Shown here: positions 1 through 33,030 of the stretch, in pieces
Numbering within the stretch: position 1 is the stretch's first letter
How the letters are laid out: every line of letters starts with the position of its first letter
Source of the DNA: Streptomyces nanshensis
GTDB taxonomy: Bacteria; Actinomycetota; Actinomycetes; Streptomycetales; Streptomycetaceae
NCBI RefSeq assembly: GCF_001751255.1
Contig: NZ_LJGW01000162.1
Location: forward strand, 4,279-37,308
Direction: 5' to 3'
DNA length: 33,030 bases
Notes under the pieces: model-generated
Database searches by the model: none
The model's input: only the letters and a program-made list of their open reading frames with translations
What the model was told of the DNA's origin: nothing
Program-made: the position numbers and the translations under genes

Positions 1-48
1 GGTGGCTCCGGTGATGACGTAGACGCGGTCCTTCAGCCCGAGATCCAT
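1..48 (-). CDS. SDR family oxidoreductase, N-terminal fragment
   Basis: Only the first 16 codons are in the window; the rest lies beyond position 1. The peptide reads MDLGLKDRVYVITGAT. The last residues are the start of the Rossmann-fold glycine motif of short-chain dehydrogenases (hydrophobic strand, then TGA/TGG...G). The ATG is at 48 on the minus strand, 65 bases downstream of the SURF1 stop, so it may be the third gene of a minus-strand run after the exonuclease and SURF1. A weak GTGAG lies just before the ATG. Substrate cannot be inferred from so short a piece. Confidence 0.7.
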   Translation of the reverse strand, partial: MDLGLKDRVYVITGAT

Positions 49-113
49 GGCTCACAGTGTGCGCCACCGTGCGGGGCGGTGTGCAGGCAGGGGGCGGTCG
101 GCGGTGAGCGGGG

Positions 114-1100
114 TCAGTCCGCGGGGCCCGCCGCGGGAGCGGGGGAGGGGGCCTTCTCACCGGCGGCTTCGGCGGGACCGCCGTCGGGGCCGGGTGAACT
201 GCCGTCCGTGCCACGGGTGTTGAGCGCCTCGCCGCCCGCGTCACCGGCACGGCCCGCGTCACGGGCACCGGCACCGCCCGTGCCCGTACCGTCCGGGTCG
301 TCAGCGCCGCCCGTGCCGCCCGTACCGTTCGCGCCGCCGTCCTCCCGCGCCGTACGGTCCTGCCGTTCGCGGCGTACGAGCACCACCCAGCCGACCGGCA
401 CCGCCGCCGCGAAGAGCCACCACTGCACGGCGTACGCCATGTGCGGGCCGATGCTGTCGTGGTCGGGCTCCGGGATGCGCTCCGGCTGCGCACCGTGCGG
501 CTTCGGCGAGACCCCCGTGAGCTGGAGATGGCCGCGCAGCACCGGCCGCTTCAGGGCCTTGGCCTGCTGGCGGCTGTCGATCAGCATCACCTGGCGCGGC
601 GGCAGCCCCGGCTTGTCCTTGATGCCGCTGGCCTCGCTCGTCTCGTCGGCCATGATCCGCCCGGTGACGGTCACGTCACCGCGCGGTGGCGGGGGCACGT
701 CGGGGAAGCGGGTCAGGTCGCCGTTCGCCTCGATCCAGCCGCGGTTGACCAGGACGGCGCTGCCGTCGCCCTGGACGAGCGGGGTGACGACGAAGTAGCC
801 GATGGACTTCTCGTCGGCGCCCGTGCGCTGGCGCACCACGACCTCGTGCGCGGTGTCGAAGCGGCCCTTCGCCCGCACCGTACGGAACTGGTCGTCCTCC
901 GCCGGTCCGTGGCGCGTGGAGCTGAGCCTGCCGAAGGGCACCGGGTCCGCCGCGAGGCTGGAGGCGACCAGCTCGTTGTGCGCGACCCTCGACTCGTGTC
1001 GGTGAAGCTGCCAGAAGCCCAGCTCGATCATCGCGGGGATGAGAGCGAGGCCGAGGAGGGTGAGGATCACCCACTGCCTGGACAACAGGAACCGGTACAC
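114..1100 (-). CDS. SURF1 family cytochrome oxidase biogenesis protein
   Basis: SURF1/Shy1 proteins are inner-membrane assembly factors for the heme-copper (aa3) cytochrome c oxidase. The 328-aa product starts with GTG at 1100. A first membrane helix near residues 10-30 ends in the family hallmark GFWQLHRHESR. The extracytoplasmic domain carries the VNRGWI motif, and a second helix lies near residues 220-240 (AYAVQWWLFAAAVPVGW). About 80 C-terminal residues are Gly/Ala/Asp/Pro-rich low complexity after the conserved domain, typical of actinobacterial members and probably cytoplasmic and disordered. The gene follows the exonuclease by 25 bp. A TAGCGT hexamer at 1114-1109 (minus) ends 8 nt before the GTG, so it may also have its own leaderless transcript. 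Confidence 0.9.
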   Translation of the reverse strand: MYRFLLSRQWVILTLLGLALIPAMIELGFWQLHRHESRVAHNELVASSLAADPVPFGRLSSTRHGPAEDDQFRTVRAKGRFDTAHEVVVRQRTGADEKSIGYFVVTPLVQGDGSAVLVNRGWIEANGDLTRFPDVPPPPRGDVTVTGRIMADETSEASGIKDKPGLPPRQVMLIDSRQQAKALKRPVLRGHLQLTGVSPKPHGAQPERIPEPDHDSIGPHMAYAVQWWLFAAAVPVGWVVLVRRERQDRTAREDGGANGTGGTGGADDPDGTGTGGAGARDAGRAGDAGGEALNTRGTDGSSPGPDGGPAEAAGEKAPSPAPAAGPAD

Positions 1101-1125
1101 GTCTGACGACGCTACCTTCCGCCGC

Positions 1126-2304
1126 TCACCGCTCCGCTGCGGGGGCCACGCACCGCAGCAGTTGCTGGAAGGCGGCCTCGTCCAGCACGGGCGTCCCGTA
1201 CGCCTGCGCCTTGACGACCTTCGAGGTCAGCGAGCCCGGGTCGTTGGTGACCAGGAGGCTGGTCAGACGTGAGACCTGCGAGGAGACGTGCAGCCCGGCC
1301 TCCGTCGCCCGGTCCTCCAGCAGTTCGCGGTCGACGGAGGTGTCGCCCGAGATCGCGACTCGCATGCCTTGTATGAGACGGCCGCCCGGTTCGTAGCGCC
1401 CGGGGTTGGGATACGGGCACGGCGGGAGCTTGCGCGAGCGGCGCCAGGCGAAGCCGTACGGACGGGAGGCCGCCGGACCCCGGCCGTACCGTCCGCCGGA
1501 GCGCGCCCCCGGCACACCGGAACCGCGGCTGCCGGATCCGCCCCCGTACGCGTCCGCGCCCGCCCCGTCCGGGCCCTCCGCCCACTCCGCCAGGGGTCGG
1601 CAGGCGTGCAGCGGAAGCCGCACCTCCTGCTGTGCCGCGAGATGGAGGCTGGGCCGGAAGGCCTCGGCCAGCACCCGTGCGTCGTCCAGGGCGTGGTGCG
1701 CGCGGCGCTGCGAGACGCCGTAGTGCGCGGCGAGGGACTCCAGCTTGTGGTTGGGGAGCGGCAGCGAGAGCCGCTTGGCGAGGGCGATCGTGCACAGCCG
1801 CTGCCGTACGGGCGGGGTGCGCCGGGCGCGCGCGTACTCCCGGGCGATCATCGACCAGTCGAAGATCGCGTTGTGCGCGACGAGGACGCGGCCGTCCAGC
1901 CGCGCGCCCAGCTCGTCGGCGATCTCCGTGAACAGGGGTGCGTCGACGAGGTCTTCGCTCGTCAGACCGTGGATCCAGGTGGGGCCGGGATCGCGCTGCG
2001 GGTTGACCGTCGAATACCAGTGGTCCTGCACCTCGCCGCGGGCGTCCAGGCGGTAGACGGCGGCGGAGACGATGCGGTCGTCGCGGGCCAGGCCCGTGGT
2101 CTCGACGTCCACCACGGCATAGCCCTCCGGATACTCCTCGGGCCACAGGCGCCGGGATCCGGAGCCGGCGGCCGGCGACTGAGCGGGGAGACGGGCCGCC
2201 GCCGGCCGCTCGCCCCCGTCCGTGAGGTCTCCGTCCGTGAACGCCCCGGGCTCGCTGTCCCCGTCCCCGGGCTCGCCCGGGAGTGCCGTGTGGTCTTCGA
2301 GCAT
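1126..2304 (-). CDS. DEDDh 3'-5' exonuclease with C-terminal BRCT domain
   Basis: DnaQ/epsilon-like exonuclease, 392 aa from the ATG at 2304. Exonuclease motifs are in order: ExoI VDVETTGL (D66, E68), ExoII VAHNAIFDW (D149), ExoIII RAHHALDDAR (H203, D208), so the two-metal catalytic set looks complete. After a Gly/Ser/Arg-rich linker (about 225-300), residues about 305-385 (GMRVAISGDTSVDRELLE...) form a BRCT-type fold. This architecture occurs in actinobacterial proteins annotated as DNA polymerase III epsilon-like; a role in repair or proofreading is inference. The frame stays open upstream to 2514, but the extra 70 residues are Arg/Ala/Pro-rich and not family-like. A TAGTCT hexamer 8 nt before 2304 supports the shorter, leaderless start. 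Confidence 0.88.
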   Translation of the reverse strand: MLEDHTALPGEPGDGDSEPGAFTDGDLTDGGERPAAARLPAQSPAAGSGSRRLWPEEYPEGYAVVDVETTGLARDDRIVSAAVYRLDARGEVQDHWYSTVNPQRDPGPTWIHGLTSEDLVDAPLFTEIADELGARLDGRVLVAHNAIFDWSMIAREYARARRTPPVRQRLCTIALAKRLSLPLPNHKLESLAAHYGVSQRRAHHALDDARVLAEAFRPSLHLAAQQEVRLPLHACRPLAEWAEGPDGAGADAYGGGSGSRGSGVPGARSGGRYGRGPAASRPYGFAWRRSRKLPPCPYPNPGRYEPGGRLIQGMRVAISGDTSVDRELLEDRATEAGLHVSSQVSRLTSLLVTNDPGSLTSKVVKAQAYGTPVLDEAAFQQLLRCVAPAAER

Positions 2305-2565
2305 GGTCACAGAGACTACGGGTCGGCACTGACACTCACGGCGCCGCCCGTCGCCCGGACGTGCGGCCGAGCCCTCGTCAACCTCCGTACGGGCGAACGG
2401 GGTTGGGGCCCGTAGCGGCGGTGCGGCGGCGTCTGCACGGGCCAGGCGGAGGCTCGACGGAGGCGCGGCGGCGGCCTGGCGGAGGGGAAGATTCCGCTGT
2501 GGGCTGACGGCCACTCATTTTTTACTTGTCGGTAACAACCTCTGGCGGGGCGGGACTCCGGCCCT

Positions 2566-2571
2566 TACCTT
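2566..2571 (+). promoter_or_regulatory. Candidate -10 box of a leaderless transcript (hydroxylase)
   Basis: TACCTT ends exactly 6 nt before the ATG at 2578 and no Shine-Dalgarno is visible there. This is the geometry of leaderless Streptomyces mRNAs. No convincing -35 box was found. The remaining 2305-2565 gap between the divergent exonuclease and hydroxylase shows nothing else I can name. Confidence 0.4.
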
Positions 2572-2577
2572 GCTGAC

Positions 2578-3459
2578 ATGCCGTCTCACTTGCCCGACGT
2601 CGTCGTGTGGTCGATACCCGCCTTCGTTCTGCTCACGGTCATCGAGATCGTGAGCTACCGCCTCCATCCGGACGAGGACTCCGCCGGATACGAGACCAAG
2701 GACGCAGCCACGAGCATCGGCATGGGGCTCGGCAGCCTCGTCTTCGACGCTCTGTGGAAGATTCCGATCGTCGCGATCTACGCGGGGGTCTACGAACTGA
2801 CGCCGCTGCGCGTGCCGGTGGTGTGGTGGACGCTGCCGCTGATGCTGCTCGCGCAGGACTTCTTCTACTACTGGTCGCACCGCGGGCACCACGTCATCCG
2901 CATCCTGTGGGCCTGCCATGTGGTGCACCACTCCAGCCGGAAGTTCAACTTCACCACCGCGCTGCGCCAGCCCTGGACGAGCTGGACGGTCTGGCCCTTC
3001 TACGTGCCGCTGATCGCGCTCGGCGTGCATCCGGCCGCTCTCGCCTTCTGCTCCTCGGCGAACCTCGTCTACCAGTTCTGGATCCACACCGAGCGGATCG
3101 GCAAGCTGCCGCGTCCCGTCGAGTTCGTCTTCAACACGCCCTCGCACCACCGCGTCCACCACGCCTCCCAAGGCGGCTATCTGGACCGGAACTTCGGCGG
3201 CATCCTGATCGTGTGGGACCGGCTCTTCGGGTCGTTCACACCCGAGACCGAGCCCTGCGTCTACGGCCTCACCAAGAACATCGCGACGTACAACCCGCTG
3301 CGTGTGGCCACGCACGAGTACGCCGCCATCGGACGCGATCTGCGGGCGGCACGGAGCTGGAACGAGCGTGCGGGGAAGGTCTTCAGGGGACCGGGCTGGG
3401 CTCCCGAGGAGCAGGCCGCCGGGAGCGGCGAGCCCCCGGCGCGTGCCGCCGACGCGTAG
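2578..3459 (+). CDS. Sterol desaturase / fatty acid hydroxylase family membrane protein
   Basis: The 293-aa integral membrane protein belongs to the FA_hydroxylase (ERG3/SUR2-like) superfamily, di-iron oxygenases acting on lipid acyl or sterol-like substrates. The histidine clusters that bind the two irons are visible: HRGHH at 101-105, HVVHH at 114-118, and a distal NTPSHHRVHHASQ. Hydrophobic segments lie near residues 7-27, 45-72 and 80-98, with another pair after residue 135. The C-terminal 35 residues are Ala/Gly/Pro-rich and probably disordered. The gene is monocistronic, divergent from the exonuclease and convergent with the protease. Substrate is unknown; hydroxylation of a membrane lipid or hopanoid/carotenoid-type molecule is possible but not shown by the sequence. 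Confidence 0.85.
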   Translation: MPSHLPDVVVWSIPAFVLLTVIEIVSYRLHPDEDSAGYETKDAATSIGMGLGSLVFDALWKIPIVAIYAGVYELTPLRVPVVWWTLPLMLLAQDFFYYWSHRGHHVIRILWACHVVHHSSRKFNFTTALRQPWTSWTVWPFYVPLIALGVHPAALAFCSSANLVYQFWIHTERIGKLPRPVEFVFNTPSHHRVHHASQGGYLDRNFGGILIVWDRLFGSFTPETEPCVYGLTKNIATYNPLRVATHEYAAIGRDLRAARSWNERAGKVFRGPGWAPEEQAAGSGEPPARAADA

Positions 3460-3503
3460 GACGGTGGACGCGGCGGTGGACGCGTAAGCCCCCGGACATG
3501 CGA

Positions 3504-3536
3504 GAGGGCCGGGCCACCCGAGCAGCCCGGCCCCTC
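3504..3536 (+). terminator. Hairpin terminator after the hydroxylase gene
   Basis: The arms GAGGGCCGGGC (3504-3514) and GCCCGGCCCCTC (3525-3536) pair over 11 bp with one bulged base and a 10-nt loop. There is no U-tract, as is common in Streptomyces. It lies 45 bases after the stop, in a convergent gap. Confidence 0.7.
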
Positions 3537-3549
3537 ACCGGCGGATGTG

Positions 3550-3604
3550 CCGGCGCCGGCCGCCGCGTCCCGACCGTCAGGTCAACGGACGCCGCCGGCG
3601 CCGG
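3550..3604 (-). terminator. Interrupted hairpin after the protease gene
   Basis: The left part CCGGCGCCGGC...GCGTCC and the right part GGACGC..CCGGCGCCGG are complementary with small internal mismatches. The element starts 24 bases beyond the protease stop (minus strand) and would serve as its terminator. Confidence 0.5.
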
Positions 3605-3627
3605 AGTTCACCCGGCGAACGGCACGC

Positions 3628-5166
3628 TCACTTCTTCACGGCGGCGAGGGCGTCGACGATGCCGTGGCCGTAGAAGCTGTTGTTGCCCTTGAGGCCCGTG
3701 CACTCGGCCTCGTACGTGCCCTCGCCGTCAGGGTCGTACGAGTCGGGGCACGAGACGCTCTTCGCCTGCGCCTTCAGCCGCCACGCGATCTCCTTGGGCG
3801 TGGACTCGGGGTGCTTGCTCTTGACGAGCGCCGCGACACCGGCGACCTGCGGTCCGGCCATCGACGTGCCCTGGAGGTAGGCGTAGTCGCCGTCGGGCAT
3901 GGTCGAGAGCACGCCGCCGTCCTTGGCCGGCTCGGCCGGCGTCTGGTAGCGGCGGTCGCCGCCGGGAGCGGCCAGATCGATCTGGTCCAGGCCGTAGTTG
4001 GAGAAGTACGACTTCCCGTCCTCGGCTCCGGTGGAGGAGACCGAGGTCACCCCGGGCAGCATGCTCGGGACGTCCGGGCACTCCGCCGGGTCGACGGTGC
4101 GCTCGACGGGCTTGGTGTCGTTCGGGCTGGTGTCGTCCTTGATCTCGGTGGCGGCCAGGTCGTGCGAGGAGTTGCCGGCCGAGGAGACGTGGGTGACGCC
4201 CTTGTCCGTCGCGTATTTCACGGCACGGCCCACAGCGTCCGCGATGGCCTTCTGGTCGGCGTCATCGGGGCAGTTGTAGAGCCAAGGGTCCGTGTAATAG
4301 CTGTTGTTGGTGACGTCGACGCCGTGGTCGGCGGCGAAGACCATCGCGCAGACGACGGCCTCGCTGTAGAAGAGCGAGGTCTCCTTCTCGGACACCTTCA
4401 GCGAGGCGACCTTCACGCCCGGCGCGACGCCGGCGACGCCGACGCCGTTGCGCGGGGCGGCGATGATGCCCGCCACGTGCGTGCCGTGGTAGTCGTTCGC
4501 CGGGTCGAAGGGACGCCAGGCGCCCTTCTTCGTGACGGCCTTGCCGCCGACACAGCTCGCGGACTGGTCGGCCGCGAAGTTGGCCTTCAGGTCAGGGTGT
4601 GTGTCGTCGACGCCGGTGTCGATCACGCCGACGGTGACGTCCCTGCTGCCCTGATCGATCTTGCTGGCCTTGTCGGCCTTGATGGCGCGCTTGTCCCACT
4701 GGAGGGACTCCAGCGGCTCCTTGCCCTCGGCCTCGGCCTTCGCCCTCGCCTGCGCACCCGTGGCGGACTTCGGGACCTCGACGTACTTCGGCTTGCCCAC
4801 ATCGGTGGTGGCGGCCGACTCGAGCGGGGCCGTACGGGTCGCGCCCGCCGTCTCCACGCCCTTCACGGAACGCATCGTGGCGCCGAACTTCGCGTTCGAC
4901 GAGTGCGCCACGATGACGCCTATCTTCTCGTAGGCGGCGACGACCTTGCCGTCCGCCTTCGAGATCTCCTTCTTCACACGTCCCACCGTGCCGGGGTCGG
5001 CCTTGGTGTTGACGACGTAGCTCAGTTTTTCGCCGTCCTTCTTCGCGGAGGCGGTTGCGTCCTGTCCGCTCGCTACGGCGGCTCCCGCCAGCCCCAGTGA
5101 AGCAGTCAGAACCAGTCCCAGCGGCATCGCGAGTCTTCGCCACCGTCTGGAGGGCTGAGAATCCAT
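3628..5166 (-). CDS. Secreted subtilisin-like serine protease (peptidase S8)
   Basis: The 512-aa extracellular endopeptidase starts at ATG 5166. Signal peptide: Arg-rich n-region (SRRWRR), hydrophobic core about 13-30, likely cleavage after AVAS near residue 33. Residues about 45-115 resemble an I9-type prodomain that folds and inhibits the protease until removed. Catalytic residues are complete: D183 (GVIDTG), H227 (HGTHVAG), oxyanion N332 (SSAGNSS), S435 (GTSMAGP). The ATG at 5166 has GGAG five bases upstream; a GTG at 5196 would add ten non-signal-like residues and was not chosen. The gene is monocistronic with its own promoter and convergent with the hydroxylase. Cys residues at about 205, 273, 299 and 363 may form disulfides. 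Its targets are unknown; related proteases serve nutrition or development. Confidence 0.9.
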   Translation of the reverse strand: MDSQPSRRWRRLAMPLGLVLTASLGLAGAAVASGQDATASAKKDGEKLSYVVNTKADPGTVGRVKKEISKADGKVVAAYEKIGVIVAHSSNAKFGATMRSVKGVETAGATRTAPLESAATTDVGKPKYVEVPKSATGAQARAKAEAEGKEPLESLQWDKRAIKADKASKIDQGSRDVTVGVIDTGVDDTHPDLKANFAADQSASCVGGKAVTKKGAWRPFDPANDYHGTHVAGIIAAPRNGVGVAGVAPGVKVASLKVSEKETSLFYSEAVVCAMVFAADHGVDVTNNSYYTDPWLYNCPDDADQKAIADAVGRAVKYATDKGVTHVSSAGNSSHDLAATEIKDDTSPNDTKPVERTVDPAECPDVPSMLPGVTSVSSTGAEDGKSYFSNYGLDQIDLAAPGGDRRYQTPAEPAKDGGVLSTMPDGDYAYLQGTSMAGPQVAGVAALVKSKHPESTPKEIAWRLKAQAKSVSCPDSYDPDGEGTYEAECTGLKGNNSFYGHGIVDALAAVKK

Positions 5167-5205
5167 GGGATCTCCATGTTGTCCGAAGTTGACCACAGAG
5201 ATGGG

Positions 5206-5235
5206 AACTTAGCGTCGATCGGTGCTGCTCAGCAA
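5206..5235 (-). promoter_or_regulatory. Candidate promoter of the secreted protease gene
   Basis: Read on the minus strand: -35 TTGCTG (5235-5230), 18-bp spacer, -10 TAAGTT (5211-5206). Transcription would start near 5199, giving a leader of about 33 nt before the ATG at 5166 that includes its GGAG. Confidence 0.4.
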
Positions 5236-5300
5236 CGGATCCGGGAGATGGCCCGGGTTTGTCTTCGATAACGCTTCCGTGACCCGGAGACGACCCCCTG

Positions 5301-5328
5301 TTGCTGTGCCCTTGTGAAGATCTACGAT
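5301..5328 (+). promoter_or_regulatory. Candidate promoter of the DUF485-actP operon
   Basis: TTGCTG (5301-5306), 16-bp spacer, TACGAT (5323-5328). The start would be near 5335, leaving a leader of about 70 nt before the GTG at 5408. A weak match; the -35 equals that of the divergent protease promoter. Confidence 0.35.
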
Positions 5329-5407
5329 GCGCCGCACTTGCACTGCTGGCATCAACACCCCGACCTGCTCTTTTCTTCACCGCTCACTCACATCGACTGG
5401 AGTCAAC

Positions 5408-5755
5408 GTGGACTCAGCACCCGAGAACGAGAGGTCCGCGCCACCGGGCGGCACGGACTACCAACAGGTGCAGCAGAGCGCGGAGTTCGGAGAGCTGCGG
5501 AGCACTTTCCGGTCATTCGCGTTTCCCCTCACCGTGGGCTTCATCGCCTGGTACCTGCTGTACGTGCTGCTCTCGAACTACGCCGGCGGATTCATGGCGA
5601 CCAAAGTCGCCGGCAACATCAACGTCGCCTTCGTCCTGGGGCTCGCCCAGTTCCTGACCACCTTCCTCATCGCCTGGTGGTACTCCCGTCACGCCGCGGC
5701 CAAGCTCGACCCCAAGGGCGAGGCCATCAAGAACCGTCTGGACGGTGAAGCATGA
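5408..5755 (+). CDS. DUF485 domain membrane protein (YjcH-like), partner of ActP
   Basis: The 115-aa protein starts at GTG 5408, preceded by GGAG five bases upstream. After about 35 hydrophilic residues come two membrane helices (about 42-60, FPLTVGFIAWYLLYVLL, and 75-97, VAFVLGLAQFLTTFLIAWWY). A short basic tail follows. DUF485 proteins are regularly encoded directly upstream of acetate/solute:sodium symporters (as yjcH precedes actP in E. coli). Here the stop overlaps the ActP start by 4 bases (ATGA), a sign of translational coupling. The role is probably assembly or activity of the symporter; that is inference from co-occurrence, not from a catalytic motif. Confidence 0.88.
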   Translation: MDSAPENERSAPPGGTDYQQVQQSAEFGELRSTFRSFAFPLTVGFIAWYLLYVLLSNYAGGFMATKVAGNINVAFVLGLAQFLTTFLIAWWYSRHAAAKLDPKGEAIKNRLDGEA

Positions 5756-7398
5756 GCCTCACGCACTCGCTCACCCCGGCGGCACAGGTGCAACTCGCAG
5801 CCGAGGGTGCAAGTCAGCACCGCACTCTGATCGTCACACTCTTCACCGTCTTCGTCCTGCTGACGCTGGGCATCACGGTGTGGGCGGGCCGCAGGACCAA
5901 GGACGCCACCGACTTCTACGCCGGCGGCCGTCAGTTCAGCGGACTCCAGAACGGTCTGGCGATCTCCGGCGACTACATGTCGGCGGCCTCGTTCCTCGGC
6001 ATCGCGGGCGCGATCGCGCTGTCCGGGTACGACGGCTTCCTCTACTCCATCGGGTTCCTGGTGGCCTGGCTGGTCGCCCTGGTGCTCGTCGCGGAGCCGC
6101 TGCGCAACTCCGGCCGCTACACGATGGGCGACGTCCTCGCGTTCCGGATGCGGCAGCGTCCCGTCCGTACGGCGGCGGGCGTCTCCACGATCATCGTCTC
6201 GATCTTCTATCTGCTGGCGCAGATGGTGGGCGCGGGCGCCCTGGTCGCCCTGCTGCTGGGCATCACCGGCGACGCGGGCAAGAACCTCATCGTGGTACTC
6301 GTCGGCGTCGTCATGGTGCTGTACGTGACGATCGGCGGCATGAAGGGCACCACGTGGGTGCAGATGATCAAGGCCGTGCTGCTCATCGGCGGCACGCTCA
6401 TCATCACCGTCCTGGTGCTGCACAAGTTCAACTACAACGTCTCCAGCCTCCTCGGCGCCGCCGCGGAGAACAGCGGGAAGGGCGCCTCGTTCCTCGAACC
6501 GGGCCTGAAGTACGGGGTGTCGGCCACCTCGAAGATCGACTTCATCTCGCTGGGGCTCGCGTTGGTGCTCGGCACCGCGGGACTGCCGCACATCCTGATC
6601 CGCTTCTACACCGTCCCGACGGCCAAGGCCGCCCGTAAGTCGGTGAACTGGGCGATCGGCATCATCGGCGTCTTCTACCTGATGACCATCGCGCTGGGCT
6701 TCGGCGCGGCGGCGCTGCTCTCCCAGAAGACGATCACGGGCTCGGACCCCGCGGGCAACACCGCGGCGCCCCTGCTCGCCCAGGAGATCGGCGGCGGCGC
6801 CGACTCGACGGGCGGCGCGGTCCTGCTCGCGATGATCTCGGCGGTGGCCTTCGCGACGATCCTCGCGGTGGTCGCCGGCCTCACGCTCGCCTCCTCGTCG
6901 TCGTTCGCGCACGACCTGTACGCGAACGTGATCCGCAAGGGCAAGGCGACCGAGAAGGAGGAGGTCAGCGCGGCACGGATCTCCTCGGTGATCATCGGCG
7001 CCGTGGCGATCGGCCTCGGCATCTTCGCCGGCGGGCTGAACGTGGCGGGGCTCGTCGCCCTCGCGTTCGCGGTGGCCGCCTCGGCGAACCTGCCGACGAT
7101 CCTCTACAGCCTGTTCTGGAAGCGCTTCACGACGCAGGGCGCGCTGTGGTCGATCTACGGCGGACTCGTCTCGTCGGTGGTCCTGGTGCTCTTCTCGCCC
7201 GTGGTCACCGGCGAGCCGACGTCGATGTTCCCCGACGCCGACATCGCCTTCTTCCCGCTCTCCAACCCGGGTCTGATCTCGATCCCGCTCGGCTTCCTGC
7301 TGGGCTGGCTCGGGTCGGTGCTCTCCAAGGAGGAGAGCGCGGTCGAGAAGCACGCGGAGCTGGAGGTGCGCTCGCTCACGGGCCACGGAGCGCTCTGA
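5752..7398 (+). CDS. actP: Cation/acetate symporter (sodium:solute symporter family)
   Basis: The 548-aa polytopic protein belongs to the SSS family (about 13 helices) and takes up acetate and similar short monocarboxylates with a cation. Family features are GRRTKDATDFYAGGR near residues 46-60, the GDYMSAASFLG segment near 73-83 (substrate/ion site region), and the mid-protein GTAGLPHILIRFY stretch. The length matches E. coli ActP (549 aa). The start ATG overlaps the DUF485 stop, and the C-terminus is a short charged tail. Paired with DUF485, the identification as an ActP-type carrier is strong. The exact substrate (acetate, pyruvate, propionate) cannot be read from sequence. Confidence 0.9.
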   Translation: MSLTHSLTPAAQVQLAAEGASQHRTLIVTLFTVFVLLTLGITVWAGRRTKDATDFYAGGRQFSGLQNGLAISGDYMSAASFLGIAGAIALSGYDGFLYSIGFLVAWLVALVLVAEPLRNSGRYTMGDVLAFRMRQRPVRTAAGVSTIIVSIFYLLAQMVGAGALVALLLGITGDAGKNLIVVLVGVVMVLYVTIGGMKGTTWVQMIKAVLLIGGTLIITVLVLHKFNYNVSSLLGAAAENSGKGASFLEPGLKYGVSATSKIDFISLGLALVLGTAGLPHILIRFYTVPTAKAARKSVNWAIGIIGVFYLMTIALGFGAAALLSQKTITGSDPAGNTAAPLLAQEIGGGADSTGGAVLLAMISAVAFATILAVVAGLTLASSSSFAHDLYANVIRKGKATEKEEVSAARISSVIIGAVAIGLGIFAGGLNVAGLVALAFAVAASANLPTILYSLFWKRFTTQGALWSIYGGLVSSVVLVLFSPVVTGEPTSMFPDADIAFFPLSNPGLISIPLGFLLGWLGSVLSKEESAVEKHAELEVRSLTGHGAL

Positions 7399-7411
7399 GC
7401 GACGGCCTGGA

Positions 7412-7458
7412 GGGGACGCCGCCGGCTTCAACGATCTGTTGAATGTCGGCGGCGTCCC
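7412..7458 (+). terminator. Long hairpin terminator between actP and moaA
   Basis: The arms 7412-7432 and 7438-7458 are complementary over about 20 bp with one mismatch and one extra base around the 5-nt loop GATCT. There is no U-tract. It begins 14 bases after the actP stop and ends 41 bases before the moaA start. A TGTTGA-17-TACGCT pair (7437-7465) overlaps its right arm and could be a moaA promoter. Confidence 0.75.
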
Positions 7459-7499
7459 GTACGCTGCCAGAACGGCACAACCGTGGGAGGGCCGCCGGA

Positions 7500-8489
7500 A
7501 TGCTGCTGGACACATACGGCCGAGTCGCCACCGACTTGCGTGTTTCGCTGACCGATCGATGCAACCTCCGCTGCACCTACTGCATGCCGGAGGAGGGTCT
7601 CCAGTGGCTGGCGAAGCCGGAGCTGCTCACCGACGACGAGATCGTCCGCCTCGTGGACATCGCCGTGAACGAACTCGGCGTGGAGGACGTCAGATTCACC
7701 GGCGGCGAGCCGCTGCTCCGCCCCGGCCTCACCGGCATCGTCCAGCGCTGCGCCGAACTGCCGCGGCGCCCGAAACTCTCCCTGACGACGAACGGCATCG
7801 GTCTGGAACGTACGGCGGCCGCGCTGCGCGACGCCGGCCTGGACCGGGTCAACGTCTCGCTGGACACGCTCGATCCGGAGGTCTTCCAGCGCATGACGCG
7901 CCGCAAGCGGCACGCCGACGTGCTGCGCGGCCTGGCCGCGGCGCACGAGGCGGGGTTGGCCCCCGTGAAGGTCAACTCCGTTCTGATGCCCGGCCTCAAC
8001 GACGGTGAGGCCCCCGCGCTCCTCGCCTGGGCCGTGGAGCACGACTACGAGCTGCGCTTCATCGAGCAGATGCCGCTCGACCCCCAACACGGCTGGCAGC
8101 GCGAGGGGATGATCACCGCCGCGGACATCCTGGAGTCGCTGCGCGGCCGCTTCACCCTCACCCCCGAAGGCGACGAGGAGCGCGGCTCCGCGCCCGCCGA
8201 ACGCTGGGTCGTGGACGGCGGACCGCACCGCGTCGGCGTCATCGCCTCGGTCACCCGCCCCTTCTGCCGCGCGTGCGACCGTACGCGGCTGACGGCCGAC
8301 GGACAGGTGCGCACCTGTCTGTTCGCGACCGAGGAGTCCGATCTGCGCGGTGCGCTGCGCGCGGGCGCCGACGACGCGGAGATCGCCGCGCGTTGGCGGA
8401 CGGCGATGTGGGGCAAGAAGGCGGGCGCCGGTATCGACGACCCGTCCTTCGTGCAGCCGTCGCGTCCGATGTCGGCCATCGGCGGCTGA
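7500..8489 (+). CDS. moaA: GTP 3',8-cyclase (molybdenum cofactor biosynthesis)
   Basis: The radical-SAM enzyme carries out the first step of molybdopterin synthesis, GTP to 3',8-cyclo-GTP, together with MoaC. Of 329 aa, the N-terminal CNLRCTYC (C21, C25, C28) binds the SAM cluster and FTGGEPLL (67-74) is the SAM-binding GGEP motif. The C-terminal CRACDRTRLTADGQVRTC (C256, C259, C273) binds the second cluster that holds GTP. The protein ends in the required Gly-Gly. The ATG at 7500 follows GGGAGG by 9 bases; the frame extends upstream to 7443 but that stretch lies in the hairpin/leader. No other moa gene is adjacent. It converges on the small gene at 8555. Confidence 0.95.
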   Translation: MLLDTYGRVATDLRVSLTDRCNLRCTYCMPEEGLQWLAKPELLTDDEIVRLVDIAVNELGVEDVRFTGGEPLLRPGLTGIVQRCAELPRRPKLSLTTNGIGLERTAAALRDAGLDRVNVSLDTLDPEVFQRMTRRKRHADVLRGLAAAHEAGLAPVKVNSVLMPGLNDGEAPALLAWAVEHDYELRFIEQMPLDPQHGWQREGMITAADILESLRGRFTLTPEGDEERGSAPAERWVVDGGPHRVGVIASVTRPFCRACDRTRLTADGQVRTCLFATEESDLRGALRAGADDAEIAARWRTAMWGKKAGAGIDDPSFVQPSRPMSAIGG

Positions 8490-8554
8490 GCGGCCGGGCC
8501 TGGACGGAGCGGGAGGGGGCGGCTCGGGCGCTCGCGCCCCGGTGGGGCCGGGCC

Positions 8555-8851
8555 TCAGCCCTTCTCCTGCCGTCCTTCCTGTTCCTGCCATTCCGTGAGG
8601 CGTACGACGTCCTTGAGGAAGCCCCGCATGTCCAGGAACGACGAGAGATGCTCCCGGTGTTCGTCGCACGCGAGCCAGGTCTTGCGGCGCTCGGGCGTGT
8701 GCACCTTCGGGTTGTTCCAGGCCACCACCCACACGGCAGCCGCACGGCAGCCCTTGGCGGAGCAGATCGGACTCTCGGGACCCTCGCCCGCTCCCGACGG
8801 GCCGGACGGACCCGGCGGCGGGAAGGGCGAGGAGAAAGACGAAGAAGACAC
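8555..8851 (-). CDS. Conserved actinobacterial small protein with Cys/His cluster
   Basis: I do not know its function. From the GTG at 8851 it is 98 aa: a Ser/Pro/Gly-rich N-terminus of about 30 residues, then a compact conserved part with CSAKGC, the hydrophobic strand AAAVWVVAWNNP, and CDEHREHLSSFL. The CxxxxC...CxxH arrangement suggests a single metal (Zn) site. The C-terminus is charged (EWQEQEGRQEKG). I recall close relatives across Streptomyces annotated as hypothetical. An alternative GTG at 8902 would add 17 residues without a better ribosome site. It is convergent with moaA (65-bp gap holding a small GGGCG-CTCG-CGCCC hairpin at 8526-8539). Confidence 0.7.
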   Translation of the reverse strand: MSSSSFSSPFPPPGPSGPSGAGEGPESPICSAKGCRAAAVWVVAWNNPKVHTPERRKTWLACDEHREHLSSFLDMRGFLKDVVRLTEWQEQEGRQEKG

Positions 8852-9010
8852 GGCCCCTATCCAACACCCGGGGCCGGAAGACAAGCGACGCCGGGCAGCC
8901 ACGGGGGGAGCCGCCCGGCGTCGGTCTGTCGCTCCGACGGGGGATGCGGAGCGCCTATGAAGTATGGCACGGAGACCCCTGCGAGGTGCAGCGGAACAAC
9001 ATGATTGATC

Positions 9011-9030
9011 TGAGCTTTTCTTGAGCTTTT
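9011..9030. repeat. Direct repeat of TGAGCTTTT
   Basis: Two copies of TGAGCTTTT (9011-9019, 9022-9030), 11 bp apart, sit in an AT-richer island upstream of the small minus-strand gene (start 8851) and after the DUF3099 stop. The spacing is one helical turn, so they could be protein sites or just local duplication. Confidence 0.4.
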
Positions 9031-9047
9031 ACGCCTGCGTTGGTCTC

Positions 9048-9063
9048 AGCGCCGCCCGGCGCT
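9048..9063 (-). terminator. Small hairpin after the DUF3099 gene
   Basis: AGCGCC-GCCC-GGCGCT forms a tight stem (7 complementary bases each side if the loop closes to two), 3 bases after the DUF3099 stop on the minus strand. Confidence 0.45.
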
Positions 9064-9066
9064 CGC

Positions 9067-9423
9067 TCAACTGCGGTCTCCGTAGGGCCTGTCGGCGCTC
9101 TCCCCGCGCCCTTCCGGTACGGCGTCGGACGCGGTGAGCGCGGGCCGCGCGGTCGTGTCCACGAAGGCCGACGGCAGCGAACTCGGCCTCTCCCGGCCCG
9201 CGTTGGCGACCACCACGGCCACGTACGGCAGCAGTGCGCCGACGACCAGCGTCACGACCGCCAGCGGCCGCTCCACGTTCCACAGCAGGACGGTCAGCAG
9301 CACCGAGGCCGTGCGGATCAGCATCGAGATCACGTACCGGCGCTGTCTGCCGCGCACGTCGTCGGCGAGCGACTGACGGGCTCCGGTGATCCGGAAGACC
9401 TCGCTTCCGCTCTGCTTCCGCAT
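9067..9423 (-). CDS. DUF3099 domain membrane protein
   Basis: 118 aa from ATG 9423. The conserved part is ARQSLADDVRGRQRRYVIS (about 14-32), followed by a two-helix hydrophobic region (VLLTVLLWNVERPLAV and VTLVVGALLPYVAVVVANAG). This matches the actinobacterial DUF3099 family of small two-helix membrane proteins of unknown function. The C-terminal 35 residues are polar and variable. In-frame GTG codons sit just upstream (V-V-G-V before the ATG), so the true start could be 3-12 bases earlier. The GGTGAGG there is the likely ribosome site. Divergent from glsB. Confidence 0.82.
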   Translation of the reverse strand: MRKQSGSEVFRITGARQSLADDVRGRQRRYVISMLIRTASVLLTVLLWNVERPLAVVTLVVGALLPYVAVVVANAGRERPSSLPSAFVDTTARPALTASDAVPEGRGESADRPYGDRS

Positions 9424-9593
9424 CACTCCCACCACCTCACCCGGTCCGGTCGCCCGGCCCGTCCGCATGGCCCGCAGCCCTCTTCACGGTACGCCGCCGC
9501 TCGAACGGGTTCGAGACCGGGGGAAGAGGCGGTCGGGGCCGTGTGGTCTGCGCCGCAGCCCGTACGGACCACTCCGCAATGCGGCGTAGCCCC

Positions 9594-9605
9594 CGTGGCG
9601 CCACG
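9594..9605. promoter_or_regulatory. Perfect 12-bp palindrome upstream of glsB
   Basis: CGTGGCGCCACG is fully self-complementary without spacer, 80 bases before the glsB ATG in the 262-bp divergent gap to DUF3099. A second small palindrome, CCGCA-A-TGCGG, lies at about 9573-9583. These are candidates for a dimeric regulator, with no regulator assigned. Confidence 0.35.
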
Positions 9606-9685
9606 CTGGCGGAGCACGGGCCGTACGGCGCGGGGGAGCGCGGCCACGGCGGACAGGGCCGGGCGGCCCGGTCTACGGAGGTGCC

Positions 9686-9985
9686 ATGAACTGGTTGTGG
9701 GCGATCATCGTCGGGCTGGTGCTGGGCGTCCTCGCGCGGGCGATCCTCCCGGGCAGGCAGGCCATCCCGCTCTGGCTGACGGTGATCTTCGGCCTGCTGG
9801 GCGGCGTCCTGGGCAACGCGGTCGCCACCTGGGCGGGCGTCGGCACGACGCGGGGCTTCGACTGGATCCGGCACGGGCTCCAACTGGGCGGCGCCGTACT
9901 GGTGGTGGCGCTCGGGTCGCCGCTGTGGGCGCGTATCAGGGGGAGGAGCAGGGGGCGCGGAGAGCGGCAGCGGCAGCGGATGTGA
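9686..9985 (+). CDS. GlsB/YeaQ/YmgE family stress-response membrane protein
   Basis: 99 aa, ATG preceded by GGAGG with good spacing. Three hydrophobic helices: about 2-20 (NWLWAIIVGLVLGVLARAI), 28-48 (LWLTVIFGLLGGVLGNAVA) and 66-84 (LQLGGAVLVVALGSPLWAR). The glycine-rich GLLGGVLGN signature is that of the transglycosylase-associated/YeaQ family. The tail is strongly basic (RIRGRSRGRGERQRQRM). Family members are induced by general or envelope stress in several bacteria; biochemical function is unknown. Monocistronic and convergent with tyrS. Confidence 0.85.
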   Translation: MNWLWAIIVGLVLGVLARAILPGRQAIPLWLTVIFGLLGGVLGNAVATWAGVGTTRGFDWIRHGLQLGGAVLVVALGSPLWARIRGRSRGRGERQRQRM

Positions 9986-10070
9986 GGAGCGCGGTCCTCC
10001 GCGTCTCCGGTCCGTACGGTCTCCCGTACTGCCCGGACCGGGATGTCCGGCCGCCCGGCCCCGGCCGCCC

Positions 10071-10128
10071 GACTCCGGCCGTCCGGGCCCGAGTTGCCCG
10101 ACTCCGGCCGTCCGGGCCCGAGTTGCCC
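10071..10128. repeat. Two perfect tandem copies of a 29-bp unit
   Basis: The unit starts GACTCCGGCCGTCCGGGC and ends GAGTTGCCC; copies occupy 10071-10099 and 10100-10128 without mismatch. The duplicated unit contains the left arm of the adjacent terminator (GGCCGTCCGGGC, at 10077-10088 and 10106-10117). Confidence 0.9.
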
Positions 10129-10140
10129 GCCCGGACGGCC
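10106..10140. terminator. Bidirectional terminator between glsB and tyrS
   Basis: GGCCGTCCGGGC (10106-10117) and GCCCGGACGGCC (10129-10140) form a perfect 12-bp stem with an 11-nt loop, 6 bases after the tyrS stop. The upstream repeat copy offers an alternative left arm, so two mutually exclusive hairpins are possible. Confidence 0.75.
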
Positions 10141-10146
10141 CGCGGC

Positions 10147-11562
10147 TCACAGCCCGTCGATCTGCGCGATCTTCCGTCCCGCCTTCAGATACACCGTGCC
10201 GCTCACACCGGCCTCGGCCAGCTTCTCCGGCACCACCTCGGCCAGCGGACGCAGCGCGTCCGCCTCCGGCAGCACGATGGTGTGCTGCTCGCCGCCCGCC
10301 TCCGCCTCGACGACGAGCCGCAGCCCGTTCTGCTTGGCGATGCGGCGCGCGGCCGAGGCGCTCGGGGTGAACTCCAGCGTGCGCGTGAGGATCGCGGCGA
10401 TGCCCTCGCCGCCCGCCGCACCGGCGTCCACATGGGGCAGGGTGTCCACGTCCGCGAAGGTCTTCCTCGAGAACTGCGCCGTGAAGTGCGCCCGCGCCGC
10501 CTTCGCGGCCTCCGCGCCGTGCAGCGCCATGACGACGTCCCCCGCGAGGACCTTCTTCAGATCCATCGGGTGCAGCGTCTTCGCGTCGATGCGGGCGACG
10601 GCCTCGTCGATCTCCGCGTCCGTCCACTCCGTCCAGGCACGCAGATACGGCACCATCAGCCGGTCCGGGATCGACATGATCTTGCCGTAGACGTCCTCGG
10701 GACCGGTGGTCAGACTGACGTAGTTGTCCTTGGACTTGGACATCTTGGCGCCCGAGCCGTCGGTGCCCTCGATGAGCGGCATCGTCGCGACCATCTGCGG
10801 GCGCTGGCCGTGCAGTTCCATCAGCCGGCGGCCCATCTGCATGTTCAGGAGCTGGTCGATGCCGCCCAGTTCGATGTCGCAGTCCAGCTCCACCGAGTCC
10901 AGCGCCATCGCCACCGGGTAGATCAGCTCGGACATCGTCAGACCCGAACCCTGCGCGAGCCGGTTGCGGAAGTCCTCGCGCTGAAGAAGCGCGGACGCGG
11001 GCACCTGCGCGAGCAGGGTGATGAGCTGGGCGAAGCCGATCTCGCCGAGCCAGTCGTTGTTGTGGCGGAAGCTGACGTTCTCGAAGTCGAAGAACGGCCG
11101 CACCTGGTCCTGGTATCCGGAGAGGTTCTTCTCGATGTCCTCGTCGGTCAGCGCGGGCCGCTCCGCCGTACGCCCCGACGGGTCGCCGATCTTCGCGGTG
11201 AAGTCGCCGATGATCAGGGTGACATCGTGCCCCATGCGCTGGAACCGGCTGAGGACGATGATCGGCACCGCGTGACCGAGGTGCACGTCGGCGGCGGTCG
11301 GATCGATGCCGAGTTTCACGTGCAGCGCCTCGCCCTGCGAGCGCTTCTCGCCGATGGCCTCGGCGAGCTTGTCCACGGACGGCAGCACCTCCACCGCGCG
11401 GGCGCCGATCAACTCGGCCTGCTCCTGCGGCGAGAGGTCGCTCAGATCCAGATAGCGCCGCGATCCCGTCTCCGCGAGCAGCCGCTCGACGGTGGTGTCG
11501 GAGGAGAGGTCCTGTGCCAGCAGCTTGCCGGCTCGCTGTACGGAGTCGCCGAGGCGTGTCAC
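10147..11562 (-). CDS. tyrS: Tyrosyl-tRNA synthetase, TyrZ-like
   Basis: The class I aminoacyl-tRNA synthetase charges tRNA-Tyr with tyrosine and ATP. 471 aa from GTG 11562, with AGGA about 7 bases upstream. HIGH box HLGH at 94-97 after KLGIDPTAADV; KMSKS box at 273-277; tyrosine/ATP pocket motifs IGDFTAKIGDPSGR (118-131) and ELGGIDQLLN (231-240). The canonical KMSKS plus the IGDF..IGDPSG pattern resembles the TyrZ subgroup, unlike the KFGKS-type TyrS common in actinobacteria. An N-terminal extension of about 50 residues precedes the usual start. A C-terminal S4-like domain (SASAARRIAKQNGLRLVVE...GRKIAQIDG) is interrupted by a polar insertion of about 30 residues. A second TyrRS may therefore exist elsewhere. 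Confidence 0.92.
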   Translation of the reverse strand: MTRLGDSVQRAGKLLAQDLSSDTTVERLLAETGSRRYLDLSDLSPQEQAELIGARAVEVLPSVDKLAEAIGEKRSQGEALHVKLGIDPTAADVHLGHAVPIIVLSRFQRMGHDVTLIIGDFTAKIGDPSGRTAERPALTDEDIEKNLSGYQDQVRPFFDFENVSFRHNNDWLGEIGFAQLITLLAQVPASALLQREDFRNRLAQGSGLTMSELIYPVAMALDSVELDCDIELGGIDQLLNMQMGRRLMELHGQRPQMVATMPLIEGTDGSGAKMSKSKDNYVSLTTGPEDVYGKIMSIPDRLMVPYLRAWTEWTDAEIDEAVARIDAKTLHPMDLKKVLAGDVVMALHGAEAAKAARAHFTAQFSRKTFADVDTLPHVDAGAAGGEGIAAILTRTLEFTPSASAARRIAKQNGLRLVVEAEAGGEQHTIVLPEADALRPLAEVVPEKLAEAGVSGTVYLKAGRKIAQIDGL

Positions 11563-11619
11563 GTTCTGTCCTGGAGATAGGAAGGTGCGGTCGCAGCAGA
11601 GTCTATTCCGCTCCGCGCA

Positions 11620-11648
11620 GGGCCCCGCGCCCTGTCGACGCGGGGCCC
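11620..11648. promoter_or_regulatory. Strong hairpin in the tyrS/fabG divergent gap
   Basis: GGGCCCCGCG (11620-11629) and CGCGGGGCCC (11639-11648) pair perfectly over 10 bp with a 9-nt loop. Terminator-strength structure is unexpected between divergent genes. If the tyrS promoter lies beyond it, it would sit in the tyrS 5' leader, 58 bases from the start. The rest of 11563-11827 holds a TATAGC hexamer (11735-11740), a possible fabG -10. Confidence 0.45.
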
Positions 11649-11827
11649 CGCGCAGCCCGTACGACTGTGGGGACCCGACAGCGGGCCGGGCCGCCCCCTG
11701 TCATGCCCCGAGTCCCTGAACCGGCGGCCGCGCATATAGCTTGCGTAAGGACAGACACACACAGACACCGGCCGCCTCCTCCTCACGGACGCGGCAGCGC
11801 CCCGAACCCAGAAAGGGTGGTCCCACT

Positions 11828-12547
11828 TTGAGCCGCTCCGTACTCGTCACGGGAGGCAACCGCGGCATCGGCCTCGCCATCGCGCGGGCGTTCGCCGCCG
11901 CCGGGGACGCCGTCGCCGTCACTTACCGTACGGGCGAACCTCCCCAGGAGCTCACGGACCTCGGCTGCCTCGCCGTCCGGTGCGACATCACCGATCCCGA
12001 ACAGGTGGAGAGGGCCTACAAGGAAGTCGAGGAGAAGCAGGGCCCGGTGGAGGTGCTCGTCGCCAACGCCGGTGTCACCCGCGACCAGTTGCTGCTGCGG
12101 ATGTCCGAGGAGGACTTCGCCGCGGTGCTGGAGACGAACCTCACCGGCACCTTCCGCGTCGTCAAGCGCGCCAGCAAGCGGATGCTGCGCGCGCACAAGG
12201 GACGCATCGTGCTGATCTCCTCCGTGGTGGGGCTGATGGGCTCGGCGGGACAGGCCAACTACGCGGCGTCCAAGGCCGGTCTGGTCGGCTTCGCCCGCTC
12301 CCTCGCCCGTGAGCTGGGCTCCCGTAACATCACCTGCAACGTGATCGCACCGGGCTTCGTCGACACCGACATGACGCAGGCCCTCAGCGACGAGCAGCGC
12401 GCGACCATCGTCGAGCAGGTGCCGCTGGGCCGCTACGCCCAGCCGGAGGAGGTCGCCGCCTCCGTCCGTTTCCTCGCCTCCGACGAGGCGGCGTACATCA
12501 CCGGAGCCGTCGTTCCCGTCGACGGCGGATTGGGCATGGGGCACTGA
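11828..12547 (+). CDS. fabG: 3-oxoacyl-[acyl-carrier-protein] reductase
   Basis: The NADPH-dependent SDR reduces 3-oxoacyl-ACP to 3-hydroxyacyl-ACP in type II fatty acid synthesis. 239 aa from a TTG start at 11828. The protein begins (L/M)SRSVLVTGGNRGIG with the TGGNRGIG nucleotide motif at 8-15, matching homologues; GGGTGG lies 7 bases upstream. The frame is open further upstream but only as low-complexity sequence. The catalytic set is present: S132 (LISSV), Y145 and K149 (YAASK), and VANAG at 78-82. Two bases separate its stop from fabI, so the pair forms an operon comparable to the mycobacterial mabA-inhA pair. That pairing supports an ACP pathway role rather than a generic SDR. Confidence 0.93.
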   Translation: MSRSVLVTGGNRGIGLAIARAFAAAGDAVAVTYRTGEPPQELTDLGCLAVRCDITDPEQVERAYKEVEEKQGPVEVLVANAGVTRDQLLLRMSEEDFAAVLETNLTGTFRVVKRASKRMLRAHKGRIVLISSVVGLMGSAGQANYAASKAGLVGFARSLARELGSRNITCNVIAPGFVDTDMTQALSDEQRATIVEQVPLGRYAQPEEVAASVRFLASDEAAYITGAVVPVDGGLGMGH

Positions 12548-12549
12548 CA

Positions 12550-13311
12550 ATGAGCGGAATCCTCGCAGGCAAGCGCATCCTCGTCACGGGCGTGCTGACC
12601 GAGGGGTCGATCGCCTTCCACGCGGCCAAGGTCGCGCAGGAGGAGGGCGCGCAGGTCGTGCTCACCGGCTTCGGCCGCATGACGCTGGTGCAGCGGATCG
12701 CCAAGCGCCTCCCGAAGGAGGCACCGGTGATCGAGCTGGACGTCACGAACCAGGAGCACCTGGACACCCTCGCCGAGCGGATCGGCGAGCACGCCGACGG
12801 ACTCGACGGCATCGTCCACTCCATCGCCTTCGGCCCGCAGGGCGCGTTCGACTTCCTCGGGGCGAGCTGGGAGGACGTGAGCACGGCCGTGCACGTCTCG
12901 GCGTACTCCCTCAAGTCCCTGACGACGGCCTGTCTTCCGCTGATGCCGCGCGGCGGCTCGGTCGTGGGCCTGACCTTCGACGCGCAGATCGCATGGCCGA
13001 AGTACGACTGGATGGGCGTGGCCAAGGCCGCCCTGGAGTCGACCAGCCGCTATCTGGCCCGCGACCTGGGCGCGCGGAACGTACGCTGCAACCTCGTCTC
13101 GGCCGGTCCCATCAAGTCGATGGCCGCCAAGTCGATTCCGGGCTTCGAGGAGCTGGCGGACGTGTGGAACCACCGGGCACCGATCGGCTGGGACCTGGCC
13201 GACCCGGAGCCGGCAGGACGCGGAGTCGTCGGTCTGCTCTCGGACTTCTTCCCGAAGACGACGGGCGAGATCGTCCACGTCGACGGCGGCGTGCACATGA
13301 TGGGCGCCTGA
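12550..13311 (+). CDS. fabI: Enoyl-[acyl-carrier-protein] reductase (InhA/FabI type)
   Basis: The NADH-dependent enzyme catalyses the last reduction in each fatty acid elongation cycle. 253 aa. The atypical SDR features of InhA/FabI are clear: glycine motif TGVLTEGSIAFHAAKVAQ (13-30), HSIAF (90-94, the region of InhA S94), LTFDAQIAWPKYDW with F143, and the Y152-x6-K159 catalytic pair, equivalent to InhA Y158/K165. The C-terminal GEIVHVDGGVHMMGA is typical. It starts 2 bases after the fabG stop with only a weak GGGG ribosome site, so translation is probably coupled. Operon end is marked by a long hairpin. It is the expected target of triclosan/isoniazid-adduct type inhibitors. Confidence 0.94.
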   Translation: MSGILAGKRILVTGVLTEGSIAFHAAKVAQEEGAQVVLTGFGRMTLVQRIAKRLPKEAPVIELDVTNQEHLDTLAERIGEHADGLDGIVHSIAFGPQGAFDFLGASWEDVSTAVHVSAYSLKSLTTACLPLMPRGGSVVGLTFDAQIAWPKYDWMGVAKAALESTSRYLARDLGARNVRCNLVSAGPIKSMAAKSIPGFEELADVWNHRAPIGWDLADPEPAGRGVVGLLSDFFPKTTGEIVHVDGGVHMMGA

Positions 13312-13328
13312 GCGACGCGAACACCGAC

Positions 13329-13382
13329 GGGCGCCGCCGGTACGTGCACGGGTCCTGAACCCGTACGTACGCGGCGGCGCCC
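13329..13382 (+). terminator. Very long hairpin terminator after fabG-fabI
   Basis: GGGCGCCGCC (13329-13338) pairs with GGCGGCGCCC (13373-13382). Inside, GTACGTGCACGGGT pairs with ACCCGTACGTAC with a 2-nt bulge around a 5-nt loop. Total stem is over 20 bp, beginning 17 bases after the fabI stop. Confidence 0.75.
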
Positions 13383-13515
13383 GTCTGCGTGCCGCTTCGC
13401 CGACTCCCGTACGCGGGCCCGCACTTGCCCCTTCAGGGCGGACGCTGCGGGAACGGCGGACGTGCCCGCGATGTCCTCATCGGTCGCCCTCAACAGCCCT
13501 GGCGCCGGGGGCGGT

Positions 13516-14301
13516 TCAGGACCGCGCGGCCGAACCCGCCGCGCCCCGGGGGCCCTTGGCTCCTGACGCGCCGCCCGTACGTCCCGGGCGCCCGCGCCCC
13601 GTACGCCCCGGCCCGTCCGTACCCGCGTCCTCCGTGCCGCACCGCCACTCCTGCGTATGGGAGGCGGCCTCCCGCGCCGCGGCCTCCTCGTCGCCCGCGT
13701 GGATCGCCTCGATCAGCCGCGCATGGTCCATGTGCGCCTCGGCGCGCAGCTCTTCGCCGATGTCGAGCCGCAGGAAGTCGCGCATCACCTCGCCGAGATC
13801 GGCGTAGAGCGCCGCCAGTACGTCGTTGTGCGACGCGGCGACGACGCCGAGATGCAGCGAGGCGTCCGCCTCCACGAAGCGCTCCGCGTCGCCCGAGTCC
13901 CACGCCGCCTCCCGCCTGGCGAGCAGCGCGTCGAGCTGCGCGAGATCCTGCTTCGTGCGGCGCTGCGCCGCCAGCCGCGCGCCCGAGGTCTCCAACGCGG
14001 CCCGCATCTCGGCCACATGAAGCGGATCGGCGTCCGCGAACCGCCGCTGCATGACCCCCGCCAGCTCGCTCGTCGCGGCGACGTACGTCCCTGAGCCCTG
14101 CCGGATGTCGAGCAGCCCGTTGTGCGCGAGCGCGCGCACCGCCTCGCGGACGGTGTTCCGCGCCACCCCCAGCTCCTCCACCAGCTCCGGTTCCGTGGGG
14201 ATGCGGGTGCCCACCGGCCACTCTCCCGAGGCGATCTGTGTGCGCAGCGCCGCGATCACCTGGTCGGCGAGGGCGGAGCGCTGCGGTGAGGACAGGGTCA
14301 T
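13516..14301 (-). CDS. GntR family transcriptional regulator, FCD (FadR) subfamily
   Basis: 261 aa from ATG 14301 (GGGAG six bases upstream). N-terminal winged HTH about 8-72 (LADQVIAALRTQIASGEWPVGTRIPTEPEL then VARNTVREAVRALAHNGLL and the wing RQGSGTYV). C-terminal all-helical FCD effector domain about 85-215 with the metal/ligand histidines expected in this fold (ASLHLGVVAASHND, AHMDHARLIEAI). The last 45 residues are Arg/Gly/Pro-rich low complexity and probably not part of the fold. It is divergent from the MFS gene across 101 bp that hold a candidate operator, so it most likely represses that transporter and itself until it binds a small organic acid or similar ligand; that is inference from layout. 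Confidence 0.9.
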   Translation of the reverse strand: MTLSSPQRSALADQVIAALRTQIASGEWPVGTRIPTEPELVEELGVARNTVREAVRALAHNGLLDIRQGSGTYVAATSELAGVMQRRFADADPLHVAEMRAALETSGARLAAQRRTKQDLAQLDALLARREAAWDSGDAERFVEADASLHLGVVAASHNDVLAALYADLGEVMRDFLRLDIGEELRAEAHMDHARLIEAIHAGDEEAAAREAASHTQEWRCGTEDAGTDGPGRTGRGRPGRTGGASGAKGPRGAAGSAARS

Positions 14302-14377
14302 CTGAAACTCCCAGGGGCGCGGCGGGTCATGGCCGGCCCGTTCGTCACGGCGGGTTCTCCGGTGCGGAGGGACGCGT

Positions 14378-14410
14378 TAGATTCTATTCATCCCATGATT
14401 CTATGATGGG
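14378..14410. promoter_or_regulatory. Candidate MFS promoter -10 and GntR operator
   Basis: TAGATT (14378-14383) fits a TAGRNT -10 box. Overlapping it, GATTCTAT occurs at 14380-14387 and again at 14397-14404, 17 bp apart. CCCATGAT-TCT-ATGATGGG (14392-14410) is an inverted repeat with one mismatch per arm, centred on 14401 and covering the first ATG codons. Such AT-rich symmetric sites over a promoter are where FadR-type repressors usually act. Confidence 0.5.
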
Positions 14411-15914
14411 GCACATGGCCATGACGGAAGACCGCCTGAAGCACAACCGCTCACACGCCGACGAGGGCCCCGCCGGGTCCGCCGAGGCCGACCGCTCCGC
14501 ACACCGGTCGGCGAACGAGACGACGAACGAGTCCGCGTGCGCGGAGTCCGAGGAGTCCGTGAACTCCGCGAAGTCCGGGGCGCCCGGCGCCCGTTCCTCG
14601 CGCGATGCCGCCTGCGGCGGTGGGCCCGGGACCGCCGGCGTGTCCGCCGACGCGGACTCCCCGTCCCGCTCGTACGCCCCGGCCGCCTCCCGCTGGGCCG
14701 TACGTCTCGTCGCGGTGGGCCTCGTCCTCGCGGCGCTCAACCTCCGTCCCGCCATCTCCGCGCTCGGCCCGCTGCTGAAGGAGGTCCGCGCCGACCTCGG
14801 CATGAGCGGCGCCGTCGCGGGACTGCTGACGTCCGTACCGGCCCTGTGCTTCGCCGTGTTCGGCAGTCTCGCGCCCCGCCTCGCACGGCGCCGCGGCCCG
14901 GCACCCGTGGTCCTGGCCGGCATGGTGACGATCACCGTCGGCCTGGTGCTGCGTCCGCTGGCCGGCGGTACCGGCGCCTTCCTCGCCGCGAGCGCGCTCG
15001 CCCTCGCGGGCATCGCCGTCAGCAACGTGCTCATGCCCGTCGTCGTCAAGCGCTGGTTCCCCTCCCGCGTCGGCACGATGACCGGCCTGTACTCGATGGG
15101 CCTGGCGCTGGGCACCGCGGGCGCCGCCGCCGTCACCGTGCCCATGACCGGTGCGCTGGGCGGCAGTTGGCGTGCCGGGCTCGGCGCCTGGGCGCTGCTC
15201 GGGGTGCTGGCGATACTGCCGTGGGCGTTCGTGCTCAAGGACCCGGGCAGCCGCCGTGCGGAGACCCCGCCGCCCGTCCGCGGCGGCAGCGGTACGGCCT
15301 CGTCCGCGCCCGCGGCACCGGGCGAGGACGGCCGCATCCGGATCGGCGCCTCGCCCACCGCCTGGGCGCTCGGCGTCTTCTTCGGACTCCAGGCCTCCGC
15401 CGCGTACATCATCATGGGCTGGCTGCCGCAGATCTTCCGGGACGCCGGCGTCTCCGCCTCGTCCGCCGGGCTGATGCTCGCCGTGACGATGGGCATGGGC
15501 GTACCGCTGGCGTTCGTCGTCCCGCGCCTCGCGACGCGCATGCGTCATCAGGGTCCGCTCGTCGCGGCCCTCGGAGTGTGCGGCATCACCGGTTACGCGG
15601 GGCTCTGGCTGGCTCCCGCCGAGGGCGCGTGGCTGTGGGCGCTGCTGCTCGGGGTCGCCAACTGCGCGTTCCCCGTTGCCCTGACGATGATCAGCCTCCG
15701 CTCCCGCTCCAGCGCCGGCGTGGTCAAGCTTTCCGCCTTCGCGCAGAGCACGGGCTATCTGCTCTCCATCCCCGGCCCCCTCCTCGTCGGCGCCCTGCGC
15801 GACGCCACCGGCGGCTGGCACGCACCGCTGCTGCTGATGGCGGCGCTGCTGCTCGCGCAGACGTTCACGGGCGTACTGGCCGGACGGGACCGCGTGATCG
15901 AGGACGGGCGGTAG
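14403..15914 (+). CDS. MFS transporter, CynX/NimT family
   Basis: 503 aa from ATG 14403; further in-frame ATGs at 14406, 14415 and 14421 are equally possible and none has a good ribosome site. The first about 95 residues are hydrophilic, Ser/Ala/Glu-rich low complexity, unusual for the family. Then twelve helices start with LVLAALNLRPAISALGPLL, the signature opening of the CynX/NimT (cyanate/2-nitroimidazole) group. A cytoplasmic Gly/Pro loop separates the halves (about residues 285-315). Later helices include AWALGVFFGLQASAAYIIMGW. Transported compound unknown; family members export or import small organic anions and drugs. Divergent from the GntR gene and followed 17 bases later by the 38-aa peptide gene. 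Confidence 0.88.
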   Translation: MMGHMAMTEDRLKHNRSHADEGPAGSAEADRSAHRSANETTNESACAESEESVNSAKSGAPGARSSRDAACGGGPGTAGVSADADSPSRSYAPAASRWAVRLVAVGLVLAALNLRPAISALGPLLKEVRADLGMSGAVAGLLTSVPALCFAVFGSLAPRLARRRGPAPVVLAGMVTITVGLVLRPLAGGTGAFLAASALALAGIAVSNVLMPVVVKRWFPSRVGTMTGLYSMGLALGTAGAAAVTVPMTGALGGSWRAGLGAWALLGVLAILPWAFVLKDPGSRRAETPPPVRGGSGTASSAPAAPGEDGRIRIGASPTAWALGVFFGLQASAAYIIMGWLPQIFRDAGVSASSAGLMLAVTMGMGVPLAFVVPRLATRMRHQGPLVAALGVCGITGYAGLWLAPAEGAWLWALLLGVANCAFPVALTMISLRSRSSAGVVKLSAFAQSTGYLLSIPGPLLVGALRDATGGWHAPLLLMAALLLAQTFTGVLAGRDRVIEDGR

Positions 15915-15931
15915 GTGCGAGACTGACGGAC

Positions 15932-16048
15932 ATGCCACTGCTTGAACCCGATCCGCAGAACGGGCAGAAGAAGCTGCTGATGATCGTCGCCCTGATCTTC
16001 GGCATCATGATCCTCATCGGGATCATCGCCACCGTCGCGGCACCCTGA
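15932..16048 (+). CDS. 38-aa transporter-associated membrane peptide (SGM_5486-like)
   Basis: A tiny gene with ATG at 15932, 17 bases after the MFS stop. The product begins MPLLEPDPQNGQKK, followed by one membrane helix (LLMIVALIFGIMILIGIIATV) and ends VAAP. It matches my recollection of the actinobacterial 'SGM_5486 family transporter-associated protein', named for its conserved position next to MFS genes. It has a polar N-terminus of 14 residues with PDPQNGQKK and a single hydrophobic span, so it probably sits beside the transporter as an accessory subunit; no function is shown. Ribosome site weak (GACGGAC), so coupling to the MFS gene is likely. Confidence 0.8.
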   Translation: MPLLEPDPQNGQKKLLMIVALIFGIMILIGIIATVAAP

Positions 16049-16112
16049 ACCCCCGGCCCGAGGCGCGCTTATCTCTCCGCCAAAGGCGCGCTGACCTCGC
16101 TCGTTCACGACG

Positions 16113-16137
16113 GGGGTGGTGCCTGCCCCACCACCCC
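16113..16137 (+). terminator. Hairpin after the MFS/small-peptide operon
   Basis: GGGGTGGTG (16113-16121) and CACCACCCC (16129-16137) pair perfectly over 9 bp with a 7-nt loop. It is 65 bases after the peptide stop. The palindrome CCCCTAGGGG (16134-16143) overlaps its right arm. Upstream, AGGCGCGCT is directly repeated (about 16060 and 16084). Confidence 0.6.
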
Positions 16138-16248
16138 TAGGGGGGCTGAGTCAGGGGGAAGTGGGTGGGTCACCGGATGGGCCGCGGACGTGCGCCTCCG
16201 TAGCGTCGGATCAGACGCCGACGACGTACGGAACAGGGAGGCGAGTCC

Positions 16249-16506
16249 ATGACCAGGGCCCGATTCCGCAGCCGCCGCCAGGGATCTCCGGGGCCGGCCG
16301 CACGACAGCACGCCCCGCCCCCGGCCGCGTACGGTACGCGGCTGCCGTGGTGGGCCGCGGCACTTCCCGTACTGGCCTTCGCGCTGCTGCTGACCCTGCT
16401 GCTCGGCGGCACCGAGGCGAGCGCCGCACAGCAGCGCGCGGAGGGCGCCGGGGGAGAGGTCGTCGCCGTCGTACTGGAACGAGTGGCACAGGCACTGCTG
16501 GGCTGA
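16249..16506 (+). CDS. Hypothetical small single-pass membrane protein
   Basis: 85 aa, ATG preceded by GGGAGG with 7-base spacing, so translation is well supported although I recognise no family. Layout: basic Arg/Gln/Pro-rich N-terminus (about 1-32), one hydrophobic helix (about 33-53, LPWWAAALPVLAFALLLTLLL), then a periplasmic-side GGTEASAAQQRAEGAGGEVV and an amphipathic C-terminal helix (VAVVLERVAQALLG). Positive-inside charge suggests N-in/C-out. An uncleaved anchor is more likely than a signal peptide, though ASA-A could be a cleavage site. It sits alone between the transporter cassette and the SixA gene. Confidence 0.6.
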   Translation: MTRARFRSRRQGSPGPAARQHAPPPAAYGTRLPWWAAALPVLAFALLLTLLLGGTEASAAQQRAEGAGGEVVAVVLERVAQALLG

Positions 16507-16591
16507 CGAACGGGAGACGTCAGCCCCGCACCGGTCCGTACACCGTCAACACCCTCCGCCCCGCACCGCGTTTCGTGCGAAGCTGGAGAAC

Positions 16592-17119
16592 ATGAGCGTC
16601 GATGTGCCCCGCAGTATCGTCCTTGTCCGGCACGCCAAGGCCGACTGGCCCGATGTGGCAGACCACGAACGCCCTCTCGCGGACCGCGGCCGCAAGGACG
16701 CCCCGGCGATCGGTGAGTGGCTCGCCGCCCACGGCATCGCCCCCGGACTGACCCTCTGCTCGACCGCCGTCCGCACCCGTGAGACGTGGAGACTGGCCGC
16801 TCACCACCTGCCGCAGCGCCCCAAGACCGTGTACGAGGAGCGGCTGTACGAGGCCTCTCCGGGCGAGATCATCGCCGTACTCAACGACGTCTCGGAGGAC
16901 GTCACGGATCTGCTCGTCATCGGCCACAACCCCGGTATCCAGGGGGTCGCGGAGGTGCTGACCGCCGACTCCGACGGTGACGCCCTGGAGCGCATGACGC
17001 GCAACGGCTTCCCCACCTCCACCGTCGCCGTGCTGCGCTTCGACGGTTCGTGGAAGTCCGTCGAGCCCGGCGTCGCGACGCTCACCGACTACTGGGAGCC
17101 GCACGAGCCGCCGGAGTGA
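16592..17119 (+). CDS. SixA-type histidine phosphatase
   Basis: 175-aa single-domain member of the histidine phosphatase (phosphoglycerate mutase-like) superfamily. Catalytic motif IVLVRHAKAD (9-18) supplies the phospho-accepting His. The second Arg lies in CSTAVRTRETW (about 56-66), and the second His in VIGHNPGIQ (about 109-117). The small size and KADWPD after RHA match SixA, which in E. coli dephosphorylates phosphohistidine on HPt/PTS proteins. In actinobacteria the substrate is not established. ATG with GGAG four bases upstream. It converges on serB; the shared terminator lies between. Confidence 0.88.
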   Translation: MSVDVPRSIVLVRHAKADWPDVADHERPLADRGRKDAPAIGEWLAAHGIAPGLTLCSTAVRTRETWRLAAHHLPQRPKTVYEERLYEASPGEIIAVLNDVSEDVTDLLVIGHNPGIQGVAEVLTADSDGDALERMTRNGFPTSTVAVLRFDGSWKSVEPGVATLTDYWEPHEPPE

Positions 17120-17170
17120 CCGCACGTCGGGGCGCGGTACGCCGCGTGCGCCCGACGGCCTCTGCTACGT

Positions 17171-17203
17171 GGTGACCCCTGGCCGTACGGGCCGGGGGTC
17201 ACC
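17171..17203. terminator. Bidirectional terminator between sixA-like gene and serB
   Basis: GGTGACCCC (17171-17179) with GGGGTCACC (17195-17203) gives 9 perfect bp, extended inside by GGCC/GGCC around the loop GTACG after one T/G mismatch. Total 13 paired positions. Confidence 0.75.
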
Positions 17204-17307
17204 GGCGTCTCCGGTACGTACGTGACACGGCGAATCCTCGTCTGCGGCAGGGCAGTTGACCGGACCGGGCCCGTGCGGCGATCGGCCAGGGCCGTCCGTC
17301 CCCGCCG

Positions 17308-18570
17308 TCAGTCCTCGTCGTCCTCGCCGTCGCAGTCGGCGGCCTCGACCTCTTCGCGCGTCACCCCGAGCAGATACAGGACGGTGTCCAGGAAGGGCAC
17401 GTTGACGGCGGTGTGCGCGGCCTCCCGTACCACCGGCTTGGCGTTGAACGCGACGCCGAGACCTGCTGCGTTGAGCATCCCGAGGTCGTTGGCGCCGTCG
17501 CCGATCGCGACGGTCTGCGCCAGCGGTACGCCCGCCTCCGAGGCGAAGCGGCGCAGCAGCCGCGCCTTGCCCTCGCGGTCCACGATGTCGCCGGTGACGC
17601 GGCCGGTGAGCTTGCCGTCCACGACCTCCAGGGTGTTGGCGGCGGCGAAGTCGAGGCCCAGCTCGTCCCGGAGCGCGTCGGTGATCTGTGTGAACCCGCC
17701 CGAGACGACGCCCACTTGGTACCCGAGGCGCTTCAGCGTCCGTACGAGGGTGCGCGCGCCGGGCGTGAGCCGTACGTCCTTGCGCACCTTGTCCACGACC
17801 GAGACGTCCAGGCCCTTCAGCAGCGCGACCCGCGCGTGCAGGGACTGCGCGAAGTCCAGCTCGCCGCTCATCGCGCGGGCGGTGACCTCGGCGACCTCGT
17901 CCTCGCACTGTGCGTGCGCCGCGAAGAGTTCGATCACCTCGTCCTGGATGAGCGTCGAGTCGACGTCCATCACGACCAGCCGCTGCGCGCGGCGCTGGAG
18001 CCCGGAGGCGACGACCGCGATGTCGACGCCGTGCTTGGCGGCCTCCAGCGCAAGAGCCGTGCGCAGCATGGGCGTCTCCGCGCCGGAGACGTCGAACTCC
18101 ACTGCCGTGACGGGGTACTTGGCGAGCCGGAAGATGCGGTCGATGTTGCCGCCGGTGGCTGTGATGCTCGCGGCGATCGTGGCCGTCGAACCGGCGGTGA
18201 GCGGCTGCCCGAGCACCGTGACGTGCGAACGCCCGGTGCCACGCGGCTGGTTGTCGCCCGTACCCGAGATGATCTCGGCCTGGAGTCCCATCGACTCGGC
18301 CCAGCCGTGCACGGTGGCCCGCAGTTCGCCCTCGCTCGCGGTGGTGTGCGCGGCGGCGGCTCCGGGGCCCGCGCCCGGGGCGGTGACCAGGGCGCACAGC
18401 GTGATGCGGCCACGGGTCACGAGCTGTTCGATGTCGACGACTTCGACGGCGAACGCGGCGAGGGTCTCGAACAGTCCGGCCGTGATGCCGGGCCGGTCCC
18501 TTCCGAAGATCTTCACCAGGACGGTGGGGGTGTCGGCGTACGAAGGCGGGGTGGCCGGCGATGAGGTCAT
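17308..18570 (-). CDS. serB: Phosphoserine phosphatase with N-terminal ACT domains
   Basis: HAD-family enzyme for the last step of serine synthesis, phosphoserine to serine. 420 aa from ATG 18570. An N-terminal ACT-type region (VLVKIFGRDRPGITAGLF, 17-34) and a second ACT-like repeat (about 115-185) precede the catalytic domain. Motif I MDVDST (201-206; D202 nucleophile, D204 acid/base), motif II SGGF (290-293), motif III around K336, and GDGANDLGML (357-366) for Mg. The two-ACT architecture is that of mycobacterial SerB2, where ACT domains sense serine; that suggests feedback control here. The frame continues 57 codons upstream, but those residues are low-complexity Pro/Arg and belong to the intergenic region. 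Confidence 0.93.
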   Translation of the reverse strand: MTSSPATPPSYADTPTVLVKIFGRDRPGITAGLFETLAAFAVEVVDIEQLVTRGRITLCALVTAPGAGPGAAAAHTTASEGELRATVHGWAESMGLQAEIISGTGDNQPRGTGRSHVTVLGQPLTAGSTATIAASITATGGNIDRIFRLAKYPVTAVEFDVSGAETPMLRTALALEAAKHGVDIAVVASGLQRRAQRLVVMDVDSTLIQDEVIELFAAHAQCEDEVAEVTARAMSGELDFAQSLHARVALLKGLDVSVVDKVRKDVRLTPGARTLVRTLKRLGYQVGVVSGGFTQITDALRDELGLDFAAANTLEVVDGKLTGRVTGDIVDREGKARLLRRFASEAGVPLAQTVAIGDGANDLGMLNAAGLGVAFNAKPVVREAAHTAVNVPFLDTVLYLLGVTREEVEAADCDGEDDED

Positions 18571-18800
18571 GGTGCTGTCAACGGTATCGCTGCGGGGCGC
18601 GGTACACCCCCCGGGGGCTCCCGGTTCCCGGCAAGCTCTCCGCCGAACTGCCGGACGGGACGGGCCGGGCGTGAGGGGTCCGCCGACCGCGCCGAGCGGG
18701 GCGTTCCCCCGTACCGCGAGCGGCTGTCTCGGACCTGTCACGGCTGACGTGGGGTTGTGACATGGGGCGACTTCCTGTCCGGGCCCCGGGCCTGAAATAG

Positions 18801-18829
18801 TTCCTCACGATGTTCGCCATCCCTAGGCT
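18801..18829 (+). promoter_or_regulatory. Candidate promoter of the FHA-ABC gene
   Basis: TAGGCT (18824-18829) is a good TAGRNT -10; a poor -35 (TTCCTC, 18801-18806) lies 17 bp upstream. The start would be near 18836, about 40 nt before the GTG. The rest of the 304-bp gap to serB (18571-18874) holds the palindrome CCCCCGGGGG (18608-18617) and nothing else I can name. Confidence 0.4.
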
Positions 18830-18874
18830 CCCCGCGCAGGGAGTCACTCGGGGGACAACTTTGTGGGGCATGGA

Positions 18875-21613
18875 GTGCCGGAACTCGTACTGGAATTGAA
18901 CGGACAAACCTGGTCTCTCGACCCGTCGAGACCGTATCGCGTGGGGCGCGATCCGCAGGGGGACGTGGTCATCGACGACGCCAGGGTCTCCTGGCGGCAC
19001 GCCGTCGTGCGATGGGGCGGTCACACCTGGGTCATCGAGGACCAGGGCAGCACCAACGGCACGTACGTGAAAGGGCAGCGCATCCAGCAGGTTGAGCTAC
19101 GCCCGGGCATGAGCGTGCACTTGGGGAACGCCACCGACGGCCCGCGGCTCGACCTCTCGGGCGGCGGCGCGGCACAGGCGCCCGTCGCCGGGGTGACCGG
19201 CGGGCAGCAGGCCGCCGTACCCGGGGCGCAGCAGGCCGGGGGAGCGCAGCCACAGCCGGCGCAGGCCGCGGCGGGCCCGGCACAGGCCCAGGGCTGGCAG
19301 CAGCAGCCGCAGCCTCAACAACAGCCGCAGCCGCAACAACAGCCACAGCACCCCGGCTGGCAGCAGCCTCAACAGCAGCCGCACCAGCCGCAGCAGCAAC
19401 CTCAGCAACAGCCGCAGCCGCAGCAGCACACGGGCGTCCCGTCGCAGCAGCAGGGCTACGGCTACCCGCAGCAGAGCGGCCAGGCGGCCCTCCAGTCCAT
19501 GGGCCCCGGCCCGCAGCGGGGCGGCGGAATACCGGCGCAGGGAGCACAGGGCGGCGGTGCACCGGGCAGTGCGCCGGCCGGAACTCCCGGCGGTTCACCG
19601 GGCGGCGACCGCAGCCCGACCACCTTCCACCAGCTCGCCGTGGGCCGCGTCATGCGTATCGGCCGTGCCCTGGAGAACGAACTGGTCGTCTCGGACCTCC
19701 AGGTCTCCCGCCACCACGCGGAGTTCCACGCCTCGCCCGACGGGCGCTACGAGATCCACGACCTCGGCTCGCACAACGGCACGTACGTCAACGGCCAGCC
19801 GCTGCCCAAGTCCGGCTCCGCGGTGATCACTCCGCAGGACACCGTGGGCGTCGGCCACTCCGCCTTCCGCCTCGTCGGCGACCGGCTGGAGGAGTTCGTC
19901 GACACCGGCGAGGTCTCCTTCTCGGCACGCCACCTCACGGTGAAGGTCGACGGCGGGAAGGTCATCCTCAACAACGTCACCTTCGGCGTCCCGGAGAAGT
20001 CGCTCATCGGCGTCATCGGCCCGTCCGGCTCGGGCAAGTCGACGCTGCTGCGCGCGCTCACCGGCTACCGCCCGGCCGACGTCGGCGAGGTCCTCTACGA
20101 CAACCGGAACCTCTACCAGCACTTCGCCGAACTGCGGCAGCGCATCGGCCTCGTCCCGCAGGACGACATCCTCCACAAGGAGCTGCGGGTCCGCACCGCC
20201 CTGCGCTACGCGGCCCGGCTGCGCTTCCCCGGCGACGTCGCCGAGGCCGAGCGCAACGCCCGCGTGGAGGAGGTGCTCGCCGAACTCAAGCTGGACATCC
20301 ACGCCGACAAGAAGGTCACCTCCCTCTCCGGTGGCCAGCGCAAGCGCGTCTCCGTCGCCCTGGAGCTGCTGACGAAGCCGTCGCTGATCTTCCTGGACGA
20401 GCCGACCTCCGGCCTCGACCCGGGCATGGACCGCGACGTCATGCAGCTCCTGCGCGGCCTCGCCGACGACGGCCGCACGGTCCTCGTCGTCACCCACTCC
20501 GTGGCCGAACTCGGCCTGTGCGACAAGCTGTTGGTGATGGCGCCCGGCGGCGGCGTCGCCTACTTCGGCCCGCCCGCGGAGGCGCTGAACTTCTTCGGCT
20601 ACGGCACCTGGGCCGACGTCTTCTCGGCCTTCGAGAACTACCGCGACTACGACTGGATGGGCCGCTGGCACGGCTCGCAGCACTACCAGATGTACGCGGC
20701 CGACCTCGACTCCGTCGGCCCGCAGCAGGCTCAGCAGGTCCAGGCGCCGCCCGCCCGTACGCAGAAGCCGCAGAGCTGGGGCTCGCAGTTCTGGACGCTG
20801 GTACGCCGCTACACCTCCGTCATCGCCTCCGACAAGGGCTTCCTCGCGCTGACGGTGATCCTGCCCCTCGTCCTCGGCGGGGTGAGCACCCTGATCCCGA
20901 GCGACTACGGCCTGGGCTACGGGCCGTTGAAGAACGGCAGAACGAACCGCGACGCCAGCACGATCATGCTCATCCTCGCCGTCGGCATGTGCTTCTCGGG
21001 CGCGGCCAACTCCGTACGGGAGCTGATCAAGGAGCGGGTCATCTACGAGCGCGAACGGGCCACCGGCCTCTCGCGGTCGGCGTATCTGATGTCCAAGGTG
21101 CTCGTGCTCGGCCTCGTCACCGCCCTCCAGGGCGTGATCATCTCCGCCATCGGCTTCGTACCGCGCGAACTGCCGGCGGAGGGCGTCATCGCCGAGAACC
21201 AGCCGGCGGTGGAGATGGCGGCCGCCGTGATCGTCCTCGGCTTCACGTCGATGATGTTCGGCCTGATCATCTCCTCGCTGGTCAAGACGGCGGAGAAGAC
21301 GATGCCGCTGCTGGTGATGTTCGCCATCGTCCAAGTCGTCTTCACCGGCGTGCTGTTCCAGCTCTTCGACACCCTCGGCGTGGGCCAGCTCTCGTGGCTG
21401 ATGCCCTCGCGCTGGGCCGTGGCCGCGATGGGCGCGACCGCCGACATGAACACGCTGCTGCCGTGGGAGAAGGGCAACCCGGACCCGCTGTGGGAGCACA
21501 CCGCGGGCACGTACGTCCTGGACATGACGGTGCTGCTCGGCCTCGGCGTGGCCCTGGTCTTCGTCGTGGCCCGGCTGCTGCGCCGCCACGAGCCGGAGGT
21601 CATGCGCAAGTAG
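18875..21613 (+). CDS. Double FHA-domain ABC transporter (ATPase-permease fusion)
   Basis: 912 aa from GTG 18875 (a GTG at 18863 would add four residues). Order: FHA1 (about 1-85; VGRDPQGD, WRHAVV, STNGTYV), a Gln/Pro/Gly-rich linker (about 97-250), FHA2 (255-335; IGRALENELVV, SRHHAEF, SHNGTYV), then ABC ATPase with Walker A GPSGSGKST (382-390), signature LSGGQ (484-488), Walker B LIFLDEP (504-510) and H-loop VTHS. An ABC2-type six-helix permease fills about 640-905. Both FHA domains keep the Arg, Ser/His and Asn-Gly-Thr residues that bind phosphothreonine, so activity is probably set by Ser/Thr kinases, as for mycobacterial Rv1747 (PknF substrate). A G-subfamily-like half-transporter, likely working as a dimer to export a lipid or cell-wall compound. 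No kinase gene is adjacent. Confidence 0.93.
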   Translation: MPELVLELNGQTWSLDPSRPYRVGRDPQGDVVIDDARVSWRHAVVRWGGHTWVIEDQGSTNGTYVKGQRIQQVELRPGMSVHLGNATDGPRLDLSGGGAAQAPVAGVTGGQQAAVPGAQQAGGAQPQPAQAAAGPAQAQGWQQQPQPQQQPQPQQQPQHPGWQQPQQQPHQPQQQPQQQPQPQQHTGVPSQQQGYGYPQQSGQAALQSMGPGPQRGGGIPAQGAQGGGAPGSAPAGTPGGSPGGDRSPTTFHQLAVGRVMRIGRALENELVVSDLQVSRHHAEFHASPDGRYEIHDLGSHNGTYVNGQPLPKSGSAVITPQDTVGVGHSAFRLVGDRLEEFVDTGEVSFSARHLTVKVDGGKVILNNVTFGVPEKSLIGVIGPSGSGKSTLLRALTGYRPADVGEVLYDNRNLYQHFAELRQRIGLVPQDDILHKELRVRTALRYAARLRFPGDVAEAERNARVEEVLAELKLDIHADKKVTSLSGGQRKRVSVALELLTKPSLIFLDEPTSGLDPGMDRDVMQLLRGLADDGRTVLVVTHSVAELGLCDKLLVMAPGGGVAYFGPPAEALNFFGYGTWADVFSAFENYRDYDWMGRWHGSQHYQMYAADLDSVGPQQAQQVQAPPARTQKPQSWGSQFWTLVRRYTSVIASDKGFLALTVILPLVLGGVSTLIPSDYGLGYGPLKNGRTNRDASTIMLILAVGMCFSGAANSVRELIKERVIYERERATGLSRSAYLMSKVLVLGLVTALQGVIISAIGFVPRELPAEGVIAENQPAVEMAAAVIVLGFTSMMFGLIISSLVKTAEKTMPLLVMFAIVQVVFTGVLFQLFDTLGVGQLSWLMPSRWAVAAMGATADMNTLLPWEKGNPDPLWEHTAGTYVLDMTVLLGLGVALVFVVARLLRRHEPEVMRK
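19295..19477 (+). repeat. CAG/CAA/CCG triplet repeats coding the Gln/Pro linker
   Basis: Codons alternate CAG, CAA and CCG/CCT for about 60 residues (141-201), giving QQQPQPQQQPQPQQQPQ-type text broken by HPGW and GWQQP. It is an imperfect triplet and hexamer repeat that could change length by slippage without frameshift. Confidence 0.9.
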
Positions 21614-21645
21614 CCGCCGGGCGGCGAGGACCGCCCCGGCGCCCG

Positions 21646-21687
21646 CACGACGGCGGCGGCACCCGCGAGGGATGCCGCCGCCTCGTG
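21646..21687. terminator. Bidirectional terminator, FHA-ABC / transglycosylase
   Basis: CACGA-C-GGCGGCGGCA (21646-21661) pairs with TGCCGCCGCC-TCGTG (21673-21687): 15 bp with a single bulged C and an 11-nt loop. It lies between two convergent stops. Confidence 0.8.
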
Positions 21688-21730
21688 CTGTCTTACGCGG
21701 GCTGTGACGCCCGGTCCAACTCCCGCCGGA

Positions 21731-22423
21731 TCAGTACCAGTTGTTGGACTGCCAGAAGGACCACGCGCCGCACGGGCTGCCGTACCGGTCCTTCATGTAG
21801 TTCAGCCCCCACTTGACCTGCGTGGCCGCGCTGTTGCGCCAGTCCGGCCCGGCCGAGGACATCTTGGACCCGGGCAGCGCCTGCACCAGTCCGTACGCTC
21901 CGCTGGGGTTCTGCGCGTGCACGTCCCAGCCGCTCTCCCGCTCGACGATCTGCGAGAAGCACTGGAACTGGGACTCGTCCCCGATGATCTGGCGCGCGAT
22001 CTGCTGCGGCGACCCCGACGGCGCCGACGTGGCGGCCTTGCTGCGCTCCGTCGAGCGGCTCGCCGCCTGCTTGCGCTCCCGCTCCCGCTCCGCTTGCTTC
22101 ACGGCCTCCTCGTGCCGCGCCTTCGCCCGCGCCTCGGCCTTCTTGCGCGCCTCCGCCTTGGCGTCGGCACGCGCGCGGCCGTCGGCCGCGGAGGTCTGGG
22201 CGTCGATGCCCGCCTTCTGCTCGGCCGGGCCGTCCGCGGCGGTCTGCAGTGCGACGGGCTTGGCAGCCATCTCCGATCCGGCAGTCACGCTCCCGCTGCT
22301 CTTCTGACCTGGTACGACGGTGAACGCGAAAGCGGTGACACCGACGGCTGCGACACCGGTGGCCGCAGAGATCTTGTGCAGACGGGACAGCCTGCCGTGG
22401 CGTTCGGGATTGGGAACGCTCAT
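21731..22423 (-). CDS. Secreted lytic transglycosylase-like protein (SLT domain)
   Basis: 230 aa from ATG 22423 (GAAGAGG about 9 bases upstream). The N-terminus has basic residues then a hydrophobic core at about 18-37 (SAATGVAAVGVTAFAFTVV): signal peptide or anchor. Residues about 80-130 are Ala/Lys/Arg/Glu-rich and probably a coiled-coil or wall-spanning stalk. The C-terminal about 90 residues form a short SLT/lysozyme-like domain: IVERESGW with E163 as the likely catalytic acid, then NPSGAYGLVQALPG and WGLNYMKDRYGSPCGAW. C155 and C218 may form a disulfide. It should cut or remodel peptidoglycan outside the membrane. Similar Streptomyces proteins are linked to spore-wall and germination remodelling, which here is only an inference. 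Confidence 0.87.
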   Translation of the reverse strand: MSVPNPERHGRLSRLHKISAATGVAAVGVTAFAFTVVPGQKSSGSVTAGSEMAAKPVALQTAADGPAEQKAGIDAQTSAADGRARADAKAEARKKAEARAKARHEEAVKQAERERERKQAASRSTERSKAATSAPSGSPQQIARQIIGDESQFQCFSQIVERESGWDVHAQNPSGAYGLVQALPGSKMSSAGPDWRNSAATQVKWGLNYMKDRYGSPCGAWSFWQSNNWY

Positions 22424-22454
22424 GGGAGGAAACCTCTTCCAGTTCGCGGACCGC

Positions 22455-22495
22455 AGCGGCGGTGGCCGCTACGGCGGCAGACATTCTCGGCTGCC
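22455..22495 (-). promoter_or_regulatory. Two small hairpins in the transglycosylase 5' leader region
   Basis: AGCGGC-GGTG-GCCGCT (22455-22470) and CGGCAG...CTGCCG (22474-22495) lie 32-72 bases upstream of the ATG at 22423, between it and an AT-rich patch (22508-22542) that may hold the promoter. Confidence 0.35.
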
Positions 22496-22562
22496 GTCAG
22501 TCACCGGGCAAAAATCACCATTACTAACTTTGATAGTGGATTCGGAGCAGAGCGGATGTCTT

Positions 22563-22583
22563 GACGTGCCAGCGCTGCACGTC
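22563..22583. promoter_or_regulatory. Near-perfect 20-bp palindrome, candidate operator
   Basis: GACGTGC-C-AGC|GCTGCACGTC: both halves are identical 10-mers on opposite strands apart from one inserted C. It sits 140 bases upstream of the transglycosylase start and 212 bases before the kinase start, in a divergent gap where no terminator is needed. Confidence 0.5.
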
Positions 22584-22610
22584 CGGTCAGTGGGCCACGT
22601 CTACTAAGCA

Positions 22611-22673
22611 GCTTCGTAAGTGATCTGGGTCCTATGCGGCGACTCACACCGCACACCGGATACACTTACGCAG
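22611..22673. promoter_or_regulatory. Extended 63-nt hairpin-forming element
   Basis: CGTAAGTG (22615-22622) and CACTTACG (22663-22670) are perfect complements. Inside them ATCTGG pairs with CCGGAT (one G-U) and TGCGG (22635-22639) with CCGCA (22649-22653). It could be a structured leader or part of an operator array. ACACT-TACGC-AGTGT (22662-22676) overlaps its 3' end. Confidence 0.45.
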
Positions 22674-22706
22674 TGTGTAGAAGGGATAAACGCAGGGTCA
22701 CACCGC

Positions 22707-22727
22707 TGGTCCCTGGTCCTAGGTCCT
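22707..22727. repeat. Three abutting GGTCC heptamers
   Basis: TGGTCCC, TGGTCCT and AGGTCCT follow each other at 22707-22713, 22714-22720 and 22721-22727, about 70 bases before the kinase ATG. Confidence 0.45.
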
Positions 22728-22782
22728 GAGACCCCCGCAACCACCCCGCCCCGGGCCCGATCCACGGGGCCTCTCCCGCGAG

Positions 22783-22788
22783 TACGTT
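22783..22788 (+). promoter_or_regulatory. Candidate -10 box of a leaderless kinase mRNA
   Basis: TACGTT is followed by six bases (TGACGC) and then the ATG at 22795; no Shine-Dalgarno is present. No clear -35. Confidence 0.4.
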
Positions 22789-22794
22789 TGACGC

Positions 22795-24000
22795 ATGCTC
22801 CGCAGCTCAGGGCTCGGCGCCGTCAGCGCCGCGATCCTCTCGATGAACCGTCAGCTCGAAGTGCGCGACGTCCTGCAGACGATCGTCGCCTCGGCCCGCG
22901 AGCTGCTGGACGCGGAGTACGCCGCCCTGGGCGTCCCCGACGACCACGGCGGCTTCGCCCAGTTCGTGGTGGACGGCGTCTCCGACCAGCAGTGGAAGGC
23001 CATCGGCCCGCTGCCCCGGCAGCACGGCGTCCTCGCCGCGATGCTCCACGAGGCCAAACCGCAGCGGCTCGCGGACGTACGGAAGGACCCGCGGTTCGAG
23101 GGCTGGCCGCGCGCCCATCCGGAGCTCGCGGACTTCCTCGGGATGCCCATCGCGGACGGCGAGGAGGTGCTGGGCGCGCTCTTCCTCGCCAACAAGAAGT
23201 GCGGCCCGCCGACCGAGCGGAGCGCGCAGGGGGAGCGGCCCGTACGGCCGCCGGAGGAAGTCCCCGTACGCGGCTGCGCGTTCACCGAGGAGGACGAGCG
23301 GCTGCTGCGCCTTCTGGCCCAGCACGCGGCCATCGCCCTCACCAACGCCCGCCTCTACGAGCGCAGCCGCGAGCTGACGATCGCCGGCGAGCGCGCCCGT
23401 ATCGGCCACGAGCTGCACGACGCCGTCGCACAGAAGCTCTTCTCGCTCCGCCTCACCGCCCAGGCCGCCACCGCGTTGATCGACCGCGACCCCGAGCGCG
23501 CCAAGGACGAGCTGCACGAGATCGGCCGGCTCGCCGCCGAGGCGTCGGAGGAGCTGCGCGCCGCCGTCGTCGAGCTGCGTCCGGCGGCGCTCGACGAGGA
23601 CGGCCTCGTCGCCACGCTGCGCACCCAGACCCAGGTGCTCGACCGCGCGCACTCCGCGAAGGTCACCTTCGCCGGCGAGGGAGCGCCGCGCGCGCTGCCC
23701 GCCGCGCAGGAGGAGGCGCTGCTGCGCGTCGCACAGGAGGCCCTGCACAACGCTCTGCGGCACGCCGGTGCTTCACGGGTCGCCGTCACCCTCGTCCACG
23801 GCGGCGCGGGCGGAGGCGGCACGCTGCTGCGCGTCAGCGACGACGGCCGCGGCTTCGATCCGCGCGCCGTACGCAAGGCCGGACGCCATCTGGGCCTGGT
23901 CTCGATGCGGGACAGGGCGAGCGGCGTCGGCGGCACCCTGACCGTCGAGTCCGAGCCGGGCAAGGGAGCCGTGATCGAGCTGGAGGTGCCCGGTGGCTGA
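22795..24000 (+). CDS. GAF-domain sensor histidine kinase (NarL/DesK type)
   Basis: 401 aa without membrane segments, so a cytoplasmic sensor. GAF domain about 20-190, with a polar insertion at about 136-163 (PPTERSAQGERPVRPPEEVP). HisKA_3 dimerization/phosphoacceptor helix ERARIGHELHDAVAQ with H208. HATPase_c about 300-400: N-box EALHNALRHAG (N319), G1 DDGRGFD (349-355), G2 HLGLVSMRDRA. It should autophosphorylate H208 and pass phosphate to the regulator whose gene overlaps its last 8 bases. The GAF lacks an obvious Cys ligand cluster; C136 and C161 flank the insertion. Signal unknown. GAF-HisKA_3 kinases in actinobacteria include heme (DevS) and iron-sulfur redox sensors, but nothing here proves either. 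Confidence 0.9.
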   Translation: MLRSSGLGAVSAAILSMNRQLEVRDVLQTIVASARELLDAEYAALGVPDDHGGFAQFVVDGVSDQQWKAIGPLPRQHGVLAAMLHEAKPQRLADVRKDPRFEGWPRAHPELADFLGMPIADGEEVLGALFLANKKCGPPTERSAQGERPVRPPEEVPVRGCAFTEEDERLLRLLAQHAAIALTNARLYERSRELTIAGERARIGHELHDAVAQKLFSLRLTAQAATALIDRDPERAKDELHEIGRLAAEASEELRAAVVELRPAALDEDGLVATLRTQTQVLDRAHSAKVTFAGEGAPRALPAAQEEALLRVAQEALHNALRHAGASRVAVTLVHGGAGGGGTLLRVSDDGRGFDPRAVRKAGRHLGLVSMRDRASGVGGTLTVESEPGKGAVIELEVPGG

Positions 24001-24637
24001 CCCGATCCGTGTGCTGATCGTCGACGACCACCAGGTCGTACGGCGCGGACTGCGCACGTTCCTGGAGGTCCAGGACGACATCGAGGTCGTCGGCGAGGCC
24101 GCGGACGGTGCCGAAGGAGTCGCCCGCGCCGAGGAGTTGCGGCCCGACATCGTCCTCATGGACGTCAAGATGCCCGGCACGGACGGCATCGAGGCGCTGC
24201 GGGAGCTGCGGCGGCTGGAGAACGCGGCACGGGTCCTCGTCGTCACCAGCTTCACGGAGCAGCGCACGGTCGTGCCCGCCCTGCGCGCCGGTGCCGCCGG
24301 CTACGTCTACAAGGACGTCGACCCCGACGCCCTCGCCGGAGCCATCCGTTCCATACACGCGGGCCACGTCCTTCTCCAGCCGGAGGTCGCCGGGGCGCTG
24401 CTCTCGGACGAGGCGGGCGGAGGCGCCGGCTCCGGACGCGGGTCCGTCCTCACCGAACGCGAGGGCGAGGTGCTGGAGTTGATCGCCGACGGACGCTCCA
24501 ACCGGGAGATCGCCAGGACCCTGGTGCTCTCCGAGAAGACGGTGAAGACCCATGTGTCGAACATCCTGATGAAGCTCGACCTCGCCGACCGTACGCAAGC
24601 GGCCCTGTGGGCCGTACGGCACGGAATGACCAACTGA
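23993..24637 (+). CDS. NarL/FixJ family response regulator
   Basis: 214 aa from GTG 23993, overlapping the kinase stop by 8 bases; a ribosome site (GGAGG) lies inside the kinase end, so translation is coupled. Receiver domain 1-120: acidic pair D11/D12, phosphoacceptor D57 (VLMDVKMPG), T85 switch, K107 (GYVYKDVD). After a Gly/Ser linker (about 135-150) comes a LuxR-type HTH (LTEREGEVLELIADGRSNREI, then SEKTVKTHVSNILMKLDL). It dimerizes on phosphorylation and binds DNA in this family. Likely targets include the divergent gap upstream of the kinase with its repeats; that is a hypothesis. Confidence 0.94.
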   Translation: MADPIRVLIVDDHQVVRRGLRTFLEVQDDIEVVGEAADGAEGVARAEELRPDIVLMDVKMPGTDGIEALRELRRLENAARVLVVTSFTEQRTVVPALRAGAAGYVYKDVDPDALAGAIRSIHAGHVLLQPEVAGALLSDEAGGGAGSGRGSVLTEREGEVLELIADGRSNREIARTLVLSEKTVKTHVSNILMKLDLADRTQAALWAVRHGMTN

Positions 24638-24656
24638 CGCGGCTACGGGTCCGGTT

Positions 24657-24683
24657 GGCGGCCCGTTCGGCGGCCGGGCCGCC
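24657..24683. terminator. Bidirectional terminator after the response regulator
   Basis: GGCGGCCCG (24657-24665) and CGGGCCGCC (24675-24683) pair perfectly over 9 bp with a 9-nt loop, directly abutting the stop of the next minus-strand gene. Confidence 0.7.
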
Positions 24684-25535
24684 TCACAGCCCCCTGCGCT
24701 CCAGCTCCTCCGCATAGGCGTTGTACGCCGCGACCTGCGCCCGCCTCGCCGTACGCTCCACCGGCCGCAGCGCCTCCGCACGCGCCGCGATCTGCGAGGC
24801 GCTCACCGCACCGCCGTGCTCCCGGCCGTCGCCCCAGCCGCCGCCGTCCTCGCCGCTCTCGTCCCCGTACGCGATCGCGACGAGCGCCCGCACCCGCTGC
24901 GCCAGCTCCAGCACCCGCACCGCACGCGGCGGATAGCCCGGCGCCAGCAGCCGCCGTCCCGCCTCCATGCGCGCCCGGTACGCCTCCAGCGCCGCGTCCG
25001 CCACCGGTCCCGAACCGGCCACGTCCAGCTTCGTGAGGACATCGGTGGCCTCCCGCATCGCCTCGGCCAGTTCGCGTTCCGCCTCGCCCAGCGACGGCAC
25101 GTCCGCCGGCGGTCCCTCCCGTACGGGCAGGCAGTGCCACAGGACCTCCGCGTGCACGTCGCCCGCCGGGCCCACCTCGTACACCTCGGGCACCAGACCC
25201 GTGCCCGTGCCCGTCGCGATCACGGCCTCACCGGCCTCCAGGGCACGGGAGTTGAACTCCGGCGGCCCGCTCAGCCCCAGCGGATGCCCCGGTACGGGCA
25301 GTGCGACCCGCAGCCCCTGCGCACCCAGCGACCGCAGCCGCCCCAGCGCCAGTGTCAGACCGACGGGTTCCGCTTCCTCTCCGGCGTACGGACCGGACGA
25401 TGTGGGAAGCCCCACCACGCGGTGCGAGGCGTCCTCCCCGACGATGTGCTGTGCGGCGTCGTCGGGCGGCGCCAGCGCGGCGAGCAGAGCGTTTCCCCAG
25501 GCGGCCAGGCGTCCCGAACGCGGTTCATCGAGCAT
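24684..25535 (-). CDS. Conserved actinobacterial protein of unknown function
   Basis: 283 aa from ATG 25535, soluble, no signal peptide or membrane span. I recall similar Streptomyces proteins annotated only as hypothetical. Visible blocks: MLDEPRSGRLAAWGNALLA at the start; VGLTLALGRLRSLGAQGLRVALPVPGHPLGLSG near 60-90; PPEFNSRALEAGEAVI near 91-106; then an Asp/Val-rich sheet region, and a C-terminal half of Glu/Ala/Arg-rich helices (about 150-280) that may be coiled coil. The GHPLGLSGPPEFN block is the best candidate for a functional site. TAGGCT ends 6 nt before the ATG, suggesting a leaderless mRNA. It is divergent from the ABC ATPase and convergent with the regulator gene. Confidence 0.8.
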   Translation of the reverse strand: MLDEPRSGRLAAWGNALLAALAPPDDAAQHIVGEDASHRVVGLPTSSGPYAGEEAEPVGLTLALGRLRSLGAQGLRVALPVPGHPLGLSGPPEFNSRALEAGEAVIATGTGTGLVPEVYEVGPAGDVHAEVLWHCLPVREGPPADVPSLGEAERELAEAMREATDVLTKLDVAGSGPVADAALEAYRARMEAGRRLLAPGYPPRAVRVLELAQRVRALVAIAYGDESGEDGGGWGDGREHGGAVSASQIAARAEALRPVERTARRAQVAAYNAYAEELERRGL

Positions 25536-25541
25536 GTGCCC

Positions 25542-25547
25542 AGCCTA
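25542..25547 (-). promoter_or_regulatory. Candidate -10 box of a leaderless transcript
   Basis: On the minus strand TAGGCT (25547-25542), then GGGCAC, then the ATG at 25535. A close fit to the TAGRNT consensus with leaderless spacing. Confidence 0.45.
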
Positions 25548-25641
25548 GGGAACGCACCCTCGAACGCGTGGCGTAGGTTTGGCCGGGGACTCTGCTCACA
25601 AGGCACGGGTAACGGCGACTGCATTGGGAGACAACGCGCTC

Positions 25642-26433
25642 ATGAGCGAAGTACTGGAGCTGGTGGACGTATCAGTGGTCCGCGATGGCCACGCTCTGCT
25701 GGACGATGTCTCCTGGTCGGTCAAAGAGGGCGAACGGTGGGTCATTCTCGGTCCCAACGGCGCCGGCAAGACCACGTTGCTCAACCTCGCCTCCAGCTAC
25801 CTCTTCCCCAGCACGGGCCAGGCCACCGTCCTCGGCGACAGACTCGGCGCCGTCGACGTCTTCGAACTCCGCCCCCGCATCGGCATCGCCGGCATCGCCA
25901 TGGCGGACAAGCTGCCCCGCTCCCAGACCGTGCTGCGCACGGTGCTCACCGCCGCGTACGGCATGACGGCGCACTGGCAGGAGGAGTACGAGGAGATGGA
26001 CGAGGAGCGCGCACGCGCCTTCCTCGACCGGCTCGGCATGACCGACTACCTGGACCGCACGTTCGGCACCCTCTCCGAGGGCGAACGCAAGCGCACCCTC
26101 ATCGCCCGCGCCATGATGACCGACCCCGAACTGCTGCTGCTGGACGAGCCGGCGGCCGGTCTGGACCTCGGCGGCCGCGAGGACCTGGTGCGCCGGCTGG
26201 GCCGCCTCGCGCGCGACCCGTACGCACCGTCCATGATCATGGTCACGCACCATGTCGAGGAGATCGCCCCGGGGTTCACACATGTGCTGATGATCCGTCA
26301 GGGGCAGGTGCTCGCTGCCGGACCGCTGGAGACGGAGCTGACCTCGCGCAACCTCTCGCGCTGCTTCGGGCTGCCGCTCGTGGTGGAGAAGCGGGGCGAT
26401 CGCTGGACGGCTCAGGGTCTGCCCCTCGGCTGA
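25642..26433 (+). CDS. Orphan ABC transporter ATP-binding protein
   Basis: 263 aa from ATG 25642 (GGGAG about 11 bases upstream; the open frame further up is not family-like). Single ABC domain: Walker A GPNGAGKTT (39-47 region), signature LSEGERKR (about 152-159; E instead of G at the third place, tolerated), Walker B LLLLDEP, D-loop AAGLDLGG, H-loop VTHH. The MADKLPRSQTVLRTVLTAAYG stretch fits the ModF/YlmA-like soluble ABC group. No permease gene is adjacent, so it is either a subunit of a remote transporter or a non-transport ABC protein. NfeD and SPFH genes follow on the same strand. Confidence 0.85.
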   Translation: MSEVLELVDVSVVRDGHALLDDVSWSVKEGERWVILGPNGAGKTTLLNLASSYLFPSTGQATVLGDRLGAVDVFELRPRIGIAGIAMADKLPRSQTVLRTVLTAAYGMTAHWQEEYEEMDEERARAFLDRLGMTDYLDRTFGTLSEGERKRTLIARAMMTDPELLLLDEPAAGLDLGGREDLVRRLGRLARDPYAPSMIMVTHHVEEIAPGFTHVLMIRQGQVLAAGPLETELTSRNLSRCFGLPLVVEKRGDRWTAQGLPLG

Positions 26434-26442
26434 TCGCGCGCC

Positions 26443-26448
26443 TACCAT
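26443..26448 (+). promoter_or_regulatory. Candidate -10 box of a leaderless NfeD transcript
   Basis: TACCAT is followed by six bases (GGACGC) and GTG at 26455. It lies 10 bases after the ATPase stop, so the NfeD gene could be read both from the operon and on its own. Confidence 0.35.
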
Positions 26449-26454
26449 GGACGC

Positions 26455-26880
26455 GTGGATGCATGGATCTGGTGGCTGATCGCCGCCGTGGGGCTGGGAA
26501 TTCCGCTCGTCCTCACCGCGATGCCCGAGTTCGGGATGCTCGCCGTGGGCGGTGTCGCCGGTGCCGTGACGGCCGCGCTCGGCGGCGGCATGGTGGCCCA
26601 GGTCATCGTCTTCGCCGTCGTCTCTTCGGCGCTCATCGCCGTCGTACAGCCGATCGCCCGGCGCTCCCGGCAGCAGCACCCGAAGCTCAGCAGCGGCGTC
26701 GACGCACTGACGGGCCGCCAGGCCATGGTGCTGGAGCGGGTGGACGGGCAGGGCGGCCGGATAAAGCTCGCGGGCGAGGTCTGGTCGGCACGGGCGCTGG
26801 ACTCGCAGGCGGCGTACGAGCCGGGCTCCCAGGTGGATGTGGTGGAGATCGACGGCGCGACCGCGGTCGTGATGGGATGA
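26455..26880 (+). CDS. NfeD-like membrane protein (short, OB-fold)
   Basis: 141 aa from GTG 26455. Hydrophobic region of about three short helices (4-24 WIWWLIAAVGLGIPLVL, 27-45, 50-66), then a soluble C-terminal beta-barrel (OB) of about 65 residues starting near GVDALTGRQAMVLERV and ending VEIDGATAVV. This is the short NfeD1b form, without the ClpP-like protease half. NfeD proteins are paired with stomatin/flotillin-type SPFH proteins, and here the SPFH gene follows 106 bases later on the same strand. Likely role: membrane microdomain organisation or quality control together with that partner. Confidence 0.87.
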   Translation: MDAWIWWLIAAVGLGIPLVLTAMPEFGMLAVGGVAGAVTAALGGGMVAQVIVFAVVSSALIAVVQPIARRSRQQHPKLSSGVDALTGRQAMVLERVDGQGGRIKLAGEVWSARALDSQAAYEPGSQVDVVEIDGATAVVMG

Positions 26881-26936
26881 TCAGGCAGCGGCCGGGCCTA
26901 ACAACCGCGAGTACACGGCGACTTGCGGTGGGACGA

Positions 26937-26964
26937 TTGTCATCGGCCGACGACGTCATAGCAG
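26937..26964 (+). promoter_or_regulatory. Candidate promoter of the SPFH gene
   Basis: TTGTCA (26937-26942), 16-bp spacer, TAGCAG (26959-26964); start near 26971, just upstream of the GGGGGG ribosome site at about 26978-26983. Confidence 0.4.
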
Positions 26965-26986
26965 TGACACACAGGCAGGGGGGCGG

Positions 26987-27949
26987 ATGGACGCCATCAT
27001 CATTGTCCTGATCATCCTGGTGGTGCTGGTCTTCATCGCACTCATCAAGACGATCCAGGTCATTCCGCAGGCGAGCGCCGCCATCGTCGAGCGCTTCGGC
27101 CGCTACACCCGCACCCTCAACGCGGGTCTGAACATCGTGGTGCCGTTCATCGACACCGTCCGCAACCGGGTCGACCTCCGCGAACAGGTCGTCCCGTTCC
27201 CCCCGCAGCCCGTGATCACCCAGGACAACCTGGTGGTCAACATCGACACCGTCATCTATTACCAGGTGACGGACGCCCGCGCCGCCACGTACGAAGTCGC
27301 CAGCTACATCCAGGCGATCGAGCAGCTCACCGTGACCACGCTGCGGAACATCATCGGCGGCATGGACCTGGAGCGGACCCTCACCTCCCGCGAGGAGATC
27401 AACGCGGCGCTGCGCGGCGTGCTCGACGAGGCCACCGGAAAGTGGGGCATCCGCGTCAACCGCGTGGAGCTGAAGGCCATCGAGCCGCCGACGTCCATCC
27501 AGGACTCGATGGAGAAGCAGATGCGCGCCGACCGCGACAAGCGCGCGGCGATCCTCCAGGCGGAAGGTGTACGGCAGTCGCAGATCCTCACCGCGGAGGG
27601 CGAGAAGCAGTCCTCGATCCTCCGGGCGGAAGGTGAGGCACGCTCCGCCGCCCTCCGCGCCGAAGGTGAGGCGCAGGCCATCCGTACGGTCTTCGAGTCC
27701 ATCCACGCCGGCGACCCGGACCAGAAGCTGCTCTCGTACCAGTACCTCCAGATGCTGCCGAAGATCGCCGAGGGCGATGCCAACAAGCTCTGGATCGTGC
27801 CCAGCGAGATCGGCGACGCGCTCAAGGGTCTGGGCGGTGCCCTGGACGGCTTCAAGCCGGGCGGCGGCAACGGCGGTTCCGGCGGCGGGGGCGGAGGCGC
27901 GGCGGCCGGCATGGTCAAGCCCCCGCGCGAGAGCCCGAAGCTCGACTGA
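26987..27949 (+). CDS. SPFH (stomatin/prohibitin/flotillin) family protein
   Basis: 320 aa, QmcA/stomatin-like. Membrane helix 3-22 (AIIIVLIILVVLVFIALI); SPFH domain about 25-185 (PQASAAIVERFGRYTRTLNAGLNIVVPFIDTV..., IIGGMDLERTLTSREEIN). Residues 189-232 are four contiguous 11-residue repeats of the type ILxAEGxxxSx, a hendecad pattern that predicts a long right-handed coiled coil. Then a conserved block (LLSYQYLQMLPKIAEGDANKLWIVPSE) and a disordered Gly-rich tail. Family members form large ring or cage oligomers at the membrane and scaffold proteases or microdomains. Preceded by NfeD, its usual partner. Confidence 0.92.
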   Translation: MDAIIIVLIILVVLVFIALIKTIQVIPQASAAIVERFGRYTRTLNAGLNIVVPFIDTVRNRVDLREQVVPFPPQPVITQDNLVVNIDTVIYYQVTDARAATYEVASYIQAIEQLTVTTLRNIIGGMDLERTLTSREEINAALRGVLDEATGKWGIRVNRVELKAIEPPTSIQDSMEKQMRADRDKRAAILQAEGVRQSQILTAEGEKQSSILRAEGEARSAALRAEGEAQAIRTVFESIHAGDPDQKLLSYQYLQMLPKIAEGDANKLWIVPSEIGDALKGLGGALDGFKPGGGNGGSGGGGGGAAAGMVKPPRESPKLD

Positions 27950-28017
27950 CCCGACGACCCGACGACCCGTCGACCGGGCCCCGGACCCGAACCGGGACCC
28001 CGGATGACCACGTCATC

Positions 28018-28065
28018 AGCCCCTCCGGCATGATCGGTGCGTACGGCACTGATCTCGGAGGGGCT
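28018..28065 (+). promoter_or_regulatory. Long hairpin sequestering the TauE ribosome binding site
   Basis: Outer arms AGCCCCTCCG (28018-28027) and CGGAGGGGCT (28056-28065) pair perfectly over 10 bp. Inner arms GATCGGTGC (28032-28040) and GCACTGATC (28046-28054) add 9 bp (one G-U) around the loop GTACG. The 3' arm contains the GGAGGGG ribosome site of the GTG at 28070. It may also end the SPFH transcript. Confidence 0.65.
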
Positions 28066-28069
28066 TCGC

Positions 28070-28837
28070 GTGACGATCTGGGAGGCGATCGCGGTCTGCG
28101 CCGCGGGCCTCGGTGCGGGCGCCATCAACACCGTCGTCGGCTCGGGCACGCTGCTGACGTTCCCGGTGCTGCTCGCGGTCGGCCTGCCGCCCGTCACGGC
28201 GAACGTCTCCAACGCGCTCGGACTCGTCCCCGGATCGGTCAGCGGCGCCATCGGCTACCGGCGCGAACTGCGCGGCCAGCGGCGGCGGGTGCTGCTGCTG
28301 AGCGGCGTGGCCCTCGTCGGCGGACTGGCCGGAGCGGTGCTGCTGGTGGCCCTGCCCAGCAGCGCCTTCGACATGATCGTCCCGGTGCTCATCGGCATCG
28401 CGCTGGTCCTGGTGATCGTGCAGCCGTGGCTGGCCCGCGTCGCCGGGCGCCGCCGCGAGAAGCACGGCCGTGCGGCACGTCCCGACGGCGGCGTACCGCT
28501 CTCGGCCGGGCTGCTCGCCGCCAGCGCCTACGGGGGCTACTTCGGCGCCGCCCAGGGCATCATCTACCTCGCCCTCATGGGGCTGTTCCTCGACGAGACG
28601 CTGCAACGCATCAACGCGGTGAAGAACGTCCTCGGCGCCCTCGTCAACGCGACCGCCGCCGTCTTCTTCCTCTTCGTCGCCGACTTCGACTGGCTCGCGG
28701 TCGTACTCATCGCGGCCGGCAGCGCGGTCGGCGGCCAGTTCGGCGCCTTCGTGGGACGCAGACTGTCGCCCACCGCGCTGCGGGCCATCGTCGTCGCCGT
28801 CGGAGCGGCGGCGATCGTTCACCAACTGCTGCACTGA
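28070..28837 (+). CDS. TauE/SafE family (DUF81) membrane permease
   Basis: 255 aa from GTG 28070, five bases after the hairpin carrying its GGAGGGG. An earlier in-frame start at 28037 lies inside that hairpin and was rejected. About eight helices; the repeated family motif appears as AGAINTVVGSGTLLTFPVLLAVGLPPVTANVSNALGL in the first half and as the AYGGYFGAAQGIIYLALMG / INAVKNVLGALVN pair in the second. Family members export sulfoacetate, sulfite or other organosulfur anions; the real substrate here is unknown. Same direction as SPFH but 120 bases apart, convergent with the HNH gene. Confidence 0.88.
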   Translation: MTIWEAIAVCAAGLGAGAINTVVGSGTLLTFPVLLAVGLPPVTANVSNALGLVPGSVSGAIGYRRELRGQRRRVLLLSGVALVGGLAGAVLLVALPSSAFDMIVPVLIGIALVLVIVQPWLARVAGRRREKHGRAARPDGGVPLSAGLLAASAYGGYFGAAQGIIYLALMGLFLDETLQRINAVKNVLGALVNATAAVFFLFVADFDWLAVVLIAAGSAVGGQFGAFVGRRLSPTALRAIVVAVGAAAIVHQLLH

Positions 28838-28887
28838 GCACGCCTGTCGGCGTTCTCCCGCGCTGCCGGGTGCTCCCGTACGAGCCG

Positions 28888-28900
28888 GGGTGCGACACCC
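28888..28900. terminator. Weak hairpin between TauE and HNH genes
   Basis: GGGTG-CGA-CACCC, 5 bp, lies in a convergent 67-bp gap. A modest stem; the call rests mainly on position. Confidence 0.3.
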
Positions 28901-28904
28901 GCGG

Positions 28905-29450
28905 TCAGGCGCTCGCGGGCAGCGCGGGCGCGGAGACGGGGACGGGCCCGCCGGGCACCGCGAGCCACTCCGGCAGCCCCTCACCGTTCCGGAACCCCAG
29001 GGCGAGCAGCAGCGCGTCGGCCGGAGTCGGCGCGAACGGCTTGACCGACAGCGCCATTCCGGCCTGCGCGGGCGTCCGGTCCGCCTTGCGGTGGTTGTCC
29101 GCGGCACACGCCGCGACGGTGTTGAGCCAGGTGTCGCCGCCGCCCTGCGACCGCGGCACGATGTGGTCCACCGTGGTCGCCCGGCGCCCGCAGTACGCGC
29201 ACCGGTGCCGGTCCCGTACGAGGACTCCGCGCCGCGACCACGGCGCCCGTTGTCGGAACGGCACGCGGACGTATCTGCGGAGCCTGATCACCTGCGGTAC
29301 GGGGAGATCGACGTCGGCGGCCCGTACGCGGAGCCCCGGATGAGCGTGCTCGACGACGGCCTTGTCCTGCATGACCAGCACCACGGCCCGGCGGAGCGAG
29401 ACAGTCGACAGCGGTTCGAACCCGGCATTCAGGATCAGCGTCTCGCGCAT
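28905..29450 (-). CDS. HNH endonuclease family protein
   Basis: 181 aa from ATG 29450, with GGGAGG 8 bases upstream; the longer frame is low complexity. N-terminal conserved block RETLILNAGFEPLSTVSLRRAVVLVMQDKAVVE, then VIRLRRYVRVP. HNH domain: CAYCGRRATTVDHIVPRSQGG supplies one Cys pair and the catalytic D-H; NTVAACAADNHRKADRTP supplies N and the C..NH..K end, so the beta-beta-alpha metal motif looks intact. Close relatives are present as single copies across Streptomyces chromosomes, which argues for a housekeeping rather than a mobile or restriction role; the DNA substrate is unknown. Confidence 0.88.
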   Translation of the reverse strand: MRETLILNAGFEPLSTVSLRRAVVLVMQDKAVVEHAHPGLRVRAADVDLPVPQVIRLRRYVRVPFRQRAPWSRRGVLVRDRHRCAYCGRRATTVDHIVPRSQGGGDTWLNTVAACAADNHRKADRTPAQAGMALSVKPFAPTPADALLLALGFRNGEGLPEWLAVPGGPVPVSAPALPASA

Positions 29451-29500
29451 CCCCACCACCTCCCGTTTCGCTCCCGCCCCTGCGGCGGTGCGGTGGCTCC

Positions 29501-29529
29501 ACTCTGCCGCCGTGGAAATCACCGGACAA
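29501..29529 (-). promoter_or_regulatory. Candidate promoter of the HNH gene
   Basis: On the minus strand TTGTCC (29529-29524), 17-bp spacer, CAGAGT (29506-29501), near the consensus TTGACN/TAGRNT. It predicts a leader of about 45 nt to the ATG at 29450. Confidence 0.4.
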
Positions 29530-29567
29530 CGCAATTTCCGCCCGCCGCAAGGAGGTCGGCGACGGAC

Positions 29568-29630
29568 GGAGAAACAGAAGAGCAAGAGGAAGAAGAGGAA
29601 GAGGAGAAACGGCAGGGTAAGAAGGGGAAA
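29568..29630. repeat. Polypurine/polypyrimidine tract
   Basis: Only 5 of 63 plus-strand bases are pyrimidines, and 29584-29609 is an unbroken 26-base purine run of GA-rich triplets. It lies in the 459-bp gap 29451-29909, upstream of the HNH promoter candidate. The rest of that gap holds the YbhB terminator and no believable gene. Confidence 0.85.
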
Positions 29631-29846
29631 CGGACCGCGACGGAAGGCCGCTACGGACGAGAGCCCCGCAATTCAGCGGTGGCGCCGGCTGTCACCCGGG
29701 AAAGAGACGCGAGCCACGACCCTGTACACGCACACCACCCGTACGTGTCCAACTGCCCGCGTCCAAAGGGCAGTCGGCGCGGTCGCCGGCCCCCGGCCAG
29801 GCTCCGGCGGATGGCAGACGCAGACACAGGCGCCCCGCCGCCCCCG

Positions 29847-29876
29847 CAGTGCGGTGCCGACTGCCCGGCACCACTG
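29847..29876 (-). terminator. Terminator of the PEBP/YbhB gene
   Basis: CAGT-GC-GGTGCC (29847-29858) pairs with GGCACC-ACTG (29867-29876): 10 bp with a 2-nt bulge and an 8-nt loop, starting 34 bases after the stop on the minus strand. Confidence 0.6.
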
Positions 29877-29909
29877 TGCGAGCGGGGAACGACGGGGCGC
29901 AAAGGAATT

Positions 29910-30443
29910 TCAGGCGGTCTCCTCGTGCAGCCCGATGAGCTGGGCCCGCCCGATCGTCTTGAAGCGCAGATTGAACCCGACGAAGGCCGGCGACCCGTCG
30001 GCGTCCGGCCCGAGCTTCTCGTCCTGTACGGCGTACACCGTGAAGACGTAGCGGTGCGGCCCGTCGCCGGGCGGCGGAGCGGCCCCGCCGAAGTCCCGCG
30101 TACCGAAGTCGTTCCGTACATGTACGGCGCCCTCCGGCAGCCCCTCCATCGACCCGGTCCCGGCTCCGGCCGGCAGCTCCGTGACGGAGACGGGGATGTC
30201 GAAGACGGACCAGTGCCAGAAGCCGCTGCCCGTCGGGGCGTCGGGGTCGAAGCACGTCACGGCGAAGCTCCGCGTCTCCGCGGGGAAGCCCTCCCAGCGC
30301 AGATGAGGGGAGATGTTCCCCTCCGCGTAGAGCTGCTCCGGACGCAGCCGTCCGCCCTCCGACACATCGTCGCTCACCACCTGGAACGAGGCGACGGGCG
30401 GATGGAAGTCGTGCGGGAGCGGCGGTCGCTTCTGGTCGGTCAC
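29910..30443 (-). CDS. YbhB/YbcL family (PEBP, Raf kinase inhibitor-like) protein
   Basis: 177 aa from GTG 30443, with AGGAGG seven bases upstream (clearly deciding the start). The phosphatidylethanolamine-binding protein fold is shown by FDPDAPTGSGFWHWSVFDIP (the DPDxP and HW ligand-pocket motifs), the NDFG(T/R)..GG.APP segment, and HRYVFTVYAVQ. No signal peptide, so cytoplasmic. Bacterial PEBPs are mostly uncharacterised; binding of small anions or lipids and modulation of kinases have been proposed. Divergent from the barstar-like gene by 111 bases. Confidence 0.92.
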   Translation of the reverse strand: MTDQKRPPLPHDFHPPVASFQVVSDDVSEGGRLRPEQLYAEGNISPHLRWEGFPAETRSFAVTCFDPDAPTGSGFWHWSVFDIPVSVTELPAGAGTGSMEGLPEGAVHVRNDFGTRDFGGAAPPPGDGPHRYVFTVYAVQDEKLGPDADGSPAFVGFNLRFKTIGRAQLIGLHEETA

Positions 30444-30554
30444 GTCGATACCTCCTGATGGCGCGAATCGCTGCACCGGCCAGCCTAACGAGCCCTTCAC
30501 GTGCTCTTTGCCACCATGGGACGGACGACGAGATCTCGAAGCGGTGGTGCGACG

Positions 30555-30995
30555 ATGACCAGTCCCGTGGACCTCCCCGAACTGCCCGAACTGCCCGACG
30601 GCGGTCTACCGGGCCTCTTCGAAGGCACGGTGCCTCCCGGTGTCTACCGCTGTGAGTCCGTCGGCCCCGACGTCCTGATGCAGGCGGACGCCGCGAACTG
30701 GACCGGCGCCGTCATCGACCTCAGCGATGTCACCGACAAGGCCGAGTTCATGAACCGCTGCGCCACCGGCCTCGAACTCCCCGGCTGGTTCGGCCACAAC
30801 TGGGACGCCCTCGCCGACTCCCTCACCGACCTCTCCTGGTGGGGGGAGACCGACGGTTATCTGCTGATGACGGCCGGCTGGCCCGCCTTCGAACTGGCGG
30901 ACCCGACCTCCGCCGCCACCGCCGTGAACGTCTTCACGGCAGCGGTCGGCTACTGGGCCGTACGGGATGCCCCGCTCTCCGTCCTCCTCGGCTGA
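30555..30995 (+). CDS. Barstar family protein (barnase-inhibitor-like), no partner seen
   Basis: 146 aa from ATG 30555 (GGTGG about 7 bases upstream; an in-frame ATG at 30516 lacks one). An N-terminal leader of about 40 residues is Pro/Leu-rich (VDLPELPELPDGG). The barstar fold follows: VIDLSDVTDKAEFMNRCATGLELPGWFGHNWDALADSLTDLSWW, where the NWDAL..L.DL core is the barnase-binding helix of the family, then GYLLMTAGW. Barstars bind and block secreted or intracellular RNases of the barnase/T1 type. No RNase gene is present in the window, so it is an orphan or serves a distant partner. Convergent with the Spo0M gene. Confidence 0.87.
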   Translation: MTSPVDLPELPELPDGGLPGLFEGTVPPGVYRCESVGPDVLMQADAANWTGAVIDLSDVTDKAEFMNRCATGLELPGWFGHNWDALADSLTDLSWWGETDGYLLMTAGWPAFELADPTSAATAVNVFTAAVGYWAVRDAPLSVLLG

Positions 30996-31017
30996 CTTCC
31001 CCAGGACCGGTTCCATC

Positions 31018-31050
31018 TCGGCGGCCCCGCCCCTCGGACGGGGCCGCCGA
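31018..31050. terminator. Bidirectional terminator, barstar-like / spo0M
   Basis: TCGGCGGCCCCG (31018-31029) and CGGGGCCGCCGA (31039-31050) pair perfectly over 12 bp with a 9-nt loop, midway between convergent stops. Confidence 0.8.
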
Positions 31051-31079
31051 CGAACGGACGGCGCGGAACACCCCCGGCC

Positions 31080-31862
31080 TCACAGCCAGTTGCGGCGTCC
31101 CCCGACCTCCGTGAGCCACTGGTTGATGAAGGCCGTCCAGTCGGTCCGGTGGAAGTCGTTCAGATCCACCTGGAACGCCCGGTACGAGTCACTGCCCCCG
31201 GTGAACAGCCCCGGCGTCTTGTCCATCTCCATCACGACGTCCATCTGATGCCCGTCGGCGATGAACGACAGCTCGACCTGCGAGAGCCCCCGGTACTGCG
31301 CCGGCGCGATGAACTCGATCTCCTGGTAGAAGGGAAGCTGCTGCCGCGTCCCCCGGATCCGCCCCTTCTCCATGTCGGCCGACTTGAAGCGGAAGCCGAG
31401 CGTCCCGAACGAGTCGAGGATCGCCTGCTGGGCGGGGAGCGCATGGACGTTGACGGGGTCGATGTCCGTGGAGTCGATGGCCTGGGCGATGGCGAGCTCC
31501 GTCGAGACCCCGATGCTCATGCCCGTGAGCTGCTGCCCCATGAACATCGTGATCGGCGTCTCCCACGGCACCTCCAGCCGGAACGGCACCGTGTGCCGCG
31601 CACCCTCCTTCAGCGCCAGCTCACCGCCGAGCTTCTGCCGTCCGAACTCGATGTTCTGCTTCAGCTCGCCGTCGTTCGTCTCGACCTCGACCCTCGCCAT
31701 GAGCCCGACGGACAGCCCCTGGATCTGCTGGTCCACGGCCCCGGCCTCGATGTGCACCTCTCCCTGTACGACACCGCCGGGCACCACGTTCGGCTCGTGA
31801 AGCACCGTGTCCACGGACGCACTCCCGACCCCCAAGCTCGCGAACAGCTTCTTGAAACCCAT
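31080..31862 (-). CDS. Sporulation-control Spo0M-like protein (arrestin-like fold)
   Basis: 260 aa from ATG 31862 (GGAGGG nine bases upstream). The start [21 protein letters not shown] and the following [22 protein letters not shown] are typical of the Spo0M family. The protein is all-beta, with an arrestin-like tandem sandwich about 1-240 (strands such as [49 protein letters not shown]). In Bacillus, Spo0M affects sporulation and interacts with cytoskeletal or division proteins. Streptomyces carries it too, but its task there is not defined. Cytoplasmic, no motifs for catalysis. Divergent from the glycosylase gene. Confidence 0.9.
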
Positions 31863-31983
31863 CTCTCCAGTCCCTCCCAGGCACTTGCTGTGCGTCTCTT
31901 CCGCTACAGGTACGCCCCGCGGCGCCCCACGGTTCCGGCCCACCGCCCGGAAGCCGGTCCGGCCTCCATTACCCTCGGTCGGC

Positions 31984-32679
31984 ATGATCACCGGCGGAGA
32001 CCGTACGCGATGGGACGACGACGGCCACACACCTCTGCACCGGTCCTTCTTCGACCGCCCCGTCCTCGAGGTCGCCCCGGAGCTGCTGGGTCGGTATCTG
32101 GTCCGCACGGCGCCCGACGGCCGGATCGTCCTGCGCATCACGGAGGTCGAGGCGTACGCGGGAGAGGCCGACCCCGGCTCCCACGCCTACCGGGGACGTA
32201 CGCAGCGCAACGCCTCGATGTTCGGCCCACCCGGGCACGCGTACGTCTACTTCATCTACGGCATGTGGTTCAGCCTCAACCTGGTCTGCGGCCCCGAGGG
32301 CCACGCGAGCGGTGTGCTGCTGCGGGCAGGCGAGGTCCTCACGGGCCACGACACCGCACGGAAGCGACGCCCGAAGGCCCGCAAGGACACGGAACTGGCC
32401 AAGGGCCCGGCCCGCCTCGCGACCGCCCTCGACGTCGACCGCACCTTGAACGGCACCGACGTCTGCTCCACCGACGATCACGCCCCGCTGAGCATCCTCG
32501 CTGGTGAGGCCCACGACACCGAGCAGATCCGGAGCGGCCCGCGCACGGGCGTCGGGGGAGCGGGAGCGGTCCACCCCTGGCGCTACTGGATCGACGGCGA
32601 CCCCACGGTGAGACCTTACCGGCCACACCAGCCACGGCGCCGTAGGGGGTCGCTTGACTCTGATGGACGGACGACCTAA
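31984..32679 (+). CDS. 3-methyladenine DNA glycosylase (AAG/MPG family)
   Basis: Base-excision repair enzyme that removes alkylated purines. 231 aa from ATG 31984. Family marks: [27 protein letters not shown] (the Glu of EVEAY is the catalytic base position of AAG), [22 protein letters not shown] (DNA-intercalating/flipping region) and [10 protein letters not shown]. The C-terminus [26 protein letters not shown] is conserved, then a basic tail. No ribosome site; TACCCT (31970-31975) 8 bases before the ATG suggests a leaderless mRNA. Its last codons contain an rRNA operon promoter, and the stop TAA is part of that promoter's -10 box. Confidence 0.92.
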
Positions 32680-32682
32680 CGT
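32654..32682 (+). promoter_or_regulatory. rRNA operon promoter overlapping the glycosylase stop
   Basis: TTGACT (32654-32659), exact 17-bp spacer, TAACGT (32677-32682). The TAA at 32677-32679 is also the glycosylase stop codon. This is the best promoter match in the window, placed about 230 bases before the conserved leader box. Confidence 0.65.
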
Positions 32683-33030
32683 TGACCGAGTCGCTGAAAC
32701 GGAGAGGCGGTAGCCACGGCCTTCGGGCCGAGGAGACGCAGCCCCGGAAGTGACCAAACACTACTCTACGATTTCCCTGACGGGGTCACCTTTTGGTGCG
32801 CCCGAAAATCAGGCCCGAGACTCCGATTAGGAGCCTCCAAGGAAATCGGCTAAAGTAGTGGACACCGAGAGGGAAGCGCCCGGAGCGGCCTGTAGTGGGT
32901 TGTGATGGAAGCGTCCGTTCTTTGAGAACTCAACAGCGTGCCAAAAGTCAACGCCAGATATGTTGATGCCCCGTGGCCCTTTACCAGCTTTTGTTGGTGG
33001 GGGTGGGGTTTATTTCTTTGATTCACAGCG
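32683..33030 (+). other. 5' leader of an rRNA operon (16S lies beyond the edge)
   Basis: The segment matches the Streptomyces rrn leader: GGAAATCGGCTAAAGT (with TAAAGT at 32851-32856 as a possible further -10), ACACCGAGAGGGAAGCGCCCGG (about 32862-32883), then GCGTCCGTTCTTTGAGAACT followed by CAACAGCGTGCCAAAAGTCA (about 32911-32950), and CGCCAGATATGTTGATGCCCC. The TTTGAGAACTCAACA box (GTTCT-TTG-AGAAC hairpin, 32917-32929) lies where the antitermination (boxA-like) signal of rrn leaders is found. TCAAC/GTTGA (32948-32966) is a further small stem. No mature 16S sequence (expected to begin near an AGAGTTTGATCCTGG motif) is reached. Confidence 0.88.

Follow-up and report, generated by a model that had tools for sequence, protein, structure and literature searches.

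The Shine-Dalgarno (SD) sequence of a TauE/SafE (DUF81) permease gene (tauE) of Streptomyces nanshensis is buried in the 3' arm of a long hairpin, and comparison with relatives shows that this hairpin is a real, conserved SD-masking leader and not an accident of the local sequence. With moderate confidence, we propose that the element is a read-through silencer that has tauE's own promoter built into it and that serves to insulate the gene. RNA arriving from the upstream gene, here an SPFH/Band 7 gene, would carry both arms of the hairpin, and its anti-SD arm would pair with the SD and block translation of tauE; a promoter with its -10 box in the 5' arm would instead start RNA near position 28041, in the loop, and this RNA, devoid of the 5' arm, would have a freer SD, so that TauE would be made only from its own promoter.

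The hairpin and its place in the window

The DNA analysed, hereafter the window, is a stretch of 33,030 nt in which an NfeD-like, the SPFH/Band 7 and the TauE/SafE gene all point one way, the SPFH gene being the presumed source of read-through RNA into tauE. Its stop lies 78 nt ahead of a conserved GCATGAT motif, and alignments of relatives begin at residue 1 of the tauE start, the GTG at 28070. The relevant features, all on the forward strand, are as follows.

26987..27949 (+): SPFH/Band 7 gene, co-directional with tauE and upstream of it (Pfam PF01145, E = 1e-42)
28004..28009 (+): ATGACC, possible -35 (spacer 19), whose sequence fits the published motif NTGACC
28018..28027 (+): 5' base arm (anti-SD) AGCCCCTCCG, a perfect repeat with 28056-28065
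28028..28034 (+): GCATGAT, the conserved motif
28029..28034 (+): CATGAT, proposed -10 box of tauE
28032..28040 (+): 5' inner arm GATCGGTGC, overlapping the GCATGAT motif (sequence, fold, covariation)
28041..28045 (+): loop GTACG, with the predicted +1 at 28041, the seventh base past CATGAT, placed by the usual -10 spacing
28046..28054 (+): 3' inner arm GCACTGATC (sequence, fold, covariation)
28056..28065 (+): 3' base arm CGGAGGGGCT, with the SD GGAGGGG at 28057-28063 (sequence, fold, accessibility prediction)
28070..28837 (+): TauE/SafE (DUF81) permease gene, GTG start, 255 aa (Pfam PF01925, E = 7.6e-39)

A preliminary description of this DNA had reported nested repeats of 10 and 9 bp that bury the SD of tauE, and both the coordinates and the pairing were confirmed by the sequence and the MFE fold. 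The base arms form a perfect inverted repeat of 10 bp, the inner arms pair at nine positions (one of them G·U) around the loop, and the MFE structure comprises 20 stacked pairs, namely the 19 repeat pairs and an extra G·U, interrupted on the 5' side by a bulge of 3 nt. The stem at 28018-28065 has an energy of about -37 kcal/mol, and the SD in its 3' arm stands six bases ahead of the GTG. The surrounding 91 nt (28000-28090) folded at -51.7 kcal/mol compared to -34.25 kcal/mol (sd 3.44) for 200 dinucleotide shuffles, none of which was as low (z = -5.07). The fold of 28015-28069 (-37.3 kcal/mol) was equalled or beaten by 31 of the 13,190 overlapping 55-nt windows on both strands, which places it in the top 0.25% of the window's 55-nt folds without making it unique in such GC-rich DNA; conservation is the stronger evidence for the element.

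Two regulatory roles suggested in the preliminary description were not supported. An RNA thermometer was rejected since the stem is far more stable than the marginal structure expected of one, both in the window and in the single-sequence folds of leaders of the window's type, class A, which ranged from -27.5 to -40.2 kcal/mol (L006 and L032 apart). A ligand-responsive switch is likewise disfavoured for class A, whose loop is short and variable in sequence.

Distribution, architectures and genomic context

To survey relatives, genome contigs were scanned for TauE, and the best 80 of 513 confirmed matches were taken. In this protein-selected set, the motif GCA[TA]GAT together with a hairpin preceded the tauE start in 75 of 80 relatives; leader L045 carried the variant GGATGAT, and the motif was absent from L059, L064, L073 and L077, loci of the best 80 that also had no SPFH gene. 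Further leaders were collected from TauE matches in 150 Streptomyces genomes (100 leaders) and from 39 of 40 stretches picked from covariance model hits (L294, which has no tauE, was dropped), giving 220 leaders with the window. A pattern of six motif variants occurred in 186 of the 220, a figure that is not a prevalence, as the sets beyond the best 80 were partly chosen for the element. Of these leaders 174 were distinct, or 172 without two chance matches, with GCATGAT in 162, ACATGAT in 6 and other variants in 4; because the later sets were picked using the motif, its invariance inside them is partly by construction, and the fair figure is that of the best 80.

The leaders fall into two architectures. 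Class A consists of a single hairpin and accounts for 34 of the best 80 relatives (L032 being an odd case), while class B accounts for 41 and encloses an inner hairpin between the same outer arms, which typically read GCATGATCRGTG and CACYGA. This inner hairpin has the form GCCCCTCGACC-n-GGCGGGGAGGC, contains two bulged A's and is near-invariant in both genera in which it occurs; among 79 aligned leaders, all 10 of its pairs are preserved in 72 or more, and 8 of them in 77 or more. In class B leaders such as L051:2922-3003, the inner hairpin also hides an SD-like GGGGAGG. A TauE tree built by a quick method, with L032 labelled class A by hand, required at least three changes of class, two of them forced by starred branches. 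As the inner hairpin is present in both genera, class B is probably the older form, from which class A would have arisen through loss of the inner hairpin; masking and CATGAT would then be the retained core.

Covariance models of the two classes were searched against genomes. R1 (class B) matched 50 and R2 (class A) 12 of the 150 Streptomyces genomes, together 60, and by-eye comparison placed each positive genome's best model match next to a TauE match; TauE itself was found in 108 of the 150 at 1e-40, paralogues counted. R1 also matched 123 of a set of 392 genomes and, in a set of 121 genomes of the family, 19 genomes in 2 of 17 genera, the second genus being represented by 12 genomes. Each of the 50 positive Streptomyces genomes had a single R1 match, located at tauE, and a repeated element was therefore rejected. 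A second R1 match was seen in one of the 123 positive genomes, where it was weak (2.0e-4) and had no tauE adjoining (L294).

The element also stays with tauE where the upstream gene is of another kind. It was found behind genes for PPK2 (L050, L052, L066, L216, L223), ketopantoate reductase (L161, L200) and a prenyltransferase (L282) and behind a FUSC-type gene (L224), one protein of each kind having been named by Pfam. Divergent neighbours comprised a YheO-like regulator in L045, a sigma factor in L176 and L280, which form one lineage, and a transposase insertion in L281. In these four divergent loci, the anti-SD match was at chance (median -5.6 vs -6.1), which fits an insulating role; the four loci amount to two old contexts plus one recent transposase insertion. 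In the last of them (L281:613-1668), an IS481-like transposase gene (Pfam) lies in the opposite direction between SPFH and the element, which has been retained. As evidence to the contrary, SPFH upstream of tauE does not always bring the element along: it is absent from L237, and in L238 and L241 tauE follows the SPFH stop by 6 and 24 nt with no hairpin, so that the two genes resemble a simple operon. Further repeats were noted in a few leaders: L205 carries the hairpin's 3' arm three times in tandem, as 15-bp units in the last 100 nt or so ahead of the tauE start, and L219 and L221 have a second GC-rich inverted repeat (of the AGGGCCCG/CGGGCCCT type) between the SPFH stop and GCATGAT.

Pairing in RNA and predicted masking of the SD

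Covariation among orthologous leaders, the check put forward in the preliminary description, exceeded shuffled controls in two model-fitted alignments and was weak in a third. The sources of the fitted alignments (79 for A7, 29 for A8) were picked by hand, and the fitting to the models biases their counts towards the structure: in class B (79 leaders), 85.4% of cells were paired compared to 82.4 (sd 0.3) when shuffled and 40-64 when slid, with both sides changed in 11 of 26 pairs, and in class A (28 distinct leaders), 92.4% were paired compared to 88.4 (sd 0.5) when shuffled, with both sides changed in 8 of 18 pairs, both alignments surpassing all 500 shuffles and all slid controls. The unfitted alignment A9 of 15 long palindromes was weak to marginal, its covariation score being reached by 13 and its paired percentage by 3 of 500 shuffles. 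RNAalifold on plain MAFFT alignments found both sides changed in only 0 of 10 and 1 of 18 pairs, which we attribute to 3' arms lying out of register. Direct reading revealed compensatory pairs, GCCCTTCG/CGAAGGGC in L211 and TCTCG/CGAGA in L206. In addition, the leaders' own 5' arms matched their SD regions better than swapped arms in both class A (34 leaders; -16.4 vs -13.8, sd 0.39) and class B (41 leaders; -8.3 vs -7.4, sd 0.28), a difference reached in 0 of 2000 permutations in either case.

The kinds of mismatch tolerated by the helices bear on whether the element acts as RNA or as DNA. G·U pairs outnumbered A·C pairs 17 to 3 in the class A base helix and 75 to 6 in the class B inner hairpin, a bias that sense RNA should show. 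No such preference was present in the class A inner helix (7 G·U vs 13 A·C), the class B base helix (38 vs 39), the class B outer helix overall (35 vs 50) or A9 (10 vs 12). The R-Y pair directly after CATGATC in class B retained G·U (19, vs 3 A·C, plus 1 C·A), which indicates that the base ahead of the predicted start is constrained as RNA. The motif itself behaves differently: the A of the 5' CATG is constant in class B while its partner is T in 50, C in 14 and G in 9 leaders, drifting to A·C and A·G, and class A retains GCA[TA]GAT even where the 3' partner has been lost. Since the motif is fixed while its partner drifts, pairing does not explain the constraint on CATGAT, which seems to be held by something besides.

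Masking of the SD in read-through RNA is well supported as a prediction. The preliminary description had stated that the hairpin would block the SD in RNA reading through from SPFH and that a start inside it would free the SD, and both statements agree with the computed accessibilities: in the window, the predicted unpaired probability of the SD rises from 0.00 in read-through RNA to 0.62 in RNA starting in the loop. For the wider comparison, L232, L240, L006, L032, L205 and five leaders lacking an SD-like heptamer were removed from the 174 distinct leaders, leaving 164. In class A (n = 50), the predicted mean rose from 0.12 in read-through RNA to 0.39 from the predicted +1; in class B (n = 98), the corresponding values were 0.25 and 0.44. 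The classes were here split by pattern, so that at least two class B-like leaders (L278, L176) fall in A. A predicted gain was seen in 124 of 148 co-directional Streptomyces leaders, and control starts of SPFH genes (n = 17) averaged 0.38 vs 0.39, with a gain in 11 of 17. In the window, the 12 nt ahead of GCATGAT matched the SD region at -21.7, whereas 40 random upstream 12-mers averaged -8.8. The nine class B leaders of the second genus had no predicted masking (0.44 in read-through RNA vs 0.43 from +1) although SPFH lies upstream, and their base match was near chance (median -7.7 vs -6.6), with 5 of 9 beating at least 88% of random segments.

A proposed promoter within the hairpin and alternative readings

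CATGAT is best read as the -10 box of a promoter belonging to tauE, both promoter and start site being putative, and the presence of this conserved -10-like sequence in the 5' arm makes a start inside the hairpin the leading model. Published Streptomyces motifs include -10 TANNNT with -35 NTGACC (PMC4895711), -35 BTGACN (PMC8780764) and -35 TGAC (PMC6742748). CATGAT agrees with TANNNT at the second and last positions and differs at the first. AT content peaks at the motif (0.57) compared to 0.20-0.35 in the preceding 90 nt, with a second rise to 0.43 in the 3' arm. Where SPFH lies no more than 25 nt away, TGAC stands at a spacer of 15-19 in 82 of 105 leaders and is often formed by the SPFH stop codon plus C; the count falls to 7 of 55 when SPFH is more distant and to 0 of 14, a group that includes two chance matches, when SPFH is absent. 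No general conserved -35 was found across the 174 distinct leaders. Genome-wide, TTGAC-N17-19-CATGAT had 236 matches, at least 27 of them supplied by one conserved site, and so exceeded the 131 of the reversed control, but this raw number is close to the 215 (control 195) obtained at the wrong spacing of 23-25. Elsewhere in the genomes, a near-identical 28-mer, TTGACTCGGG[TC]GCCCGAGGAAACATGAT, with an inner palindrome forms a conserved promoter-like site in at least 27 of 101 Streptomyces genomes. In two groups that have a different gene upstream, conservation begins no more than about 10 nt from the motif, and the L176/L280 group has, further upstream, a conserved block in which another promoter could lie.

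Two other ideas were discarded. A leader peptide from the conserved ATG in GCATGATC, which opens a frame, would not keep its frame or length, as the motif lies at varying distances from the tauE start (42-48, 67-69, 78-79 and others), and helical phasing of half-sites does not fit the spacings.

It is also conceivable, though we think it rather unlikely, that transcription of tauE begins ahead of the entire element and that the hairpin is opened or closed by a ligand, a protein or a small RNA, with the class B inner hairpin as sensor. The near-invariance of that hairpin, its excess of G·U and the G·U retained just past CATGATC would suit such a regulated leader, and ykkC subtype 2d riboswitch candidates, likewise cis RNA, precede TauE/SafE genes elsewhere (PMC7266159). 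TAnnnT, a possible upstream -10, sits 9-10 nt ahead of the motif in nine leaders; overall, however, 11 of 172 leaders have it in the upstream 100 nt compared to 24.4 expected from mononucleotide shuffles, making it rarer than chance, which also speaks for CATGAT as the -10 box. Class A, moreover, has no inner hairpin for sensing, and the single R1 match per positive Streptomyces genome gives no sign of a regulon. No Rfam family, ykkC included, matched the window or L051, which also counts against a regulated leader. The earlier statement that no regulator of this kind was known for DUF81 transporters needs qualifying in view of the ykkC 2d candidates. A combined reading, which we offer tentatively and consider doubtful, is a new cis-RNA family in Streptomycetaceae. 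The inner hairpin of class B would then sit at or close to the 5' terminus of tauE mRNA and serve as a sensor or protein site, and class A would be a reduced version left with just the read-through lock and its built-in promoter. A start 7 nt past CATGAT would place the 5' end of class B RNA at the base of the inner hairpin.

The hairpin had also been taken for the SPFH terminator, and that part of the preliminary description fared less well: there is no T-run after the stem, and terminator-like sites numbered zero in 26500-29500. What is left is a terminator of the U-less type or a 3' end stabiliser of the upstream gene, with the SD overlap a matter of compactness. Such a role accords with a stable, GC-rich stem that follows SPFH in most loci examined and with the U-lacking 3' ends reported for S. 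lividans (PMC6742748), but the element travels with tauE rather than SPFH, including to places behind other genes and beside divergent ones, and a terminator would need neither an SD in its arm nor a fixed GCATGAT; we regard this as improbable. A DNA dyad, with the inner repeat serving as an operator that covers the tauE promoter and RNA pairing of secondary importance, appears equally improbable. It would span the predicted start and account for the lack of G·U preference in the class A inner helix, yet the class A base helix acts as sense RNA, and the class B half-sites are some 30-42 bp apart (hand count) with an inner hairpin of varying length between them.

The proposed read-through silencer has known counterparts. 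In the fold-back inhibition of IS10 and IS50 transposase, RNA entering from outside hides the SD and RNA from the inside promoter does not; those are mobile elements whose arm comes from the terminal repeat, whereas the present hairpin goes with tauE. Phage T4 gene e (lysozyme) and I-TevI follow this design: a hairpin masks the SD in RNA reading in from upstream, and a late promoter within the sequence encoding the 5' strand yields RNA that lacks this strand and is translated (PMC3014915). The tauE leader resembles gene e in that its SD is predicted to lie, in long RNA, within the 3' strand of a stable hairpin and in the predicted freer SD of hairpin-started RNA in most co-directional Streptomyces leaders; it differs in serving a bacterial chromosomal permease gene, with a putative promoter, two conserved architectures and no phage late sigma factor. 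A limited literature search found no earlier report of this leader.

The analysis yields a covariance model for a leader missing from Rfam and, on the proposed model, a search rule, namely a -10 box fixed inside an SD-masking arm. If that model is true, the device of phage T4 also serves an ordinary chromosomal gene, keeping transcripts of its neighbour from making its protein. Locks of this kind may then be widespread in compact, GC-rich genomes where read-through is common, in which case RNA-seq coverage of a gene need not mean that it is translated.
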